Below, one piece after another: positions 1 to 64,000 of a stretch of DNA of 64,000 nt. How positions within the stretch are numbered: position 1 is the stretch's first letter; every line of letters begins with the position of its first letter. The stretch lies in NCBI RefSeq assembly GCF_003807585.1, contig NZ_RMBX01000009.1, positions 1 to 64,000 of the forward strand, given 5' to 3'. The notes beneath the pieces were generated by a model. The model ran no database searches, had not been told where the DNA came from, and worked only from the letters and a program-made list of their open reading frames with translations. This DNA is from Chitinophaga barathri. GTDB taxonomy: Bacteria > Bacteroidota > Bacteroidia > Chitinophagales > Chitinophagaceae. The position numbers and the translations under genes were made by a program.

Positions 1-238
1 GATTAGCATTGCGAACGGTCTTTTGACCAATGACGACAAATAATCTGATTCCTTTTTCCTCTTCTGTTTTTTTTACATAAAACTAAGTTCTTCCTATTTT
101 ATAGCCACTACAAACATAGGATGACGGCCTTTTCACAACGACGCACCAAACAACGCTGGTTCTGTGTTGGAGTTTTCCGTATTACTAAAGCCCTTACACT
201 AAAGTGCATAGTTTTAATTAACGGCCGGGACCAACAAA
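1..238. other. intergenic, no gene seen
   Basis: I see no convincing coding region, RNA gene or repeat here. The stretch is A/T rich with several T runs and lies downstream of the ribBA terminator. It may be the upstream region of a gene outside the window, but nothing in it proves that. Confidence 0.5.
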
Positions 239-270
239 AAAGCCGTCCCGGAATTCTCCGGGACGGCTTT
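239..270 (-). terminator. intrinsic terminator of ribBA
   Basis: A perfect 14-bp inverted repeat, AAAGCCGTCCCGGA / TCCGGGACGGCTTT, with a 4-nt ATTC loop. It lies 20 bp past the ribBA stop codon. Read on the minus strand, the stem is followed by a T run (A run at 236-240 on the plus strand), as expected for a rho-independent terminator. Confidence 0.9.
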
Positions 271-289
271 GAATATTGGTAAGGGGAAA

Positions 290-1492
290 TTATCCTTTCA
301 GAATCTCGTGCCCCAGTTTGTCGCGTTTGGTCTTGAGATAGAACTCGTTATGCGGGTTGGGCGATACTTCGATGGCCACGTTTTCCACCACTTCCAGGCC
401 GTAACCTTTCAGGCCGGCGCGTTTGCGGGGGTTGTTCGTGATCAGGCGCATCTTGGTAACGTTCAGGTGGCGGAGGATCTGGGCGCCAACGCCGTAGTCC
501 CGCTCGTCCATACCGAAGCCCAGTTCCAGATTGGCCTCTACGGTGTCTTTGCCCTCTTCCTGGAGTTTATAGGCCTTCAGTTTGTTCATCAGGCCAATGC
601 CCCTGCCTTCCTGGTTCATGTACAGGATGAGGCCTTTGCCTTCTTTTTCGACCATCTGCATGGCGGCCTGGAGCTGTTCACCGCAGTCGCAGCGGAGGGA
701 ATGCAGGATGTCCCCCGTAAAACAGCTGGAGTGCACGCGTACCAGTACCGGGTCTCCCTGGTTCCAATCACCTTTTTTGAGGGCCATATGCATATCGCCG
801 GAGTTCAGCTGTTTGAAGGCTACCAGCTCAAAATTGCCGTATTTGGTGGGCATCTGCACGCGTACTTCTTCCTCGATGAGGGATTCCGTGCGGAGGCGGT
901 ATTCGATAAGGTCTTTGATGGAGATCAGCTTCAGGTTGAACCGGCGGGCGATTTCGCGGAGCTCGGGGAGGCGGGCCATGGAGCCGTCTTCGTTCATGAT
1001 CTCCACCAGTACGCCCGCGGGCTCGAAGCCGGCGAGGCGGGCGAGGTCTATGGTAGCTTCCGTGTGGCCGGTACGGCGCAGTACGCCGCCCTTTTTGGCT
1101 CTCAGCGGGAAAATATGCCCGGGTTTGCCCAGTTCTTCGGGGCGGGTATCGGGATGGATGAGCGCCTGGACGGTTTTGGCGCGGTCATGGGCGGAAATGC
1201 CCGTGGTGCAGCCGTTGCCCAGGAGGTCCACCGAAACGGTAAAAGGCGTTTGATGAAGGGCGGTATTGTCCCGCACCATAAGTTCAAGTCCCAGTTCCTC
1301 GCAGCGTTCTTCCACTAAAGGGGCGCAGATAAGGCCCCTGCCGTGCGTGCTCATGAAATTGATGATCTCCGGTGTTACGTTGCGTGCGGCTGTGATAAAA
1401 TCCCCCTCGTTTTCGCGGTCTTCATCATCCACTACAATCACCAGTTTCCCCAGTTTTATATCCTCAATGGCGGATTCAATGGTATCCAGCAT
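290..1492 (-). CDS. ribBA: bifunctional 3,4-dihydroxy-2-butanone-4-phosphate synthase / GTP cyclohydrolase II
   Basis: Cytoplasmic enzyme that supplies both precursors of riboflavin: it makes the four-carbon unit from ribulose 5-phosphate and opens GTP to the diaminopyrimidine. The 400-residue protein has the usual fusion length. The N-terminal DHBP synthase half carries the acidic metal-binding motif [10 protein letters not shown] (residues 22-31) and HGRG (50-53). The C-terminal half carries the zinc cysteines of GTP cyclohydrolase II (C257, C268, C270 in [16 protein letters not shown]) and the NQEGRGIGL segment. It is a single-gene unit, with a Bacteroidetes -7 element upstream and a strong terminator downstream. 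I looked for an FMN riboswitch in the leader and saw none. Confidence 0.97.
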
Positions 1493-1524
1493 AATATGAT
1501 TCCTCGGTTAGTATAAAAGATGTG

Positions 1525-1532
1525 CAAAGTTA
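1525..1532 (-). promoter_or_regulatory. Bacteroidetes -7 promoter element for ribBA
   Basis: On the minus strand this reads TAACTTTG, an exact match to the TAnnTTTG consensus of the Bacteroidetes primary sigma factor, 32 bp before the ribBA start codon. No clear TTTG -33 box sits at the right distance, so the call rests on the -7 element alone. Confidence 0.45.
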
Positions 1533-1808
1533 GGATATAAAGTTGAGGTTTGGGGATATGGGACCTGCCCACTACCCTTTGGGTAACTGTGGATAACTTC
1601 CCGTATTATATTTATTTTAATTCGATTTATTGAAAATTCTACAGTAAAACCTGAACATTTCAGCTTTGAAAAAGGTTATAACAGGTAAGAAATCAAAATC
1701 TAACCGCATTTAACTTACAATCGATTAACATGTAACAATTTGTTAATTTCAAGTTAAAGTTCGAACGGCATATTTCGTCATCTTTGCTGCATCATCAAAT
1801 CGTTTGTT

Positions 1809-4800
1809 ATGGGATTTAAAAGATTACTCACTACATGCTTACTGCTACTGGGTGTGGTCTCCGCATTTGCGCAGGTTACTACCGGTGGTATGACGGGAAC
1901 TATTAAAGACGCCTCAACCGGCGAAGTATTAATTGGCGCCACTGTAAAGGCGGTACACATTCCTACCGGCTCCGTATACGGAACCACTACCCTCGAAACA
2001 GGCCGTTACAATATCCCCAACATGCGTGTTGGAGGACCTTATACCGTTACTGTTACCTACGTCAGCTACAAAGAAGAAAAAACTGAGAACGTAAGCCTTC
2101 CCCTGGGCCAGACCCTCCGGCTTGATTTCTCCCTTCAGACCGCCGCCACCGGCTTACAGGAAGTGGTGATCAAAGGACGCCAGGATAAGACCTTTAACCC
2201 TTCCCGCACCGGCGCAGCCACTTTTATCAACAGCCAGCAGCTGAACAACCTGCCTACGCTGAACCGCGGCGTGGAAGACTTCACCAAACTCACGCCCCAA
2301 TCCGGCAAGAAGCTGAACTTTGCGGGCCGTAACGGTTTGTACAACAGCTTCACGATAGACGGGTCTACGTTCAACAACGCCTTCGGTCTTTCCGAGCTGC
2401 CCGGCGGGCAGACAAACGCTCAGCCCATCAGTCTTGACGCGATAGAGCAGTTGCAGATCAACCTGGCGCCTTATGATGTAAAACTGAGCGGCTTTACCGG
2501 CGCGGGCATCAATGCGGTTACCAGGGGCGGTACCAATGAAATATCCGCTTCCGTATATACTTTTATCCGCAGCAAAGAACTGACGGGCAAAAAAGTGGAA
2601 GGAAACGAGGTAGTAAGGAATGACTTCAAACAGAACCAATACGGCTTCCGCATTGGCGGTCCGTTGATCAAGAACAAACTGTTCTTTTTCATCAATGCCG
2701 AAATGGAAAGACAAACCACTCCTTCCAGCACCTGGAGGGCCAACCGCGATACTTCTATTAAAGAAGCAAGGCTGCTGCCTCCCGGCGTTTCCTTCGTACG
2801 CGCGGGCCTGCTGGATTCACTGAGCACCCTGCTGAAGGACCAGTATGGTTATGACCCGGGAAGGTATGAGGACTTCTCTCTCCCGACCAATAACGACAAG
2901 ATCACTTTCCGCCTGGACTGGAACATCAACGAAAAGAACAAATTCACGTTCCGTTACTCCTGGCTGAATGCCTACAGGGATATTGCACCCAGCACTTCCA
3001 ACTCCAACGGCCGCGGCGCAAGCCTCACCTCCCTCTGGTTTGAGAATATGAAATACCGCCAGTTCAACAAGCTCAATTCATTTGCGGCAGAATGGAACAG
3101 CACTATTTCCAACAAGTTCTCCAACAACCTGAGCGTTAACTACAGCCGGTTCAGGGACAAACGCGACATCTTCGGCGGTAAACCCTTCCCCGTGGTGGAC
3201 ATCCAGAACGGCAGCGGTCAGAACATGATCTCATTCGGTTCCGAGCCATTCAGCGGCCTGAACAATTCTTCGCAGGACCTCTGGCAGATCACGAACAACT
3301 TCAATATTTATTCCGGTAAACATACTTTCCTGTTTGGCGTAAGCGCGGACTACAATAAGTTCTCCAACGGTTTCGCCCAGTTCATTTACGGCCAGTACAG
3401 GTTTGCGGACCCGCAATCTTTCTTTAACGCGACCGAGGGCGCTCCTGTCAATCCCCTGCTGTACCAGCTGACCTACTCAGCCATACAGGGCGACCCCGCC
3501 CCGATTGCCAAAATGAATACGGCGAGTATTGCACTGTATGCACAGGACGAATTCCAGATCAAAGAGAACTTCAGGCTCACCTACGGCCTCAGGGTAGACA
3601 TGCCCTGGTACCCTACGGACCTGATGGCCAATGATAAAGTAACGGCCATGACGTTCCGCGATGGCGAAAAGCTGGACGTGTCCCAACTACCCAAAATGCA
3701 GGTGCTCTGGAGCCCCCGCCTCGGCTTTAACTGGGATGTGATGAATAACCAACGCCTCCAGGTACGTGGTGGTACAGGTATCTTCACCGGGCGTATACCT
3801 TTTGTATGGGCAGTGAACCAGGCCGGCCAGAACGGTCTCCTTTTCGGTTCCGAATTCTCTCAGCCGCCCACGGCACCCAACAACCGGTACTTTACGGATG
3901 ACGTAACTGCATACATCCCTGCCAACGCATCAGCGGCGCCTACTTATCAGCTAGCCACAATGGATAAGGATTTCAAATACCCCCAGGTATGGCGCTCCAA
4001 CCTGGCAGCAGACATACGCCTCCCGGCGGATTTCGTGCTGACGCTGGAAGGTATCTATACCAAAGACGTCAACGCTGTGTTTCACCGTGATGCCAACCTG
4101 GTAGCACCCAACGGTACGCTTGTGGGACCTGACAACAGGGCTACTTTCCCCGGCGGCACCGCAAACCGCATAAACCCTTCTGTTGTAAACGCAATCGTAC
4201 TGGACAATACTTCTAAAGGGTATTCCTATGCCCTCACCGCACAGTTGCAGAAGAACTTCGATTTCGGTTTAGGCGGCTCTATCGCCTACACCTACACCGA
4301 TGCCAAGGACGTTACCTCAAGCCCCGGCTCACAGGCTGCCAGCGCCTTCAACGGCAACCAGATCGTAGGTGACCCGAACATTCCGGTATTAGCCCGTACC
4401 AACTTCCTCGTAAGGAACCGTGTGATCGGCCAGCTGAGCTACGACATCAAATGGGCTAAGTTCCTGGGTACCACCCTCTCCCTCGTTTATGAAGGACAGG
4501 TGTATGGCGACCAGTTCAACAACAGCCGCATAAGCTACGTATATGGCGGCAGCGGTGCAATCGGCAATAACGATAACAGCACCAGCAATGACCTGATCTA
4601 TATTCCCCGGAACGAATCGGACATCATCCTGATACCGAGCGCCACTCAGAATGGCGTCGTGGATACCCGTACCCCGGCGCAGATCTGGACCGACCTGAAC
4701 AATTACCTCAACAACAACAAATATCTGAACGGGCGCCGTGGCCAATATGCGGAAAGGAACGGCATAGAGTTTCCCTGGGCTAACCGCTTCGACTTCAGGT

Positions 4801-5075
4801 TATTGCAGGAATTTGATTTCAGCAAACTGGCACCCAAGTCCAAAAGCAAACTTCAGCTTACGCTGGACGTGATCAACATCGGCAACCTGTTTAACAGCGA
4901 CTGGGGCGTTACTCAAAACGCCACGCCGAATAACTTCCTGACCTTCAGGGATAAGAACGGCCCCGGCGGCCAGCCCCGTTATTCTTTCAACAGGATCGAC
5001 GGACCATGGCAGGTGAATACCGGTATCGCTTCCCGCTGGCAGATGCAGCTGGGCGCGAGGTATATCTTTAACTAA
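1809..5075 (+). CDS. Oar-like TonB-dependent outer-membrane receptor
   Basis: Large outer-membrane beta-barrel (1088 residues) expected to import an unknown substrate with TonB energy. It has a cleavable signal peptide (residues 1-22, ending AFA-Q), a carboxypeptidase-regulatory-like beta-sandwich at about 27-110 (GTIKDASTGEVLIGATV), and a plug at roughly 115-240 containing NGLYNSFTIDGS. The long barrel ends in the aromatic pattern ARYIFN. This architecture matches Oar/OmpA-related TonB receptors rather than SusC: there is no SusD partner next to it and no STN domain. It is a monocistron with a strong terminator after the stop. The substrate cannot be read from the sequence. Confidence 0.9.
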   Translation: MGFKRLLTTCLLLLGVVSAFAQVTTGGMTGTIKDASTGEVLIGATVKAVHIPTGSVYGTTTLETGRYNIPNMRVGGPYTVTVTYVSYKEEKTENVSLPLGQTLRLDFSLQTAATGLQEVVIKGRQDKTFNPSRTGAATFINSQQLNNLPTLNRGVEDFTKLTPQSGKKLNFAGRNGLYNSFTIDGSTFNNAFGLSELPGGQTNAQPISLDAIEQLQINLAPYDVKLSGFTGAGINAVTRGGTNEISASVYTFIRSKELTGKKVEGNEVVRNDFKQNQYGFRIGGPLIKNKLFFFINAEMERQTTPSSTWRANRDTSIKEARLLPPGVSFVRAGLLDSLSTLLKDQYGYDPGRYEDFSLPTNNDKITFRLDWNINEKNKFTFRYSWLNAYRDIAPSTSNSNGRGASLTSLWFENMKYRQFNKLNSFAAEWNSTISNKFSNNLSVNYSRFRDKRDIFGGKPFPVVDIQNGSGQNMISFGSEPFSGLNNSSQDLWQITNNFNIYSGKHTFLFGVSADYNKFSNGFAQFIYGQYRFADPQSFFNATEGAPVNPLLYQLTYSAIQGDPAPIAKMNTASIALYAQDEFQIKENFRLTYGLRVDMPWYPTDLMANDKVTAMTFRDGEKLDVSQLPKMQVLWSPRLGFNWDVMNNQRLQVRGGTGIFTGRIPFVWAVNQAGQNGLLFGSEFSQPPTAPNNRYFTDDVTAYIPANASAAPTYQLATMDKDFKYPQVWRSNLAADIRLPADFVLTLEGIYTKDVNAVFHRDANLVAPNGTLVGPDNRATFPGGTANRINPSVVNAIVLDNTSKGYSYALTAQLQKNFDFGLGGSIAYTYTDAKDVTSSPGSQAASAFNGNQIVGDPNIPVLARTNFLVRNRVIGQLSYDIKWAKFLGTTLSLVYEGQVYGDQFNNSRISYVYGGSGAIGNNDNSTSNDLIYIPRNESDIILIPSATQNGVVDTRTPAQIWTDLNNYLNNNKYLNGRRGQYAERNGIEFPWANRFDFRLLQEFDFSKLAPKSKSKLQLTLDVINIGNLFNSDWGVTQNATPNNFLTFRDKNGPGGQPRYSFNRIDGPWQVNTGIASRWQMQLGARYIFN

Positions 5076-5096
5076 GGAATACTTTTCGGAAATATG

Positions 5097-5146
5097 GGGC
5101 CGACCAAAAAGCAAACTTTGCTAATTGGTCGGCCCTTTGTTTTTTG
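5097..5146 (+). terminator. intrinsic terminator of the Oar-like receptor gene
   Basis: Stem GGGCCGACCAA / TTGGTCGGCCC (5097-5107 with 5125-5135), with a second inner stem AGCAAA / TTTGCT in the loop, followed by the T-rich tract TTTGTTTTTT. The same GGGCCGACC stem recurs in the terminator at 7544-7586. Confidence 0.9.
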
Positions 5147-5432
5147 TGAGGAGTTTTGATGGTAGCTACAATCCGGCTTTAACTTTTGCCTAGATCTCCA
5201 GATTAATCATTATCGTGATACTGAGGATGTCAAGCCTGCCATCCGTTCGCCAGTGGTTCTACGCATATTTCCCTCCAAGGGTTTATACGTAATTTGAATA
5301 TTGCACACGCGATCATTTTGTATTTATCATATTATTGCATCATTTACAACTGCTATTTTTTTCACTAAGCTGAGGTGGCACCCTCTCCCATTTTCTGAAA
5401 CAAGTCAACCCATTTCCCTAAACGTAAAAACT

Positions 5433-6794
5433 ATGAAGAATAACTCCATCTTGCAACTCTTAGCCAGCATGTTTCTATTGTTTCTGATAATTGCAGCTTG
5501 CAATAAACAACAAAATACCGCTGAACCTCCCCATCTACAAATTCCAGCTATCCTACAATTATCCGACAGCGCCGATAGTCGGCTTATCACCTTGATAAAG
5601 GAAATTCAAAAAAAACAATATCAAACTGCTTACCTGCTTGGATTGGAGGATAAATATGGAATGCCGCTGTGGGAAAAGGGCCTGATTGGGCAACGCAACA
5701 GCACCACGGTATATACGATCCCCTTAAAACTTTCAGGTGCTTCAAAGATTTCTGGATTTATTGCCTTTGAGTTGGGGGATTCGCTACAGTACCAGCTCTA
5801 TCCGAATGTTGATGTTAATTATTACGGGTACAGCAGAAAAAAAGGCGCTGCAAATGGCGTAAAGGTCAAAAATCTCATGATGGCACTTAATGCGAGGACT
5901 ACGGGAGAAAACAATCCCATAGAACCTCCCCTTGATTGCATTGAACGAAAGTATCTCGAAAATGCCCGGATAGCCGATAATCACGGTAAGGTAACCATTA
6001 ACACAAAAATATTCGTTGTAGAAAGCTGCTATTCATGGTGGGTCTGCATCGCAGACGCTGAAGGAAACTGCATTACTGAAAAGGTGTATCATCAGGACTG
6101 TGTTAGCCAGACATACTGGATCAGCGACGAATGGGAAAGTGGAGGCGTCGGCGGGGAAGGACCAGGAAGCGGAGGTTCCGGCAGTGAAGGCGGTGGCGGA
6201 AATGGAGCGGGAAGCAATCCTGGCGGCGGCGGAAGCGGCCTTCCCGGATCCTGCGACAATGTGCCTCTGCCCGACGAGTTACCGGAGATAGACGATGCTC
6301 AGATGGCTCTCATCCCCTGCAAAAGCTCGTTTAATCTGGTAAGGGACCCAGTAGACACGTGGCAAGCTGCCGTGATCAGCGATTATCGGTTTGGGTTTCA
6401 TAACCCGACTAGAAGCAGTAGTATCTTTGAAGTGAATGTTGGAACAGTTGAAGTAGGGTTACCCAGGCAAACATATGCAGGAGATATCATTCACGCTTCA
6501 GAAGCAGGAGACATTCTAACCGACGCAGCCAAAAGTGCGGAAAGGACCATCAACAGGGCGATAGCATTATATGTTATGGCAAATCCTAACGCCATGCCAC
6601 ATAATTTCAACGATGATACTTTCGTGGCGATGTTCAAAAATGCATGGCAATATGAAATTGACATCAGGCTTCGCAAGAAATATTACCAGAACCAATATGT
6701 ATCTCCATCAAGGGTATCAACCGATGTGAGCTCTTTTACTGTGAAAGATCCCACACTCTGGAGGACCTTAAAGTTTTGGGGCAGGGACTGTTAA
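5433..6794 (+). CDS. lipoprotein of unknown function with glycine-rich linker
   Basis: Probable exported lipoprotein of 453 residues. I chose the internal ATG at 5433 because it starts a clear lipoprotein signal (hydrophobic stretch, then IIAAC, acylated Cys at 22); the frame stays open upstream to an ATG at 5301, but that would bury the signal. Three parts are visible: an N-terminal domain (about 25-235), a low-complexity Gly/Ser/Glu linker (about 237-269) and a C-terminal domain (about 270-453) ending in Cys. I recognise no family. A conserved front, a glycine linker and a separate C-terminal domain recall multi-domain surface or toxin-like proteins, but no catalytic motif supports that. 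Base composition is more A/T rich than its neighbours, which hints at transfer. It is followed after 25 bp by a second exported protein. Confidence 0.75.
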   Translation: MKNNSILQLLASMFLLFLIIAACNKQQNTAEPPHLQIPAILQLSDSADSRLITLIKEIQKKQYQTAYLLGLEDKYGMPLWEKGLIGQRNSTTVYTIPLKLSGASKISGFIAFELGDSLQYQLYPNVDVNYYGYSRKKGAANGVKVKNLMMALNARTTGENNPIEPPLDCIERKYLENARIADNHGKVTINTKIFVVESCYSWWVCIADAEGNCITEKVYHQDCVSQTYWISDEWESGGVGGEGPGSGGSGSEGGGGNGAGSNPGGGGSGLPGSCDNVPLPDELPEIDDAQMALIPCKSSFNLVRDPVDTWQAAVISDYRFGFHNPTRSSSIFEVNVGTVEVGLPRQTYAGDIIHASEAGDILTDAAKSAERTINRAIALYVMANPNAMPHNFNDDTFVAMFKNAWQYEIDIRLRKKYYQNQYVSPSRVSTDVSSFTVKDPTLWRTLKFWGRDC

Positions 6795-6819
6795 AGAATT
6801 TTTTGTTAATTTCACGATA

Positions 6820-7416
6820 ATGGTTACCCGAATAACATTTTTAATGGCACTCATTTTGATGCAAATGTTGTCAACCAAACAATCCCTTGGACAAATGAAC
6901 AATAAGCTGAACGAAACCGGCTTTGGGAGTATTCAGATTGGAAAAAAAATAACAGACCTGGACAGCGTAATTTTGTATTCAATATTCCCCCAACGCGAGG
7001 ATTACTTTTCTAATGATGAGAACCACACATTCTTCGTTTACACCGGCGATATCTATCAATTGACCGGAAGCGCCCTACTTTCAGGAAGTATAGAGCGGAT
7101 ATTTATTGTTCCGGATAAAGAGATGAAAGTGACCCTTATTGAAATATTGTTTGCCCCAACTGATGAAACCGCTGAAATCTTTACGATCTTAAATGATGTG
7201 TATGGTCCGCCGAATTCAGGGATGTCTGGTCTCTCAGGAGGTCATAAGCACAGTGAGCATTCAAACTGGCATCTTGATAACGGGAAAGTATTATTGAGCT
7301 TTTCGGCATTTTTGGCAAGCTCAGATTTGGGCACCTCCAGCCTTTCCCTTACAATGTCCGCTGTTTACGATGGACAGACTTCCGATTTCTCGATTTACAG
7401 AATGAAACAAAAATAA
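6820..7416 (+). CDS. exported protein of unknown function
   Basis: A 198-residue protein with an N-terminal hydrophobic signal (residues 1-25, ending SLGQ) and no other membrane segment. The body has alternating beta-like stretches and a short GMSGLSGGHKHSEHSNWH segment rich in Gly, Ser and His. I recognise no family. It lies 25 bp after the glycine-linker lipoprotein, on the same strand and with the same A/T-rich composition, so the two are probably co-transcribed and may work together. A terminator follows. Confidence 0.7.
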   Translation: MVTRITFLMALILMQMLSTKQSLGQMNNKLNETGFGSIQIGKKITDLDSVILYSIFPQREDYFSNDENHTFFVYTGDIYQLTGSALLSGSIERIFIVPDKEMKVTLIEILFAPTDETAEIFTILNDVYGPPNSGMSGLSGGHKHSEHSNWHLDNGKVLLSFSAFLASSDLGTSSLSLTMSAVYDGQTSDFSIYRMKQK

Positions 7417-7540
7417 ATGTTGGCAACTTAGGCTTCCTTTTTTGAGTCTTTCAGGTGGATTTTGTCCAGATTGTCGGCAAGGGCGGGCTATGAGCCCAAA
7501 CCCGGCTTTAAGCGCATATCGGCCCTCTTTCTGCAAGGAA

Positions 7541-7590
7541 AAAGGGCCGACCTTTTTCAGGACTATTAGTACTTTTCGGTCGGCCCCTTT
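7541..7590. terminator. bidirectional terminator between convergent genes
   Basis: Stem GGGCCGACC / GGTCGGCCC (7544-7552 with 7578-7586), flanked by an A run on the left and CTTTT on the right, so it can stop transcription from both sides. It lies between the exported protein ending at 7416 and the receptor gene ending at 7595. An alternative hairpin GGCCCT / AGGGCC at 7521-7548 overlaps the left arm. Confidence 0.8.
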
Positions 7591-7594
7591 TAAA

Positions 7595-9955
7595 TCAGAA
7601 ATTCACCGCCACGCTCGCCAGGAAGTTGATTGTCTTCTGGGGAGTACCAGTAGAGATCCAGTATTCTTCGTTCAGCAGGTTGTTCCCTTTCAGGGAGAAG
7701 CGGTATTTAGGCTGATCGTAATACAGGCCTACATTCAGCAGGGTGTATCCGGGTAATACAAATACGTTGCTGCTCTCGAACCAGGAATCGGACACATAGT
7801 TGCCGCCGATGCCGAAACCAAGGCCCCTGGCTTTACCACGGGTCAGGAAATAACTGGCCCAGAAGTTGGCTACATTTTTAGGGCTGGCCATCAATGTTTT
7901 GCCTTCCAGCGCCGGGGTGGCCTTTTTATACGTGTTGTCATTGTATGCATACCCGGCAAAAATGTTCAGGCCGGGAATTGGATTGGCGATCACTTCCGCT
8001 TCAAAGCCACGGCTGAGCTGGGTGCCATCCTGTACGGTGAACTGTTTGCTGTCTATGGTTTCCAGGCGGGTGGAATTTGTCACGTCGATATTGTAGTAGT
8101 TCACCGTTGCGTTCAGCTTTTTGTTGAATGCATCCACTTTGATACCGCCTTCCCACTGGTTGGCATACTGCGGCTTCAGCTCAAGGATGGTGCCATCCGG
8201 CTGTGTAGCGGGGCCGAGGTTCGCAAAACCGTTCATGTAGTTCGCGAAGAGAGACACCTTGTCTTTCACCACCTGGTACACGAGGCCCAATTTGGGCGAC
8301 AGTGCATTCTGTTTGTAACCGCCGGTAAATTTACTGGTGGCGAAGGAGTAAGTACCATCTGTGGTGTAGCGGTCCGCGCGAAGGCTCAGCATCGCCATCA
8401 GGCTGGGCGTGATGTTGAACACATCGGAAATATAAATGCCGTAGTTGTATGCTTTGGTGGAAGTACCGTTGAAACCCGCAGCCGCAGAACGGTCGTCGAT
8501 CTTTTGCGCGCTCATGTCCGGGATATTGCGGCGCAGGTTGATGGTATCGTAGGTGAATACGGCGCGGTACAGTTCGTTGTAGTTATAGTTGTAATCCAGG
8601 CCTATCACTACCCTGTTACGGAAGTTGCCGATCTTAAAATCACCGATAAAATTCTGCTGTACCTGTATGTTGCCAAAGGTCTCGGGTGTCTGGTTGCGCA
8701 TCCCGCGGGCGATGGTGGAGTCCGTCAGGAAGTTGAGGCTGGTCCACAGCAGGGATTTGTAAAAACCTTCGGAATAGAGGAAATTGGTCTCAGACTTCCA
8801 TTGGTCGGACATCTTGTATTCCAGTTTGAACTGCAGGTTGTTGATGCCGTTGGCAATGTCCACCCCGTTGTTGATGAGCGATTGTTTATAAGGCAGCTGG
8901 AGGTCTTTGAAATTACGTGCCGACATCTTTCCCAATGCGGCCGCTGAAATGCCGATGGTGGTAGTGGTGTAATAACCGCGCGTCATTTCCGCGTCCACCG
9001 TCAGTTTGGTGCGGTCGTTGAGCTGGTAGGTGAAAACGGGGGCGATGGTGAAGTTTTTGTTATACCCCTGATCCTGGAAAGAACCTTCCGACTGGAAAGC
9101 GGTATTGAGGCGGAACAGCATGGTCTTCGACTTGTTTACTGGCGTATTGATGTCCGCCGTGATCCTGGCGAACTCGAAGCTGCCGCCGGTAAGGCTTACC
9201 TCGCCGCCAAAGTGGTCATACGGTTTTTTGGTCACGTAGTTGAACACACCGCCGAAAGAAGTATTGCGGTTGCTGCCGAACAGGGTGCCTGAGGGGCCTT
9301 TGATGGCTTCAATCCGTTCCAGGATCACGGGGTTCAGCGGTACGATGGCGCTGGTGGCCATGCCGTTGCGCATACCGATGGTGCCTGAAAAACCACGGAG
9401 GCTGAGGCCCTGGGAGCCACCGGCCGAGAAGTTCGGCACAGCGCCGGCGATATTCCTGTAAATGTCAGTGCGTTCTATGACGAGCTGCTCTTTCATCACA
9501 ACCTGCCCCACGGTATGGTATACCTGCGGGTTTTCGAGGTTCTTGATCGGCAGGCGGGCGATCTGCTCACTTTCCTTGGTTACAAATTTATTGGATACGC
9601 CGCCGGTGATGGTTACTTCTCTCAGCTGGGTGCTGGATACCTGGAGTTCCAGGTTTACGGCGGTGGTCTGGCCTTTCTCCACGGTTACGTCCTGGCGGAG
9701 CGTTTCATATCCTACCAGCGAAACTTCCAGCTGGAATTTCCCTACGGGTACGCGGTTGATATAAAAAGAGCCGTCTTCGCGGGTGATACCGTGTTTGTTC
9801 GCGCCTTTCACCACTACGGTTACGGCTATTGCGGGACTGCCTTCATTCGTCGAGATCATTCCTTTGATCGATCCATACTCCGGCTCATTGGCTGTATTGC
9901 CTGCAAAAGCGGCAAACGGCAGCAGGAGGTATAGGAATTGTATAAGCTTCTTCAT
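7595..9955 (-). CDS. TonB-dependent siderophore receptor
   Basis: Outer-membrane receptor of 786 residues predicted to take up a ferric siderophore. I chose the ATG at 9955 because it begins a standard signal peptide (MKKLIQFLYLLLPFAAFA); seven more residues are open upstream. Next come a carboxypeptidase-regulatory-like domain (about 27-110), a plug with the siderophore-receptor pattern NFSAGGSQGLSLRGF, ERIEAIKGPSGTLFGS and VFNYVTKKP, and a barrel ending FLASVAVNF. It resembles the FhuA/FpvA branch rather than SusC. An enterochelin-esterase-like gene lies 116 bp upstream on the same strand, which fits an iron-uptake pair. Confidence 0.9.
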   Translation of the reverse strand: MKKLIQFLYLLLPFAAFAGNTANEPEYGSIKGMISTNEGSPAIAVTVVVKGANKHGITREDGSFYINRVPVGKFQLEVSLVGYETLRQDVTVEKGQTTAVNLELQVSSTQLREVTITGGVSNKFVTKESEQIARLPIKNLENPQVYHTVGQVVMKEQLVIERTDIYRNIAGAVPNFSAGGSQGLSLRGFSGTIGMRNGMATSAIVPLNPVILERIEAIKGPSGTLFGSNRNTSFGGVFNYVTKKPYDHFGGEVSLTGGSFEFARITADINTPVNKSKTMLFRLNTAFQSEGSFQDQGYNKNFTIAPVFTYQLNDRTKLTVDAEMTRGYYTTTTIGISAAALGKMSARNFKDLQLPYKQSLINNGVDIANGINNLQFKLEYKMSDQWKSETNFLYSEGFYKSLLWTSLNFLTDSTIARGMRNQTPETFGNIQVQQNFIGDFKIGNFRNRVVIGLDYNYNYNELYRAVFTYDTINLRRNIPDMSAQKIDDRSAAAGFNGTSTKAYNYGIYISDVFNITPSLMAMLSLRADRYTTDGTYSFATSKFTGGYKQNALSPKLGLVYQVVKDKVSLFANYMNGFANLGPATQPDGTILELKPQYANQWEGGIKVDAFNKKLNATVNYYNIDVTNSTRLETIDSKQFTVQDGTQLSRGFEAEVIANPIPGLNIFAGYAYNDNTYKKATPALEGKTLMASPKNVANFWASYFLTRGKARGLGFGIGGNYVSDSWFESSNVFVLPGYTLLNVGLYYDQPKYRFSLKGNNLLNEEYWISTGTPQKTINFLASVAVNF

Positions 9956-10071
9956 CTTTCGTAAAAGTTTCCGCAAAGGTTGCCCGTCCGGGGTCCGGTA
10001 GTTTTAACATTCGGGAAAAAGATTTACGCAAAAGGGAAAAATGCGGGCAGGATAAGAATAGAGACCAGTTT

Positions 10072-10836
10072 TCAGCTGTTCACCACCCATTCCAGGAAAC
10101 CGGGCATCACGCCGGCCCAGGTGGCCATATCATGTTTGCCGCCCTGTACCAGTTCGTATTTGATGTGTTTGCCTTTCTCATATCCTTTTTCTTCCAGCAG
10201 CTGCACCAGGTCTTCGGTGTCGTCCACCGCGTCCACCACGCCGTTCACGTTGCGGTCGGACTCTTCGTCCTGCGTGCCTGCTTCAAAATAGAACCGCAGG
10301 TCCGGGTGAAAACGCCCTTCCCGCACCTGGCGGTGCATGATGCGCTGCGGGGGATTGCCATTTGAGCTGCGCCACCAAAGCGAGCCGGAGAATACGCCTG
10401 CTTTGTGAAAAGCCTGGGGATTGTTCCACACGATGTCCAGCGCGGATAGTCCGCCCATAGAGAAACCTGCAAATGTTTTATCCGGGAATGGCCGGTGGTA
10501 GCGGCTTTCGAGGAAAGGCAGGAGTTCTCTCATGATAAAACGCGTGTACAGTGCCGCTTTACAACCTCGGCCCTGGTAGTCTACATGCCTTGCCGTGCCA
10601 TATTCCTGCATCCGTTGCGCGCCCGCGTGTACGGCCACTACCCAGAGGGAAGGATGGCTGGTATCCTGCAGATGTTCCAGCATGGAAGGGAAGCCCAGCT
10701 GATCCAGGTCCTGCCCGTCGTTCATGAGCAGCAGGTGGGGCGTATCCTTTGTGTTGGCGGGAAGATATACATCGAAAGTGACCTCCCGTTGGAGGAAAAG
10801 AGAGTACTGTCCGAAGGATTCTTTTCTGGGAAGCAT
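10072..10836 (-). CDS. enterochelin-esterase-like alpha/beta hydrolase
   Basis: Esterase of 254 residues in the Fes/esterase-D-like family. Visible features are the nucleophile elbow GFSMGG (Ser126), an acidic stretch at 185-206 that can supply the acid, and a late His in GGKHDM (His235). There is no signal peptide, so it should act in the cytoplasm. It is followed on the same strand by a siderophore receptor gene (gap 116 bp, no terminator seen). The inference is that it hydrolyses an imported ferri-siderophore or a related ester. The family is broad and includes enzymes on other esters, so the substrate is uncertain. Confidence 0.8.
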   Translation of the reverse strand: MLPRKESFGQYSLFLQREVTFDVYLPANTKDTPHLLLMNDGQDLDQLGFPSMLEHLQDTSHPSLWVVAVHAGAQRMQEYGTARHVDYQGRGCKAALYTRFIMRELLPFLESRYHRPFPDKTFAGFSMGGLSALDIVWNNPQAFHKAGVFSGSLWWRSSNGNPPQRIMHRQVREGRFHPDLRFYFEAGTQDEESDRNVNGVVDAVDDTEDLVQLLEEKGYEKGKHIKYELVQGGKHDMATWAGVMPGFLEWVVNS

Positions 10837-10910
10837 ATGCGGCGGGTTTCCTTACTAAGTTAAAGAAATAACGCCAGAAATGTTATTTTACAGAACAGAA
10901 ACCTTGCATT

Positions 10911-11357
10911 ATGAAATTGTTCCATATCCGGTTATTACCTGTTCTATTGCTCTTCCAGCCTGCATTTGGCCAACAGGCTCCCCGGAATGCGCAGAAATAC
11001 GAGGTAAACACTTCACTGAAAGCTACCGCCCCTGATGCCACGTATCCTTTCCTGTTAGTGACGGACCTTACCATCCCCGGATGCAAACCCGGCGCGGAGC
11101 TGGCTGAAACGCAGGAATCCATCGCGGACGCGGCCGGCACACAGCTCAGGATGCTGGTAACCAGCGTACATGCCGGCGCTGTGCTGCAGGAATGCCGCCG
11201 CACGGATTATTATTACGTCAGGGACACGGCGGATCTGCGGATGGTGATGGAAACCTTTTACAAGGATAATTTTTCAGAATACCAGCGCAGCATCACCATA
11301 CGGCCGGACCCCGCGTGGAAGATGTTCCTGGACACGCTGCTGCCCGCCGCCAGATAA
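10911..11357 (+). CDS. small exported protein of unknown function
   Basis: A 148-residue protein with a good signal peptide (MKLFHIRLLPVLLLFQPAFG-Q). The mature part contains a few Cys (in IPGCKPG and LQECRR) and no recognised domain. It is divergent from the esterase gene and ends 55 bp before the amidoligase operon. Whether it belongs to that operon is open: the gap contains no clear terminator. Confidence 0.65.
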   Translation: MKLFHIRLLPVLLLFQPAFGQQAPRNAQKYEVNTSLKATAPDATYPFLLVTDLTIPGCKPGAELAETQESIADAAGTQLRMLVTSVHAGAVLQECRRTDYYYVRDTADLRMVMETFYKDNFSEYQRSITIRPDPAWKMFLDTLLPAAR

Positions 11358-11412
11358 ATCCCTGCCGCCCCTCAAATAATTCCCTGCCACCTTTGAGAAC
11401 CCGTAAATTTTC

Positions 11413-12180
11413 ATGAAATTCGTAACATATCCTTCGCCAAGCAGGCGTGTTTCCATAAAACCCGAGCCTTTGACAGAAAACTACCATACCTGGCAATCTT
11501 CCCACCTGGGCCGTGAATTTGAGATGCTGGTATTCGGCCACGCCGGTTACCCGCTGATCCTGTTCCCGACGTCCATGGGCCGTTATTACGAAGGGAAAGA
11601 CCGGGGGCTGATAGATTCGGTCTCCTGGTTCGTCAGGAACGGAAGGGTCAGGATCTACTGCCCGGACGGGATAGACAGTCTCAGCTGGTACAACAAAGAG
11701 ATACACCCGGCGGACAGGGCGCGGAACCACTCCTTGTACGATGCACTTATCCTGCACGAAGTGCTGCCCCGCATTGAAGCGGAAACGGGCCATAGCCGCG
11801 TAGCCGTGGCAGGCTGCAGCTTCGGCGGGTACCATGCCGCCAATTTCGCTTTCAGGCACCCCGAAAAAGTCGCCTACCTTTTCTCCATGAGCGGCCTGCT
11901 GGACATACGGTCCAGGACGGACGGGCATTATGATGACAATATCTACTTCAACAACCCCATGGACTACATGCCGGACAATTCCCACCCGGACCTGTGGCGG
12001 ATGGGCATTGTGCTGGGCGCAGCCGAAAGGGACGTCACCCGGGGGCAGAACGAACAGTTCTCCGGCATCCTCAACAACAAATCGATACAGCACTGGCTGG
12101 ACGTAAGGCCCGATATGGTGCACGACTGGCCCGCATGGAGGCAGATGCTGCCGCACTATTTGTCTTTACTAAAGCACTGA
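11413..12180 (+). CDS. esterase-family alpha/beta hydrolase, first gene of the amidoligase operon
   Basis: A 255-residue cytoplasmic hydrolase (no signal peptide). It carries the nucleophile elbow GCSFGG (Ser136) and a C-terminal His (His237, VHDWPAW) in the expected place for the triad. It belongs to the same broad esterase family as the gene at 10072 but is clearly a different member. It is the first gene of a tight same-strand array: the next gene starts within or just after its end. The context suggests it cleaves an ester or amide in the metabolite handled by the ligases downstream. Its substrate is unknown. Confidence 0.8.
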   Translation: MKFVTYPSPSRRVSIKPEPLTENYHTWQSSHLGREFEMLVFGHAGYPLILFPTSMGRYYEGKDRGLIDSVSWFVRNGRVRIYCPDGIDSLSWYNKEIHPADRARNHSLYDALILHEVLPRIEAETGHSRVAVAGCSFGGYHAANFAFRHPEKVAYLFSMSGLLDIRSRTDGHYDDNIYFNNPMDYMPDNSHPDLWRMGIVLGAAERDVTRGQNEQFSGILNNKSIQHWLDVRPDMVHDWPAWRQMLPHYLSLLKH

Positions 12181-12182
12181 GC

Positions 12183-13133
12183 GTGAAAAAGATCGGTATC
12201 CTTTACGGACAGGAGAACACGTATCCGCAGGCATTTACAGACCGTGTGAACCGTTACTGCGGCCCCGGTATGATGGCGGAACCCGTGCTGATCAGCAAAG
12301 CCCTCCAGGGAGGCCCGCCGGAATATGCCGTGGTCATAGACCGCATCTCGCACGACGTGCCTTTTTACCGCGCCTGGCTGAAAAACGCCGCTTTACAGGG
12401 CACCGCCGTGATCAACAACCCCTTCTGGTGGAGCGCGGACGAAAAATTCTTCAACAACGCCATCGGCCTGCATACAGGCGTACCCGTGCCCGGCACCGCA
12501 CTGCTGCCGAGCTTTGAGCTGCCGGACGATACCACCGGAAACAGTTTCCGCAACCTTCATTACCCCCTGGACTGGAACGCCATTTTCGCGGTGACCGGCT
12601 TCCCCGCTTATATGAAACCCTTTGCGGGCGGCGGCTGGAAAAACGTATACCGCGTAAAGGACGAAGAAGAATTTTTTAAGCTGCATGCGCAGACCGGGCG
12701 GCATGTGATGCTGTTGCAGGAAGAGATCGTTTTTGAGTCCTATTTCCGCTGTTATTGCATCGGCGGCAGGCATGTACACATCATGCCCTACGAGCCGCGC
12801 AACGCGCCTGAAAAACGGTATGAGGCGGATTTTGAACTGAGCACCTCATTAAAAGAAAAGATAGAACAATACACCCTCCTGCTGAACCAGGCGCTGGGTT
12901 ATGATTTTAACACCGTGGAATTTGCCGTGAGGGACGGCGTGCCTTATGCCATCGACTTCTGTAATCCCGCCCCCGATGCGGACCTCCAGTCTGTAGGTGA
13001 GGCGAACTTTGAATGGGTGGTGGAACATTCCGCGCGGTATGCCATAGAACGGGCCATGGCGCAGGAAAACGGGAAAGACAACCTGACCTGGGGCAACTGG
13101 CTGAAAGAGGCCGTGCAGCAGGATCGCAAATAA
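12183..13133 (+). CDS. ATP-grasp amide ligase of unknown substrate
   Basis: Predicted ATP-dependent carboxylate-amine/thiol ligase (316 residues from GTG 12183). The start is uncertain: GTG at 12183, two bases past the upstream stop, begins a normal Rossmann-like strand (KKIGILYGQEN); an ATG at 12135 would overlap the esterase by 46 bp. ATP-grasp features are the lysine plus glycine-rich loop in YMKPFAGGGWKNV, the adenine-side LLQEEI, and the metal/phosphate end with EFAVRDGVPYAIDFCNPAPD. In this last segment the usual E-x-N reads D-F-C-N, a modest departure. The family joins an acyl-phosphate to an amine. The GCS2 ligase follows 34 bp later. Confidence 0.82.
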   Translation: MKKIGILYGQENTYPQAFTDRVNRYCGPGMMAEPVLISKALQGGPPEYAVVIDRISHDVPFYRAWLKNAALQGTAVINNPFWWSADEKFFNNAIGLHTGVPVPGTALLPSFELPDDTTGNSFRNLHYPLDWNAIFAVTGFPAYMKPFAGGGWKNVYRVKDEEEFFKLHAQTGRHVMLLQEEIVFESYFRCYCIGGRHVHIMPYEPRNAPEKRYEADFELSTSLKEKIEQYTLLLNQALGYDFNTVEFAVRDGVPYAIDFCNPAPDADLQSVGEANFEWVVEHSARYAIERAMAQENGKDNLTWGNWLKEAVQQDRK

Positions 13134-13167
13134 TTACGAACTTCACCGCTGAAACGCATTACAAGAC

Positions 13168-14271
13168 ATGAATTACGGAGCCTTTACACTTGGAATAGAA
13201 GAAGAATACATGGTAATGGACCCGCAAACGCGGGAGCTGCGCTCGCATGAACAAAAGATTGTGGAGCAGGCGCAGAAAGTGATCAAGGATAAAGTAAAAG
13301 CGGAAATGCACCAGGCCGTTGTGGAGGTGGGCACGCAGATATGCGCGAACATCGAAGAAGCCTACCAGGACGTGCTGCTGCTCCGCAAGACCATTACGCA
13401 GATAGCCGGGGACCTGGGCTTCAGCATCGGTGCGGCCGGCACGCATCCCTTCTCCAAATGGGAAAAACAGCTGATCACGGACCACCCGCGGTATTTTGAA
13501 CTGGTGAACGAAATGCAGGACGCCGCCCGGTCCAATCTTATTTTCGGGCTGCATGTGCACGTAGGTATGGAGAACCGCGAGATGGCGCTGCACATTGCGA
13601 ACAGCGTGCGTTATTTCCTGCCGCACGTGTTTGCGCTCAGCACGAACTCCCCTTTCTGGGAAGGGCGGAATACCGGTTTTAAATCCTTCCGCACCAAGGT
13701 GTTCGACAAATTCCCCCGCACCGGCATACCTGACTATTTTACGAGCATCGAGGAATATGACAACTTCATTAAACTGCTCGTAAAAACGAACTGTATAGAC
13801 AACGCGAAAAAAGTGTGGTGGGACCTTCGCGTGCACCCGTTCTTCAACACAGTAGAGTTCCGCATCTGCGACGTACCGCTCACTTTACAGGAAACCATTA
13901 CGCTCACCGCGCTTTTCCAGGCGATATGCGTGAAAATATACAAGCTGCGCAACCAGAACCTGAACTTTATCATTTACAACCGCGCGCTGGTGAATGAAAA
14001 CAAATGGCGCGCATCGCGTTATGGCATAGACGGCAACCTGATCGATTTCGGGAAGGAAATGGAAGTGAACACCCGCGCGCTGATCTACGAACTGCTGGAT
14101 TTTGTGGACGATGTGCTGGATGACCTCGGCACCCGCTCCGCCGCGGTGGATGGCGTGAACAAGATACTGGCGGAAGGCACGGGGGCAGATAAACAACTGA
14201 AAGTGTTTGAAGAACACAACGGGGACCTGGTGAAAGTGGTGGATTATATACAATCGCAGTTTCTGCCGTAA
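13168..14271 (+). CDS. GCS2-family carboxylate-amine ligase (YbdK-like)
   Basis: A 367-residue member of the glutamate-cysteine ligase type 2 family. The characteristic start LGIEEEYMVMDP (8-19) carries the metal-binding acidic residues; AGTHPFSKW, FGLHVHVG and TVEFRICDVP are further family motifs. E. coli YbdK, a relative, has weak gamma-glutamylcysteine ligase activity, but most members have no known substrate. Here it sits between an ATP-grasp ligase and a glutamine amidotransferase, a context more in keeping with a dedicated metabolite than with glutathione. I infer that it activates a carboxylate, perhaps glutamate, and joins it to an amine. Confidence 0.88.
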   Translation: MNYGAFTLGIEEEYMVMDPQTRELRSHEQKIVEQAQKVIKDKVKAEMHQAVVEVGTQICANIEEAYQDVLLLRKTITQIAGDLGFSIGAAGTHPFSKWEKQLITDHPRYFELVNEMQDAARSNLIFGLHVHVGMENREMALHIANSVRYFLPHVFALSTNSPFWEGRNTGFKSFRTKVFDKFPRTGIPDYFTSIEEYDNFIKLLVKTNCIDNAKKVWWDLRVHPFFNTVEFRICDVPLTLQETITLTALFQAICVKIYKLRNQNLNFIIYNRALVNENKWRASRYGIDGNLIDFGKEMEVNTRALIYELLDFVDDVLDDLGTRSAAVDGVNKILAEGTGADKQLKVFEEHNGDLVKVVDYIQSQFLP

Positions 14272-14286
14272 TTTTGTAGGGTAAAC

Positions 14287-15111
14287 ATGAAGATAGCTAT
14301 ACTGGATATGTACGAAGGCGTCCCCAACGAGGGCATGCGCTGTATACGCGAGTTGCTGCTGCAATTTGCGGAGGCGGCACAGGTGCCTATGCAGATCAAT
14401 GAATTTGAAGTGCGCGGGCAAAAGCAGGTACCGGACCTGGGTTACGACGTATACATCTCCAGCGGCGGCCCCGGCAGTCCTGTGGACAGTGCCGGCAGCG
14501 ACTGGGAAAAGGCTTATTTCCACTGGCTGGAAAAAGTGCTGGAGTGGAACCTTCAGCCCAGCAACCGCAAAAAACACATCTTCCTCATCTGCCATTCCTT
14601 CCAGGTAGTGTGCAGGTATTTTGATCTGGGCACCGTCTGCCGCCGCAGGTCGCCGGCCTTTGGCGTGTTCCCTGTACACAAAACAAAAGCCGGCGAAGCT
14701 GAACCGATCTTCAGCGGCCTCCCCGATCCTTATTATATCGTGGACAGCCGCAACTGGCAAGTGATACAACCCAATGAAGAAAAGCTGGCTGCCATGGGTG
14801 CGGAAGTGCTCGCCATTGAAAAAGAAAGGCCGCATGTGCCGCTTGAAAGAGCTACCATGGCCATCCGTTTTTCGCCGTATATGATCGGCACACAGTTTCA
14901 TCCCGAAGCGGACGGGCCCGGGATGCGCAAACACCTGCTCACCCCCGCTAAAAAACAACGCGTGGTGGAAGAGCACGGGCGCGAAAAATTTGATAACATG
15001 CTGGAGCTGCTGAAAGAGCCGGACAAGATCCTGCTCACGCACGATACGCTGCTGCCTAACTTCCTGGAAGAAGCGCTCGCGTACCAGTTTTCCCAAACCA
15101 AACCGACATGA
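14287..15111 (+). CDS. class I glutamine amidotransferase-like protein
   Basis: A 274-residue protein with the GATase1 fold. The nucleophile Cys102 lies in LICHSFQ, where the common GxCxG is altered. His205 and Glu207 (TQFHPEAD) complete the triad, and SSGGPGSP (58-65) supplies the oxyanion region. It could release ammonia from glutamine for a partner ligase or cleave gamma-glutamyl amides in the manner of PuuD. It starts 15 bp after the GCS2 gene and overlaps the next gene by 4 bp (ATGA), so translation is probably coupled. Confidence 0.85.
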   Translation: MKIAILDMYEGVPNEGMRCIRELLLQFAEAAQVPMQINEFEVRGQKQVPDLGYDVYISSGGPGSPVDSAGSDWEKAYFHWLEKVLEWNLQPSNRKKHIFLICHSFQVVCRYFDLGTVCRRRSPAFGVFPVHKTKAGEAEPIFSGLPDPYYIVDSRNWQVIQPNEEKLAAMGAEVLAIEKERPHVPLERATMAIRFSPYMIGTQFHPEADGPGMRKHLLTPAKKQRVVEEHGREKFDNMLELLKEPDKILLTHDTLLPNFLEEALAYQFSQTKPT

Positions 15112-16301
15112 TCCCTTCCATACGCCAGGCTTATAATCAACAGTTCACCCCCGCCAGGTATGCGGACCTTCTGGCCAGCCTGACCGTGGAAACCGGCGTC
15201 ACGCCCGCCTTCAGGGTCGCTGAAACGCCGGTGTTCGTTCCGAAAGCATTACAGGAGCAGCTTATAGCCGCGGGAGATGCCGTGATAGAAGTGATCCTCC
15301 GGCCGGACCTCACCGCCATTACAGAAGCCGCCATTCCCAAAGGCCAGCTGGTACCGAAAGAAAATCATCATGCCCAGTTCATCATCATAGATTTTGCCAT
15401 TACCCGCAACGAAGCCGGGGAGCTGGCGCCCCAGCTGATCGAATTGCAGGGGTTCCCCAGCCTGTTCGGTTTCCAGGAACTCCTGGCCCGCCAGTACCGC
15501 CGCCATACGGATGTGCCGGATACTTATTCCACCTTCGGCCCCGGGCTCGACCTCCAGGGTTATGTGGAACTGCTGCGCCGCTGCATCCTGGGCACACATC
15601 ACCCTTCCAACGTCATACTGCTGGAAGTAATGCCCCAGCAGCAGAAGACGCTGATCGATTTTGTGTGTACGGAAGCGATGCTGGGCATTCCGGCCGTATG
15701 CGTGTCCGACCTCATACAGGAAGGCAAAAAACTCTATTATCTCAGGAACGGCGAAAGGGTACGCGTACAGCGAATCTACAACCGCATGATATCCGAAGAC
15801 GTTGCCGCGCACAGGGAACAACTGGGCGATATCGTCAATTTCCAACACGAACTGGAAGTGGAATGGGCCACGCACCCCAACTGGTATTACCGCATCAGTA
15901 AATTCCTGTTGCCCTTTATACACGGGCCTTTTGCGCCCAAAGCCTGGTTCCTTCACGAGCTGCCCGTGCTGCCGCAGGACCTGGAAAATTATGTACTGAA
16001 GCCGCTGTTTTCTTTCGCCGGGCAGGGCGTGATCATAGACCCCACTCCCGCCGATGTGGAGAAAATAGAAGATCCGGAGAACTGGATATTGCAGCAGAAA
16101 GTGGAATACGCCGCCGCCATAGAAACGCCCACCGGCCCCGCCAAATGCGAGATACGCCTCATGTACTGCTGGCCGGACGATGCGCCCGCTCCCATACTGG
16201 CGCAAAACCTCGCGCGCCTGAGCAAAGGCAAAATGATCGGTGTGAACTATAACCGCGACCTGGATTGGGTAGGCGGCAGCAGCTGTTTTTTCGAACCTTA
16301 A
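15108..16301 (+). CDS. ATP-grasp-like protein, family uncertain
   Basis: A 397-residue cytoplasmic protein I cannot place in a named family. Segments suggest an ATP-grasp-like or circularly permuted ATP-grasp fold: LIELQGFPSLFGFQ, a lysine/glycine loop NYVLKPLFSFAGQGVIID, an adenine-side WILQQKVEY and EIRLMYCW. It overlaps the amidotransferase gene by 4 bp and precedes ridA by 10 bp, so it is an integral part of the operon. If the fold is right, the operon carries three ATP-using ligases that could act in sequence. A fold search against glutathionylspermidine-synthase-like proteins would settle the question. Confidence 0.7.
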   Translation: MIPSIRQAYNQQFTPARYADLLASLTVETGVTPAFRVAETPVFVPKALQEQLIAAGDAVIEVILRPDLTAITEAAIPKGQLVPKENHHAQFIIIDFAITRNEAGELAPQLIELQGFPSLFGFQELLARQYRRHTDVPDTYSTFGPGLDLQGYVELLRRCILGTHHPSNVILLEVMPQQQKTLIDFVCTEAMLGIPAVCVSDLIQEGKKLYYLRNGERVRVQRIYNRMISEDVAAHREQLGDIVNFQHELEVEWATHPNWYYRISKFLLPFIHGPFAPKAWFLHELPVLPQDLENYVLKPLFSFAGQGVIIDPTPADVEKIEDPENWILQQKVEYAAAIETPTGPAKCEIRLMYCWPDDAPAPILAQNLARLSKGKMIGVNYNRDLDWVGGSSCFFEP

Positions 16302-16311
16302 AACACAACAT

Positions 16312-16710
16312 ATGCAAAGGCTAAACATCAGTTCAGGCGCTCCCTGGGAAGCCAAAGTAGGCTACTCCCGGGCAGTGCGGATCGGCAATGTGGTGGAAGT
16401 ATCAGGCACCGTGTCGCAGGACGGTGACAAAGTGATCGGCATCGGGAACGCTTATGAGCAGACCAAACATGCGCTGGCAAAGATCGAGGCCGCGCTGGTA
16501 AAGGCCGGCGCTTCGCTGCACGACGTGGTGCGTACGCGTATGTTCGTAACCGATATTTCGAAATGGGAAGAAATAGGCCGCGCGCACGGGGAGTTTTTCC
16601 AGGCTATCAGGCCCTGTACCACGATGGTGGAGGTAAAAAGCCTCATCAGCAAGGAATTGCTGGTGGAAATTGAAGCCACGGCGGTGCTGCCGGGCGGGAA
16701 GTTAGGATAG
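16312..16710 (+). CDS. ridA: RidA/YjgF family protein
   Basis: A 132-residue protein of the RidA (Rid) family, whose archetype hydrolyses reactive enamine/imine intermediates. Visible landmarks are the N-terminal PWEAKVGYSRAVRIGNVVEVSGT, the VRTRMFVTDIS segment with the conserved Arg, and the closing VEIEATAVLP. The start is clear. It is the last gene of the amidoligase operon, 10 bp after the previous stop. Its presence suggests that the pathway makes an unstable nitrogen-containing intermediate, which is inference from context. Confidence 0.9.
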   Translation: MQRLNISSGAPWEAKVGYSRAVRIGNVVEVSGTVSQDGDKVIGIGNAYEQTKHALAKIEAALVKAGASLHDVVRTRMFVTDISKWEEIGRAHGEFFQAIRPCTTMVEVKSLISKELLVEIEATAVLPGGKLG

Positions 16711-16763
16711 CAGATAAAAGGAAGCCCCACCGGTGAAGACCGATACTTTTTTCACCGTTCTCT

Positions 16764-16813
16764 CCTATATCTATCCTATAACGATCGTATATCGATCCTA
16801 TATCTATCGTATA
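16764..16813. repeat. 4.5 copies of a degenerate 11-bp tandem repeat
   Basis: Alternating blocks cctata-tctat, cctata-acgat, cgtata-tcgat, cctata-tctat, cgtata: an 11-bp unit CSTATA-WCKAT repeated about four and a half times without spacing errors. It lies in the convergent gap between ridA and the rhodanese gene. The period is close to one DNA helical turn. No coding role is visible. Confidence 0.85.
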
Positions 16814-16862
16814 AGCTCAGGGTTTTAGGTAAAATACTACCAGGACGGATGCTACAGGCAAT

Positions 16863-16891
16863 AAAAAAGCCACCCCGTTAGAGGCAGCTTT
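16863..16891 (-). terminator. intrinsic terminator of the ddl-PASTA-rhodanese operon
   Basis: On the minus strand, AAAGCTGCC pairs with GGTGGCTTT (nine pairs, two of them G-U), followed by a T run given by the A run at 16863-16868. It lies 21 bp after the rhodanese stop. Confidence 0.7.
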
Positions 16892-16911
16892 ATGTTGTGC
16901 GGTATAATAGC

Positions 16912-17220
16912 TTATTGGCTGATCTTTTCCTGCCAGGCGAGCATGCCGCCGGTGAGGTTCACCAGGTTCGTAAAGCCCATGGTTTCCAGTACCATACATG
17001 CCTGCCCGCTGCGGTTGCCGCTTCTGCAATACACGATCAGTTCCTTGTCTTTATAGTCTTCCAGCTCGTCCACCTGCATGGCGCGGATGTCTCCCAGCGG
17101 AACGTGTATCCCGCCGATGTTGAACTCCTCTCTTTCATGCGGCTCGCGTACGTCCACCAGGGTAACGGTCTCCCCGCTATCCAGGCGCTTTTTCAGTTCT
17201 TCGGGTGTTATAGTTTGCAT
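16912..17220 (-). CDS. single-domain rhodanese-like protein
   Basis: A 102-residue cytoplasmic rhodanese-fold protein. The active loop YCRSGNRSG contains the catalytic Cys65, and VDVREPHERE is the family's other landmark. Such proteins carry persulfide sulfur or act in sulfur transfer; the partner is unknown. It starts 30 bp after the PASTA gene stop, so it is likely the last gene of the ddl operon. Confidence 0.9.
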   Translation of the reverse strand: MQTITPEELKKRLDSGETVTLVDVREPHEREEFNIGGIHVPLGDIRAMQVDELEDYKDKELIVYCRSGNRSGQACMVLETMGFTNLVNLTGGMLAWQEKISQ

Positions 17221-17250
17221 GATGCGAAAATTTTTACAAAGGTAAATAAT

Positions 17251-18075
17251 CTACTCTTCCGTTGCCGGTTTTTGCACAGGCGCAATGGAATCCTTAACGG
17301 GCTTTGCGGCGCTCAGCCAGAGGTCCACGCTTTCTCCCGCGCGTATCAGGTTCAGCTCGCCCAGTTCATTCCTGCGCGGGGGGCTCTGCCTGAATACAAA
17401 GGCGCCTAAAGTGTCCGTTACGCCGCCGTCTATCAGTACGGTCCCGATATTGAGGTTGCTCGCGGCCAGCACTTCGCGGGCTTCCATATAGGTCATGCCC
17501 ACGGTTTCGGGCACAGGGTTTTCCATGCTGCCGGTGCCGCTGCTCAGTACGAGGGTGATATTGCTGCCTTCGGGTATTTCTTTCCCCGGCTTGATGGGTT
17601 TGCCATTCAGCAGCTGCTGCAATACGGTATTGGTAGCGAAGTCCGGTTTATAGATCGTATCCCCGATGTTCAGCCTGCGGGCACGGAGCGTCATTTCCGC
17701 GCTGCGGTAGGTAAGCCCTTCCAGGTCCGGCATGGGCACCATGGGAGGCACCAATTTGTTCACCGTGAGATAAATGGTGCGGTGGCTTTTCACCACATCG
17801 CCGCGCTCGGGCGTCTGTTCGTACACCAACAGGGCACGCATGGTATCGATATAGATGGAGTCGCGCACCTCCACGTCAAAGCCGAGGCCTTCCAGCACGG
17901 AAGTGGCTTCCTGGATGCTTTTACCCCGTACGTCGGGCACGGTCACCTCCTGGTTGTGACGGGTGAGGAACCCGAGGGACAGGAAAAAAAGGATCCCCAA
18001 CAGCACGATCAGCCCGCAGATCACGAGCACATTGAAGCCGAAGGAACGCCTTGTGATATTGTGAAACATTTTCAT
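17251..18075 (-). CDS. membrane-anchored PASTA-domain protein
   Basis: A 274-residue protein with a short cytoplasmic N-terminus, one membrane segment (about 14-36, FNVLVICGLIVLLGILFFLSL) and three periplasmic PASTA repeats (about 42-110, 112-184 and 187-258; VPDVRGKSIQEAT, MPDLEGLTYRSAE, VPETVGMTYMEAR). PASTA domains bind peptidoglycan or muropeptides in other bacteria, where they often sit on Ser/Thr kinases; this one has no kinase domain. It starts 15 bp after ddl, which supports a cell-wall role. Confidence 0.9.
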   Translation of the reverse strand: MKMFHNITRRSFGFNVLVICGLIVLLGILFFLSLGFLTRHNQEVTVPDVRGKSIQEATSVLEGLGFDVEVRDSIYIDTMRALLVYEQTPERGDVVKSHRTIYLTVNKLVPPMVPMPDLEGLTYRSAEMTLRARRLNIGDTIYKPDFATNTVLQQLLNGKPIKPGKEIPEGSNITLVLSSGTGSMENPVPETVGMTYMEAREVLAASNLNIGTVLIDGGVTDTLGAFVFRQSPPRRNELGELNLIRAGESVDLWLSAAKPVKDSIAPVQKPATEE

Positions 18076-18090
18076 ATTAGCAAAGTATAC

Positions 18091-19089
18091 TTAATTTTTA
18101 ACAGCCGCAAGGCATTCTTCAATAAGCATGCCGTAAAACGCCCGCAGGGTAAGCCCTGCCGCGCGCACCTGCTGGGGCACCAGGCTGTTTTCACTCTGGC
18201 CGGGCATGGTGTTCACTTCCAGGAAATATACTTTGCCCGTGCCTTCTTCCAGGATAAAATCCGCTCTCACAATGCCCTTGCAGTTCAGGCGGTTGTACAG
18301 CTCCAGCGCCGCGGCACGGATCGTGTCCGCCGCTTCGGGGGCTATTTCCGCCGGGGTCACCTCGTTGGTGATACCCGGGGTGTATTTGGCTTCGTAGTCG
18401 AAGAACTCTTTGGTGCTGCGGATCTCGGTGAGGGGCAGCACGGTCATGTTGCCCTGCGCGCGGAAAAGGCCGCAGGTCACTTCGGTGCCTTTGATAAATT
18501 CTTCGATCAGCACCTGGCTGTCTTCGTTGAACGCTTTCTGAATAGCGGGCTCCAGTTCATCGGCTTTGTTCACTTTGCTCATGCCGATGCTGCTGCCGCC
18601 CTCGGCGGGCTTTACGAATACGGGGAGGCGCAATTGGCCGAGGATCTCAGCGGCATCGTAAGGTTTGTCCCGGAATATATGCACGGAGCGGCTCACGTTC
18701 ACCACGTTGAGCGCCGCCACTACTTTGTTGCAATAACTTTTGTTGAAGGTGAGCGCGGAGGTAACCATGCCGCAGCTGGTGTAAGGGATACCCAGCATCT
18801 CGAAATATCCCTGCAGGCGGCCGTCTTCCCCGGGCGTGCCGTGGATGCCGATAAAAACGGCGTCGAAGCGGATAGGTTTCCCGTTTACGGTAAGGCTGAA
18901 GTCGTTTTTGTTCACCTCAGCGGCAACGCCTTCAGGAGAAGTGTAAGTCCAGCTGTCTTTGGTGATAATGATCTTGTAAACGTCGTAGAGCGCGGGATCG
19001 ATGTTTTTTTCGATCACAACAGCGCTTTGCACGGATATCACGTATTCTCCGGAGTATCCGCCGGCTACCAGGGCTATATTCTTCTTCAT
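18091..19089 (-). CDS. ddl: D-alanine--D-alanine ligase
   Basis: ATP-grasp enzyme that joins two D-alanines for the peptidoglycan stem peptide, in the cytoplasm. From ATG 19089 it is 332 residues (MKKNIALVAGGYSGE); three codons are open upstream. Landmarks are GIHGTPGEDGRLQG, PVFVKPAEGGSSIGMSKV (ATP loop), EEFIKGTEVTCG and the C-terminal VYFLEVNTMPGQSENSLVPQ with the metal-binding E-x-N. It is the first gene of the ddl-PASTA-rhodanese operon. Confidence 0.96.
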   Translation of the reverse strand: MKKNIALVAGGYSGEYVISVQSAVVIEKNIDPALYDVYKIIITKDSWTYTSPEGVAAEVNKNDFSLTVNGKPIRFDAVFIGIHGTPGEDGRLQGYFEMLGIPYTSCGMVTSALTFNKSYCNKVVAALNVVNVSRSVHIFRDKPYDAAEILGQLRLPVFVKPAEGGSSIGMSKVNKADELEPAIQKAFNEDSQVLIEEFIKGTEVTCGLFRAQGNMTVLPLTEIRSTKEFFDYEAKYTPGITNEVTPAEIAPEAADTIRAAALELYNRLNCKGIVRADFILEEGTGKVYFLEVNTMPGQSENSLVPQQVRAAGLTLRAFYGMLIEECLAAVKN

Positions 19090-19104
19090 AGATGGCAAAA
19101 TAAC

Positions 19105-19143
19105 AAAAAAGGAAGGCCCAACATACCGCTGGTACTTCCTTTT
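19105..19143 (-). terminator. intrinsic terminator after the ferredoxin gene
   Basis: On the minus strand AAAAGGAAG (from 19143 down) pairs with CTTCCTTTT (to 19107), and a T run follows. The loop is long (19 nt), so it is a weaker hairpin than others here. It separates the ferredoxin gene from ddl. Confidence 0.6.
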
Positions 19144-19180
19144 CGGTGAATTATTTCAATTTTAAAGATGTATTTGCTGG

Positions 19181-19528
19181 TTAGATGTGCAGGCGGGCCT
19201 TCTTATCCATCAGCTCGTCCACTGTTTCCTGGTACATTTCATCGGGCACGCAGCAGTCTACCGGGCACACGGCGGCGCACTGGGGCTCTTCGTGGAAACC
19301 CTGGCATTCTGTACATTTATTGGGCACAATATAATAGGTATCAACGCTGATGGGGGCGTTACGCAGGTCCGCATCCATAGCGGAGCCGTCCATAAGGGTG
19401 TAAGTCCCTTTTACAGTGGTTCCGTCTGCAATTGCCCACTCTACACCACCTTCGTAAATCGCATTATTCGGGCATTCGGGTTCACACGCTCCGCAGTTTA
19501 TACACTCGTCTGTTATCTTAATTGCCAT
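19181..19528 (-). CDS. Alvin-type 2[4Fe-4S] ferredoxin
   Basis: A 115-residue electron carrier with two [4Fe-4S] cluster motifs: [12 protein letters not shown] near the N-terminus and, later, C-x2-C-x8-C-x3-C-P ([18 protein letters not shown]). The eight-residue insertion in the second motif is the mark of the Allochromatium (Alvin) type, which has very low potential clusters. Its redox partner is not visible. It is divergent from the acyl-CoA reductase gene, sharing a 92-bp promoter region. Confidence 0.92.
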
Positions 19529-19571
19529 ATTGTAAACTTTTTGTTTAGGAAGTAAGCCATTAATTTTGCTT

Positions 19572-19605
19572 CAAAAATAGAATATCTACAATTTAAATAC
19601 TCAAA
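19572..19605 (-). promoter_or_regulatory. promoter of the ferredoxin gene
   Basis: On the minus strand TTTG (19602-19605), a 22-bp spacer and TATTTTTG (19572-19579) match the Bacteroidetes TTTG / TAnnTTTG promoter. The -7 element is 43 bp before the ferredoxin start codon. Confidence 0.65.
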
Positions 19606-19620
19606 TTATTTTTAGGGGAT

Positions 19621-20637
19621 ATGATGGAATTATCGCAAAAATTAGCAGTACTGAGCCGGCTGGAGGCGTATTTGAGGGGAAATGGCACTGAAGAGGAGCA
19701 GGAAAGCCTCGGGTTGGTCAAACAGCGTGCTTTTGCGCATAACGGCTGGTTTACCCCCGAGTTCACAGACCTGGCGATCGCCAATACCTGCAAATATTAC
19801 CTGGACCCCGCCGCTTTACAAGCATGGATCGCGTTATATCCCGGTTTCGGGAAACCGGCCGTCCGCAAAAAGGTAGGCATTGTGGCGGCGGGTAATATTC
19901 CGCTTGTGGGGTTTCACGACTGGCTTACGGGTTTCCTGAGCGGGCATGAGATCCGGGTCAAACTATCTTCCAAAGACAACGTGCTGCTGCCCCATATCTT
20001 CGGCAAGATCGCGGAATGGGCGCCGGAAGCCGCGCAGGACACCGTGGTGGCGGAGATGCTGAAAGATTGCGATGCGTACATCGCCACCGGCAGCAACAAT
20101 TCCGCCCGTTATTTCAACTATTACTTTGCCAAATACCCGCACATCATCCGCCGCAACCGTACTTCAGCCGCCGTGCTCACCGGCGGCGAGACCCCGGAAG
20201 AGCTCAGCGCGCTGGCGGACGACGTGATGCTGTACTTCGGGCTGGGATGCAGGAACGTCACGAAAGTATATGTACCGGAAGGTTACGACTTCAGCCCCCT
20301 GCTCACCGCACTGAAAAAGTACGACCGCCTGGCGGATCATCACAAATACAAAAACAATTACGATTATAACCTCGCATTGTACCTGCTGAACCTCAGTCCG
20401 TACCAAACGAACGACAGCGTGCTGCTGCACGAAAGCGAATCCCTTTTCAGCCCGCTCAGCGTACTGCATTACGGCTTCTACCGGAACAGGGAGGAGCTGG
20501 AAACACAGCTGCGGGAAAACCCGGACCTTCAGTGCCTTGTGGCAAAGGATGCCATCCCTTTCGGGCAGGCGCAATATCCCTCGCTGACGGACTACGCGGA
20601 TGGCGTGGATACCGCTGCCTTCCTGGCTTCGCTGTAA
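19621..20637 (+). CDS. LuxC-like acyl-CoA reductase
   Basis: A 338-residue protein of the LuxC acyl-CoA reductase family, which reduces acyl-thioesters to aldehydes with NAD(P)H. Segments typical of the Bacteroidota members include VGIVAAGNIPLVGFHDWLTGF, IRVKLSSKDN, ATGSNNSARYF, RRNRTSAAVLTG and YFGLGCRNVTKVYVP, whose Cys is the expected acyl-binding residue. Either ATG of the MM start could be used. It is divergent from the ferredoxin gene; that ferredoxin could serve a related lipid pathway, but this is inference. Confidence 0.85.
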   Translation: MMELSQKLAVLSRLEAYLRGNGTEEEQESLGLVKQRAFAHNGWFTPEFTDLAIANTCKYYLDPAALQAWIALYPGFGKPAVRKKVGIVAAGNIPLVGFHDWLTGFLSGHEIRVKLSSKDNVLLPHIFGKIAEWAPEAAQDTVVAEMLKDCDAYIATGSNNSARYFNYYFAKYPHIIRRNRTSAAVLTGGETPEELSALADDVMLYFGLGCRNVTKVYVPEGYDFSPLLTALKKYDRLADHHKYKNNYDYNLALYLLNLSPYQTNDSVLLHESESLFSPLSVLHYGFYRNREELETQLRENPDLQCLVAKDAIPFGQAQYPSLTDYADGVDTAAFLASL

Positions 20638-20680
20638 ATGCGGGGCTTAACAAAATGTCACCCGAACTTGTTATCTTGAC

Positions 20681-20718
20681 AGGCATTGCCATACTTTTGG
20701 CAGTGCCTGTGCCGTTTT
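20681..20718 (+). terminator. probable terminator of the acyl-CoA reductase gene
   Basis: Stem AGGCATTGCC / GGCAGTGCCT (20681-20690 with 20699-20708, one G-U pair) and an 8-nt loop. Only a short T tract (GTTTT) follows, so termination may be partial. Confidence 0.6.
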
Positions 20719-20769
20719 AATTAAGGAGGTTTTAACGATTGATATAAAAATCTGTTAAATACTTCCATG

Positions 20770-20804
20770 TTGCAACTTACAAGCTGTGATCTCCGTTAAA
20801 TTTG
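20770..20804 (+). promoter_or_regulatory. candidate promoter of the HtrA gene
   Basis: TAAATTTG at 20797-20804 is an exact -7 element (TAnnTTTG). TTG at 20770-20772 could be the -33 box, although the 24-bp spacer is slightly long. The leader to the ATG at 20884 would be about 73 nt. Confidence 0.55.
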
Positions 20805-20883
20805 TAAGGAAGGGCATGTAAATTGATCTTAGGTTACCTGAGAAAACTTTATTTCAATCACCCCTTTTAAAACCAGTGCAAAT

Positions 20884-22419
20884 ATGAAATTTTCGCAAGT
20901 TGCGGGTACCATCCTGATCAGCGCCGCCACAGCGGTCGGGAGCATATTTGTTTACAGTAAGTATTTCCAGAAGGAGCCGCAGGGGTATTACCAGAACGGT
21001 TCCGATGCTATCCCTGTAAATTATGCCAGTTACATGCCCGGCTCCACAGGTAACACCAATCTGACGCCACCGACTGATTTCCAGCAGGCGGCGAAGATAG
21101 GCACACCGGGAGTGGTACATATAAAAACGAAGATCAATCCCAAACAGCTGGGAAACAATCTCCAGAAAAGGAAAAGCCTGCTGGAAGAGTTTTTCGGGGA
21201 AGGATATGACGAAGGAGATGGCGGCCGCCGGTATTACACGCCCGGCCAGATGGCATCCGGCTCCGGCGTACTGATCTCGGACGACGGGTATATCGTGACC
21301 AACAATCACGTGGTGGACGATGCGGATGAAATATCCGTGACCCTGAGCAACAACAAATATTACACAGCCACCGTGGTGGGTACAGACCCAAGCACGGACC
21401 TGGCGGTGATCAAAATAAAGGCCACCAGCCTCCCCTACCTCCTGTACGGTAATTCAGACGATGTACAGGTGGGCCAGTGGGTACTGGCGGTAGGTTACCC
21501 GCTGAACCTCGAAACCACGGTAACGGCCGGTATCGTAAGCGCCAAATCGCGCGCAATCGGTATCAACAGGCGGAACAGCCGCACGGCCATCGAATCGTTC
21601 ATACAAACGGACGCCGCGGTGAACCAGGGGAACAGCGGGGGCGCCCTCATCAATACGGCCGGCGAGCTGATAGGTATCAACTCGGCCATTGCTTCCCCTA
21701 CCGGGGCTTACGCGGGGTATTCCTACGCCATCCCGGTGAACCTGGTGAAGAAGGTGGTGAACGACCTGATGAAATTCGGCAACGTTCAGCGGGCGTACCT
21801 TGGCATTATATACAAGGACCCGAATACGATGACGGAGGGAGAACTTAAAGACCTTAAAATGAGCCGTGATATGGCCGGCATCAAAGTACTGGAAGTACCG
21901 CCGACAGGCGCAGCCGCGCAGGCGGGCATCAAAGAAGGAGACGTCATAACCAAGATAAATGGTGTAAATACTTCATCAATTCCGGAGTTGATGGAACAGA
22001 TCAGCCGATACAAACCAGGTGATAAGGTCAGCGTGAATTACTTACGCGACAATAAAGAGTATACCGCAAACGCAATTCTGAAGAACCTCGACGGGAATAC
22101 GGACATTGTAAAGCTGAGTGTACTCGATTACCTGGGGGCTGACTTTGTACCCTTAAAAAAGAACCTTTCGGAGAACCTGGGCATAGAAGGCGGGGTAATG
22201 GTCGCAAATATCAGCAGCGGTCTTATCAAGAAACAGACGAATATGAAGCCCGAGTTCGTTATCCTGAAGGCTGGCGCTACGAAGATCAGGAATATAGAAG
22301 AACTGAAAAGCGCACTGAATGGCAAAAAGCAGGTGAGGCTGGAAGGTTTTTATATCCGGGACCGGTACGCCAACATTTATTACTACGATCTGAACCTGGC
22401 AAATAGCGCCGAGTTCTGA
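20884..22419 (+). CDS. HtrA/DegQ-family serine protease
   Basis: Periplasmic quality-control protease/chaperone of 511 residues, anchored or exported by an N-terminal hydrophobic segment (about 5-25). The trypsin-like domain carries the triad His142 (TNNHVV), Asp172 (STDLAVI) and Ser251 (NQGNSGGAL). A PDZ domain follows at about 325-400 (GIKVLEVPPTGAAAQAGIKEGDVITKI), and a shorter, degenerate PDZ-like region runs to the end. Residues 101-120 form an acidic, glycine-rich loop before the protease core. It is a monocistron with its own promoter and a terminator downstream. Confidence 0.94.
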   Translation: MKFSQVAGTILISAATAVGSIFVYSKYFQKEPQGYYQNGSDAIPVNYASYMPGSTGNTNLTPPTDFQQAAKIGTPGVVHIKTKINPKQLGNNLQKRKSLLEEFFGEGYDEGDGGRRYYTPGQMASGSGVLISDDGYIVTNNHVVDDADEISVTLSNNKYYTATVVGTDPSTDLAVIKIKATSLPYLLYGNSDDVQVGQWVLAVGYPLNLETTVTAGIVSAKSRAIGINRRNSRTAIESFIQTDAAVNQGNSGGALINTAGELIGINSAIASPTGAYAGYSYAIPVNLVKKVVNDLMKFGNVQRAYLGIIYKDPNTMTEGELKDLKMSRDMAGIKVLEVPPTGAAAQAGIKEGDVITKINGVNTSSIPELMEQISRYKPGDKVSVNYLRDNKEYTANAILKNLDGNTDIVKLSVLDYLGADFVPLKKNLSENLGIEGGVMVANISSGLIKKQTNMKPEFVILKAGATKIRNIEELKSALNGKKQVRLEGFYIRDRYANIYYYDLNLANSAEF

Positions 22420-22479
22420 CGCAGTTAGATATTACAGACATTAACATGTGTTTTCATATAGGTTTTATAGGTTAGGATT

Positions 22480-22507
22480 AAAGGGCTCTTGTTTTCAGGA
22501 GCCCTTT
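22480..22507 (+). terminator. intrinsic terminator of the HtrA gene
   Basis: Stem AAAGGGCTC / GAGCCCTTT (22480-22488 with 22499-22507), 10-nt loop, followed by GTTATT. Next to it lies a small inverted repeat TTGTAAG / CTTACAA (22512-22534). Confidence 0.8.
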
Positions 22508-22537
22508 GTTATTGTAAGCACTTAATACTTACAAAAT

Positions 22538-22566
22538 AAAAGCCCCGGCATACGCCGGGGCTTTTT
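22538..22566. terminator. bidirectional terminator between HtrA and LytTR genes
   Basis: Perfect 12-bp stem AAAAGCCCCGGC / GCCGGGGCTTTT with a 4-nt ATAC loop, T run on the right and A run on the left. It can end both the plus-strand HtrA transcript and the minus-strand transcript, although it lies 186 bp past the LytTR stop. The rest of 22420-22751 shows nothing else apart from a short GTAAACGATCA / GTTAACGATCA direct repeat. Confidence 0.85.
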
Positions 22567-22751
22567 ATGGCCATTATTGTAAAGGCTCACAAGAATGACC
22601 ATATATCCTATGAAAACCCTATACTAAATTTAGTATTATATGTAATAAGGAGATCCTGCCAATTGGTAAACGATCAAAATTGGCTCGTTAACGATCATAA
22701 AGCTGCGGTGAAATAATATAATGGTAACAGGTAAAGGGCTTAAAGGTGGGG

Positions 22752-23513
22752 CTAGAGGTTGATGACACCTTTGAGCTGGGTGAAGAATTCATCCTTTTTG
22801 CGGGATGAAATGGGAATGTTTTTCTGGTCGCTCATGATCACGGCGGTCCCTAATCCTTTGATGATCTTGACAATATGGTGGATATTGATCAGGAAGGACT
22901 TGTGTACGCGGTAGAAACCTTTATCCGAGAGCATTTCCTCGTATTCCTTGAGGGATTTGGAAATGAGGTGGGAAACGTTGTTGATCAGCTGGATCTTGGT
23001 ATAGCTGTCAAATGCCTCGCAGTAGATAATATCTTTCAGGTCAATGACATTATACCCGTCATTTACGGGTATTACGATCTTGGAGAACGCATTATCATTG
23101 TTTTTAACATAATCTTTGAGAATAGATGCCAGTTCGTTCAGGCGGCCCTTCTTGCTTCTCTTCACTTTCTCCAATGCATCTTCCACCTCACTCACCTTGA
23201 TAGGTTTGAGCAGGTAGTCCAGCGCGGCGAATTTGATCGCCTGAAGCGCATATTCCTGGAAAGCAGTAATGAAAATCACTTCGAAGTTAAGGACAGGGAA
23301 CATTTCCAGTAACTGAAAACCGTTATGTGGGGGCATCTCAATATCCAGGAACAAAACATCAATAGGGTTATTCTTGATCATTTCCGCGGCCTCATGGATA
23401 TTTTGTGCTTCGCCTATCACCTTAACATCCTTGCAGTAATTTTCCAAAATGTTTCGCAGGATATGAATGTTGCGGACCTCGTCGTCAACAATGGCAGCTT
23501 TTATAATACTCAT
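22752..23513 (-). CDS. LytTR-family response regulator
   Basis: Cytoplasmic transcription regulator of 253 residues. The receiver domain (about 5-120) has the acidic pair D10/D11, the phospho-acceptor Asp57 (VLFLDIEMP) and the KPIK loop. A LytTR DNA-binding domain (about 145-250) contains FDSYTKI, YRVHKSFLINIHHI and the closing ISRSRK-like ISSRKKDEF. Its start overlaps the end of the kinase gene by 4 bp (ATGA), which marks the pair as one two-component system. Confidence 0.95.
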   Translation of the reverse strand: MSIIKAAIVDDEVRNIHILRNILENYCKDVKVIGEAQNIHEAAEMIKNNPIDVLFLDIEMPPHNGFQLLEMFPVLNFEVIFITAFQEYALQAIKFAALDYLLKPIKVSEVEDALEKVKRSKKGRLNELASILKDYVKNNDNAFSKIVIPVNDGYNVIDLKDIIYCEAFDSYTKIQLINNVSHLISKSLKEYEEMLSDKGFYRVHKSFLINIHHIVKIIKGLGTAVIMSDQKNIPISSRKKDEFFTQLKGVINL

Positions 23514-26440
23514 AACATCTTTACAATGGGAATCAGGATTTCAACCAAGGTACCTTCCTTGTTGCCGAATCCAGACTTAAATTTATCAATAATTTCTAAC
23601 TTTCCAACGCTTCCATTAAAAGATTTAATAATCTGGAGCCTTTCCTTAATAACACTCAGCGCGGTGGATTCATGTTTTGCAAGCTTGCCGGACTTCATAC
23701 TGTTCGCATGCTCCCATCCTATCCCATCGTCATCCACAGCGCAATACAGCAGGTCTCCCTGCATCTCCAGGCGCACCAGCAGGTGCCCGCTTCCGTTCTT
23801 GGGAGCAAGCCCGTGTTTTACCGCATTTTCGAGAATAGGCTGTATCAGCATCGGCGGAATATAGACGGTGTATTCCTTCAATTCCTGGCTTAATTCAAAT
23901 TTATATACAAAGGAGTTGGCGAACCTGATCTTCTCCAGCTCCAGGTACCGCGCCAGGAAAGCGATCTCATCTTCCAGCGAGATGTAGCTTTTCCGGCTGT
24001 TATTGAGCATCTGGCGCATGAGCGTGGCAAAATCCGCCAGGAAGTTCAGCGCCTGCTTCTCTTCCTTCTCCAGGATGAGATGCTGCACGGAATTGAGCGA
24101 ATTGAAGATAAAATGCGGGTTCATCTGGTTGGTGAGCGCCTTGGCCTCCAGCTCGGCTATGCGCCGGTTGTATTCCGTTTTGCGCTTCTCCCCTCCCTTC
24201 ACCCGGTTGATGATATACCGCAGGATGAGCAGGATGGCCATTATCGCCAGCAGTACGAGTATACCCCTTGCCCACCATTCCTGGTACCATTGGGGCAGTA
24301 TATTGATGCGCAGCGCCACCGGCTTGCTCCAGTCGCTTTTGTACTTCCGCGCCCTGATCAGCAGCGTATAATCGCCCGGCAGCAGCTTCGGGTAAGGCAC
24401 GATGTTGCTCATGGTGGTTACCCAACCGGAGGATGTGTCGTTGGAGAAATTATATTGATACTCCACAAGGTCGGGCAGGTCGTAGGCAATGGCGCCAAAC
24501 TCGACCTCGAATGAGCTTCCCCGCTGGTAAATATGCTGGAAATACGCCCGGGGCAGGTAATTGCTGTCCCCGTAACGGATGGCGTTCAGGTATACCGTCG
24601 GCGGCACCGTGTCCACCGGGATGTGGTCCCTGGAGAAATAACACAGCCCGTTGGAAGTAGCGATGTACAGCGTATCTCCCGCGTGGCTCAGGCCACGGAT
24701 ATCGTCGCTCATGAGCCCGTCGTTCGAGGTAAGGTTGCGCAGCAGCACGCGGTTGCGGGTGTCTATCACAGACACGCCGCGGTTGGTCGCCACATACAGG
24801 CGGCCGTTCCCGTCATAATAGAGCTGCTGACAGATATCGCTCACCAGGTTGTCCGCAGTCCTGAAGTGGCGGATCACCCGGTTATTTTTTAATACAAAAA
24901 TGCCCTGGTCGCTGGTACCGATCCAGAGGAAACCGTCGATCCACTGCAGGTCCTTGATGCTCTGGCTCAGCCGCGGATCGTCCTGGATGGGGATAGGCTG
25001 ATGGTTGCCCTCGCTGTAATACAGGCCGGTGCCGGTACCGAGGTAATAGGACGTATCGCTCACACAGGCCACGGAGGATATCTGGGTTTCCAGGTTGCTG
25101 AGGTCCATGGGGCGGGCGTCCAGGCCATTCACCACCTTGTTCCTTGCCACTACCCTTACTTTGCCGCCGGGCGTCACGTCCAGGTCTTTGATGCTACGGA
25201 GCTTCAGGGCTTCGCGGGGCTTGCGCATACCGGGTGAATATTCGTAAATGGCATTGTCCGTACCGATCACGGTGCCGCCTTTGGGCATGGGCAATATGCT
25301 CAGCACGCTATTCCGCCCGCCGGTAGAGTCCAGCGGGTAACGCTGGATGCGGCCCGCGGCGTCCATGATATTCAGCATGCCCGCGTTTTCGCCGATATAG
25401 AGCAGGCCGTTGCGCCGGTCTTTGAACACGCTGTAAATAGAATGCGAATAGAGGCCGTTCGTATTGTCCAGGTAGGCGAAGTAGAAGTTTTTGAAAGGGA
25501 TGTGATACACCCCGTCCCCATAGGTGGTGATCCAGATGTTGCCGTCGCGGTCGTTGAGGATGGAAGTGATGAAATGGTTGTCCAGCAGCTTGCTGAGCTT
25601 GCGTTCGCCCTTAAAAAAGTCTTTGATGAAATACAGCGAGCGCGGCGTGCCGATCCATAGGTTGTCCTTGTCTATGCTCATGCAGCTGATCTCTTCCGTG
25701 ATGCCCCATTCGGAGCCTTTGAAAAAAGGAATGATATCCCGCGGGGTAAAGGAATACAGTGTATTGTTCACGATCACCACCGGGTTCCGGCGGATGCGCG
25801 AGCCAAATCTTTCGTCCTGAACGGGGAAGGCGGGGCTGAGGAATATTTTCTGGGATTCGTTGCTGCTGTCTTTGACACTGGCCAGGTGGAAATATTCCTG
25901 CAATGGCTGGAATATCGTATCCTGGCTGAGCAGCCACATAATGTCCGTGGGTTTGGTGCCGAGTTTGTAGGTGGTCTGGCGGCCGTTGTATTGAAGCACC
26001 CGGCCGGCGGTGTTCAGGAACCAGATGTTGCGCGCCTTGTCCTGGAAGGCATATTGCATGTAATGGCTCCGGCTGAGGTATACCAGGCTGGAATCATTTT
26101 CGTCGTTGTGCAGGATGTGGCGGTAATAGTAGGAAAGGCGGCCATTGTTGGTGAAGAACCAGATCCTGCCGCGGCTGTCCGCCGCCAGTTTGATGACGTC
26201 GTTGTCTGTAAGGCCGTCTTTTTTGGTGTAATTGCGGAAACGTTTCCCGTCGAACTTGCTGACGCCGGTGGGCGTGGCAAACCAGATAAAACCTTCCTGG
26301 TCCTGCACGGTGCTGTATACCGTAGCGTTGGCAAGCCCATCCTTTACATTATAATTGCGTATTACCAGGCCCTGTGCGTTTGCAGAACGGGACAAAACCA
26401 GGCAAAAGAGCAGAAATACTATGTAACGGATGGCTTGCAT
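23510..26440 (-). CDS. propeller-sensor histidine kinase of the LytS type
   Basis: A 976-residue sensor kinase. I chose the ATG at 26440 because it begins a signal peptide (MQAIRYIVFLLFCLVLSRSANA); the frame is open 15 codons further and would overlap proS. The periplasmic part is a two-component-regulator beta-propeller (repeats such as GFIWFATPTGVSKFDG, NIWITTYGDGVYHI, FLWIGTSDQGIFV) and a Y_Y_Y domain. One membrane helix (about 727-750) follows, then a His_kinase domain with QMNPHFIFNSLN (phospho-acceptor His776) and an ATPase (ENAVKHG, DDDGIGW). It partners the LytTR regulator. Such sensors often detect glycans, but no such target is visible nearby. It starts 28 bp after proS. Confidence 0.93.
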   Translation of the reverse strand: MQAIRYIVFLLFCLVLSRSANAQGLVIRNYNVKDGLANATVYSTVQDQEGFIWFATPTGVSKFDGKRFRNYTKKDGLTDNDVIKLAADSRGRIWFFTNNGRLSYYYRHILHNDENDSSLVYLSRSHYMQYAFQDKARNIWFLNTAGRVLQYNGRQTTYKLGTKPTDIMWLLSQDTIFQPLQEYFHLASVKDSSNESQKIFLSPAFPVQDERFGSRIRRNPVVIVNNTLYSFTPRDIIPFFKGSEWGITEEISCMSIDKDNLWIGTPRSLYFIKDFFKGERKLSKLLDNHFITSILNDRDGNIWITTYGDGVYHIPFKNFYFAYLDNTNGLYSHSIYSVFKDRRNGLLYIGENAGMLNIMDAAGRIQRYPLDSTGGRNSVLSILPMPKGGTVIGTDNAIYEYSPGMRKPREALKLRSIKDLDVTPGGKVRVVARNKVVNGLDARPMDLSNLETQISSVACVSDTSYYLGTGTGLYYSEGNHQPIPIQDDPRLSQSIKDLQWIDGFLWIGTSDQGIFVLKNNRVIRHFRTADNLVSDICQQLYYDGNGRLYVATNRGVSVIDTRNRVLLRNLTSNDGLMSDDIRGLSHAGDTLYIATSNGLCYFSRDHIPVDTVPPTVYLNAIRYGDSNYLPRAYFQHIYQRGSSFEVEFGAIAYDLPDLVEYQYNFSNDTSSGWVTTMSNIVPYPKLLPGDYTLLIRARKYKSDWSKPVALRINILPQWYQEWWARGILVLLAIMAILLILRYIINRVKGGEKRKTEYNRRIAELEAKALTNQMNPHFIFNSLNSVQHLILEKEEKQALNFLADFATLMRQMLNNSRKSYISLEDEIAFLARYLELEKIRFANSFVYKFELSQELKEYTVYIPPMLIQPILENAVKHGLAPKNGSGHLLVRLEMQGDLLYCAVDDDGIGWEHANSMKSGKLAKHESTALSVIKERLQIIKSFNGSVGKLEIIDKFKSGFGNKEGTLVEILIPIVKML

Positions 26441-26468
26441 CAACAGCTGATGGCTTAAATATGCTTGA

Positions 26469-27944
26469 TTAATACGCTCTTGCAAACAATACCCTTTCCC
26501 TGGAAGGTTTGCCGGTCAGGATGCAGCTGCCTGCTTCCTGCGGGTTGTCCAGGGGGATACAGCGGATCGTAGCCTTTGTACGTTCCTTGATGGCTGCTTC
26601 TGTTTCGGCTGTACCGTCCCAGTGAGCGGATATAAAGCCGCCCTTTTCGTCCAGCAGTTTCTCAAATTCATCCCAGGTATTGGCAGGCGTTATGTGTTCT
26701 TCCCTGTATGCTTTTGCCTTGTCAAACATTCCCTGCTGGATCTCTCCCAGGAGGTTCAGGATGTGTTGTGCAATGCCATCCAGCGATACGCTGGATTTGG
26801 TTTTGGTATCCCTGCGGGCTACTTCCGCCACGTTGTTTTCCAGGTCGCGCGCGCCGATGGCCAGCCGTACGGGTACGCCTTTCAGTTCGTACTCCGCAAA
26901 TTTGAAACCGGGGCGGTTGTTGTCCGAATCGTCGTATTTCACGCGGATGCCGGCTGCCTTGAGCTCTTTAACGATCGTTTGTACTTTTTCGTCTATGAGC
27001 GCTTTCTGATCATTGCCTTTATAGATAGGCACGATCACTACCTGCAGGGGAGCGATGCGGGGGGGCAGGATGAGCCCTTCGTCGTCGCTGTGCGCCATTA
27101 CGAGCGCGCCCACGAGGCGGGTGGATACGCCCCAGGAGGTGGCCCATACGTATTCAAGTTTGTTTTCTTTGTTAGAGAACTGAACATCGAACGCTTTGGC
27201 GAAGTTCTGGCCCAGGAAGTGGGAAGTGCCGGCCTGGAGGGCTTTACCGTCCTGCATCAGCGCTTCGATGCAATAAGTGTCTACCGCTCCTGCAAAACGT
27301 TCGGAAGGGGATTTAACGCCTTTGATAACGGGCACTGCCATATAGTTTTCGGCGAAATCCGCGTATACGTCCAGCATCTGCCTGGTTTCCGCAATGGCTT
27401 CTTCGGCGGTGGCGTGAGCGGTATGCCCTTCCTGCCAGAGGAATTCGGCGGTGCGGAGGAACAGGCGGGTGCGCATCTCCCAGCGCACTACGTTTGCCCA
27501 TTGGTTGATGAGCAGGGGCAGGTCGCGGTAAGACTGGATCCAGTCCTTGTAAGTATTCCAGATGATCGTTTCCGAAGTGGGGCGAACGATCAGTTCTTCT
27601 GTCAGTTTGGCGTCCGGGTCTACAATCACACCGCCGCCGTCGGGATCGTTTTTGAGGCGGTAGTGGGTTACCACGGCGCATTCCTTGGCAAAACCTTCCA
27701 CGTGGGCGGCTTCTTTGCTGAGGAAACTTTTAGGGATAAAAAGGGGGAAATACGCGTTCTGGTGACCTGTTTCTTTGAATTTGGCATCCAGTACGTCGCG
27801 CATATTTTCCCAGAGGGCAAAACCGTAGGGTTTGATCACCATGCAGCCTTTTACGGCGGAATAGTCGGCCAAACCGCCTTTCAGAACAAGGTCATTGTAC
27901 CATTGCGCATAATCCTGTGACCGGCTAGTAATCTCTTTACTCAT
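26469..27944 (-). CDS. proS: prolyl-tRNA synthetase (short, archaeal/eukaryotic-type)
   Basis: Class II aminoacyl-tRNA synthetase that charges tRNA-Pro in the cytoplasm. From ATG 27944 ([19 protein letters not shown]) it is 491 residues; 19 lysine-rich codons upstream are open but unlikely to be used. Motif 2 ([28 protein letters not shown]), RPTSETIIW and motif 3 near the C-terminus are visible. The length and the absence of the inserted editing domain place it with the ProS type 3 form common in Bacteroidota. The kinase gene follows after 28 bp. Confidence 0.96.
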
Positions 27945-28265
27945 ATTAGACTTTTTCTTTTTCCGTTTTCCGGGGAAGTTGATTTTTTCAAGTACCTGCA
28001 AAACAATCGTTTAGCAGGGCGGCTTCTCCGTTCATCCGTTACAGTTGCCATTCACCAGAAAGCCTGTATTTACGGGGCTTCCAGGGCAATATATTGGCGT
28101 AATATTTGTTCTATTATTATACGGAAACGACACAAACCTACGTTGAAAACAGCAAACCCTCTCAACCGGGTGTGCGAAGATAATAAAACGCTTTGTGGTG
28201 TAACCCTTTAACGATAAATTTCGTTTAAATTGAGTAAATTTACATTGTTAATCAAATATCATCAG

Positions 28266-29297
28266 ATGAAACCTATGATATATAGTGCAGTAGCCGCCCT
28301 GCTTGTGTTCAGCAGCTGTTCTACCGCATATCAGACCGCACAGACGCCGGATGATGTTTACCACTCACCGGTTAGACAGCAAACAGTGTACGCCAGCAAC
28401 ACGGCCAGAAATACGCAATCCGCATCCAATGTCGAAGAAACGTATGATGACGACGGCAACACCTATGTAACTTATGAGGACGATGAGGACGAGCGTTATG
28501 ATTACGCGCGCCGCATTGACCGCTTCAGCAGGGGCTATAACGGCAGCTACTGGGACGGTTATTATTTTGACAGCTTCTACGGCAGCCCGTACATGGGTAT
28601 GGGTGGTTATTACGGCGGCTTCGGCTCTCCGTGGTACGGCTCTTACTGGGGCGGTCCTTCCCTGACAATCGGCCTGGGCTGGGGTTATAACCCCTGGCGT
28701 TACAATGGCTTCTACGGTCCGTCTTACGGCGGATGGTACGGCGGCCATGGCTGGTATGGCGGCGGTTGGGGCGGCGGAGGCTGGTACGGAGGCTACCCCG
28801 GCGGTTATTATCCCGGCGGCGGCTGGTACGGCGGAGGATATCATGGCGGCGGCGGTTATTATACCCGTCCTTCCAATTCCTACGGCCCCCGTGGTTCTTC
28901 CAACTCACGTGTGTTCAATTCCCGCGACAGCTACACTTCACCCAGACCGAATACCCAGGGCCGTTCAGTTCCCCGCAGGAGCTTCAATGGCAATGGTACC
29001 GAAGTGCCCAGCGGAAACTACAACACCGGGCGCCCGAGCAACGGCAACAACAGTTCTTCTCCGAGAAGGGTATTCCAGCGTTCCACTACCGAACGCCCGG
29101 TAACGCAGCCCAGCAACAGCAGGCCGCAGCCCGAACGTTCCAGCAGAACTTACGAGCGTAACTACGACAGGAGTAACAACAGCACTCCCCAACGCTCAGA
29201 GCCCGTTTACAGAGCACCAGAACCGCAGAGAAGCGCTCCCAGCAGCTCTCCATCCAGCACACCATCCAGAACTTTCCGTCCCAGAGGCGGCAGGTAA
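28266..29297 (+). CDS. Gly/Tyr/Trp-rich lipoprotein of unknown function
   Basis: A 343-residue lipoprotein; ATG 28266 begins the signal, with the lipobox FSSC (Cys near 18). An acidic segment (YDDDGNTYVTYEDDEDE) precedes a long low-complexity region rich in Gly, Tyr and Trp (about 95-205, many G-W-Y-G-G repeats). The Ser/Pro/Arg/Asn-rich tail ends PRGGR. No enzyme fold is visible. Proteins of this look are common in Bacteroidota and have no assigned role; a surface or matrix function is only a guess. A strong inverted repeat follows the stop. Confidence 0.8.
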   Translation: MKPMIYSAVAALLVFSSCSTAYQTAQTPDDVYHSPVRQQTVYASNTARNTQSASNVEETYDDDGNTYVTYEDDEDERYDYARRIDRFSRGYNGSYWDGYYFDSFYGSPYMGMGGYYGGFGSPWYGSYWGGPSLTIGLGWGYNPWRYNGFYGPSYGGWYGGHGWYGGGWGGGGWYGGYPGGYYPGGGWYGGGYHGGGGYYTRPSNSYGPRGSSNSRVFNSRDSYTSPRPNTQGRSVPRRSFNGNGTEVPSGNYNTGRPSNGNNSSSPRRVFQRSTTERPVTQPSNSRPQPERSSRTYERNYDRSNNSTPQRSEPVYRAPEPQRSAPSSSPSSTPSRTFRPRGGR

Positions 29298-29309
29298 TGC
29301 CATATTCTT

Positions 29310-29348
29310 ATCAGTCACGTATTATTCAATTCATAATACGTGACTGAT
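29310..29348. repeat. 16-bp perfect inverted repeat between two genes
   Basis: Arms ATCAGTCACGTATTAT and ATAATACGTGACTGAT around a 7-nt loop TCAATTC. It starts 12 bp past the lipoprotein stop and ends 7 bp before a -7 promoter element for the next gene. There is no clean T run, so it may be a terminator, an operator for the porin gene, or both. Confidence 0.8.
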
Positions 29349-29354
29349 TAATCT

Positions 29355-29362
29355 TATATTTG
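29355..29362 (+). promoter_or_regulatory. -7 promoter element of the FadL-like gene
   Basis: TATATTTG matches TAnnTTTG exactly, 33 bp before the ATG at 29396. The region where a -33 box would lie is occupied by the right arm of the inverted repeat at 29310-29348. Confidence 0.5.
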
Positions 29363-29395
29363 CATTCGCAATATTTTCTCACCAGACTTTTTAAG

Positions 29396-30967
29396 ATGAA
29401 TAAAAGGATCACATTTCTTTTGATAGCCATAGGTGTATCCAGCCATGTCATGGCGCAGGATGAAGGGGATGCCTTACGATACAGCCGCCTGACCACAGGA
29501 GGAACGGCCCGTACACAGGCTATTGGCGGCGCAGCAGGTTCCCTGGGGGGTGATATTTCCGCCACCCACGTGAACCCGGCAGGGCTTGGCTTTTTCAAAA
29601 CGAGTGAAGTGAACGTTTCGCCCGGTTTTTATTTCCGCAGCAACAGCTATAATTACCTGGGAAGCGCCACGGATGCAGACAAAAGCGGCGCCATACTGAA
29701 CAACATCGGCATCGTTTTCGGGATACCCACCCGCCGCAACCCGAACTCTCCCTGGAAAAACTTCGCGTTTTCGCTGGATTATAACAGGATGGCGAATTTT
29801 AATAACAAAACGTATATCGCCGGTACAAACCATACTACCAGCTATTCCGACAAATGGGTGGAAACGTTGAATAATGGCGGAAGTCCTGTGTCCCTGGATG
29901 ATGCGGAATACTCCTATCCCCTTGGCGCCAGCCTCGGTTACTGGGGGTTCCTGCTGAACAGCGACCGGGATCAGGCTGGCATCCCGACGAACTATTACAC
30001 CGTCGTAAATCCCACAAATCCCGGAGGCATCGACCAACAGGATGTTGTGAAGGAAAAAGGCGGGCTGGATGAGTTCTCTCTTGGTTTTGGCGGCAATTAC
30101 AATGAACAGTTCTACATTGGGATCTCCGTTAACTTCCCAACTATTCACTACGAACGTTCCAGGACTTTCGCCGAAGATGATCTGTCCAACGATAACGACA
30201 ACGACTTTTCCTTCTTCGAACACACCGAGAACCTGACAACGGATGCGGTGGGCTTCAACTCGAAGCTGGGTATCATTTATGCCCCCATGCCGAGCCTCCG
30301 CTTAGGCCTCGCGTACCATACCCCCACCTGGTTCAATATGCGCGACGCTTCCACAGCCAGCCTGCTGGTAAATACAGAAAACCTGCCTGCAGACGGTGTG
30401 TCTGAACGTTTCAAGACTTCAGAGTCATTGACGAATGGCTTCCCGGTGGAATACGAATATAGCATGCGCACGCCTGCCAGGGCCATGGCCAGTGTATCCT
30501 ACATTTTCGGTACCAATGCGGACGTAAAACAGCAACACGGTTTTATTACCGCGGACGTGGAATACGTCAACTACGGCGGCACCAAATTCAAATACAATAA
30601 AGGAGGAGCGGAAGATAAGCAGATTGCTGACCGGCTGAACAACGTGATCGATAATGCTTACAAAGGCGCGGTGAACCTGCGCGTGGGCGGTGAGATGAAG
30701 TTCAACGTATTTGCAGTGAGAGCTGGTTTCAACTACATGGGCAACCCGTACAACTCCGAATACTCCGATGTGGACGCGAGCATCAAAAAGGTGAGCGGCG
30801 GCGTTGGTTACCGCAACAGGGGCTTTTTTGCCGACCTGACTTATATTCATACGCTTCCCACGAAAGACGTCTACGTACCTTACACCCTCAGCGGAATGCC
30901 GGTTGCATCCGCATCAGCAGACCTGAGTGGCGGTAACGTGGTGATGACGGTGGGCTTTAAATTCTAA
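29396..30967 (+). CDS. FadL/OMPP1-type outer-membrane transporter
   Basis: A 523-residue outer-membrane protein starting at ATG 29396 with a signal peptide (MNKRITFLLIAIGVSSHVMA-Q). The early segment GGTARTQAIGGAAGSLGGDISATHVNPAGLGFF is the hallmark of the FadL/TodX/OMPP1 family. The body shows repeated amphipathic strands (LRLGLAYHTPTWF, AVRAGFNYMGNPY) and ends VVMTVGFKF with the terminal Phe of outer-membrane barrels. Family members pass long-chain fatty acids and other hydrophobic compounds. The substrate here is unknown. Confidence 0.85.
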   Translation: MNKRITFLLIAIGVSSHVMAQDEGDALRYSRLTTGGTARTQAIGGAAGSLGGDISATHVNPAGLGFFKTSEVNVSPGFYFRSNSYNYLGSATDADKSGAILNNIGIVFGIPTRRNPNSPWKNFAFSLDYNRMANFNNKTYIAGTNHTTSYSDKWVETLNNGGSPVSLDDAEYSYPLGASLGYWGFLLNSDRDQAGIPTNYYTVVNPTNPGGIDQQDVVKEKGGLDEFSLGFGGNYNEQFYIGISVNFPTIHYERSRTFAEDDLSNDNDNDFSFFEHTENLTTDAVGFNSKLGIIYAPMPSLRLGLAYHTPTWFNMRDASTASLLVNTENLPADGVSERFKTSESLTNGFPVEYEYSMRTPARAMASVSYIFGTNADVKQQHGFITADVEYVNYGGTKFKYNKGGAEDKQIADRLNNVIDNAYKGAVNLRVGGEMKFNVFAVRAGFNYMGNPYNSEYSDVDASIKKVSGGVGYRNRGFFADLTYIHTLPTKDVYVPYTLSGMPVASASADLSGGNVVMTVGFKF

Positions 30968-30987
30968 ATAATATAAATTCCGGATAC

Positions 30988-31021
30988 AAAAGGAGGAGGG
31001 GCTTGCGTCCTTCCTTTTTTT
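30988..31021 (+). terminator. probable terminator of the FadL-like gene
   Basis: AAAAGGAGGA pairs with TCCTTCCTTTT, with one bulged T, and runs into TTTTTTT. The T run overlaps the stop codon of the convergent miaA gene. Confidence 0.6.
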
Positions 31022-31925
31022 ATGCGTGTAACTGCCGGAGTACTGCGCTTTCAATGGTCTCCCCTTCCCGCGCGTCGAACCACTGGATGGCGGCATCGCG
31101 GCGGAACCAGGTGAGCTGGCGTTTGGCGTATTGGCGGGTATGGGTCTTAATGCCGTCTATGGCTTCAGGAAGGGTTATTTTACCGTCAAAATGATCGAAT
31201 ATTTCCGAGTAGCCTACGGTCTGAAGCGCATTGTGCCGGCGGAACGTTTCCACGCTGCGCACTTCATCCACAAGACCGGCTTCCATCATCCTGTCCACGC
31301 GGTGATGGATGTTTTCATGCAGCAACTCTTTCGGTAATTGCAGCCCTATTTTGATCACATTAAAATCCCGCTGCTGCTGCGTACCCGAACGGAATGCCGT
31401 AATGGACTGACCGGTGGCTTCAAACACTTCCAGGGCCCGCAGCAGCCGGTGAGGGTTATGTATTTCCGCGAGGGCGTAAAACCCGGGGTCTTTCTGTTGC
31501 AGGGTTTCCTGCAGCCAGGCGATCCCCTGCCGCCCGTATTCTTCCCTCAGCCTGTTCCGGATCTCTTCAGGCACCGGCGGTATCTGGTCCATTCCTTCCA
31601 GGAAAGCGCGGATATACAGGCCTGTACCACCTGTTACAATGGCAAAGGGCTGACGGGAGAAGATCTCGTCCGCATACCGCAGCGCAAGCTGCTCGTACAT
31701 GGCAGCGTTTACTTCTTCTGTAATGGAGTGGGAGTTGATAAAATAATGAGGGACGGCCTGTAGCTCAGCCGCATCAGGCTTTGCGGTGCCTATGGTAAGC
31801 TCGCGGTAACACTGGCGGGAATCCGCAGAGATGATCTCCGTTCCCAGCCGTTCCGCCAGGCGTATAGCCATAGCCGTTTTCCCTACCGCGGTAGGCCCGG
31901 CGAGTACCACAACCGTATTTTTCAT
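31020..31925 (-). CDS. miaA: tRNA dimethylallyltransferase
   Basis: Cytoplasmic tRNA-modifying enzyme (301 residues) that transfers a dimethylallyl group to A37 of tRNAs reading codons that begin with U. The P-loop AGPTAVGKT (8-16), the DSRQCY motif, GGTGLYIRAFLEG and YAKRQLTWFRRD are standard MiaA landmarks, and the length fits the family. It is convergent with the FadL-like gene; the next minus-strand gene upstream ends 147 bp away, so miaA is probably monocistronic. Confidence 0.96.
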   Translation of the reverse strand: MKNTVVVLAGPTAVGKTAMAIRLAERLGTEIISADSRQCYRELTIGTAKPDAAELQAVPHYFINSHSITEEVNAAMYEQLALRYADEIFSRQPFAIVTGGTGLYIRAFLEGMDQIPPVPEEIRNRLREEYGRQGIAWLQETLQQKDPGFYALAEIHNPHRLLRALEVFEATGQSITAFRSGTQQQRDFNVIKIGLQLPKELLHENIHHRVDRMMEAGLVDEVRSVETFRRHNALQTVGYSEIFDHFDGKITLPEAIDGIKTHTRQYAKRQLTWFRRDAAIQWFDAREGETIESAVLRQLHA

Positions 31926-32071
31926 ATGAAAAGAGCCTGGGCCGTTTGTTTTATTCCAACGGGGACCAGGACTAAATGATCAGGGTGATTGGGAATATAA
32001 AGGAACCCCGGCCGTTTGCCTGTATGGTATGCCCGGGGCCTGAGATCCACGGAATGTAGCCACGACTGGGG

Positions 32072-32647
32072 TTAGAATGCGTTTTCTTCCTCGCCGCCGG
32101 TTTCTTCCAGGCCGTCATCTTCGCTGTCCGTCTCCTCTCCTTCTTCACCAAAGCCGTCTTCGGGCATGCCTTCGCGGTTCAGGTCGTATTTCTCTTCCAT
32201 TTCCACGAGTTTGTCGCCGATAAGGCCTTTGGTGCCATACTGGCTGGGGGCAAGGCCTTCCTTACGCACGCAGGCGGGGTAGCTGAGTTTGGTGTTCTCA
32301 TCTTTGGCAACACCGATCAGCTCCACCAGGAACGTCCAGTTTTTGGCGTAGTCGTAGAGATAGATGAATTTCTGATTTGGAGCCTTTACCATGGCGCCAA
32401 CAGGGGTTTCAGACATCAGCAGCGGTTCCGCTTTGCGGGGCTGGGGATCTTTTTCAAGGAGTATTTCACGGCCCCGTTGCCAGTTGTCATTGCTACGGAA
32501 AAAGGTAGCCTTATGTTTGGAATCAAACTCATATGCGGTCAATATGGCTTGATGGAACTGCAAAAAATTCTGGCTAGGCTTTACCGCAATGTCTCTATAG
32601 ACACTCTCATCCTCTTCCCAGTAAACTCGAAACTTCAATACCGGCAT
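32072..32647 (-). CDS. plasmid pRiA4b ORF-3-like protein
   Basis: A 191-residue cytoplasmic protein of the pRiA4b ORF-3 family, recognised from LKFRVYWEEDESVYRDIAVKPSQNFLQFHQAILTAYEFDSKH and the later FIYLYDYAKNWTFLVELIG. The family is widespread, and its function is unknown despite the plasmid or transposon-passenger name. A strongly acidic tail (about 160-191) follows the domain. It is not next to any mobile element here, so I take it as an ordinary chromosomal gene. It lies 35 bp downstream of the CCA-adding gene. Confidence 0.8.
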   Translation of the reverse strand: MPVLKFRVYWEEDESVYRDIAVKPSQNFLQFHQAILTAYEFDSKHKATFFRSNDNWQRGREILLEKDPQPRKAEPLLMSETPVGAMVKAPNQKFIYLYDYAKNWTFLVELIGVAKDENTKLSYPACVRKEGLAPSQYGTKGLIGDKLVEMEEKYDLNREGMPEDGFGEEGEETDSEDDGLEETGGEEENAF

Positions 32648-32682
32648 ATGAATTACATTAAGCGTAAGGCAAAAATACCAAA

Positions 32683-34101
32683 TTATTTAACAGGGGTCAA
32701 GTCAAGTTCTCTTGCTTTCCGCAACATATACTGATAGGCTGCTTCAAAGGAGTTAGGTATCTCCCCGTCGAGAATGGCTTCGCGGATCGCGCTTTTGAGA
32801 TCGCCCACTACCCTTCCCGGCTTCAGGTTAAACGTTTCCATGATCATTTCTCCCGTAATGGGCGGCTGCCAGTTGCGGATGCGGTCGTTTTCCTCCACTT
32901 CCTTCAGGCGTTCGCGCACCAGCTCGAAATTTTCCATATACCGTTTCACCCTCGCCTTGTTCTTGGACGTAATATCCGCTTCACAGAGCATCATCAGCGA
33001 ATCGAGGTCCTCCCCGGCGTCAAACAGCAGGCGGCGTATAGCCGAATCAGTTATATTCTCCTTGGTAAGGCTGATGGGGCGCAGATGCAGCTCCACCAGT
33101 TTTTTCACCAGCCGCATACTTTCATGCTGCGGCAGTTTGAGGCGCGCAAAGATACGCGGCACCATTTTTCCGCCCACCGCATCATGACCGTGAAAGGTCC
33201 AGCCATGGCCTTCCTCGAAACGTTTTGTGGCGGGTTTGCCAATGTCGTGCATAAGCGCGGCCCATCGCAGCCATAGGTCGCGGGTATGGCGGGAAATATT
33301 GTCGATCACCTGGAGGGTGTGATAAAAATTGTCTTTATGCCCTTTGCCTTCCACCGTTTCCACGCCCACCAGGTCCACCATCTGCGGGAAAATGATCTTC
33401 AGCAGCCCCGTTTGGTACAGCAGATCGAGGCCGATGGAAGGTTTGGAAGAAAGCATGATCTTGTTGAATTCATCCGTGATCCTTTCCTGGGTAATGATCT
33501 TGATACGTTCCGCATTGTCTTTGATAGCCTGGAAAGTATCCGGGTGGATCGTAAAATGCAGCTGCGAGGCAAAGCGGATGCCGCGCATCATACGCAGTGG
33601 GTCATCGCTGAAGGTGCGCGCGGGGTCCAGCGGGGTGCGGATGATCTTATCAGCAAGGTCCTGCCGGCCGTTAAAGGGGTCGAGCAGTTGGCCGTAATCC
33701 GCTTCGTTGAGGCTGATTGCCAGTGCGTTGATGGTAAAATCGCGGCGCAGCTGGTCATCTTCCAGCGATCCGGGCGCTACCTCGGGGTTGCGGCTGTTTT
33801 CACTGTAACTTTCCCGCCTGGCGCCAACGAATTCAATTTCAATGTCTTTATACTTGATCTGGGCTGTGCCGTAGGTTTTGAAATAGTTCACTTTAATGGC
33901 AGGGTCCAGCAGGGAAGCTACCCCGTGCGCGAGAGCGATACCGTCTCCCACGCAAACGATGTCCATATCTTTTGTGTTGCGGTTCAGCAGTTTATCCCGC
34001 ACAAAACCGCCAATGAGATAACAGGGAACGCCAATCTGGCGCGCCGCTTGTGCCACGCATCCGAATAACTCCTTTTCCCGTGCCGTACAGGGAATCTGCA
34101 T
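32683..34101 (-). CDS. cca: HD-domain CCA tRNA nucleotidyltransferase
   Basis: A 472-residue enzyme expected to add or repair the 3' CCA of tRNAs. The nucleotidyltransferase head contains [21 protein letters not shown] (GG and DxD), then [13 protein letters not shown] and the RNA-binding [15 protein letters not shown]. An HD domain follows (ALMHDIGKP, about 285-330) and then a C-terminal region. In Bacteroidota this class is annotated as CCA-adding; a poly(A) polymerase role is the main alternative. The tRNA-Leu in this window encodes only CC of the CCA end, so such an enzyme is needed. Confidence 0.92.
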
Positions 34102-34133
34102 ATACTTTCTACTGGTTTAGGGCGCAAAAGTAC

Positions 34134-34706
34134 TCAATTACGGATGATTTCCAGTGCTCCATCTTTGCCGATGCGCACAATACGCGAGGGCCTTGCCGGC
34201 GTATGATCCTGCTGGCGGTACTTCACCGTATAATCCACGCCGTGGCGGATGGCATCTTCCACATCACCGAAAACAGCGGGCGATGGCGCTCCGCTCAGGT
34301 TCGCGGAGGTGGACACCAGCGGTTTGCGGAGACGTTTGATCAAATGCCTGCAAAACGTGTCCTGCACAATGCGGATGGCGATGGACCCATCCTGGTTGAT
34401 GACGCTGGGCGCCAGGTGCAGTGCTCCTTCGTAAATGACCGTGGTGGGGCGGTCGAACGATTTGAGCGTGAGTTCGATATCCGGCGGGGGATGCGCGAGA
34501 TAACGCACCAGGTCCCTGGTATCGGCCATGAGGATCACGAGGCTTTTGGCTTCACTGCGTTGCTTGAGGGCGTAGATGCGTTTTACGGCTTCTTCGTCCG
34601 TGGCGTCGCAACCCAGGCCCCAGATGGTATCTGTCGGGTAGAGGATAATGCCGCTCTGGCGCAGTACGGCAAGACTTTTGGTGATATCGTTTTCAAATTC
34701 CGTCAT
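34134..34706 (-). CDS. L-threonylcarbamoyladenylate synthase (Sua5/YciO/YrdC)
   Basis: A 190-residue YrdC-fold protein that makes threonylcarbamoyl-AMP for the t6A37 modification of tRNAs. Landmarks are YPTDTIWGLGCDA, KQRSEAKSLVILM, PTTVIYEG, IAIRIVQD and STSANLSGAP. It is the short, single-domain form without the C-terminal Sua5 domain. Its start codon overlaps the stop of the glycosyltransferase gene (ATGA, 34703-34706), so the two are translationally coupled, although their functions look unrelated. Confidence 0.93.
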   Translation of the reverse strand: MTEFENDITKSLAVLRQSGIILYPTDTIWGLGCDATDEEAVKRIYALKQRSEAKSLVILMADTRDLVRYLAHPPPDIELTLKSFDRPTTVIYEGALHLAPSVINQDGSIAIRIVQDTFCRHLIKRLRKPLVSTSANLSGAPSPAVFGDVEDAIRHGVDYTVKYRQQDHTPARPSRIVRIGKDGALEIIRN

Positions 34707-35833
34707 GCTGTAATGTTTTTATATACATCCATCACCGCGGCCGCGCATTTATCCAGCGTAAACTGCTGCGCGTGAAGGATGCCTTTCTGCCGCATGTCCG
34801 CCCTCAATACCTCGTCTCCCGCTACCTGTTCCATCGCATCCGCAATGGCGGCCGGCCGGAAGGGATCCACATACAGCACGGCGTTCCCGCCTGTTTCCGC
34901 GAAGCAGGAGCCATTTGAAGTGATCACAGGCGTGCGGCTCCAGAGCGCTTCCAGGATGGGGATGCCAAAACCTTCGAACATGGAAGGATATAGCAGCGCC
35001 ACGGCCCCCTGGTAAAGGGCCGGCAGGTCCGCGAAGGCGAATTTATGCGTTTCGTTCAGCCAGACCACCTGCTGCTCCAGGCCTTCTTTGCGGAGATATT
35101 CCTTTATTTCCTTTTTATACCCGCTGCCATCGCCGAGTACTACCAAAGGTATATCCAGCTTGCCTTTCAGGGAGCGCATCGCCTGCGAAATGCCCATCAG
35201 GTTTTTCCTTTCGATTACGGAACCCACGTACAGGAAGTACTGCTGCGGCAGGTTGTAGCGGTTTTTTATGGCATTCACCTCTTCAGCGGTATGTTGTTTT
35301 TCAAAAGAGGGGTCGCAGCCCTGGTAACACACACTGATTCGCTCTTCCGGCACACGGTAAAATTCAATGAGGTCCGCTTTGGTCTGCTCACTGATGGCTA
35401 TTACGCGGCTGGCCTCGCGGCAGGCGTACACGGCTTTGCGGCGGTAGGTGTATACATCAATGGGATTATATTGTTTCGGATAACGCTCAAAAATGAGGTC
35501 GTGCATGGTCACCACGCTTTTTACGCCGCTTTTGTGGATACCGAAGGGCAGTTCCGCGCTGAGGCCGTGATACACGTCGATCTTGTGTTGCCGGAGGTCA
35601 TTCACCACCCAGCGGCTGCGCCATACAGGCTTCAGCCAGCGGTGATGGGGCCTTTGGGGCAGGATGGTCTGCATCCCGCCGGAGGGCCTGAACAGCGGTT
35701 TGGATTTGGGGGCAAAAAGGAAATAATGATGCTGGGGATAGTACTCCGCGAGCGACCTGACGAGCGTGCGGCTGTAGTTCCCCAGGCCTGTGCGGTTCTG
35801 AAAAGCCCGCTTGGCGTCGAAACCGATGTTCAA
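34703..35833 (-). CDS. family GT4 glycosyltransferase
   Basis: A 376-residue retaining GT-B glycosyltransferase. The N-terminal half starts MNIGFDAKRAFQNRTGLGNYSRTL, with the acceptor-side glycine pattern. The C-terminal half carries FLYVGSVIERKN and the nucleotide-sugar motif YPSMFEGFGIPILEALW with the conserved E-x7-E. Such enzymes build surface polysaccharides, and no other polysaccharide gene is adjacent. It is divergent from the graspetide precursor genes (150 bp apart); the opposite strand makes membership of that cluster unlikely, though glycosylation of the peptide cannot be ruled out. Confidence 0.9.
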   Translation of the reverse strand: MNIGFDAKRAFQNRTGLGNYSRTLVRSLAEYYPQHHYFLFAPKSKPLFRPSGGMQTILPQRPHHRWLKPVWRSRWVVNDLRQHKIDVYHGLSAELPFGIHKSGVKSVVTMHDLIFERYPKQYNPIDVYTYRRKAVYACREASRVIAISEQTKADLIEFYRVPEERISVCYQGCDPSFEKQHTAEEVNAIKNRYNLPQQYFLYVGSVIERKNLMGISQAMRSLKGKLDIPLVVLGDGSGYKKEIKEYLRKEGLEQQVVWLNETHKFAFADLPALYQGAVALLYPSMFEGFGIPILEALWSRTPVITSNGSCFAETGGNAVLYVDPFRPAAIADAMEQVAGDEVLRADMRQKGILHAQQFTLDKCAAAVMDVYKNITA

Positions 35834-35983
35834 AGCGAATAGTTTGATTCGGGGGCAAAATACTGAATTTGATTTTTTTCTTTCCTGTAAAAATGCTAAT
35901 TTAATTGTCCGCTTATTGACCCGGGAACTTTAGCAACGGACATTTTCTTCTGCATTCATCAATCGTAAAAAATTAATACTTGT

Positions 35984-36139
35984 ATGCAACCCGAAGTAAA
36001 CCCTGTAGAAAAGCCATTCTTTGCCCAACTGCTCGAGCAGCAGAAGGCCTCAGAAAAAGACCCTCCCATCTTCACCCTGAAGATATTCGATCATGTGGAG
36101 CATACCACCAAGTATCCTTCGGATGGTGATGAGGTGTAA
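35984..36139 (+). CDS. mdnA: microviridin-type graspetide precursor peptide 1
   Basis: A 51-residue peptide gene below the usual ORF length cut-off. It has the two marks of a microviridin precursor. The first is the leader helix motif KPFFAQLLEQQ (10-20), matching the PFFARFL motif that ATP-grasp ligases bind. The second is a C-terminal core TTKYPSDGDEV (41-51) matching T-x-KYPSD-x-(D/E)-E. By analogy with microviridins, ester bonds would link Thr41-Asp47 and Ser46-Asp49, and an amide would link Lys43-Glu50. The core ends the peptide with a single Val. Products of the family inhibit serine proteases. The position-5 residue that sets protease preference is Thr42 here. A weak TGTCCG / CGGACA inverted repeat (35906-35942) lies upstream. 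Confidence 0.93.
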   Translation: MQPEVNPVEKPFFAQLLEQQKASEKDPPIFTLKIFDHVEHTTKYPSDGDEV

Positions 36140-36179
36140 CCATATTTCTTCCATTTAAACCATTTAAACACGAACAGGT

Positions 36180-36362
36180 ATGAAGCCCAATGAACAGGTA
36201 TTAAAGCCGTTTTTTGCACAATTCCTGGAATCCCAGCAAAAAAACGCGCTTCCAAAACAACACCAGGCAACTGAAAATAACTGGACCAGCAAGCTGTCCG
36301 ATGTTCCCGATCAGACGCATAAATATCCCTCTGACGGGGATGAGGAATGGTGGCTGTTATAA
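36180..36362 (+). CDS. mdnA: microviridin-type graspetide precursor peptide 2
   Basis: A 60-residue paralogue of the preceding peptide gene, 40 bp downstream. It has the leader motif LKPFFAQFLESQQ (8-20), a longer Gln/Asn-rich spacer and a core THKYPSDGDE (46-55), followed by a hydrophobic extension EWWLL (56-60). The expected cross-links are Thr46-Asp52 and Ser51-Asp54 (esters) and Lys48-Glu55 (amide). The position-5 residue is His47, unlike Thr in peptide 1, so the two products may inhibit different proteases. A longer ORF in another frame crosses this gene; that overlap is the unused upstream part of the first ligase frame. A hairpin terminator follows 26 bp later. Confidence 0.93.
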   Translation: MKPNEQVLKPFFAQFLESQQKNALPKQHQATENNWTSKLSDVPDQTHKYPSDGDEEWWLL

Positions 36363-36388
36363 AGTCCACCCGCATTCATTCATCATTG

Positions 36389-36419
36389 CAAGCAATGGCT
36401 CCGGCCGTTGCTTGTTTTT
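36389..36419 (+). terminator. attenuator/terminator between graspetide precursors and ligases
   Basis: An 11-bp stem CAAGCAATGGC / GCCGTTGCTTG with one G-U pair, a 4-nt TCCG loop and TTTTTATTT directly after. It lies between the second precursor and the first ligase, all on one strand. Partial read-through would give abundant precursor mRNA and less ligase mRNA, an arrangement known from other RiPP operons. Confidence 0.85.
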
Positions 36420-36432
36420 ATTTGCCAGCTTC

Positions 36433-37398
36433 ATGATTCTTTGCATCACGCATTCGCAGGACACCTACACGATAGACCTTGTACAACAACGCCTGCAACA
36501 GTTAGGATACTCCGCTTTCCGTTTTAATTCAGATGAATTCGGCACCCGCTTCCGACTCCGTTACCGCCTCACGCCCGAGGGGCCTCAATACCAGCTGCAA
36601 TGCGGCAACCAGGTGATAGACGCACGGGACATACAGGGCGTATGGTACCGAAAGCTCTGGGCCCTCCAGGTGCCGCCCTCGCTGGATCCCGCTTATGTTC
36701 CCGCATTCCTGAAAGAATACCAGACCTCTCTCAACATATTCCTCGACGCGCTGGACGTGCCCTGGATCAACCGGCTGGACCTGGATCATGCCGTGGGCGG
36801 CAACAAACTGCTGCAGCTCTCTGCCGCGCAGGCCACGGGCCTTCACGTACCGCAAACCCTTTTCAGCAACCATGCGGAAGATGCCATCCGGTTTTATGAT
36901 GACCACCAGGGCGAAGTAGTGGTAAAACTACATGGCGCCCTTTCCAAGACCATGGACGGCCGCGGCGACTTTTTCCCCACCACGCGCCTCCGTAAAGAAG
37001 ACGTGCCCATGCTGGAATCCCTCTCCGCCTGCCCCATGATATTGCAGGAATACATTCCAAAAGACCGCGAGCTTCGCATCGTGTACATCGATGGCGACTT
37101 CTATACTGGCAGCCTGCATGCGCCCGAGCTTACGGACTGGCGCGCCGGCAACACCACGCTTATACAATGGGAAGCGTTTGAGCTGCCCACCCACATTGAA
37201 GAAAAAATAGACGAGATGATGCGCCTGCTGGGCCTGCAATTCGGCGCCATCGACATGATCCTGCAGCCTGATGGCGAATACGTATTCCTCGAAGTGAACC
37301 CACAGGGCGAATGGGGCATGCTTGAAAAATACCTTGGTTTCCCCATCGCCGCTACCATAGCGGAAAAACTCGTTAACCGCATTACCAGCGAATCATGA
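36433..37398 (+). CDS. mdnB: graspetide ATP-grasp ligase, MdnB/MvdC-like
   Basis: A 321-residue peptide-maturing ligase. The frame is open back to 36214, but that would overlap precursor 2 and the terminator; ATG 36433 begins a normal ILCITHSQDTYTID strand and gives the family length. Landmarks are GVWYRKLW (about residue 68-75), the ATP-binding VVVKLHGALSKTMDG, PMILQEYIPKDRELRIVYIDG, FGAIDMILQPDGEYVFLEVNPQGEWGMLE (metal-binding E287, N289). The C-terminal NPxGEWGMLE pattern resembles MdnB, the enzyme that forms the Lys-Glu amide in microviridins. The split between MdnB and MdnC is from recalled family sequences. It overlaps the next gene by 4 bp. Confidence 0.9.
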   Translation: MILCITHSQDTYTIDLVQQRLQQLGYSAFRFNSDEFGTRFRLRYRLTPEGPQYQLQCGNQVIDARDIQGVWYRKLWALQVPPSLDPAYVPAFLKEYQTSLNIFLDALDVPWINRLDLDHAVGGNKLLQLSAAQATGLHVPQTLFSNHAEDAIRFYDDHQGEVVVKLHGALSKTMDGRGDFFPTTRLRKEDVPMLESLSACPMILQEYIPKDRELRIVYIDGDFYTGSLHAPELTDWRAGNTTLIQWEAFELPTHIEEKIDEMMRLLGLQFGAIDMILQPDGEYVFLEVNPQGEWGMLEKYLGFPIAATIAEKLVNRITSES

Positions 37399-38384
37399 AT
37401 AAAATCCTGATCATCACCCATACGGCGGACAATGAGTCCGTTACTTCCGTGATGCAACATATCAAAGCCCTGGGCGGGGAAAGCATCCGGTTCGATGTGG
37501 ACCGGTATCCCGTGGGCGCGCAGCTTACCACCCAATATTCCGCCGGCCGCTGGCAGCTATGGCTTGAAGATGAGCATGGCAGCCATTCCCTGGATGATAT
37601 ATCGGCCGTATGGTACCGCAGGAGCTACAACATCGGGAAAGGCCTTGAAAAGGTGCTGGACAAAGAATTTCTCTCCTCTTCCATAGGTGAGGTGCGGCGC
37701 ACCCTGTTCGGTATGCTGGAAGGCCTGCCCTGCTTTCAGCTGGAACGTTACAGCGTATACCGCCGGCTGGACAGTAAGGAAGAACAGCTGCGGATAGCCG
37801 CGGATTGCGGGCTGGAGATACCCGCCACCTGCATCACCAATTCCCCCGAAAAACTGAAAGCCTTTATGGAAGCCACCGGTAAGCCCATCGTCGCAAAAAT
37901 GCAGAGCGCTTTCGCCATTTACCGCGAAGGGCGTGAACATGTGGTGTTTACCAGTGAAATAAACGACAGTCACCTGGAACAACTGCAACAGCTGGCCTAC
38001 TGCCCCATGACCTTCCAGGAAAAACTGCCCAAAGCCCTGGAGCTGCGCGTGACGGTCGTGGGAAGGGAGCTATTCACCTTTTCCATAGACAGCCAGCAGC
38101 TGCCCGAAGCCCAGACGGACTGGCGGAAGGAAGGAGCCGCACTGGTGGAGGACTGGAAGCCTTATACCCTGCCGGAAAACATCAGCAGCGGTATTTTGAA
38201 GATAATGGACCTGTTTGGACTCAATTATGGCGCCATAGACCTGATACTGACGCCGGAGGGGAAATATTATTTCCTGGAACTGAACGCGGCCGGCGAATTC
38301 TTCTGGCTGGACAAGCTTTGCGGTTATTCCATTTCCCGGCACCTGGCAGCCGTATTGCTGGGCCAGGCAGAAAGAAGAGAATAA
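37395..38384 (+). CDS. mdnC: graspetide ATP-grasp ligase, MdnC/MvdD-like
   Basis: A 329-residue ATP-grasp ligase whose start overlaps the stop of the mdnB-like gene (ATGA). It begins NKILIITHTADNESV and carries SAVWYRRS, IVAKMQSAFAIY (ATP lysine region), CPMTFQEKLPKALELRVTVVG, QTDWRKEGAALVEDWKPYTLP and FGLNYGAIDLILTPEGKYYFLELNAAGEFFWLDKL (E295, N297). This closely follows the MdnC pattern, the enzyme that forms the two ester bonds and acts first in microviridin maturation. The leader-binding hairpin region should contact the PFFAQ motif of both precursors. It is the last gene of the cluster: dapD follows with its own promoter. Confidence 0.92.
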   Translation: MNKILIITHTADNESVTSVMQHIKALGGESIRFDVDRYPVGAQLTTQYSAGRWQLWLEDEHGSHSLDDISAVWYRRSYNIGKGLEKVLDKEFLSSSIGEVRRTLFGMLEGLPCFQLERYSVYRRLDSKEEQLRIAADCGLEIPATCITNSPEKLKAFMEATGKPIVAKMQSAFAIYREGREHVVFTSEINDSHLEQLQQLAYCPMTFQEKLPKALELRVTVVGRELFTFSIDSQQLPEAQTDWRKEGAALVEDWKPYTLPENISSGILKIMDLFGLNYGAIDLILTPEGKYYFLELNAAGEFFWLDKLCGYSISRHLAAVLLGQAERRE

Positions 38385-38410
38385 GGATGAACAACTGTGC
38401 GGTATTATAT

Positions 38411-38418
38411 TATTTTTG
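38411..38418 (+). promoter_or_regulatory. -7 promoter element of dapD
   Basis: TATTTTTG matches TAnnTTTG exactly, 20 bp before the dapD ATG at 38439 and 27 bp after the mdnC-like stop. It suggests that dapD is transcribed separately from the graspetide genes. No convincing -33 box is seen. Confidence 0.45.
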
Positions 38419-38438
38419 CGGAAATTAATTCTAAGACA

Positions 38439-39251
38439 ATGGACGTACAGCAACAAATACTGGCTGCGTGGAATGACCGCAGCCTGTTACAGCAAACACA
38501 GTATTCCGATGCCGTGAGAGCAGTGATAGAAGCAGTGGATAAAGGAAAGCTCCGTGTGGCGGAACCCGGTGAGAACGGATGGAAGGTAAACGAATGGGTA
38601 AAACAGGCGATCCTGATGTATTTCTCGATACAGCCGATGGAGACGATGGAACTGCCTCCCTTTGAGTTCCATGACAAGATGAAGCTCAAAACCAACTATA
38701 AGGAGCTGGGTGTACGCGTAGTGCCCCATGCGGTGGCCCGTTATGGTGCATTTATCGCCAAAGGCGCTATCCTGATGCCTTCTTATGTAAATATCGGTGC
38801 ATATGTGGACGAAGGCACGATGGTGGATACCTGGGCAACCGTAGGTTCCTGCGCGCAGATCGGCAAACACGTGCACCTGAGCGGCGGCGTGGGCATCGGC
38901 GGCGTACTGGAGCCCCTGCAGGCCAGCCCGGTGATCATTGAAGACGGTGTGTTTGTAGGCTCACGTTGCATTGTAGTGGAAGGCGTACATGTGGAAAAAG
39001 AAGCGGTGCTGGGCGCCAACGTGGTGCTCACCCAATCCACCAAGATCATTGATGTAAGCGGCCCTGAGCCGGTAGAATACAAAGGCCGTGTACCAGCGCG
39101 CAGCGTGGTGATACCCGGTACTTATGCAAAAAAATTCCCCGCGGGCGAATACCAGGTGTCCTGCGCGCTGATCATCGGTCAGCGTAAAGCCAGCACAGAC
39201 CTGAAAACGAGCCTGAACGACACGCTTCGTGAGTTCAACATCGCGGTGTAA
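38439..39251 (+). CDS. dapD: 2,3,4,5-tetrahydropyridine-2,6-dicarboxylate N-succinyltransferase
   Basis: Cytoplasmic enzyme of the succinylase branch of diaminopimelate/lysine biosynthesis; it transfers succinyl from succinyl-CoA. From ATG 38439 (MDVQQQILAAWNDRSLLQ) it has 270 residues, the normal length. The middle is a left-handed beta-helix of hexapeptide repeats (GAFIAKGAILMPSYVNIGAYVDEGTMVDTWATVGSCAQIG), and VRVVPHAVARYGAFI and VIPGTYAKKFPAGEY are DapD landmarks. A terminator follows. The gene has no functional link to the upstream graspetide genes. Confidence 0.96.
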   Translation: MDVQQQILAAWNDRSLLQQTQYSDAVRAVIEAVDKGKLRVAEPGENGWKVNEWVKQAILMYFSIQPMETMELPPFEFHDKMKLKTNYKELGVRVVPHAVARYGAFIAKGAILMPSYVNIGAYVDEGTMVDTWATVGSCAQIGKHVHLSGGVGIGGVLEPLQASPVIIEDGVFVGSRCIVVEGVHVEKEAVLGANVVLTQSTKIIDVSGPEPVEYKGRVPARSVVIPGTYAKKFPAGEYQVSCALIIGQRKASTDLKTSLNDTLREFNIAV

Positions 39252-39273
39252 ATACATTTTTATGCAGACAAAT

Positions 39274-39301
39274 AGCCGTGCTATGCGCGGCTTTTGTTTT
39301 T
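39274..39301 (+). terminator. intrinsic terminator of dapD
   Basis: Stem AGCCGTGC / GCGCGGCT (one G-U pair) with a TAT loop, followed by TTTTGTTTTT. It lies 23 bp after the dapD stop. Confidence 0.85.
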
Positions 39302-39344
39302 ACGGCTGTTTTTCCGGGCAACCCGAAAAAAATTATACCCGGAA

Positions 39345-39375
39345 TTTGGAAATAATCAGAAAGTACGTACTTTTG
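39345..39375 (+). promoter_or_regulatory. promoter of tRNA-Leu
   Basis: TTTG (39345-39348), a 19-bp spacer and TACTTTTG (39368-39375) form a textbook Bacteroidetes promoter. The tRNA starts 24 bp past the -7 element. Confidence 0.8.
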
Positions 39376-39398
39376 CAATCCCTAACACGGAAAAAGAT

Positions 39399-39482
39399 GC
39401 CCAGATGGCGAAATTGGTAGACGCACTGTGTTCAGGTCGCAGCGTCCGCAAGGATGTGCTGGTTCGAATCCAGTTCTGGGCA
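39399..39482 (+). tRNA. tRNA-Leu (anticodon CAG)
   Basis: An 84-nt class II tRNA. The acceptor stem is GCCCAGA / TCTGGGC with discriminator A. The anticodon stem CTGTG / CGCAG holds loop TTCAGGT, so the anticodon is CAG. There is a long variable arm (CGTCCGCAAGGATG), and the T arm is CTGGTTCGAATCCAG. Only CC of the CCA end is encoded (39483-39484), so the last A must be added. It has a strong promoter upstream and a hairpin terminator downstream, and its 3' part is echoed at 41840-41915. Confidence 0.96.
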
Positions 39483-39488
39483 CCTGAG

Positions 39489-39525
39489 TGGACAAATCGG
39501 AAATTCTTCTGGTTTGTCCATTTTT
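39489..39525 (+). terminator. terminator of tRNA-Leu
   Basis: A 14-pair hairpin (39489-39502 with 39507-39520, two G-U pairs) closing on an ATTC loop, followed by TTTTTATTTT. The outer arms read TGGACAAA / TTTGTCCA. A diverged copy of this hairpin lies at 41877-41913. Confidence 0.85.
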
Positions 39526-39870
39526 ATTTTGTCCCCACCCCCCCGTGTCCAGAGCGTATATTAGCTTAACTGCTTCATTCAATCGGGCGGTTCGATAATG
39601 GCTTCCGTCAAAAACGAGTTTTTCGGAAGAAATCGAACCAATAATTTGCCGCCTCTTTCCTGGAAGCTTTCAGCTATAATACATCGTGGAAGACCAGTCA
39701 GCAGCGACAAGCCTTTACGAATCAATATCACAGGAAAGAAAAAAATCACTGTCATGACCCAGTCGCGCCCGGCTCACAACGTTTATCATGATTCAATCAT
39801 ATTTCTCCATCTCTAATATAAAATTATAACTTTGTATCTAATCCATTTTTAAACCGTAAATATTATACCT
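39526..39870. other. intergenic start of the tRNA-Leu island, no gene seen
   Basis: A C-rich run (39538-39544) opens this gap. An open frame at 39598-39816 has no recognisable protein character and I do not call it. The last 60 bases are A/T rich and probably hold the promoter of the lipoprotein gene at 39871. Confidence 0.5.
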
Positions 39871-40722
39871 ATGACAATAAGATTGTCTGTTGTATGTAGC
39901 ATGATTGTGCTTCTTTTTGCCTGTAAGAAAGAAAATGACACCGCACCACCACCATCATCAACGGAAAAGGTCGCGGTTGAGTTTAATGTAAGCAACTTCT
40001 TGACGGAAGTCACACCTATCGATGGGAAAAACGGGCGAAAAGCCGCTGCCTCCTCTGCCACAAATAAGGACGCCTCCCTGGATGGGCTAACTGATTTGTA
40101 CTATTATGTAGGCAACGGTACGGTGATAAAGTCCGGACATCAAACCTCCGATTCTCCTGATTTTGGCACTTTCCGGGACTCCCTGCTGCCCGGTGATTAT
40201 TATGTATATGTGTCAGCTGCACCGCAGCCAATCCCGGAACACCCGGTGGGCGCCTTCCCGGAAATCTTCTATAAAGGCACTACGCTCGTCGTTACAGCAG
40301 AAACCCCTGATACTATATCGCTCGTTCTGGCCAGGCGCGTGGGATTACTGGAGCTGAATATAACCGATGCCCAACCCTCCGACAGCATCCGCGTAACCTG
40401 CTCCTATGAATATGCTTCGTTTGATGAATACCGTATCATGCCTATGGGCTACAGAACAACACCGATGCCTATTACCGCCAGAAGTACTACGCAATTCAGC
40501 GAATTTATTCTGACCGTGAGTTACCTCACAATTACCATTGAATACTTAGACAGGGTTAGCCACACTTTCAAAAGTAAAAATCTCAGTGCCAAAGTAGAAA
40601 ACAACAACAAAACAACCATCACAGGTAAATTATATCCTGATGCTCCAGATTCACCGCAAAGCCAGTTTAATATTAAAGTTGACAGAACATGGGGAGACTC
40701 ACCCACCAATATTAACTTCTAA
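39871..40722 (+). CDS. lipoprotein of unknown function
   Basis: A 283-residue lipoprotein. The signal MTIRLSVVCSMIVLLFAC puts the acylated Cys at 18, followed by charged KKEND and a Pro/Ser linker. The rest looks like a beta-sandwich protein (LLPGDYYVYVSAAP, TISLVLARRVGLLELNITDAQP), as in fimbrillin-like or DUF4493-type surface proteins of Bacteroidota, but I cannot assign a family. It is alone in the accessory segment beside tRNA-Leu, followed by an insertion-sequence remnant. Confidence 0.75.
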   Translation: MTIRLSVVCSMIVLLFACKKENDTAPPPSSTEKVAVEFNVSNFLTEVTPIDGKNGRKAAASSATNKDASLDGLTDLYYYVGNGTVIKSGHQTSDSPDFGTFRDSLLPGDYYVYVSAAPQPIPEHPVGAFPEIFYKGTTLVVTAETPDTISLVLARRVGLLELNITDAQPSDSIRVTCSYEYASFDEYRIMPMGYRTTPMPITARSTTQFSEFILTVSYLTITIEYLDRVSHTFKSKNLSAKVENNNKTTITGKLYPDAPDSPQSQFNIKVDRTWGDSPTNINF

Positions 40723-40756
40723 CATATTATCATTACTATAAAGGTTGCCAAAAGAA

Positions 40757-40926
40757 TTGCCCCCAAAAAGTTAGACACTTTTGGGGGCATTTTTATGGAT
40801 AAAAGAATCAAATTTACACTCACACAAAAAGTAATAGCTGCGCGCTCAGTTATATCAGGCAAAGAATCTTCCTTGTCAGCAGGTCTAGAGATAGGCGCAA
40901 AAAAGAAACAGCTCTTACCTGGGTAA
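40757..40926 (+). mobile_element. IS3-type insertion sequence remnant (left end and start of orfA)
   Basis: The segment TTGCCCCCAAAAAGTTAGACA resembles the terminal repeat of IS3/IS150-group elements, and it folds with ACTTTTGGGGGCA (40777-40789) into a hairpin that would also terminate the preceding gene. An ATG at 40795 then encodes 43 residues (MDKRIKFTLTQKVIAARSVI..., with an HTH-like start) before a stop at 40924. This looks like the first helix-turn-helix of an orfA transposase that has lost the remainder. No orfB or right end is seen. Confidence 0.6.
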
Positions 40927-41058
40927 AACATTAGGTAATCCTGTTGTGCATTGATTGGGGCCGGACGGTATCTGTTAGCTTTTTGTTGTTATCTTCATCA
41001 AGTTTTTCAATCAGGATCGTACTGGCTTGACCAGCTGCTATTCACTTCTTTGTCTATT

Positions 41059-41757
41059 ATGGTAGATTCATCTCATGCCGAGCATCAAATCCACTGTGTC
41101 ACGAATTTTCGTGACCTTGTTTCTACGCCATTTAATGGAGAAGTTAATGCGATTTGCTGGACTCGTAAACTAATAGGTGATTTTTCTGAGATTGTTAAAA
41201 AGGTAGCGCTAAGCGGAAATATAACGACAATTGAACAGGAAGAACTCCATGAACTTCAGTTGAGTGAACAAGGGCAACTTGCCCGTGAAATTCTTTTAAA
41301 TGACCTGAAGGTATTGGAAGCTCATGGCGCATCGCCGATCCTTAATGTGATCAACTGCTATGACCGGGATGATAGCTACCCTTTTTTTCCAACCGATGTT
41401 TATTCTTTTCATGTAGATCGCTCTCCTGTACCAGTCGATACCTTTTTATGCACTTACTATGGAGCGTCCAGTGAAATATTGCCAAACTCACAAGGCAAAA
41501 AGAAAGTACTTATTCCGGAAATACGTGATGAACTCAAAAAACTATATCATGGGGCAGATGAAGGTTTCGAATCATTCCTGAGTGACCATTTCTTTGATCT
41601 GCACTATCAGGCTACACCTCATGCACGTCCAATGAGCTTAGGCCTTGGCCACCTATGTAGATTGGCGGTTGATCATCCTGGAAGTCAGGTTCCTCCCTGT
41701 ATCCACCGTGCACCCAGGGAAAAACCTGGAGAGAATAGGTTGTTGATGATCTGTTGA
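41059..41757 (+). CDS. DUF1826-like protein
   Basis: A 232-residue protein from ATG 41059 (MVDSSHAEHQIHC); an ATG at 40951 is open upstream, but that part looks non-coding. It resembles DUF1826 proteins in FNGEVNAICWTRKLIGDFSEIV, YSFHVDRSPVPVDTFLCTYYGASSEILPN, DLHYQATPHARPMSLGLGHLCRLAVDHPGSQVPPCIHRAP and the closing LLMIC. Family function is unknown to me. It has conserved His, Asp and Cys residues that might bind a metal. It is A/T richer than the chromosome around it and follows an IS remnant, so acquisition by transfer is likely. Confidence 0.6.
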   Translation: MVDSSHAEHQIHCVTNFRDLVSTPFNGEVNAICWTRKLIGDFSEIVKKVALSGNITTIEQEELHELQLSEQGQLAREILLNDLKVLEAHGASPILNVINCYDRDDSYPFFPTDVYSFHVDRSPVPVDTFLCTYYGASSEILPNSQGKKKVLIPEIRDELKKLYHGADEGFESFLSDHFFDLHYQATPHARPMSLGLGHLCRLAVDHPGSQVPPCIHRAPREKPGENRLLMIC

Positions 41758-41839
41758 ACACAGATACTTCAGTTGCTATGAAGCAATGCTCCCCCCGAAA
41801 ACAGCTTCAGATATTTTTTAACTTATTGATTACTTATAA

Positions 41840-41915
41840 CTGGTTCGGGTTTGATCCGATAGTGGGTACCAACAAATGAACAAATCAAAAAATACTGCTG
41901 GTTTGTCCATTTTCT
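41840..41915 (+). repeat. degenerate copy of the tRNA-Leu 3' end and its terminator
   Basis: CTGGTTCG (41840-41847) and TGGGTACC (41863-41870) echo CTGGTTCG and TGGGCACC of the tRNA-Leu 3' part. They are followed by TGAACAAATC...CTGGTTTGTCCATTTT (41877-41913), which matches the tRNA terminator TGGACAAATC...CTGGTTTGTCCATTTT. The order and spacing are kept, with about 5 extra bases in the T-arm part. This is what remains when an element integrates into a tRNA 3' end and duplicates it. Confidence 0.6.
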
Positions 41916-41934
41916 TTGGAGCATTCCCTTATGC

Positions 41935-41969
41935 AAAAAACACCGGCCCTTTCGGACCGGTGTTTTTTT
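41935..41969. terminator. bidirectional terminator at the end of the SusCD operon
   Basis: Stem AAAACACCGG / CCGGTGTTTT with an inner CCC / GGA region and long A and T runs on either side. It ends 18 bp before the stop of the minus-strand discoidin lipoprotein gene, and can also stop read-through from the island side. Confidence 0.85.
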
Positions 41970-41987
41970 GAACTTGTAGCCTCCGGA

Positions 41988-42965
41988 TCAGAATGCGCTG
42001 ATCTCTGCGAAAAAAGTAATGTTGGTGTTGCCGTGTGTAGCCGTTACTGTTACCTTAAAGTATCTCCCGGAGAACTGCTGGGTAAAAAATACGGGCTGAC
42101 GGGGATTGATAGCCTGAAGCTGGTATGTACCGGCGTTCTGCCAGGTAGTGCCGTCCGCGCTTACTTCCACCGTCGCCGTTTTAGGAGCACCGTTGGGCGC
42201 ATTCTGGCGGGCGGTAAGGTAGAGGCCGGAAAGCGTGTTGGTAGCATGCATATCGACGGCGATATGATGAGGCAGCGGCGGCTCTCCCCCATCCCACTGG
42301 GTATGCCAGAAGGTATTCAGCAGGCCGTCCAGCGCAAAGATAGCACGGCCGTTGTTCGGGCCTTCGCCGCTCGCTTCTTCAGAATCCACATCAAATATGG
42401 TCCAGGCACTGCGGTTGATCTCGGGATATACAGGCGGCGTCACTTTCACCACGAAGTAGGTAATGGCTTGCCCGGATGTGACCGTAAAATCTTCGGCTGA
42501 CGTCAGCCTTACCGGGATCATATAGTTGTGCCCTTCTTCGATCAGTTTGGCATTGATGGTGAATGCAATATTGTCGCTGATCACGTTTCCTTTTTTGATC
42601 ACTGTACCGCCTTTGGCGAATTCGAAGATATTGTCAGGGATGCGCTCGAAAGCGGGCAGCCCTGCGTTCGTGCGGGAGGTATTGATGGAATCCCATTTGG
42701 AATAATCCACGTCAAAGCTCACATTGATGTCCCGGGGTGCGCTGGCGAAACCCGAGCCCGCGAAAAACGCGTTGAGATCGAAGGCGTAAGCCGTATCCGA
42801 CTGCAGCGGCGCCCTGCGGTTTACGGTAATGTCCGTAAAAGCGCCATTGATGGCCTGCGACATGTAGATGCGTACATCGCCGTCGTTTTCTGAGAACGCG
42901 CTTTCTTTTTTGCAGCCTGCGGCGCCGATGCCGGCTAACAACGTATAGAGAAGTATTTTTTTCAT
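41988..42965 (-). CDS. DUF1735 and discoidin-domain surface lipoprotein
   Basis: A 325-residue lipoprotein (MKKILLYTLLAGIGAAGC, acylated Cys18). The N-terminal part (about 25-165) resembles the DUF1735/BT_3987-like domain (INVSFDVDYSKWDSIN...NAGLPAFERIPDNIFEF), and a C-terminal F5/8 type C (discoidin) carbohydrate-binding-like domain (about 185-325) contains ALDGLLNTFWHTQW and ISAF at the end. It is encoded 33 bp after SusD and probably forms part of the same surface glycan-binding complex. Confidence 0.87.
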   Translation of the reverse strand: MKKILLYTLLAGIGAAGCKKESAFSENDGDVRIYMSQAINGAFTDITVNRRAPLQSDTAYAFDLNAFFAGSGFASAPRDINVSFDVDYSKWDSINTSRTNAGLPAFERIPDNIFEFAKGGTVIKKGNVISDNIAFTINAKLIEEGHNYMIPVRLTSAEDFTVTSGQAITYFVVKVTPPVYPEINRSAWTIFDVDSEEASGEGPNNGRAIFALDGLLNTFWHTQWDGGEPPLPHHIAVDMHATNTLSGLYLTARQNAPNGAPKTATVEVSADGTTWQNAGTYQLQAINPRQPVFFTQQFSGRYFKVTVTATHGNTNITFFAEISAF

Positions 42966-42998
42966 CTTTCCATTTTTAAGGATAATAAAACGTTGCCC

Positions 42999-44678
42999 TT
43001 ACCAGTTCGGATTCTGCGGCAGCAGCGCAGGGTTCAGCGTCAGTTCGTTGGTAGGCAACGGGTACAGGTACAGCTTGTCGTTCCAGGTACGGGAAGTAAT
43101 ATTATTGTAAACGCGGATATAGAAGTTGCCGTCCACGATCACGTTGCTCACCTGGTTGGCAGGGTATTGCGCGCGCAGTGCGGGCGTGAGTTTCATGCCC
43201 AGGATCGTTTCCGCGTTGTTGATGAGCGTGCCGGCTTTCCAGCGCAACAGATCGTCGAAACGGAAACCGTCTCCCACCAGTTCGATCCTCCTTTCCCTCC
43301 TGATCTCATCCAGCAGTACGGGAATGCCGGGGAACTTGGACTGCGGGTCCCTCACCAGCGCAGCAATCACCATAGGCGCCATGTTCACGCGGGAACGGAT
43401 CTCGTTGATGGTCCTGTCTATCACGGCCTGGCTTCCTTCACCCAGCTCGGCTTTCGCTTCGGCGAATATGAGCAGCGTTTCGGCGTAACGGAAAATGAAG
43501 AGGTCGAGGGTGGACTGGTTCGCATTCCACTGTGCGGGATCCGGGCTATAGTTCTTTGCAGCTGCGTAACCCGTTACCACGCCGGGGATACGTGGCAGGC
43601 TCACCACATCGTTGTTGCCGCCCGGGTTGGCGGTCACTACAAAACCGCGTGTCGCGATGATCTGTGTAAACCGCGGATCGCGGTCTATCAGCTCATTGTC
43701 CAGCGTTTCGTCGCCCCGGTACAGGGGGCTCAGTGCCGTAGGCACGCCGTTCTTATCCAGGAAGGACCGCACGAAATCCTTAGTGAGCGCGGGCCATATG
43801 TCGGATATCTGGCGGGTTAGGTTGTGCATGCTGATGTCCTTAATGTATCGGCGCGCGAGGATGGCTTCAGGATTGCCCCTCAGCTCTTCCTGGATGAACA
43901 GGTTGTAATAATCCTTCGTGGGGTTGCCGGTTTTCCAGATGCTATACCGGCCGGTGTTCATCACTGCTTCCGCGGCGTCAGCGGCGGCGCGCAGGTAAGG
44001 TGTTTCATCGCCCATTGCCTGGTATTTCCGGAAAGTGCCTTCCCAGAGGCATATCCTGGCTTTCAGTGCATTGGCCACGTCTTTGGTGATCCTGCCCCTG
44101 AACTGGGTGTTGCTGCCTTCCGCCGCGTTGGCCACGGCATAGTTGAGGTCCGCCAGCACGGAGTCCATCACCTGCTTGTGCGGCTGGCGCGGACCGTAAA
44201 GGATAGCGGAGGAAGTGTCCGTCAGGTCCCGGGACAGCCAGGGCACTGCGCCGTACCGTTTTACTTTATCCCAGTAGAACATCGCGCGGAAAAAACGCGC
44301 TTCGGCCACGTAATAGTTCTTCACGGTACCGTCCATCTGCGCACGGTCGTAGCGCTGCAGGAAATAATTCACATTGCGGATATTCGCCCAGGCGGCGTAG
44401 TTCCAGTTGTTGTCCGTGGCTGGCACTACGTATTCGCCTGCCAGGAACACGTCGCGGGAGCTCTGTGCGAAGTTGTCTGAGTTCGCTTCGCTGTTACCGC
44501 GCTGTACAGGTAATGCGTCGTAAAACTGGTTGAGATACAGTTTCAGGTCATTCTCATTTTTGAAGAACGTGGGCTCGCTGATGGCGTCCTGCGGGAACCT
44601 GTCCAGGAAGTCTTCCCTTTTACAGGCGGTCAGCAGCAGGAAAAGCGTGCATATATATAAAGTGTGTTTCCTTGTCAT
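42999..44678 (-). CDS. SusD/RagB-family surface glycan-binding lipoprotein
   Basis: A 559-residue lipoprotein that forms the lid of the SusC barrel and captures the oligosaccharide. ATG 44678 gives the lipoprotein signal MTRKHTLYICTLFLLLTAC (Cys19). Family landmarks are REDFLDRFPQDAISEPTFFKNENDL, ARFFRAMFYWDKVKRYGAVPWL, FRYAETLLIFAEAKAEL and the C-terminal RERRIELVGDGFRFDDLLRWKAG and LYPLPTNELTLNPALLPQNPNW. It lies 22 bp after susC. The glycan is not evident, because no glycoside hydrolase adjoins the locus. Confidence 0.95.
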   Translation of the reverse strand: MTRKHTLYICTLFLLLTACKREDFLDRFPQDAISEPTFFKNENDLKLYLNQFYDALPVQRGNSEANSDNFAQSSRDVFLAGEYVVPATDNNWNYAAWANIRNVNYFLQRYDRAQMDGTVKNYYVAEARFFRAMFYWDKVKRYGAVPWLSRDLTDTSSAILYGPRQPHKQVMDSVLADLNYAVANAAEGSNTQFRGRITKDVANALKARICLWEGTFRKYQAMGDETPYLRAAADAAEAVMNTGRYSIWKTGNPTKDYYNLFIQEELRGNPEAILARRYIKDISMHNLTRQISDIWPALTKDFVRSFLDKNGVPTALSPLYRGDETLDNELIDRDPRFTQIIATRGFVVTANPGGNNDVVSLPRIPGVVTGYAAAKNYSPDPAQWNANQSTLDLFIFRYAETLLIFAEAKAELGEGSQAVIDRTINEIRSRVNMAPMVIAALVRDPQSKFPGIPVLLDEIRRERRIELVGDGFRFDDLLRWKAGTLINNAETILGMKLTPALRAQYPANQVSNVIVDGNFYIRVYNNITSRTWNDKLYLYPLPTNELTLNPALLPQNPNW

Positions 44679-44700
44679 GATATCAATTTTTAAATCAGCA

Positions 44701-47700
44701 TTACAAACCAACCTGTAGACCAAATGACCAGCTGCGGCTCAGTGGGTACGTCTGAACACCGAGCAGCTCGGGATCGAAGGCCTTGTGCAGATCGGTGATC
44801 TCAAACAGGTTCTGGCCGGTGACATATACTCTCACACGGTTGATCTTAGCCCTGGAAAGCAGGGACTGCGGAAGCGTATAACCGATGGTAGCTTGTTTAA
44901 GGCGTGCATAGGCAGCGTTCTGCAGGTATTTGGTCTGCGTTTGCTGGTTATACGATGCCGCGATTTTGTTCACGGGGTAATAAGCGTCCCTGTTTTCGGG
45001 CGTCCAGGTGTCCAGGTGGTATTTCAGGGGAACGTCCCATTCGCTGGTAAAGCCCCAGAAATAAGTACCGCCGAGCATGTAATCGCGTTTGCCGGTACCC
45101 TGGAAGAACACGGTAGCGTCGAAGCCTTTGTAATCCGCGCCCAGGTTAAGGCCGAAAAGGTAACGCGGCGTGCTGTTGCCGATCACGCGCTGGTCGCCGG
45201 GATTGTAGATGCTGTTGTCTCCCACGGAAATGATGCCATCTCCGTTCAGGTCCGTGTACCGGATGTCCCCGGGCAGCCATGCACCGCCATAGAGATTTTT
45301 CTGGGAAGCGGATTTGGCCACTTCATCCGCAGATTGATAAAAACCCGCGGTGGTGTAACCCCAGATATCGCCGAGGGTAAGCCCTTCATAATACGTGTTG
45401 ATCAGCCCTTTGGGATTCAGTTCGTAGCGGGTCACCTCGGTGGTGGCATCTGATAGGTTTAGCGCTACGTTGTAGCTGAAGCCACTGCCGATCTGATCCC
45501 TCCAGGTCAGGTTCAGTTCCCAGCCTTTGGTGCGGATGTCCGCAGAGTTGGCCGTGGGCGGCGTTGCACCAAGGATGGCGGGGCGCGCGGCGCCGGACTG
45601 GATAATGTCTTTCACCGTCCTTACATAATAATCAAACACGAGGCCCAGCCTGTTCTTCAGGAAAGATGCGTCCACACCCACGTCGATGGTGCTTACTTTT
45701 TCCCAGGTAAAGTCCGGCGATACGAGGCCCGCAGCGCCTACGTACGGGCTGGTGAGATTATCGTCAAACACATATCCTGTCTGCCCGATCGGCATCGTGG
45801 CGATGTAAGGATAAGGCAGGTCGGTGGCCTGGTTGCCGAGTGTGCCGTAAGAGCCCCTGAGCTTCAGGTCGTTCACCACTTTGGAAATGCCGGCGAAGAA
45901 TCGTTCCTGTGAAATACGCCAGCCGGCTGATACGGACGGCGCAAACAGGTAACGGTTGCCTCTCTGGAAGCGGGAAGTTCCGTCGTAGCGGCCGTTCACT
46001 TCCAGCAGGTATTTATCCGCGTAAATGTAATTGAGCCGGAAGAATGAACCGCTCACCGCCCATTCATTCTGTGCAGCGCCGAGGAGCGGGCTCTTGTCGT
46101 TGTTCGGCACGAGGCTTGGCAGGGTCGGGTCCACCAGGTTGCGGGCGGTTACGTTGAAGCTCCTGTTCTGCTTCAGCTCCTCGTTGTAACCGATCATGGC
46201 TTTTACGTAATGTTTGCCGCCGAAGGTGTTTTCGTACTGGAGGTAAGAGTTCAGCGCGTAATAATAATCGCTTTCGTTTGCCTGGTACAGGCGGCTGGGG
46301 GTGGTCCAGGGATAGGTGCCCAGCAACGCACCGTCCACGCCGTATTCGTTGAATGCTTTATAGTGCTGGCTGGTGTTCCTGAAATACCCGTTCCAGGTAT
46401 AATCCGTTACCCAGCGTACATTCTTTAAGGGTTTCAGCACAAATCCGCCGGTGAGCCAGACGTCGTTGATATCGTATTGATAACGGCCGTTCTGTTTCAT
46501 TACCGCGATCATGTTAGTGTAATTGCCCTGCCCGGAGAAGTTGCCATCCGGGTGATACACGGGCATCAGGGGGGTTAAGTCCGTAGGGATGAAAGACCAG
46601 TTTGCAATGTCATCGTTCACGAACTGCGTGCCGTTGGGCGTGTTCAGCGTCGTGCGGTTCAGGCTGGCTTTGAAGTTCAGGTCCAGCCAGTCCGTGGTTT
46701 TATTGGTGAGGCGGAGGCTCGCATTATAACGTTTGTATTGCTGATCGGCTTCTTTCAGCAGGCCGTCCTGGCTGAGGATGCCCATGCTGGCGGCATAGGT
46801 GGTTTTACCTTCGCCGCCGGAGAGAGAAATGTTGTGCTGCTGCTGTGGCTGCCGTCCGGGGTAGAGCACGTCTATCCAGTCCGTGTTGCCTACGTAGCGG
46901 TAGCGGTTGGGGCGGTCCGGGTCCACGTATACGTCTGAATTGTTAGCTGGGTCTGCGGCGTATTTTGTGGCCAGGATGGAGTCCTGGTCTGTATAGTTGT
47001 AGCTGTTACCACCTGCCCTGCGCGCAGCGTCGCGGAACATATTGATGTACTGCGAGCCGTTCAGGTATTCGGGCAATCGCGTGGGGCGTGAAATGGTATA
47101 GTTGCCGGAGTAGCTGATGTTGATCTTACCGGACTTCCCGCTTTTGGTGGTGATGAGCAACACGCCGTAAGCCGCGCGGCCGCCGTAGATGGCTGCGGAG
47201 GCGGCGTCTTTCAGCATGGTTACGCTTTCCACGTCATCAGGGTTGATCAGGTTCGGATCCATCACCACACCGTCCACCAATACGAGCGGAGAAGCGGCCC
47301 CGGTGGTACCCAGCGGGTTGTCGCCCCTGATGTTAAAGGAAGCGCCCTGGCCGGGAGCGCCGTTGCTCATATTCACGCGCAGGCCGGGCATGGTGCCTTG
47401 CAGGCCTTGCGCCAGGTTCACCAGGGGGCGGCTTTCGAGGGTTTTGGCGTTTACGGTGGATACGGCGCCGGTGAGGTTCGCGGCTTTCTGGGTACCGTAA
47501 CCAACCACCACCACTTCGTTCAGCGCGGTATTCCCTTCTTCCAGCACGATGTTCATAGCCGCGGAAGTAACACGCTTTTCTATAGCTACATATCCCACGA
47601 ATTTAAACATCAACGTAGCCGTGTCGCTTTTTACGGTGAGGGAAAATGAACCGTCTTCTTTGGTGATAGTGCCGTTGGAGGTGCCTCTTTCCCAAACACT

Positions 47701-48156
47701 CACACCAATAAGGGGTTGCTGCTGGTTGTCGGTCACCTTGCCGTGGGCCACAACAGCCCGCACCGCATTGGGCTTGTCCCCGGCGGGGGCGATCACCACG
47801 AGGTTTCCGGCGATCGTTTTATAATCCAGTTTGGTGTCTTTTAGTACCTGCCGCAGCGTTTCCGTCCAGGTTTTGTCTTTCACTTCGATGTCTACCGGCG
47901 CAAGGTCCTGCAGCATTTCGTCGTTGTACACAAAATGAACGGGGATCTGCTTCTCGATGGCTTTTAATACTTTCCGGAGCGAAGCCTGTTTCATGTTCAG
48001 CGTCACCTTTTCCTGCGCATAGCCGGATAGCGCAAAGGATTGTATGGAGCACATACAAACGATAATGGCGGTCAATTTCATCATGAACAATAGCTTGATA
48101 ATTGGCGCGACAGGACGACCGGGGCGCGTACCCGGACCCAATCTGATTTTTTTCAT
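44701..48156 (-). CDS. SusC/RagA-family TonB-dependent receptor with STN domain
   Basis: Outer-membrane glycan importer of 1151 residues from ATG 48156; 12 further codons upstream are open. A basic N-terminal stretch and the signal (ending SGYAQ) precede an STN domain (about 49-123), which lets such receptors signal to a FecR protein. After it come a carboxypeptidase-regulatory-like domain (about 135-215, GKVTDNQQQPLIGVSV), the SusC plug (VVVGYGTQKAANLTGAVS, SFNIRGDNPLG, LVLVDGVVMDPNLINPDDVESVTMLKDAASAAIYGGRAAYGVLLITTK) and a barrel ending WSFGLQVGL. Genes for the sigma factor and FecR lie upstream on the same strand, as usual for cell-surface signalling. Confidence 0.96.
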   Translation of the reverse strand: MKKIRLGPGTRPGRPVAPIIKLLFMMKLTAIIVCMCSIQSFALSGYAQEKVTLNMKQASLRKVLKAIEKQIPVHFVYNDEMLQDLAPVDIEVKDKTWTETLRQVLKDTKLDYKTIAGNLVVIAPAGDKPNAVRAVVAHGKVTDNQQQPLIGVSVWERGTSNGTITKEDGSFSLTVKSDTATLMFKFVGYVAIEKRVTSAAMNIVLEEGNTALNEVVVVGYGTQKAANLTGAVSTVNAKTLESRPLVNLAQGLQGTMPGLRVNMSNGAPGQGASFNIRGDNPLGTTGAASPLVLVDGVVMDPNLINPDDVESVTMLKDAASAAIYGGRAAYGVLLITTKSGKSGKINISYSGNYTISRPTRLPEYLNGSQYINMFRDAARRAGGNSYNYTDQDSILATKYAADPANNSDVYVDPDRPNRYRYVGNTDWIDVLYPGRQPQQQHNISLSGGEGKTTYAASMGILSQDGLLKEADQQYKRYNASLRLTNKTTDWLDLNFKASLNRTTLNTPNGTQFVNDDIANWSFIPTDLTPLMPVYHPDGNFSGQGNYTNMIAVMKQNGRYQYDINDVWLTGGFVLKPLKNVRWVTDYTWNGYFRNTSQHYKAFNEYGVDGALLGTYPWTTPSRLYQANESDYYYALNSYLQYENTFGGKHYVKAMIGYNEELKQNRSFNVTARNLVDPTLPSLVPNNDKSPLLGAAQNEWAVSGSFFRLNYIYADKYLLEVNGRYDGTSRFQRGNRYLFAPSVSAGWRISQERFFAGISKVVNDLKLRGSYGTLGNQATDLPYPYIATMPIGQTGYVFDDNLTSPYVGAAGLVSPDFTWEKVSTIDVGVDASFLKNRLGLVFDYYVRTVKDIIQSGAARPAILGATPPTANSADIRTKGWELNLTWRDQIGSGFSYNVALNLSDATTEVTRYELNPKGLINTYYEGLTLGDIWGYTTAGFYQSADEVAKSASQKNLYGGAWLPGDIRYTDLNGDGIISVGDNSIYNPGDQRVIGNSTPRYLFGLNLGADYKGFDATVFFQGTGKRDYMLGGTYFWGFTSEWDVPLKYHLDTWTPENRDAYYPVNKIAASYNQQTQTKYLQNAAYARLKQATIGYTLPQSLLSRAKINRVRVYVTGQNLFEITDLHKAFDPELLGVQTYPLSRSWSFGLQVGL

Positions 48157-48366
48157 ACTTTTGATGTTAGGTTTTGAAAAATAGGCTTCCACCTTCTCTG
48201 ATGAACCGGAGAAGCCTTACATTGCCTGAGAACGGAGAATGTCGCAAGCATTCTCCTTCTCTTTTTGATTTCAGTTGATTGTGATTGTTTTTATACCATA
48301 TTCAATACATTAACGTGAAAGATTTTGACGCGAGATTTTTGTGAACATTGTTAGCGAAAATTAATA

Positions 48367-49440
48367 TCAGCGAACATACACCGTATCATTGTCCTGGTTG
48401 TATGTGATCTTTCCTGTAGCCTGTAGCGCGTTCAATACATCTGCCAGTGATCTTTTTTCAAAAACGCCGGTAAAGCTGGCGTTAAATAAGGCGTCGTTTT
48501 CCACGACCACGGTAACATCGTACCATTTTTCTAATTTGGAAGCCACTTTCCCGAAGTTGTCCCCGTCAAAGATCAGCTTGCCTTCTTTCCATCCGGCGTC
48601 CAGCAGGGTGCCGTCCAGCGGGTCCTTACGCATTTTGCTAAGCGTCAGGATCGGTATCTGTTGGGCCTCCAGGCTGTCCGGGTTGTGCGGCGCCTGGTAT
48701 ACCGGGCTGATGCGGTTGCGCACGGCCAGTTTTTCGCCTGGCTTCAGCTGGATCGTGTTGCCAGGCTGGTCCGCGAGCGTAATGGCCACGGAACCGCTTA
48801 CCAGCGTGGTTTCCGTGTTCTGCTCATCCGGGTAAGATCTTATATTGAATACGGTGCCAAGCACTTTCACGTTCAGCCCGCCCGCCTCGATGATAAAAGG
48901 CATATCCTCATCCTTCGCCACTTTAAAATAAGCCTCTCCGGTGAGCCGCACCGTCCGGGAGGAACGGTTGAAATCCTCGCCGTAGCTAATCTTGCTGTTG
49001 GAATTCATCCACACTTCCGTGCCGTCCGCCAGGGTGAAATAAGACTGTGATCCCTTCGGCGTTTTCACTTCCTGGGCCGCGGCTTCGCGTTTTTGAGCGG
49101 ACAGGGCGGACCAGTACCACCAGCCTCCCATGCAGGTCAGCACTAGCAGGAAAGCCATCACAGCCAGCGCTTTACGAAACCTCCGGGGTGCCGGAGCGGG
49201 TATTTCCTCCTCTTCCATCAGCCCGGCGATCTGCATTTTGGTATAGTGGGTAGCGTAGGCCTGAAGGGCATCTGACTGTTCTTCCTCCTCCTTTTCCGCT
49301 GTTCCCGGTACCATCTGCCAATACAGCAGGCGCAGCCCCTCGTCTTCCGCGATCAGCTGTTGCAGCTCCGTTGCTTCAGATTCGCTGGCGCTGCCGGATA
49401 AAATCCGGCTCATTAAATGATAAAATCGGTCCTCCTGCAT
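48367..49440 (-). CDS. FecR-family anti-sigma factor
   Basis: A 357-residue single-pass membrane protein. A cytoplasmic N-terminal part binds the sigma factor; a membrane helix is at about 91-110 (ALAVMAFLLVLTCMGGWWYW). The periplasmic FecR domain contains TPKGSQSYFTLADGTEVWMNSNSKISYGEDF and VRLTGEAYFKVAKDEDMPFIIEAGGLNVKVLGTVFNI, followed by a DUF4974-type end (LIFDGDNFGKVASKLEKWYDVTVV). It should relay occupancy of the STN domain of the SusC protein to the sigma factor. Confidence 0.95.
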   Translation of the reverse strand: MQEDRFYHLMSRILSGSASESEATELQQLIAEDEGLRLLYWQMVPGTAEKEEEEQSDALQAYATHYTKMQIAGLMEEEEIPAPAPRRFRKALAVMAFLLVLTCMGGWWYWSALSAQKREAAAQEVKTPKGSQSYFTLADGTEVWMNSNSKISYGEDFNRSSRTVRLTGEAYFKVAKDEDMPFIIEAGGLNVKVLGTVFNIRSYPDEQNTETTLVSGSVAITLADQPGNTIQLKPGEKLAVRNRISPVYQAPHNPDSLEAQQIPILTLSKMRKDPLDGTLLDAGWKEGKLIFDGDNFGKVASKLEKWYDVTVVVENDALFNASFTGVFEKRSLADVLNALQATGKITYNQDNDTVYVR

Positions 49441-49509
49441 TTAACAAAGGGTAATTGCTAATAAGACAAGATTCCGGGGCAAACTCCCCAATCCTTTTTC
49501 CGGTTTTTT

Positions 49510-50073
49510 TTAGAATTTTTCAGCGGAACTGCTGCGGTAGGTTTTAAATACATCCGCCAGGCGGCGCATGGCGATATTCAGGTGGCGGTCCACTGTATTT
49601 TCGGAGATCTCCATGATGACGGCCACTTCTTTATAGCTGAATTTTTCCTCGCGCACCAGCTTGTAAGCCATCTGGCATTTGGGGGGCAGCTGGGCAATGG
49701 CATTGGCGAAGTCGTTCTTCAGCTCGCGGCTGATGCAGATGTCTTCCGGCGTAAGATAGGAAACAAACGAAGCCGGCGCGATATTGTCGATGTCGCAGGT
49801 GATGTAATTCCTGCTTTTCACCAGGTAGTTGATCGCGGCATTTTTAACGGCTTTAAAAAGATACACTTTCAGGTTGTGGATGTTCATCAGGTCCTCTTTC
49901 ATGGTCCATACCTTCAGGATGGCGTCGGACACTAGTTCTTCCGCCACTTCGCCCTGCCGGACGTAGGTATCGGCAAAGCGCACGAGGCCTTTGTAGAAGT
50001 GAAGGAACAACTGCTTGTATGCTTCTTCACTCCGGTAGACGGCAACCTGTTCCTGTAGTAATGCGATATCCAT
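49510..50073 (-). CDS. ECF RNA polymerase sigma factor
   Basis: A 187-residue extracytoplasmic-function sigma factor from ATG 50073 (MDIALLQEQVAVYRSEEAYKQLF). Region 2 contains VAEELVSDAILKVW and the DNA-melting part; region 4 is the helix-turn-helix FSYKEVAVIMEISENTVDRHLNIAMRRLAD. It is the first gene of sigma-FecR-SusC-SusD-discoidin, all on the minus strand, and is expected to drive the downstream receptor genes when released by FecR. A TAnnTTTG element and an inverted repeat lie just upstream. Confidence 0.95.
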   Translation of the reverse strand: MDIALLQEQVAVYRSEEAYKQLFLHFYKGLVRFADTYVRQGEVAEELVSDAILKVWTMKEDLMNIHNLKVYLFKAVKNAAINYLVKSRNYITCDIDNIAPASFVSYLTPEDICISRELKNDFANAIAQLPPKCQMAYKLVREEKFSYKEVAVIMEISENTVDRHLNIAMRRLADVFKTYRSSSAEKF

Positions 50074-50097
50074 GTAAACCCGTAGTACCTGTAAAGT

Positions 50098-50139
50098 CAA
50101 ATCTAGGCATTAGTCCGGTTAAAAATGACATCCGGACTA
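50098..50139 (-). promoter_or_regulatory. promoter element and inverted repeat upstream of the sigma gene
   Basis: On the minus strand TAGATTTG (50098-50105) is an exact -7 element, 24 bp before the sigma ATG. Just upstream of it lies an 8-bp inverted repeat TAGTCCGG-N13-CCGGACTA (50111-50139), whose half-site centres are 21 bp apart, two helical turns. It covers the -33 region, the usual place for an operator. Confidence 0.5.
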
Positions 50140-50302
50140 AGCTTATTTTCGCCAAGAGATATTCAAAATTCACATTTCCCCGAAAGCCTGCGCCACGCTA
50201 CTGCAATAATGCCGCAGTGAAAACGGGTTAATAAATCCACTTTTACATATTATAAATATCCATTTACATTAGCCTTATAGTTGTTAAGCTATTAAAATCC
50301 GG

Positions 50303-50335
50303 AAAATGCTCCGTGTGTTCGGGAGCATTTTCATT
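50303..50335 (+). terminator. orphan terminator-like hairpin upstream of the PKD gene
   Basis: A perfect 10-bp stem AAAATGCTCC / GGAGCATTTT (50303-50312 with 50322-50331), loop GTGTGTTCG, followed by CATTTC. No protein gene precedes it on the plus strand for over 200 bp, because the upstream sigma gene runs the other way. It could end a small RNA or attenuate the PKD gene. The rest of 50140-50399 is A/T rich and shows no ORF. Confidence 0.6.
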
Positions 50336-50399
50336 TCAGCATCGTTGAAATGCTTTACCCGCTTTCATCGCAATTTTTGCTTATTTTTCCGCGGCCAAT

Positions 50400-53300
50400 T
50401 TGTATATGATGTCCCTAAATCCAAAGGCAACCCCAGGCGTTGCCCTTACCTGTGTAATACTTTTTATAACGCTCCTGCTGAACGTTTCCGCCCATGCACA
50501 GCTGCGTGCGGATTTTACCCCCAGTAAGACCAGCGATTGTGAAAGCCTGATCACCAAATTCAACGATAACTCTACCGGCAACCCTGTTTCCTGGCAATGG
50601 AACCTGGGTAACGGAGCCACCTCTACGCAGCAAAGCCCCAGCGCGTCCTATACAACTCCCGGTACATATAAGATAACGCTGACCGTAAAAGATGCCACCG
50701 GCAACACCAGTAACATGGAAAAGACCGTTACTGTCTGGGAAAAACCAAAACCGGATTTTACGGCCGGCCCCGCCAAAGGTTGTATACCCTTTGAGGTTAC
50801 TTTCACGGACAAGTCGAACCCTGTAAACGGCACCATTACCGCTTACAGCTGGGATTTCGGGGATGGAACCACCGGTTCGGGCAGCAGCCCCGCGCATACT
50901 TACAACAATGTATTATCCCCCACTGTTACCCTCACCATTACAAACAGCAATGGCTGTACCGCATCAAAACAGATCAGTAATATTGTGGATGCCGCGGCTT
51001 CCCTGAAAGTGAATTTCAGCGTATCCGACAAATTTCTTTGCACGGCACCCGGCGCACTGACAATTACCAATGCCACCACCGGGCCCGGCAACCTTACCTA
51101 TGCATGGGATTTTGGCGATGGCGGCACTGCTTCAGGTGCAAACCCGGCCCCGCATAACTATACCACGAGAGGCGTTTATAAGGTAAAACTCACGGTCACC
51201 AGTGATAAAGGCTGTACCGCTACACAAACGTCTGAAGACATCAATGTCGCCAATTTTAAAACGGATTTCCAGTTGCCCGCAAGCATCTGCGAGAATGTGA
51301 ATGCCACTTTCACCGCCGCCAATACTCCGCAGGCGGACAATATTACCTGGGCCGTCGACAAAGGTTACACCTATGGTTATGGCACTAGTACTACATATTA
51401 TCCCGGCGGCGCGGGCACGGTAAAGGTGACTATGACGGCCGATTATGGCAAGTGCCCGGAAAGTATCACGAAAGACTTTGTAGTGAAACCCACGCCGCAG
51501 GCGGGTTTTGAGACCGGGCAACAGGCAATCTGCGACGTACCCGCCACGGTTAAGTTCACCGACAAATCGCAGGGAGCCACCAGCTGGAGCTGGACCTTCG
51601 GCAACGGGCAGTCATCCACACAGCAGCACCCTACCGTTACATACAACAGCCTGGGATACTACACTATAATCCTCACAGCCGGCAACGCATCCGGGTGTTT
51701 CAGCACCAACTCATACGGTATATATGTGCAGAAACCGGAGGTTCGTGCATATCCAAGCGTTTCGGAAGGTTGTGAAGGACTGACGGCTTCCTTCAGCGCC
51801 GGTGCCTCTGCCGGCGATGTTATCGCAAGCTATGAATGGGATTTTGGCGACGGCAGTCCCAAATCAACGGAAGCCACACCTTCGCATACTTATAACAAAG
51901 AAGGAGCCTACACGGTAAGGCTTACTTATACCACCGCCAATGGCTGCACCGGAACGGTAGGTCTGCATTATTCCAACCCGATCCGGGTGTATAAAAAACC
52001 AAAGCCTGATTTTACATCCCCACAAGCGCCACAGGTCTGCGGCAACAACTGGGTACAGTTCAACGGCACTTCAGATATACCCGGCACAAGCTGGAACTGG
52101 GAATTCGGTGACAATCGCAACGGCTCTTACCAGAATACACAACACAGCTACAGGGACCCTGGTGCCTACACGGTAACGCTGAACGTTTCCAATAACGGAT
52201 GTGTCGGAACGGTCACCAAAACGGCTTTTATCACGGCGGTGAACCCTTTCCCCCGCTTCAGTACGCAGCCGATCAACTGCGCCAACCGTACGGAAATAAG
52301 CTTCGATGAGCAGTCGCTCGGCACCGTTACCAACTGGAAATGGAACTGGGGAGACGGCAAAGAAAATACGTACACAACAAAAACAAACCCTGCCAAACAC
52401 CTGTATGATAAAACAGGGCGGTATATGGTGAAACTGACGGTTACAGACGGCACATGCACCAGCTCCGATTCCCTGGAAATTAATGTAATTGCCCCTTCGC
52501 CCATTACCATTACCGGGGATAAATCGACCCTTTGCGGCAGCGAGACCGTTAAGGTCAATATAACAGCGATAGACAGGTCCATATATTATTCCCTGAACAA
52601 CTGGTTCTCTTCAGACGGCACACCTGCCAGCTGGTTTGACAATTACAATTATGAGCGTGCTAATTTTACAAACCTCAAACCCGGCAAGGATACCATCCGC
52701 TTTTTTGCCTACAACCTGCAGGGATGCCCGGATACCAGCAATGGCGTAGTGGTGGACGTACACGGCCCGGCGGCAAAATTTCTTTCCCCGGATGTGCTGG
52801 AATGCCGGGGAACTGAACTCACCTTTACTGACCAGACGGACATTTCCAAAGGAAAACCCATCAAAACCTGGTCCTGGGACTTTGGCGACGGCCAACCTGC
52901 AAAGATATTTACTGCACCGCCTTTCAAATACACCTACAACAGGTCCGGAGTTTTTTATCCTACCCTGAAAGTAACGGATGAAGATGGCTGCACCAGCACC
53001 GCTGCCGGCTCCTATCTGCAGGTAAACGGCCCCAATGCGGACTTTATGCCCAGTACTACGCTGATTCCACCGGGCGGCGACATATGGTTTTATAACTACA
53101 CCAGCGAAACGGGCGGCTATGCTACGTACCAATGGGACTTTGGAGATAATACATCATCCACGGACAACAGCCCGTACAAGAACTATCCCGATAAAGGCGT
53201 GTACACGGTAAAACTGCTGGTAACGGACAATAACGGCTGTTCTGACAGTGCAAAAAAACAGATCAAGGTATCCAGCGTCAGCGCGGGCTTTACGGTCACC

Positions 53301-55289
53301 ACCACGTTCGTGAATAACAGCGGCTGCCCGCCGGTGATAGCCCGCTTTGCCAATGAATCGGTCAACTACACCAGTTCATACTGGGACTTTGGAGATGGGA
53401 GTTTTTCCACCATCAGCAATCCTTCCCATACATATACTTATGCGGGAAAATATAAAGTGAAACTGAAAGTAGTTGGCGATGCCGATACGGAGGACGAGTA
53501 CGAACAGGAGGTAGAAGTAAAGGGCCCATATGCTACTATTACTACGTCTGCCAATGGCGGCTGTCTCACAAAAGAGATCGAGTTTAAAGTAGAAGCCATG
53601 AACGCGGTCAATTTTGCCTGGGACTTTACGGATGGTAATGTGACGGAAACTACTGATGCTGTCATCAAACATACCTTTAAAGAACCGGGCATCTACAATC
53701 CGCGCCTCATCCTCTCAGACCAGGCAGGCTGTAAGGGTACCGCCTTCCTGAAGGATCCTATTGTTATAGACAAACTGGATGTACAATTGAAGACAGTCCC
53801 GGAATTTGTGTGCGATGAGGGCTGGATCACTTTTGCGCCGGCATTTAACAGTTATTCCATTGATGAGTTGAAACAGGAGGCCGAATACAAATGGACATAC
53901 GATGCAGGGTTGCAGGTGGAAAACGAGACCACTGCCACACCCCGGTTTTACCTGGATAAGACGCAGGGATATAATTTCACACTTACCACTACTACCGCTT
54001 TCGGCTGTACGCAAACGGTGAGCAAAACGGTACACGCCTATCCTAAGCCCGCATTGACCATTAGCGGGCCATTGCAGGCCTGCCAGGATGTGCCGGTAAG
54101 TTTCAGCGGAACGGTGGGCAATGTAAATGATCTAACCTGGAAATGGGATTTCGGCAACAACAATACAAGCAATGTACAGCAACCGGCAAACCAGGCATAT
54201 AACAAGACCGGCCTTTCCGAAGTGGTGCTCACCGTTACCAGCAAGGATGGTTGCAGCGACACAGCGCGTCACAGCATTGATATAACGCCTAAGCCGGTGG
54301 TGGGCGCCACTGCCTTATCCAACGTCATATGCCTGGGCAACAGCACCACGCTGAGCGCCGGCGGTGGCATCACTTATCAATGGTCGCCGGCCCTGGGCCT
54401 GAGCAATCCGCAGGCACCCAACCCTGTGGCAGCTCCCGGTGTAAACACTACCTATGCGGTGACTGTTACGGACGCCAATGGTTGCAGTAATTCGGACGAC
54501 GTAAGCATCCGCGTGGCCCAGCCATTCAGGGTACAGGCCACACCGGATACGGCTATATGCCTGGGCCATGTGCTGCCGTTACGGGTATGGGGCGCGGATC
54601 GTTATGTATGGAAGGGACAAGGCCTGGATAATGCCGACAGTCCTTATCCCCATGCCACTATCAAAACACTCGGCAGCTATACTTATGAGGTAACCGGTTA
54701 TGATGCAGACGGCTGCTTTACACACGATACTTCGTTGGTAGTGAGCGTACATCCCTCCCCCACCATCAATGCGGGGCCCGACCGCACAACGATGGCGGGT
54801 ATTCCCGTAACACTGAGCGGGCAGGGCAGCCCGGACATTATCAAATGGACCTGGACGCCGCCTGAATACCTGGATTGCAGAACCTGCCCCTCCCCGGTGG
54901 CCCTGCCTAACCTGTCCACCAATTATACGGTGGAGGTAGAGAACCGGTACGGCTGTAAGGCTACGGACGAAGTGACAGTGAAGTTGACCTGCGATATGGG
55001 CGCCGTGTTCCTCCCTACTGCCTTTACGCCAAACAGGGACGGAAAAAATGAATGGTTCTATCCCAAGGGCCGCGGTATAAAAGAAGTGGCGTGGATGCGC
55101 ATTTATGACCGATGGGGCTCGCTGGTATTTGAAAAGGCGCATTTCCAGCTCAACAATGCTGCGGCAGGCTGGGATGGCAACTGGGGGAACAAGGTAGCAC
55201 CTATGGGCAGTTATGTGTATGCCATAGAAACGGTGTGCGAAAACGGTACAACCTTCGTGTTCAGGGGCACGGTCACGGTGATCTGGTAA
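50400..55289 (+). CDS. giant PKD-repeat protein with CHU_C / T9SS type B C-terminal domain
   Basis: A 1629-residue secreted protein. The start may be Met1, Met3 or Met4; a signal peptide follows (ALTCVILFITLLLNVSAHA-Q). At least twelve PKD-type beta-sandwich repeats are seen from the recurring W-D-F-G-D/N-G signature (WDFGDGTTGS, WTFGNGQSS, WEFGDNRNG, WDFGDNTSS, WDFGNNNTS and others), with more degenerate ones between. The C-terminus (about 1530-1629) is the gliding-motility-associated CHU_C domain: FLPTAFTPNRDGKNEWF, MRIYDRWGSLVFE, WDGNWGNKVAPMGSYVYAIE. That domain directs type IX secretion and surface attachment. The protein is likely an adhesin or surface structure, as no catalytic domain is visible. 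Confidence 0.93.
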   Translation: MYMMSLNPKATPGVALTCVILFITLLLNVSAHAQLRADFTPSKTSDCESLITKFNDNSTGNPVSWQWNLGNGATSTQQSPSASYTTPGTYKITLTVKDATGNTSNMEKTVTVWEKPKPDFTAGPAKGCIPFEVTFTDKSNPVNGTITAYSWDFGDGTTGSGSSPAHTYNNVLSPTVTLTITNSNGCTASKQISNIVDAAASLKVNFSVSDKFLCTAPGALTITNATTGPGNLTYAWDFGDGGTASGANPAPHNYTTRGVYKVKLTVTSDKGCTATQTSEDINVANFKTDFQLPASICENVNATFTAANTPQADNITWAVDKGYTYGYGTSTTYYPGGAGTVKVTMTADYGKCPESITKDFVVKPTPQAGFETGQQAICDVPATVKFTDKSQGATSWSWTFGNGQSSTQQHPTVTYNSLGYYTIILTAGNASGCFSTNSYGIYVQKPEVRAYPSVSEGCEGLTASFSAGASAGDVIASYEWDFGDGSPKSTEATPSHTYNKEGAYTVRLTYTTANGCTGTVGLHYSNPIRVYKKPKPDFTSPQAPQVCGNNWVQFNGTSDIPGTSWNWEFGDNRNGSYQNTQHSYRDPGAYTVTLNVSNNGCVGTVTKTAFITAVNPFPRFSTQPINCANRTEISFDEQSLGTVTNWKWNWGDGKENTYTTKTNPAKHLYDKTGRYMVKLTVTDGTCTSSDSLEINVIAPSPITITGDKSTLCGSETVKVNITAIDRSIYYSLNNWFSSDGTPASWFDNYNYERANFTNLKPGKDTIRFFAYNLQGCPDTSNGVVVDVHGPAAKFLSPDVLECRGTELTFTDQTDISKGKPIKTWSWDFGDGQPAKIFTAPPFKYTYNRSGVFYPTLKVTDEDGCTSTAAGSYLQVNGPNADFMPSTTLIPPGGDIWFYNYTSETGGYATYQWDFGDNTSSTDNSPYKNYPDKGVYTVKLLVTDNNGCSDSAKKQIKVSSVSAGFTVTTTFVNNSGCPPVIARFANESVNYTSSYWDFGDGSFSTISNPSHTYTYAGKYKVKLKVVGDADTEDEYEQEVEVKGPYATITTSANGGCLTKEIEFKVEAMNAVNFAWDFTDGNVTETTDAVIKHTFKEPGIYNPRLILSDQAGCKGTAFLKDPIVIDKLDVQLKTVPEFVCDEGWITFAPAFNSYSIDELKQEAEYKWTYDAGLQVENETTATPRFYLDKTQGYNFTLTTTTAFGCTQTVSKTVHAYPKPALTISGPLQACQDVPVSFSGTVGNVNDLTWKWDFGNNNTSNVQQPANQAYNKTGLSEVVLTVTSKDGCSDTARHSIDITPKPVVGATALSNVICLGNSTTLSAGGGITYQWSPALGLSNPQAPNPVAAPGVNTTYAVTVTDANGCSNSDDVSIRVAQPFRVQATPDTAICLGHVLPLRVWGADRYVWKGQGLDNADSPYPHATIKTLGSYTYEVTGYDADGCFTHDTSLVVSVHPSPTINAGPDRTTMAGIPVTLSGQGSPDIIKWTWTPPEYLDCRTCPSPVALPNLSTNYTVEVENRYGCKATDEVTVKLTCDMGAVFLPTAFTPNRDGKNEWFYPKGRGIKEVAWMRIYDRWGSLVFEKAHFQLNNAAAGWDGNWGNKVAPMGSYVYAIETVCENGTTFVFRGTVTVIW

Positions 55290-55351
55290 CCTAATTTTCT
55301 TCCGGCAATGCTACCGCGCGGCAAAACGCGGTTCATAAAACTGAAATGAAA

Positions 55352-55376
55352 AAGCCCTGGCGATATGCCGGGGCTT
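55352..55376 (+). terminator. intrinsic terminator of the PKD gene
   Basis: Stem AAGCCCTGGC / GCCGGGGCTT (one G-U pair) with a GATAT loop and only a short T tract (CTTCTTC) after it. It lies 63 bp after the stop. Confidence 0.7.
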
Positions 55377-55637
55377 CTTCATTCTCGCGCACCCTGCAAA
55401 GCTCATTGCGGTGGCAAATGTGGGAATAAGTAATGGAATTGTTTTTTTACATTGCTCTTCCATTGGGCCTGGAACTAAAAACAGGGGGCATAAAATGAAT
55501 CAATTTGACCAGATATTGAAACATTTTGACTAACCAGCCTAAGCATTTTTTTTGAATTTTAGCCCCCGTCTTGCAAAAGACAGTATTAAACGGAATTTGC
55601 CAGTATTGTAATCATTAAAACTGAACAAAAATTTATT
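55377..55637. other. intergenic, upstream region of the DUF4965 gene
   Basis: No ORF or RNA gene is seen. The last 130 bases are A/T rich and contain two TTGA repeats (TTGACCAGATATTGAAACATTTTGAC, 55504-55529 region) that may belong to a promoter, but no exact TAnnTTTG element was found. Confidence 0.4.
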
Positions 55638-58121
55638 ATGACAGTGTCGGCTCAGCATTTCAGAATGGCTGTAATCCTGATAGGTAGTTTCCTTCAGTCT
55701 ATCATCTGCCTTGCGCAGGAACAAAAAGCTCCCAGTTATCCGCTTATAACACATACTCCCTATTTCAGCATCTGGAGCAGCACGGACCGGCTGAACGGAT
55801 CGGTCACAAAACATTGGACAGGTGCGGATCATTCCCTGATTGGAATTATCAAAGTAGATGATGCGTATTACCGTTTCCTGGGAAAGGAAACCAATGAATA
55901 TCTGACCGTGTTGCCAACGGCAGACGAAACCGCCTATCAGGCCGCTTATACACTTAGCAACCCCGGCACCGGCTGGTACGAGCCCGGATTTAACGATACG
56001 GATTGGAAAACCGGCGGGGCGCCGTTTTCAGATGACAAACAAAAAGCTAAAACCTACTGGAATACCGGCGACATCTGGGTAAGGAGAATCTTTACCTTAA
56101 ATAATGATGTGAGCTTTGACGACCTGTTCCTGAAAATTAATCACGACGATAATATTGACATCTATCTGAATGGCAAACTCATTTATCATAAAGAAGGCTG
56201 GGTAAATAACTACACTTTCCTGGACCTGCGGGAGCAGCTCAAAGCCAACCTGAAAGCCGGGCGGAACGTACTGGCTTTTCATGTACGCAATACTGCCGGC
56301 GGTCGCTTCCTGGATGCGGGTATCGTAAGAAAAATGGAACCCACCGCCAGTAAAATAATAAAGGAAGCGGAACAACGGGATGCGGAGGTTAAAGCCATGG
56401 AAACAAAATATCACTTCAGCTGCGGAAAGGTAGACCTTGAACTGACATTTACTTCTCCTTTGCTGATCAAAGACCTGGCGTTATTATCCACTCCCATCTC
56501 CTATATCAGCTACAAGGTTAAATCCAATGATGGCGACAAACACCAGGTGTCCGTTCTTTTAAGCGCCAGCTCCGACATCGCTGCCAATCTGCCTTCGCAA
56601 CAGATAACCGCCAAAGCGACGGCTACAGCCGGCGTAAAGTTATTGCAGGCAGGAACTGTTGAGCAGCCCGTGTTAATGAAAAAGGGTGACGATCTGCGCA
56701 TAGACTGGGGATATTTTTATGTAGGGGCCTCAAAGGACTATTCCCGTCAGTATATTTCCGCTGATGAGAAAAACGGCATCCAACAGTTTTTACAGGGCCG
56801 GTACGAAAGCCCGGCCGAAAGAACCGGGAAACGATTAAGTCTCAATACAGTGGTTTCCTTTGGACAGGTGGGCAACGAACCGGCAGAAAAGTTTATGCTG
56901 CTGGGATATGATGAAGTATACGCTGTTCAATATTTTGGCAAAAACCTGCGCCCCTGGTGGAATAAAAATGGCAACCGCAGTTTTAATACGTTAATGAACA
57001 CAGCGGCGGCCAACCATGACGCCGTAATGAAAAAAGTAAGACAATTCCAGGATACCATCCATGTAGACGCGCTTCACGCGGGCGGTGCGGCTTATGCCAG
57101 GTTATGCGGACTGGCCTATCGTCAAAGTATTGCCGCTCATGCATTAGTGGAAAGTCCGCAGAAAGAGTTGCTGTTTTTATCCAAGGAGAACTTCAGCAAC
57201 GGTTGCATTGCCACCGTGGACCTCACCTACCCTTCCGCCCCTTTATTCCTTGCCTATAACCCTGAATTGGAAAAGGGTATGATGAACGGCATTTTCTATT
57301 ACAGTGAAAGCGGTAAATGGACCAAACCCTTTGCCGCACACGATCTGGGCACTTATCCGCTTGCAAACGGGCAGGTGTATGGCGAAGATATGCCGGTGGA
57401 AGAAGCAGGTAATATGGTGATTCTCGCAGCCGCTATCGCCAAAGTGGAAGGCGGGGCAGGTTATGCAAAAAAACACTGGCCTACGCTTACCACATGGGCC
57501 AAATACCTGGACAAGGAAGGATTTGACCCGGCCAACCAGCTTTGCACCGATGATTTCGCCGGTCACCTGGCAAGGAACGTCAACCTTTCAGCCAAAGCGA
57601 TTATGGCATTGCGGAGTTATGCTTTTCTCGCGGGTATGCTGGGCCACCAGGCAGATGCACAATATTACCTGGGCCGCAGCCAGTCTATGATGCGGGACTG
57701 GATAAAACTGGCTGATGCCGGGGATCATTACAGCCTCACTTTTGAAAATAAAAATACCTGGAGCCAGAAATATAACCTGGTGTGGGACAAAGTGCTGGAT
57801 TTTAACCTTTTTCCGGAAAGTGTGTTTAAAAAAGAAATCAGTTATTACCTGTCAAAACAACAACCGTACGGGCTTCCCCTGGATTCACGGAAAACCTACA
57901 CCAAGTCCGACTGGATCATCTGGACGGCTGTAATGGCCAGCGATAATGCCGGGTTTGAAAAATTCATTTTACCGCTGGAGAAATATGTTTTGGAAACGCG
58001 CAGCAGGGTACCTTTGAGCGACTGGCACGAAACCACTAATGGAGAACAGACGGGTTTCCAGGCAAGAAGTGTGGTGGGTGGATATTTTATGAAGGTATTA
58101 AATGATAAACTGAACAAATGA
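55638..58121 (+). CDS. GtaA-like DUF4965/DUF5127/DUF1793 family exported protein
   Basis: An 827-residue exported protein; the signal peptide ends IICLA-Q and either Met1 or Met10 could start it. The domain order DUF4964 (YPLITHTPYFSIWSSTDRLNGSVTKHWTGADHSL), DUF5127, DUF4965 and DUF1793 (GTYPLANGQVYGEDMPVEEAGNMVILAAAIA, WDKVLDFNLFPESVFKKEISYYL, SRVPLSDWHETTNG, GFQARSVVGGYFMKVL) is typical of the family named after a fungal glutaminase A. The glutaminase activity is unproven for bacterial members, whose (alpha/alpha)6-like C-terminal part and glycan-locus context suggest glycoside hydrolysis. A jelly-roll-like insertion (LNNDVSFDDLFLKINHDDNIDIYLNGKLIYHKEGW) lies at about 150-220. A GH92 gene follows after 45 bp. 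Confidence 0.88.
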   Translation: MTVSAQHFRMAVILIGSFLQSIICLAQEQKAPSYPLITHTPYFSIWSSTDRLNGSVTKHWTGADHSLIGIIKVDDAYYRFLGKETNEYLTVLPTADETAYQAAYTLSNPGTGWYEPGFNDTDWKTGGAPFSDDKQKAKTYWNTGDIWVRRIFTLNNDVSFDDLFLKINHDDNIDIYLNGKLIYHKEGWVNNYTFLDLREQLKANLKAGRNVLAFHVRNTAGGRFLDAGIVRKMEPTASKIIKEAEQRDAEVKAMETKYHFSCGKVDLELTFTSPLLIKDLALLSTPISYISYKVKSNDGDKHQVSVLLSASSDIAANLPSQQITAKATATAGVKLLQAGTVEQPVLMKKGDDLRIDWGYFYVGASKDYSRQYISADEKNGIQQFLQGRYESPAERTGKRLSLNTVVSFGQVGNEPAEKFMLLGYDEVYAVQYFGKNLRPWWNKNGNRSFNTLMNTAAANHDAVMKKVRQFQDTIHVDALHAGGAAYARLCGLAYRQSIAAHALVESPQKELLFLSKENFSNGCIATVDLTYPSAPLFLAYNPELEKGMMNGIFYYSESGKWTKPFAAHDLGTYPLANGQVYGEDMPVEEAGNMVILAAAIAKVEGGAGYAKKHWPTLTTWAKYLDKEGFDPANQLCTDDFAGHLARNVNLSAKAIMALRSYAFLAGMLGHQADAQYYLGRSQSMMRDWIKLADAGDHYSLTFENKNTWSQKYNLVWDKVLDFNLFPESVFKKEISYYLSKQQPYGLPLDSRKTYTKSDWIIWTAVMASDNAGFEKFILPLEKYVLETRSRVPLSDWHETTNGEQTGFQARSVVGGYFMKVLNDKLNK

Positions 58122-58166
58122 AATGGATGGTGAAGGGTTGGCGGCATTAATTACATATCAATTGTC

Positions 58167-60437
58167 ATGCAAAAAATACTGACTGTATTAATTATCATTC
58201 AGCTTGCGGTCTCCGGAAATGCCCTGTGCCAGCAAACTGCACTGGCGGATTACGTGAACACCCTCCAGGGCACAAATTCCAGGCATGAGTTGACCAGGGG
58301 CAATACCTATCCCACCACTGCCCTTCCTTTCGGAATGCATACCTGGACGCCGCAGACCGGCAAAAACGGAGACGGGTGGAAATACCAGTATCACAAAAAA
58401 ACCATCCGGGGCTTTCAACAGGCGCATCAGTGCAGCTCCTGGTCAAATGACTACGCCGTTTTTTCGCTGATGCCGGTGATGGACAGCCTCGTGGTAAACG
58501 AGGAACAAAGGGCCACCGGTTTTGAACATGCCAATGAAGAAGCAAGGCCCTATTATTACAGCGTAATACTCAATAATAAGATCCGCACGGAAATGTCGCC
58601 CACGGAACGGGGCGCGCACCTGCGATTTACTTTTCCCAAAGGCCATAAAGGAAATATTGTCCTGGACGGTTATACCGGCCTGAGCGGCGTCAGGATATAC
58701 CCGGAAGAAAAAATGGTTACCGGGTTTGTCAACAACGGCAGGGGATTCAAAAAAGGATGGAAAAGTTTTTTTGTCATCGTATTTGACACACCCTTTACCG
58801 GTTACGGCACCTGGGAAAACACAACAGGCGCCGTGCATCCGGGAAACCGGCAGGGTGAAGGAAAAGGGACAGGCGTTTACCTCCGGTTCAAAGAAGGCGC
58901 TACAGTACAGGTTAAAACAGCCTCTTCTTATATCAGCGAAGAACAGGCGAAACTTAACTTATCCAGGGAATTAAGTCATCACAAAAACCTGGAGCAAACA
59001 AAAGTTGCCGCAAAAAAGACCTGGAACCAACATTTATCGCAGATCCTGGTGGAAGGCGGCACAGAAGCGGACAAAGCAACCTTTTACTCCTGTTTTTTCA
59101 GGGCCAGTTTGTTCTCCAGGAAATTCTACGAACTGGATAAAGCAGGAAAACCTTTTTACTTCAGCCCATACGACGGCCAGGTGCATGACGGTTATATGTT
59201 TACCGATACCGGTTTCTGGGATACCTTCAGGGCACAGTTCCCGCTGAATGCTTTATTATATCCGCAAATGCACGGGCGGTACATGCAGGCCCTGCTGGAT
59301 GCCAATAAACAATGCGGATGGCTGCCTTCCTGGTCCTTTCCCAACGAACAGGGCAGCATGATCGGCAATCATGCGATATCGCTTCTGGCGGATGCCTGGG
59401 CAAAGGGGATACGCACCTTCGATCCTTCCGCCGCCCTTGAAGCCTATTATCATGAAGCCAACAACAAAGGTCCCTGGGGGCCGGCAAACGGAAGAGACGG
59501 TTTTAAAGAATATAATCAGCTGGGATATGTGCCTTATCCCAAATACAGGGAAGCAACCGCCAAAACACTGGAATATGCGTATGACGATTTCTGCGCCTAT
59601 GCGCTGGCTACAGCTACCAAACAGGAACAATACCGGGAGGAATTTGAGAACAAAATGTTCAACTACCGGCATGTTTTTGACAGCACGACCGGTTTTATGC
59701 GCGGCAGGGATGCGGAAGGAAAATGGCTGAAAGACTTCGATCCTGTAGAATGGGGCGGCCCCTATACCGAGGGCAATGCCTGGCATTGGTTATGGTCCGT
59801 GTTCCACGACATCCAAGGCCTGAAGAAAATGCTCGGCGGGGATGAAGCTTTCTGCGCTAAACTGGATGCGGTATTTACGGAACCGAATACTGTAAAGGTG
59901 GGCACCTACGGCGGCATGATACATGAAATGACCGAAATGGTCATGGCCAATATGGGACAATACGCACATGGCAACCAGCCTATCCAGCATATGATCTATC
60001 TCTATAACTACGGAGGCCAGCCCTGGAAAACACAGTTTCATATACGGGAGGTGATGAGCCGGCTGTACAATGCATCCGAGGATGGATACCCCGGCGATGA
60101 AGACCAGGGGCAAACGTCCTCCTGGTACGTATTAAGCGCCCTCGGATTCTATAGTGTATGCCCCGGAACAAACCAATATGTACTGGGAAGCCCTGTATTC
60201 AAGAAAACAACGATCAGGCTGGAGAACGGGAAGAAATTTATTATTGAGGCAAAGGGCAATTCAGCAGAGAATGTATACACACACCAGGCAAAGCTGAACG
60301 GCAAACCCTATTCCAAAACATTTATTACCTACCAGGATATTGCCGCGGGAGGCACGCTTTCTTTTGAAATGAGCAATTCGGCGGACAAACAAAAAAAGCT
60401 GAAACCGGAAGATCTTCCTTATTCTGTATCAAAATGA
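58167..60437 (+). CDS. GH92-family glycoside hydrolase (alpha-mannosidase type)
   Basis: A 756-residue exported enzyme with signal peptide MQKILTVLIIIQLAVSGNALC. GH92 enzymes are calcium-dependent, inverting exo-alpha-mannosidases that trim mannans and N-glycans. Family landmarks are VNTLQGTNSRHELTRGNTYPTTALPFGMHTWTPQTG, FQQAHQCSSWSNDYAVFSLMPV, TGFWDTFRAQFPLNALLYP, GNQPIQHMIYLYNYGGQPWKTQ and DEDQGQTSSWYVLSALGFYSVCPGTNQYVLGSP. It follows the DUF4965 gene after 45 bp on the same strand; the two were probably acquired and expressed together for glycoprotein or mannan breakdown. The linkage attacked cannot be read from the sequence. Confidence 0.94.
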   Translation: MQKILTVLIIIQLAVSGNALCQQTALADYVNTLQGTNSRHELTRGNTYPTTALPFGMHTWTPQTGKNGDGWKYQYHKKTIRGFQQAHQCSSWSNDYAVFSLMPVMDSLVVNEEQRATGFEHANEEARPYYYSVILNNKIRTEMSPTERGAHLRFTFPKGHKGNIVLDGYTGLSGVRIYPEEKMVTGFVNNGRGFKKGWKSFFVIVFDTPFTGYGTWENTTGAVHPGNRQGEGKGTGVYLRFKEGATVQVKTASSYISEEQAKLNLSRELSHHKNLEQTKVAAKKTWNQHLSQILVEGGTEADKATFYSCFFRASLFSRKFYELDKAGKPFYFSPYDGQVHDGYMFTDTGFWDTFRAQFPLNALLYPQMHGRYMQALLDANKQCGWLPSWSFPNEQGSMIGNHAISLLADAWAKGIRTFDPSAALEAYYHEANNKGPWGPANGRDGFKEYNQLGYVPYPKYREATAKTLEYAYDDFCAYALATATKQEQYREEFENKMFNYRHVFDSTTGFMRGRDAEGKWLKDFDPVEWGGPYTEGNAWHWLWSVFHDIQGLKKMLGGDEAFCAKLDAVFTEPNTVKVGTYGGMIHEMTEMVMANMGQYAHGNQPIQHMIYLYNYGGQPWKTQFHIREVMSRLYNASEDGYPGDEDQGQTSSWYVLSALGFYSVCPGTNQYVLGSPVFKKTTIRLENGKKFIIEAKGNSAENVYTHQAKLNGKPYSKTFITYQDIAAGGTLSFEMSNSADKQKKLKPEDLPYSVSK

Positions 60438-60507
60438 TAACCTTAACCTAAAATACGCCCCTACTTCCCCCAATATTCCTTTTCTTTGCAGCATAGCATT
60501 AAAAACC

Positions 60508-61083
60508 ATGGAACATATTCAGGACCTCATACAGGCGGGAAAAATCGAAGAAGCCATACAGGAAACGGAAACGAAACTCAGCCAGCTGCCGCAAACCGAT
60601 TTTCATAAGATCATCGGGAAAGACCTGTTGCATCTGCAGCCGTCCCTGGCCACCTTCCTCAACCATTTCTACGAGGACATGACAGAAAATGAAGAGTTGG
60701 ATATCAAAGCCATCTATATTGAAATGAACAGTTTCACTACCCAGTATCAACGCTGGTTTTTCCAACTGCTGGCTTACGATTCACTGCATAGCAGGGATAA
60801 CCTCGACTGGCTGACGGACTTCAGCGGAGAATCCGAAAAAACGATGACCGTCACGGGGTATGAAGCCCTGCAGGAAGCCAATCAAAAATACATGGAATCC
60901 GAAGGCTACCGCGATGACAATCTCAGGACAGCCTGTGAACTGCAGGAATACCTGGTGATACTACGTGCGCAGGAACTGGTGAAACATACGCTGGCCGCCA
61001 ACAAAGGCAAAGCTCCCTGGGCCTCCGTTACCCTGTTTACCTCCGCTCATGACTACGAGGACCTGATGTATATCGCGAAATAA
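60508..61083 (+). CDS. cytoplasmic protein of unknown function
   Basis: A 191-residue acidic protein without signal peptide or membrane segment. It seems mostly helical (MEHIQDLIQAGKIEEAIQETETKLSQL resembles a TPR-like helix pair) and contains repeated Trp/Tyr-Asp motifs (YQRWFFQLLAYDSLHSRDNLDWLTDF). I recognise no named family. The start is clear. It is 70 bp after the GH92 gene and unlikely to be functionally linked. Confidence 0.75.
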   Translation: MEHIQDLIQAGKIEEAIQETETKLSQLPQTDFHKIIGKDLLHLQPSLATFLNHFYEDMTENEELDIKAIYIEMNSFTTQYQRWFFQLLAYDSLHSRDNLDWLTDFSGESEKTMTVTGYEALQEANQKYMESEGYRDDNLRTACELQEYLVILRAQELVKHTLAANKGKAPWASVTLFTSAHDYEDLMYIAK

Positions 61084-61139
61084 ATACCATCATATAAATT
61101 AACTCCGGATAAGGCGCACCTCATCTGCTCCTGTAACGC

Positions 61140-61256
61140 TTATTTCGCCAATCCCAACGGCGAAAAGATCAGGAATATCGCCACCACCGCCAGCACCAGC
61201 AACAATGCATACACATGCCGGTGTTTCCATGGTTTCACTTCCACCCTGTTTGTCAT
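61140..61256 (-). CDS. 38-residue single-pass membrane peptide
   Basis: A short minus-strand ORF too small for routine calling. It encodes MTNRVEVKPWKHRHVYALL...FSPLGLAK: a basic, His-rich N-terminus, then one hydrophobic helix (about residues 16-33). The pattern of charged start and a single helix is that of a real small membrane protein rather than chance. No function can be given. The gap of over 450 bp around it holds no other gene. Confidence 0.55.
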   Translation of the reverse strand: MTNRVEVKPWKHRHVYALLLVLAVVAIFLIFSPLGLAK

Positions 61257-61545
61257 GACCGGCCTATAGGGTATGCCAGGGGTTTTATTGGTCCCAGCCG
61301 TTAGTTAAAGAAAGGCGAACAGTTGTTTAATGGCCGCCTGATTGTTAATCAAAAAATCTCTTCCCCCACACAACCTTTCCATCCGCCGCTCCGTATTACC
61401 AGTTATCCTGAAATTTTACGTACGGCTGTTATCGCACGCATTACCTCCTGGTAAAAAATCCACTGCGTGTTTCCATTCCCTCTCTGCCTATCACGATTTT
61501 TTGAATCCGTTTAATGATTATTAACAATCTAAAATTGTGATTGCT
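61257..61545. other. intergenic, no gene seen
   Basis: A/T-rich gap between the small membrane peptide and the PQQ dehydrogenase gene. An open frame at 61342-61524 has no protein character. The stretch presumably carries both divergent promoters, but no exact TAnnTTTG element was found. Confidence 0.45.
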
Positions 61546-62979
61546 ATGAAAATCAATTCCACTCCGGCTCAATGCCTTACCCTGCGCGGCTTCACACGTG
61601 CATTGTTCATCTCATTCCTCAGCCTGCTGCTGTTCCAGGGATGTAAAAAATTTGATGACAAACCCCGCAAAGCGGTAACCCTCGAACTGATTGCAGACAA
61701 CCTCGTGTCACCCCTTGGCGCCACCGAATCGCCGGACAACACCAAACGGCTGTTTATCCTGGACCAGGTGGGCAAGGTCTGGATCGTGGACAAAAACGGC
61801 AATAAACTGCCCACGCCTTTTATAGATGTCAGCGCAAACATGGTGACGCTGAATGCCGGTTATGACGAACGCGGGCTGCTGGGATTTACGTTCCACCCCA
61901 ATTACAAACAGAACGGGAAATTTTACATCTATTACAACCGCCGTCCCCGCGCGGGCGGCCCTGTACCGGGCGCCAACTGGAACAACCTCAGCCGTATTTC
62001 GGAGTTTAAGGTATCCGCCAATCCGGACATGGCGGACCTGAGCTCTGAAAAGATCCTGCTGGACCTGGACGATCCGCAATCCAATCACAACGGCGGCGCG
62101 ATCGCTTTCGGGCCGGACGGTTATCTCTACATTGCCATCGGTGACGGCGGCGGTGCGAATGATGTGGCGAGCGGGCATGTGACGGACTGGTACCTCCCCA
62201 ATGCGGGTGGCAACGGCCAGGATATCGATTCCAACCTTTTTGGAAATATCCTCCGGATAGACGTGAACAGCGGCAGCCCTTACAGCATTCCCGCCGGCAA
62301 TCCTTTTGTAGGCAAACCCGGTATGGATGAGATCTATGCCTACGGTTTCCGCAACCCTTACCGCTTCTCTTTTGACATGGGCGGCAATCATTGGTTATAC
62401 GCGGGCGACGCGGGCCAGGTGCTTTATGAAGAGATCAACGTGGTGAGAAGAGGCGGCAATTACGGCTGGAACGTCAAAGAAGGCACTCATTGTTTCAACG
62501 CGGCGAACAACAGCGTGGAACTCCCGGGATGCCCTAACGTGGATGTATTCGGCATGAACTTCATCGATCCGGTGATCGAATTAAACAACAGCGCCAATCC
62601 CTCGGGCGGCAAAGCCACAACCATCATCGGCGGCAACGTGTACCGCGGGAAAGACATTCCTGAGCTCAGGGGGATGTACCTCTTTGGCAGTTTTTCACAA
62701 CCCGGCGGCGTGCCAAATGGTGAACTGTTTGTAACCAACCCCGGCAATGGCGGCGGGTTATGGTCTTACCGGGAACTGATCCTCAAAGACCGGCCAAATG
62801 ACCTGGGTTATTACCTGAAAGGTTTCGGGCAGGATATGGACGGCGAAGTATACCTCACGGTGTCCGGTGTAGCGGGGCCATCGGGTGCTACGGGCAAGGT
62901 GTTTAAGCTGGTGCAGGAGAAAAAACACGGGCATGGCGATGATGACGATGACAACAGCGGGCATGGCGGGAAAAGATAA
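61546..62979 (+). CDS. soluble PQQ-dependent sugar dehydrogenase, lipoprotein form
   Basis: A 477-residue lipoprotein from ATG 61546: hydrophobic signal, then LLFQGC with the acylated Cys. The six-bladed propeller of the soluble aldose/glucose dehydrogenase family is recognised from DERGLLGFTFHPNYKQNGKFYIYYN, SNHNGGAIAFGPDGYLYIAIGDGGGANDV, DEIYAYGFRNPYRFSFD and GDAGQVLYEEINVVRRGGNYGWNVKEG, which contain the PQQ- and calcium-binding residues. No PQQ biosynthesis gene is near, so the cofactor must be imported or made elsewhere. The C-terminus is an unusual His/Asp tail (KHGHGDDDDDNSGHGG) that could bind metal. Confidence 0.9.
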   Translation: MKINSTPAQCLTLRGFTRALFISFLSLLLFQGCKKFDDKPRKAVTLELIADNLVSPLGATESPDNTKRLFILDQVGKVWIVDKNGNKLPTPFIDVSANMVTLNAGYDERGLLGFTFHPNYKQNGKFYIYYNRRPRAGGPVPGANWNNLSRISEFKVSANPDMADLSSEKILLDLDDPQSNHNGGAIAFGPDGYLYIAIGDGGGANDVASGHVTDWYLPNAGGNGQDIDSNLFGNILRIDVNSGSPYSIPAGNPFVGKPGMDEIYAYGFRNPYRFSFDMGGNHWLYAGDAGQVLYEEINVVRRGGNYGWNVKEGTHCFNAANNSVELPGCPNVDVFGMNFIDPVIELNNSANPSGGKATTIIGGNVYRGKDIPELRGMYLFGSFSQPGGVPNGELFVTNPGNGGGLWSYRELILKDRPNDLGYYLKGFGQDMDGEVYLTVSGVAGPSGATGKVFKLVQEKKHGHGDDDDDNSGHGGKR

Positions 62980-62992
62980 TCCATAACGCCGT

Positions 62993-63029
62993 AACATAAA
63001 AAGCCGCAACTGATGCGGCTTTTTATGTT
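62993..63029. terminator. bidirectional terminator between PQQ and MFS genes
   Basis: A perfect 16-bp stem AACATAAAAAGCCGCA / TGCGGCTTTTTATGTT with a 5-nt loop, T run on the right and A run on the left. It lies 13 bp after the PQQ gene and 7 bp past the stop of the convergent MFS gene. Confidence 0.92.
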
Positions 63030-63036
63030 ATCTTTT

Positions 63037-64000
63037 TTATTCGGCCGGCACGGACGGCGTATTGTCCTCAATGGGCAATACCACATGTTGTTTTCTTTCC
63101 CGGCTCAGCACTTTGTAGGTGAACACAATGCTGAGCAATATGCAGGCTGCCCCGAGCAGGAAGTGAATGCCGGGGAATTGGAACGGCGCTTTGTCCGTCG
63201 TGAAATAAGTAAAGGAACCGTTCATAATGATCGGGCCGAAGATGGCAGTGAGGCTCATCAGGCTGGTGAGGGCGCCCTGCAGCTCTCCCTGTTGGTTAGC
63301 CGGCACATGGCCCGAGATCACGGATTGCAGGGATGGCCCACAAATACCGCCCAGGCAATAAGGGATCAGGAAAAGGAACATCATCCATCCCTGGGTGGCA
63401 AAGGCAAAAAGCACCAGCCCCAGGATATAAAAAGACAGGCCGACGTAAATACTCTTTTCATTGCCCAGTTTAGGCACCACCACCCGGGTAAGCCCGGCCT
63501 GCACTCCGCCTACCAGCACGCCTACCACCGCCAGTGAAATACCCACCATCTTTTCGCTCCAGCCAAAACGGTAAATGGTGAAAAAGTTCCAGTTGCCCTG
63601 TACGGCCTGCGCACCAAGATAGATCAGGAAAAAACTCGCCGCCAGCCCTCTTATCTCCGGGTGTTTGAACAGGAAAAGCAGCGAACCCAAAGGGTTGGCG
63701 CGCTCCCAGCTGAAGGCCCGGCGGTTTTCTTTCGAAAGCGATTCAGGCAGGATAAAATACCCGTACAGGCAGTTCACCAGGCAAAGCACCGCGGCAGCGT
63801 AAAACGGCGCCCTGATACCCCAGTTTGCCAGCAATGCGCCCAAAGCAGGCCCGAGCACAAATCCCAGCCCAAAAGCCGCGCCGATCAACCCGAAGTTTTT
63901 TGCCTTGCTGGTTTCATCCGTGCTCACGTCCGCGATGTAAGCGGAAGCAGTCGTAAAGCTCGCGCCGGTGATGCCCGCGATCACGCGGCCTACAAACAGC
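63037..64000 (-). CDS. TetA-like MFS transporter, truncated by the window edge
   Basis: The last 321 or so residues of a Major Facilitator transporter; the N-terminus lies beyond position 64000, because the frame is open to the edge (LFVGRVIAGITGASFTTASAYIADVS). That segment and FGLIGAAFGLGFVLGPALGALLANWG are motif C and its surroundings, as in TetA/TCR-type drug:proton antiporters. Several hydrophobic helices follow, and the protein ends in a charged tail. Efflux of a drug or metabolite is the usual role; the substrate is unknown and tetracycline resistance should not be assumed. Confidence 0.88.
   Translation of the reverse strand, partial: LFVGRVIAGITGASFTTASAYIADVSTDETSKAKNFGLIGAAFGLGFVLGPALGALLANWGIRAPFYAAAVLCLVNCLYGYFILPESLSKENRRAFSWERANPLGSLLFLFKHPEIRGLAASFFLIYLGAQAVQGNWNFFTIYRFGWSEKMVGISLAVVGVLVGGVQAGLTRVVVPKLGNEKSIYVGLSFYILGLVLFAFATQGWMMFLFLIPYCLGGICGPSLQSVISGHVPANQQGELQGALTSLMSLTAIFGPIIMNGSFTYFTTDKAPFQFPGIHFLLGAACILLSIVFTYKVLSRERKQHVVLPIEDNTPSVPAE

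Follow-up and report, generated by a model that had tools for sequence, protein, structure and literature searches.

A 2.4-kb gene cluster in the window (the whole stretch of 64,000 nucleotides of Chitinophaga barathri DNA that was analysed) probably directs the synthesis of chryseoviridin-type peptides, in which one ATP-grasp ligase (ligase 2) would be responsible for three Thr/Ser-Asp esters and a second (ligase 1) for one Lys-Glu amide. The cluster consists of two precursor genes followed by the two ligase genes, which are joined by a four-base overlap (ATGA). A search across the C. barathri genome sequence for a second copy found none, and the locus is therefore single. The features are as follows.

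34703..35833, minus strand: left flank, divergent group 1 glycosyltransferase gene (PF00534), outside the pathway, marker of the insertion site
35984..36139, plus strand: precursor peptide P1, 51 residues, single core, GG motif absent (NF033738, 35.3 bits)
36014..36043, plus strand: P1 leader motif PFFAQLLEQQ (LExQ), read from the sequence; putative ligase docking helix
36074..36091, plus strand: P1 extra unit T31-LKIF-D36, from the motif census and positions; predicted single omega-ester ring
36104..36133, plus strand: P1 microviridin-like cage TTKYPSDGDE (T41, K43, S46, D47, D49, E50)
36180..36362, plus strand: precursor peptide P2, 60 residues, single core, GG motif absent (NF033738, 51.5 bits)
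36207..36236, plus strand: P2 leader motif PFFAQFLESQ, read from the sequence
36285..36302, plus strand: P2 extra unit T36-SKLS-D41, from census, positions and selection; predicted single omega-ester ring
36315..36344, plus strand: P2 cage THKYPSDGDE (T46, K48, S51, D52, D54, E55)
36345..36359, plus strand: P2 invariant C-terminal tail EWWLL (pN/pS 0.011, 16 sequences)
36388..36419, plus strand: terminator-like hairpin between precursors and ligases (12 pairs, 36388-36415; T run, 36415-36419), putative attenuator
36433..37398, plus strand: ligase 1, MvdC/MdnB-type ATP-grasp (TIGR04185, 357.7 bits); predicted omega-amide (Lys-Glu) ring
37395..38384, plus strand: ligase 2, MvdD/MdnC/CdnC-type ATP-grasp (TIGR04184, 432.7 bits); predicted omega-ester rings
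38439..39251, plus strand: right flank, dapD (NF008808, 361.8 bits), outside the pathway, marker of the insertion site

The initial annotation had described two short peptides with PFFAQ-L leaders and T-x-KYPSDGDE cores before two ligases, and had read them as a compact graspetide cluster in a Chitinophaga-like genome. The peptides lie where it placed them, and the assignment to the microviridin superfamily is borne out by the family models and by codon selection. Both P1 and P2 have a core TxKxPSDx[DE][DE] with a PFFAxFL-like leader and exceed the curated cut-off (26 bits) of NF033738, the microviridin/marinostatin precursor model; with the Inhibitor_I10 Pfam model PF12559 (cut-off 21 bits), P2 scores 31.2 and P1 18.5. 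The expected resemblance of the ligases to MvdC and MvdD holds in that TIGR04185 and TIGR04184 are the best models for ligase 1 and ligase 2, respectively, but both scores fall below the equivalog cut-offs of 425 and 475 bits. The MvdD pre-ATP-grasp Pfam model PF21068 is passed by both enzymes, which places them within the graspetide ATP-grasp families. That P1 and P2 are spurious small reading frames beside unrelated ATP-grasp genes is hardly credible: chance short frames are common (143 of at least 30 residues around the locus), but such a reading is already contradicted by the family scores, by the codon selection described below, and by a gene order that is conserved in all 21 Chitinophaga genomes with a precursor match.

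Among solved structures, ligase 2 is closest to CdnC (7mgv, 383 bits, versus 279 bits for MdnC), as is the Chryseobacterium ligase 2 of locus L065 (609 bits), and the best solved relative of ligase 1 is AMdnB (7m4s). Homologues of the ligases number 1590 at E ≤ 1e-60. In the tree, from which duplicates of whole-genome loci (L059-L064, L066, L067), ligase pieces interrupted by a stop and matches no longer than 250 residues were excluded, and in which several long branches were flagged by the tree tool, the ligases of Chitinophagaceae and Chryseobacterium form 31-row clades with support of 100/100 for both paralogues, separate from the cyanobacterial ligases. By these sequence relationships the ester ligase is of the chryseoviridin type, being closest to CdnC and in the same clade as the Chryseobacterium ligases.

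Ahead of the TxKYPSDGDE cage, each precursor has an extra Thr-x4-Asp unit, TLKIFD in P1 and TSKLSD in P2. A motif census was made on the distinct sequences of 35 Bacteroidota and 8 cyanobacterial loci, using only the last cage in multi-core precursors. The pattern [TS]x4[DE], 3-6 residues ahead of the last cage Thr, occurs in 47 of 56 Bacteroidota precursors, against 7.3 expected from shuffles, with the qualification that kinship among these precursors, 15 of which are P2 orthologues, makes the count overstate their independence, and that about three of the 47 matches look fortuitous. When gaps of 1 to 8 residues were compared in Bacteroidota, the next best after gap 4 was gap 3 (26/56). In cyanobacterial precursors the pattern is at chance level (1/10, 1.7 expected). 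The unit is present in 47 of the 50 precursors associated with the CdnC-like ligase clade, three being without it, versus none of the six Bacteroidota precursors outside the clade. The donors swap T and S and the acceptors D and E, while the spacing is kept (e.g., SLPIIE, TLPVFD). Two C. pendula precursors, which were left out of the census counts, consist of a leader and TWPWID with no cage; the protein collection contains a single near relative. In P2 the unit Thr is adjoined by Ser, and the sequence fits a ring from T36 and one from S37 equally well.

Since both precursors carry the extra unit, four rings are likely, one beyond the three of microviridin, and up to four water losses would be expected, not three. 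The designation of the cluster as microviridin-type and tricyclic was thus right as to the superfamily but incomplete as to the branch, in view of the CdnC-type ligase 2 and the extra unit; the comparison with Bacteroidota graspetides, which it had proposed, points to the chryseoviridin-type branch. As judged from microviridin, docking in the ligases would be through the leader motif PFFAQ(L/F)LExQ. Ligase 2 would join T36 to D41 in P2 as a separate ring (T31-D36 in P1), and T46 to D52 and S51 to D54 as a cage (T41-D47 and S46-D49 in P1); ligase 1 would then join K48 to E55 (K43-E50 in P1). The presence of ligase 1 and the retention of the Lys and Glu suggest that this branch has the amide as well, which would bring the rings to four.

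Two other counts of the rings have to be weighed. It is unlikely that the peptides are plain microviridins, with cross-links confined to the TxKYPSDGDE cage (two esters, one amide) and the Thr-x4-Asp stretch serving as a spacer or as a recognition site for the leader peptidase. Such a role would be in keeping with the position of the stretch just before the cage and with the absence of a GG site in P1 and P2, which leaves the cleavage point to be marked by something else, and the NF033738 model covers leader and cage. It accounts poorly, however, for the fixed four-residue gap with T/S and D/E exchanges, for the co-distribution of the unit with the CdnC-like ligase clade, and for the C. pendula precursors that have the unit without the cage; moreover, the nearest relative of the ester ligase is CdnC, which the title of the JACS 2021 paper presents as a dual-function ligase for single and bicyclic esters. 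That title names esters only, and Makarova et al. (PMC8939145) put the linkages of the chryseoviridin motif at three, which would agree with three different rings, i.e., the extra ester and both cage esters, the Lys-Glu amide being absent. In the same article Chryseobacterium precursors are said to hold residues able to form one to three further linkages. The three-ester count is also rather improbable, because the MvdC/MdnB-like ligase 1 is kept beside ligase 2 in all 21 genus genomes with a precursor match, and because the cage Lys and Glu are invariant in 16 P2 sequences.

The selection on P2 was estimated from 16 of the 17 genomes that have the cluster beside the glycosyltransferase gene. 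The pN/pS ratio is 0.044 over the last 26 codons versus 0.69 in the linker; by part, it is 0.049 in WTSKLxD, 0.046 in the cage and 0.011 in the EWWLL tail. The last 26 residues of P2 are, therefore, under strong purifying selection while the linker drifts, and the conservation signal on which the initial annotation had made the precursors depend is present. P1 relatives were found in two further genomes (G295 and G315), with a core pN/pS of 0.118 (3 sequences). The C-terminal half of P2 is almost unchanged in about one-fifth of the sampled Chitinophaga species, and a fixed physiological target is therefore probable. Cyanobacterial microviridin cores are varied, unlike the nearly invariant P2. 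Genome G353 (locus L101) gave no P2 sequence and no precursor row, and is outside the hairpin counts and alignment given below; its leader does not read intact and its ligase 2 is split.

Just before ligase 1 lies a terminator-like hairpin of -20.3 kcal/mol. Hairpins of this kind are present in 28 of the 30 clade loci (all but L094 and L086), including the Chryseobacterium loci L065, L081 and L085; in this survey each locus had 20 gap shuffles, which could fall back to plain shuffling. The gap z value for the hairpin is -3.8. In the alignment of 21 of the 28 loci, the stem stays paired despite some changes in both arms; the three covarying pairs are matched by 147 of 500 shuffles, and further pair types in the stem are fewer than in shuffles (8 versus 10.6). 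Within 4.9 kb, a terminator scan found seven sites against 5.3 expected, which is no excess, one of them being the conserved hairpin. A sigma-70 promoter scan likewise gave no excess (three versus 4.5 in shuffles), and an Rfam search returned nothing but a tRNA.

A hairpin with a T-rich tail, at a conserved place and with kept pairing, fits an intra-operon attenuator, which may set the ratio of peptide to enzyme: many transcripts would probably end before the ligase genes are reached, so that peptide is made in excess of enzyme. Because 12-26 bases separate its 3' arm from the start codon of ligase 1 in 26 of the 28 loci, the hairpin could mask translation; a blocker of the ribosome site or a stabiliser of the mRNA 3' end, instead of a terminator, is nevertheless somewhat unlikely, considering that T-rich sequence follows the hairpin in all 28 loci (as the search required), Chryseobacterium included, with unrelated stem sequence. 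A terminator at the same place is described for the microcin C operon, between the very short precursor gene mccA and the modifying-enzyme gene mccB, and ribosome binding on mccA is reported there to induce termination (PMC6495379); the peptide chemistry of that operon is unrelated. The recurrence of the hairpin provides a rule, both simple and checkable, for the balance of substrate and enzyme in these operons.

Leader cleavage and export would be carried out by proteins encoded elsewhere, because the GG cleavage motif expected for the chryseoviridin type and class III is absent from P1 and P2 and none of the genes nearby was recognised as encoding a protease or exporter. In Pfam scans of neighbouring genes in the window (26.5-48.2 kb) no exporter, peptidase or acetyltransferase was recognised, and four of the neighbours matched no Pfam family. 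When open reading frames of at least 90 residues were clustered over 12 loci, only the ligase pair was common to all nine that have ligases. Searches of the PDB with the precursors alone were uninformative. One C39 peptidase-ABC transporter is encoded elsewhere in the genome but was not assigned to the cluster as its dedicated exporter, because the precursors have no GG site. Eight M1 peptidases are also encoded elsewhere. NosP, an M1 peptidase of Nostoc, cuts after LEEQ; a NosP-like M1 peptidase cutting after LExQ is a candidate leader protease here, and none of the eight stands out as the NosP equivalent. As a mark of NosP-type cleavage LExQ is non-discriminating, since nearly all precursors (63 of 66) have it after the PFF motif, those with GG among them.

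The mature peptides are predicted serine-protease inhibitors. The lack of any gene besides the ligases common to all ligase loci in the gene maps, the exporter, peptidase and acetyltransferase unrecognised around the cluster, and the near-invariant P2 C-terminus, which fits a housekeeping ligand more than a weapon, could instead point to peptides that are modified by the ligases but remain intracellular or regulatory. This is doubtful, since clusters without a leader-peptidase gene are described as usual for class I microviridins in the introduction of PMC13039773, and the C39 transporter and M1 peptidases are available elsewhere in the genome.

The closest known system is the chryseoviridin pathway of Chryseobacterium gregarium (CdnA/CdnB/CdnC), which likewise has two ATP-grasp ligases after the precursors. 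The likeness extends to the CdnC-related ester ligase, to the hairpin before ligase 1, and to a Thr-x4-Asp before a TxKxPSD cage, as in VTSKLTDMDRTLKYPSDGDDD of C. contaminans and WTSKLSDVPDQTHKYPSDGDEE of C. barathri. In contrast, the C. barathri precursors have a single short core without a GG motif, P2 has the EWWLL tail, and four residues separate the unit Asp from the cage Thr in P1 and P2, instead of the three in the published motif TxxxxDxxxTxKxPSDxD[DE] (PMC8939145, section 8). The cyanobacterial microviridins (MdnA/MdnB/MdnC = MvdE/MvdC/MvdD) share the PFFAxFL leader and the TxKYPSDx[DE][DE] cage, and the lactam-type ligase gene precedes the lactone-type gene in six of eight cyanobacterial loci (those in which both were found). 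They differ from the C. barathri cluster in that their ligases form a separate clade, that their precursors carry the unit at chance level only, and that an acetyltransferase and a transporter were not recognised near the C. barathri genes. Within the same genus, chitinoviridins A1 and A2A of Chitinophaga japonensis DSM 13484 are class III microviridins, a class described as having double-glycine motifs and, in the introduction of the same paper, a longer core of which the C-terminus alone is clearly microviridin-like (PMC13039773). P1 and P2, set against this description only, lack the double-glycine motif; strong selection over 26 residues of P2, the putative core, agrees with the long core.

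Neither the graspetide class nor its occurrence in Chitinophaga is new, and NCBI already names relatives as microviridin/marinostatin-family proteins; the general interest is therefore modest. The system is, however, very small, conserved and testable, with a 60-residue precursor and two ligases, and lets one ask if the same ester ligase is responsible for a free-standing ring as well as for a cage. A wider reading may be offered tentatively, as a possibility that falls somewhat short of even chances. Chitinophaga would retain a single, almost unchanging tetracyclic graspetide, WTSKLxDxPDQTxKYPSDGDEEWWLL, whose specificity would be tuned by one residue following the cage Thr and whose target would be one conserved protease. 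It would be made from a GG-less precursor and its dose set by an attenuator hairpin recurring across the Bacteroidota branch. The Thr-x4-Asp ring would be an autonomous module, which CdnC-like ligases would also close on its own, as in the C. pendula precursors of leader and TWPWID.

As to the genomic place, dapD was detected in all 79 genus genomes, and 30 dapD loci were taken for comparison of neighbourhoods, 15 of them from the 58 genomes without a precursor match. The glycosyltransferase gene lies directly beside dapD in all 15 of these cluster-less genomes, while the cluster adjoins the glycosyltransferase gene in 17 of the 21 Chitinophaga genomes with precursors. In the tree the clusters adjoining the glycosyltransferase gene form one 17-row clade for each ligase. 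The nearest named relative among those compared is C. chungangae (88% identity in ligase 2), and the genus Chitinophaga is confirmed.

The precursor peptides P1 and P2, the two ATP-grasp ligases that follow them and the hairpin in between are located as follows.

35984-36139, small ORF, precursor P1, microviridin/marinostatin model score 35.3 bits (cut-off 26)
36180-36362, small ORF, precursor P2, 51.5 bits with the same model
36388-36419, hairpin (12 pairs) and T run in the gap from P2 to ligase 1, -20.3 kcal/mol
36433-37398, ATP-grasp ligase 1, MvdC-like
37395-38384, ATP-grasp ligase 2, MvdD-like

The limits of the cluster, from P1 to ligase 2, are exactly those of the initial annotation, and both precursors exceed the model cut-off. 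The assignment of the ligases stands at the family level, with MvdC and MvdD the best families for ligases 1 and 2, respectively, but both score under the equivalog cut-off. The ligase genes overlap by ATGA, with P1 and P2 upstream of both, and no second copy of the cluster was found in the genome (6.86 Mb, 28 contigs searched).

By its ligase sequences, the cluster belongs to the chryseoviridin branch, because a Chryseobacterium member of its clade matches CdnC at 609 bits. Ligase 2 itself scores 383 bits with CdnC (7mgv), its top solved relative, and 279 bits with 5ig9, which we take to be MdnC (the entry itself reads ATP grasp ligase); the top solved relative of ligase 1 is AMdnB (7m4s, 230 bits). 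In a tree of 89 ligases (some long branches were flagged by the program), each paralogue falls in a 31-row clade of Chitinophagaceae and Chryseobacterium (support 100/100); the cyanobacteria lie outside these clades, as do four further Bacteroidota loci (L070, L072, L075 and L076). The kind of system is already known, and this cluster is a further member, because relatives of P2 are named microviridin/marinostatin family at NCBI, the ligases have 1590 relatives at the 1e-60 threshold, and PMC13039773 reports chitinoviridins for C. japonensis. The points of interest are a predicted fourth ring, a near-invariant P2 core, a putative attenuator, and precursors with the extra unit only.

This extra unit, Thr-x4-Asp, lies upstream of the microviridin-like TxKYPSDGDE core (the cage) as TLKIFD in P1 and TSKLSD in P2. 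The chryseoviridin motif, TxxxxDxxxTxKxPSDxD[DE], for which Makarova et al. 2022 (PMC8939145) count three linkages, has three residues between the unit Asp and the cage Thr, whereas P1 and P2 have four. Among distinct Bacteroidota precursors, [TS]x4[DE] occurs 3-6 residues upstream of the last cage in 47 of 56 (7.3 expected from shuffles), although 15 of the 56 are P2 orthologues, so that the events are not independent, and about three matches look fortuitous; in cyanobacterial precursors it occurs in 1/10 (1.7 expected). When the ring gap is varied, the Bacteroidota peak at gap 4 (47/56, against 26 at gap 3 and 19 at gap 7), and the cyanobacteria at gap 5 (7/10), the Thr-Asp distance within tandem cages. 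The unit also follows the tree, being present in 47/50 Bacteroidota precursors within the CdnC-like clade and 0/6 outside. We read the unit as a probable separate ester ring, whose donor in P2 would be ambiguous, with a Ser beside the unit Thr. A four-ring product also assumes a Lys-Glu amide made by ligase 1, in the manner of its microviridin relatives. In the C. pendula operon (L086), two of seven precursor genes (8593-8907) have a PFFAQLLE leader and TWPWID without the KYPSD cage, one of them with a near relative; these look as though the predicted single-ring unit stood alone as a core.

The Chitinophaga P2 genes (16 sequences; pS of about 0.7, near saturation) show pN/pS values of 0.085 for the leader, 0.69 for the linker and 0.044 over the last 26 codons. 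WTSKLxD (0.049) is constrained about as much as the cage (0.046), and EWWLL more strongly (0.011). Variation in the core is confined to three positions: A/S, A/V and, next after the cage Thr, Q/H/L, the position that sets protease specificity in microviridins. From this pattern, all 26 residues are probably part of the functional P2 product. Genes of the P1 type were found in 3 of the 17 genomes having the cluster beside a glycosyltransferase gene.

The whole gap between P2 and ligase 1 has a folding z of -3.8. Of 30 clade loci (L101 left out), 28, all but L086 and L094, have a hairpin of -12 kcal/mol or lower with T-rich sequence after it, against 12/580 shuffled gaps. In L094 (C. cymbidii, 7323-7327) the gap is 3 bases, a natural loss of an otherwise kept hairpin, suited to an expression comparison. 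The stem sequences vary from genus to genus; over the 21 loci that could be aligned, 95.2% of cells are paired, and 12 cells carry both-side changes, a number reached by 0/500 shuffles. These changes fall in only three pairs (147/500 shuffles get that far), and the number of further pair types stays below that in shuffles. Outside the clade, four of ten loci (L070, L075, L077 and L078) have a hairpin of this kind, at -13 kcal/mol or lower, and six lack one. The cyanobacterial and deltaproteobacterial relatives L069, L074, L077 and L078 have two to four cages per precursor, and a strong hairpin precedes the ligases in the last two and is absent from the first two. The position of the clade hairpin matches that of the microcin C terminator (PMC6495379). 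Among the literature matches listed (titles and abstract starts), no title was on point for a terminator in RiPP operons or microviridin; no priority is claimed for the finding.

NF033738 matches occur in 21/79 genus genomes and 9/294 sampled family genomes, own genome included. The cluster adjoins the glycosyltransferase in 17 of the 21, with dapD directly after it in 8 of those 17; the remaining four loci are elsewhere in the genome and more divergent. In all 15 cluster-less genus genomes examined, glycosyltransferase and dapD are divergent direct neighbours, within about 170 bases in 14 and about 640 bases in one. Judged by this adjacency and by the neighbours of the cluster, it looks like one insertion between the two genes, whose adjacency to dapD would later have been lost in some lineages of the clade.

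No GG site was found in P1 or P2, and no exporter, peptidase or acetyltransferase was recognised among the window neighbours (26.5-48.2 kb), four of which lack a Pfam match. The genome encodes eight M1 proteins and one C39-ABC transporter, to none of which a role in the pathway is assigned. NosP, an M1 peptidase, cleaves after LEEQ in Nostoc and acts in trans (PMC13039773). Downstream of dapD is a tRNA-Leu (cag, 39399-39484). Further downstream, some 4-5 kb from the cluster and on the opposite (minus) strand, lies a SusC/SusD-like outer-membrane pair (42999-48192); next to it is a protein with an F5/8 type C domain (41988-42965).

In two related loci the ligase 2 match is split (8672-9472 and 9460-9654 in L097; 5735-6535 and 5550-5741 in L101), owing either to decay or to sequencing error. 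At L037 (G001:C27:521534), L034 (G101:C10:268316) and L039 (G225:C6:152606), multi-core precursor genes of microviridin type have no ligase gene in the surrounding 20 kb; the main-locus ligases of the same genome may act on their products in trans.
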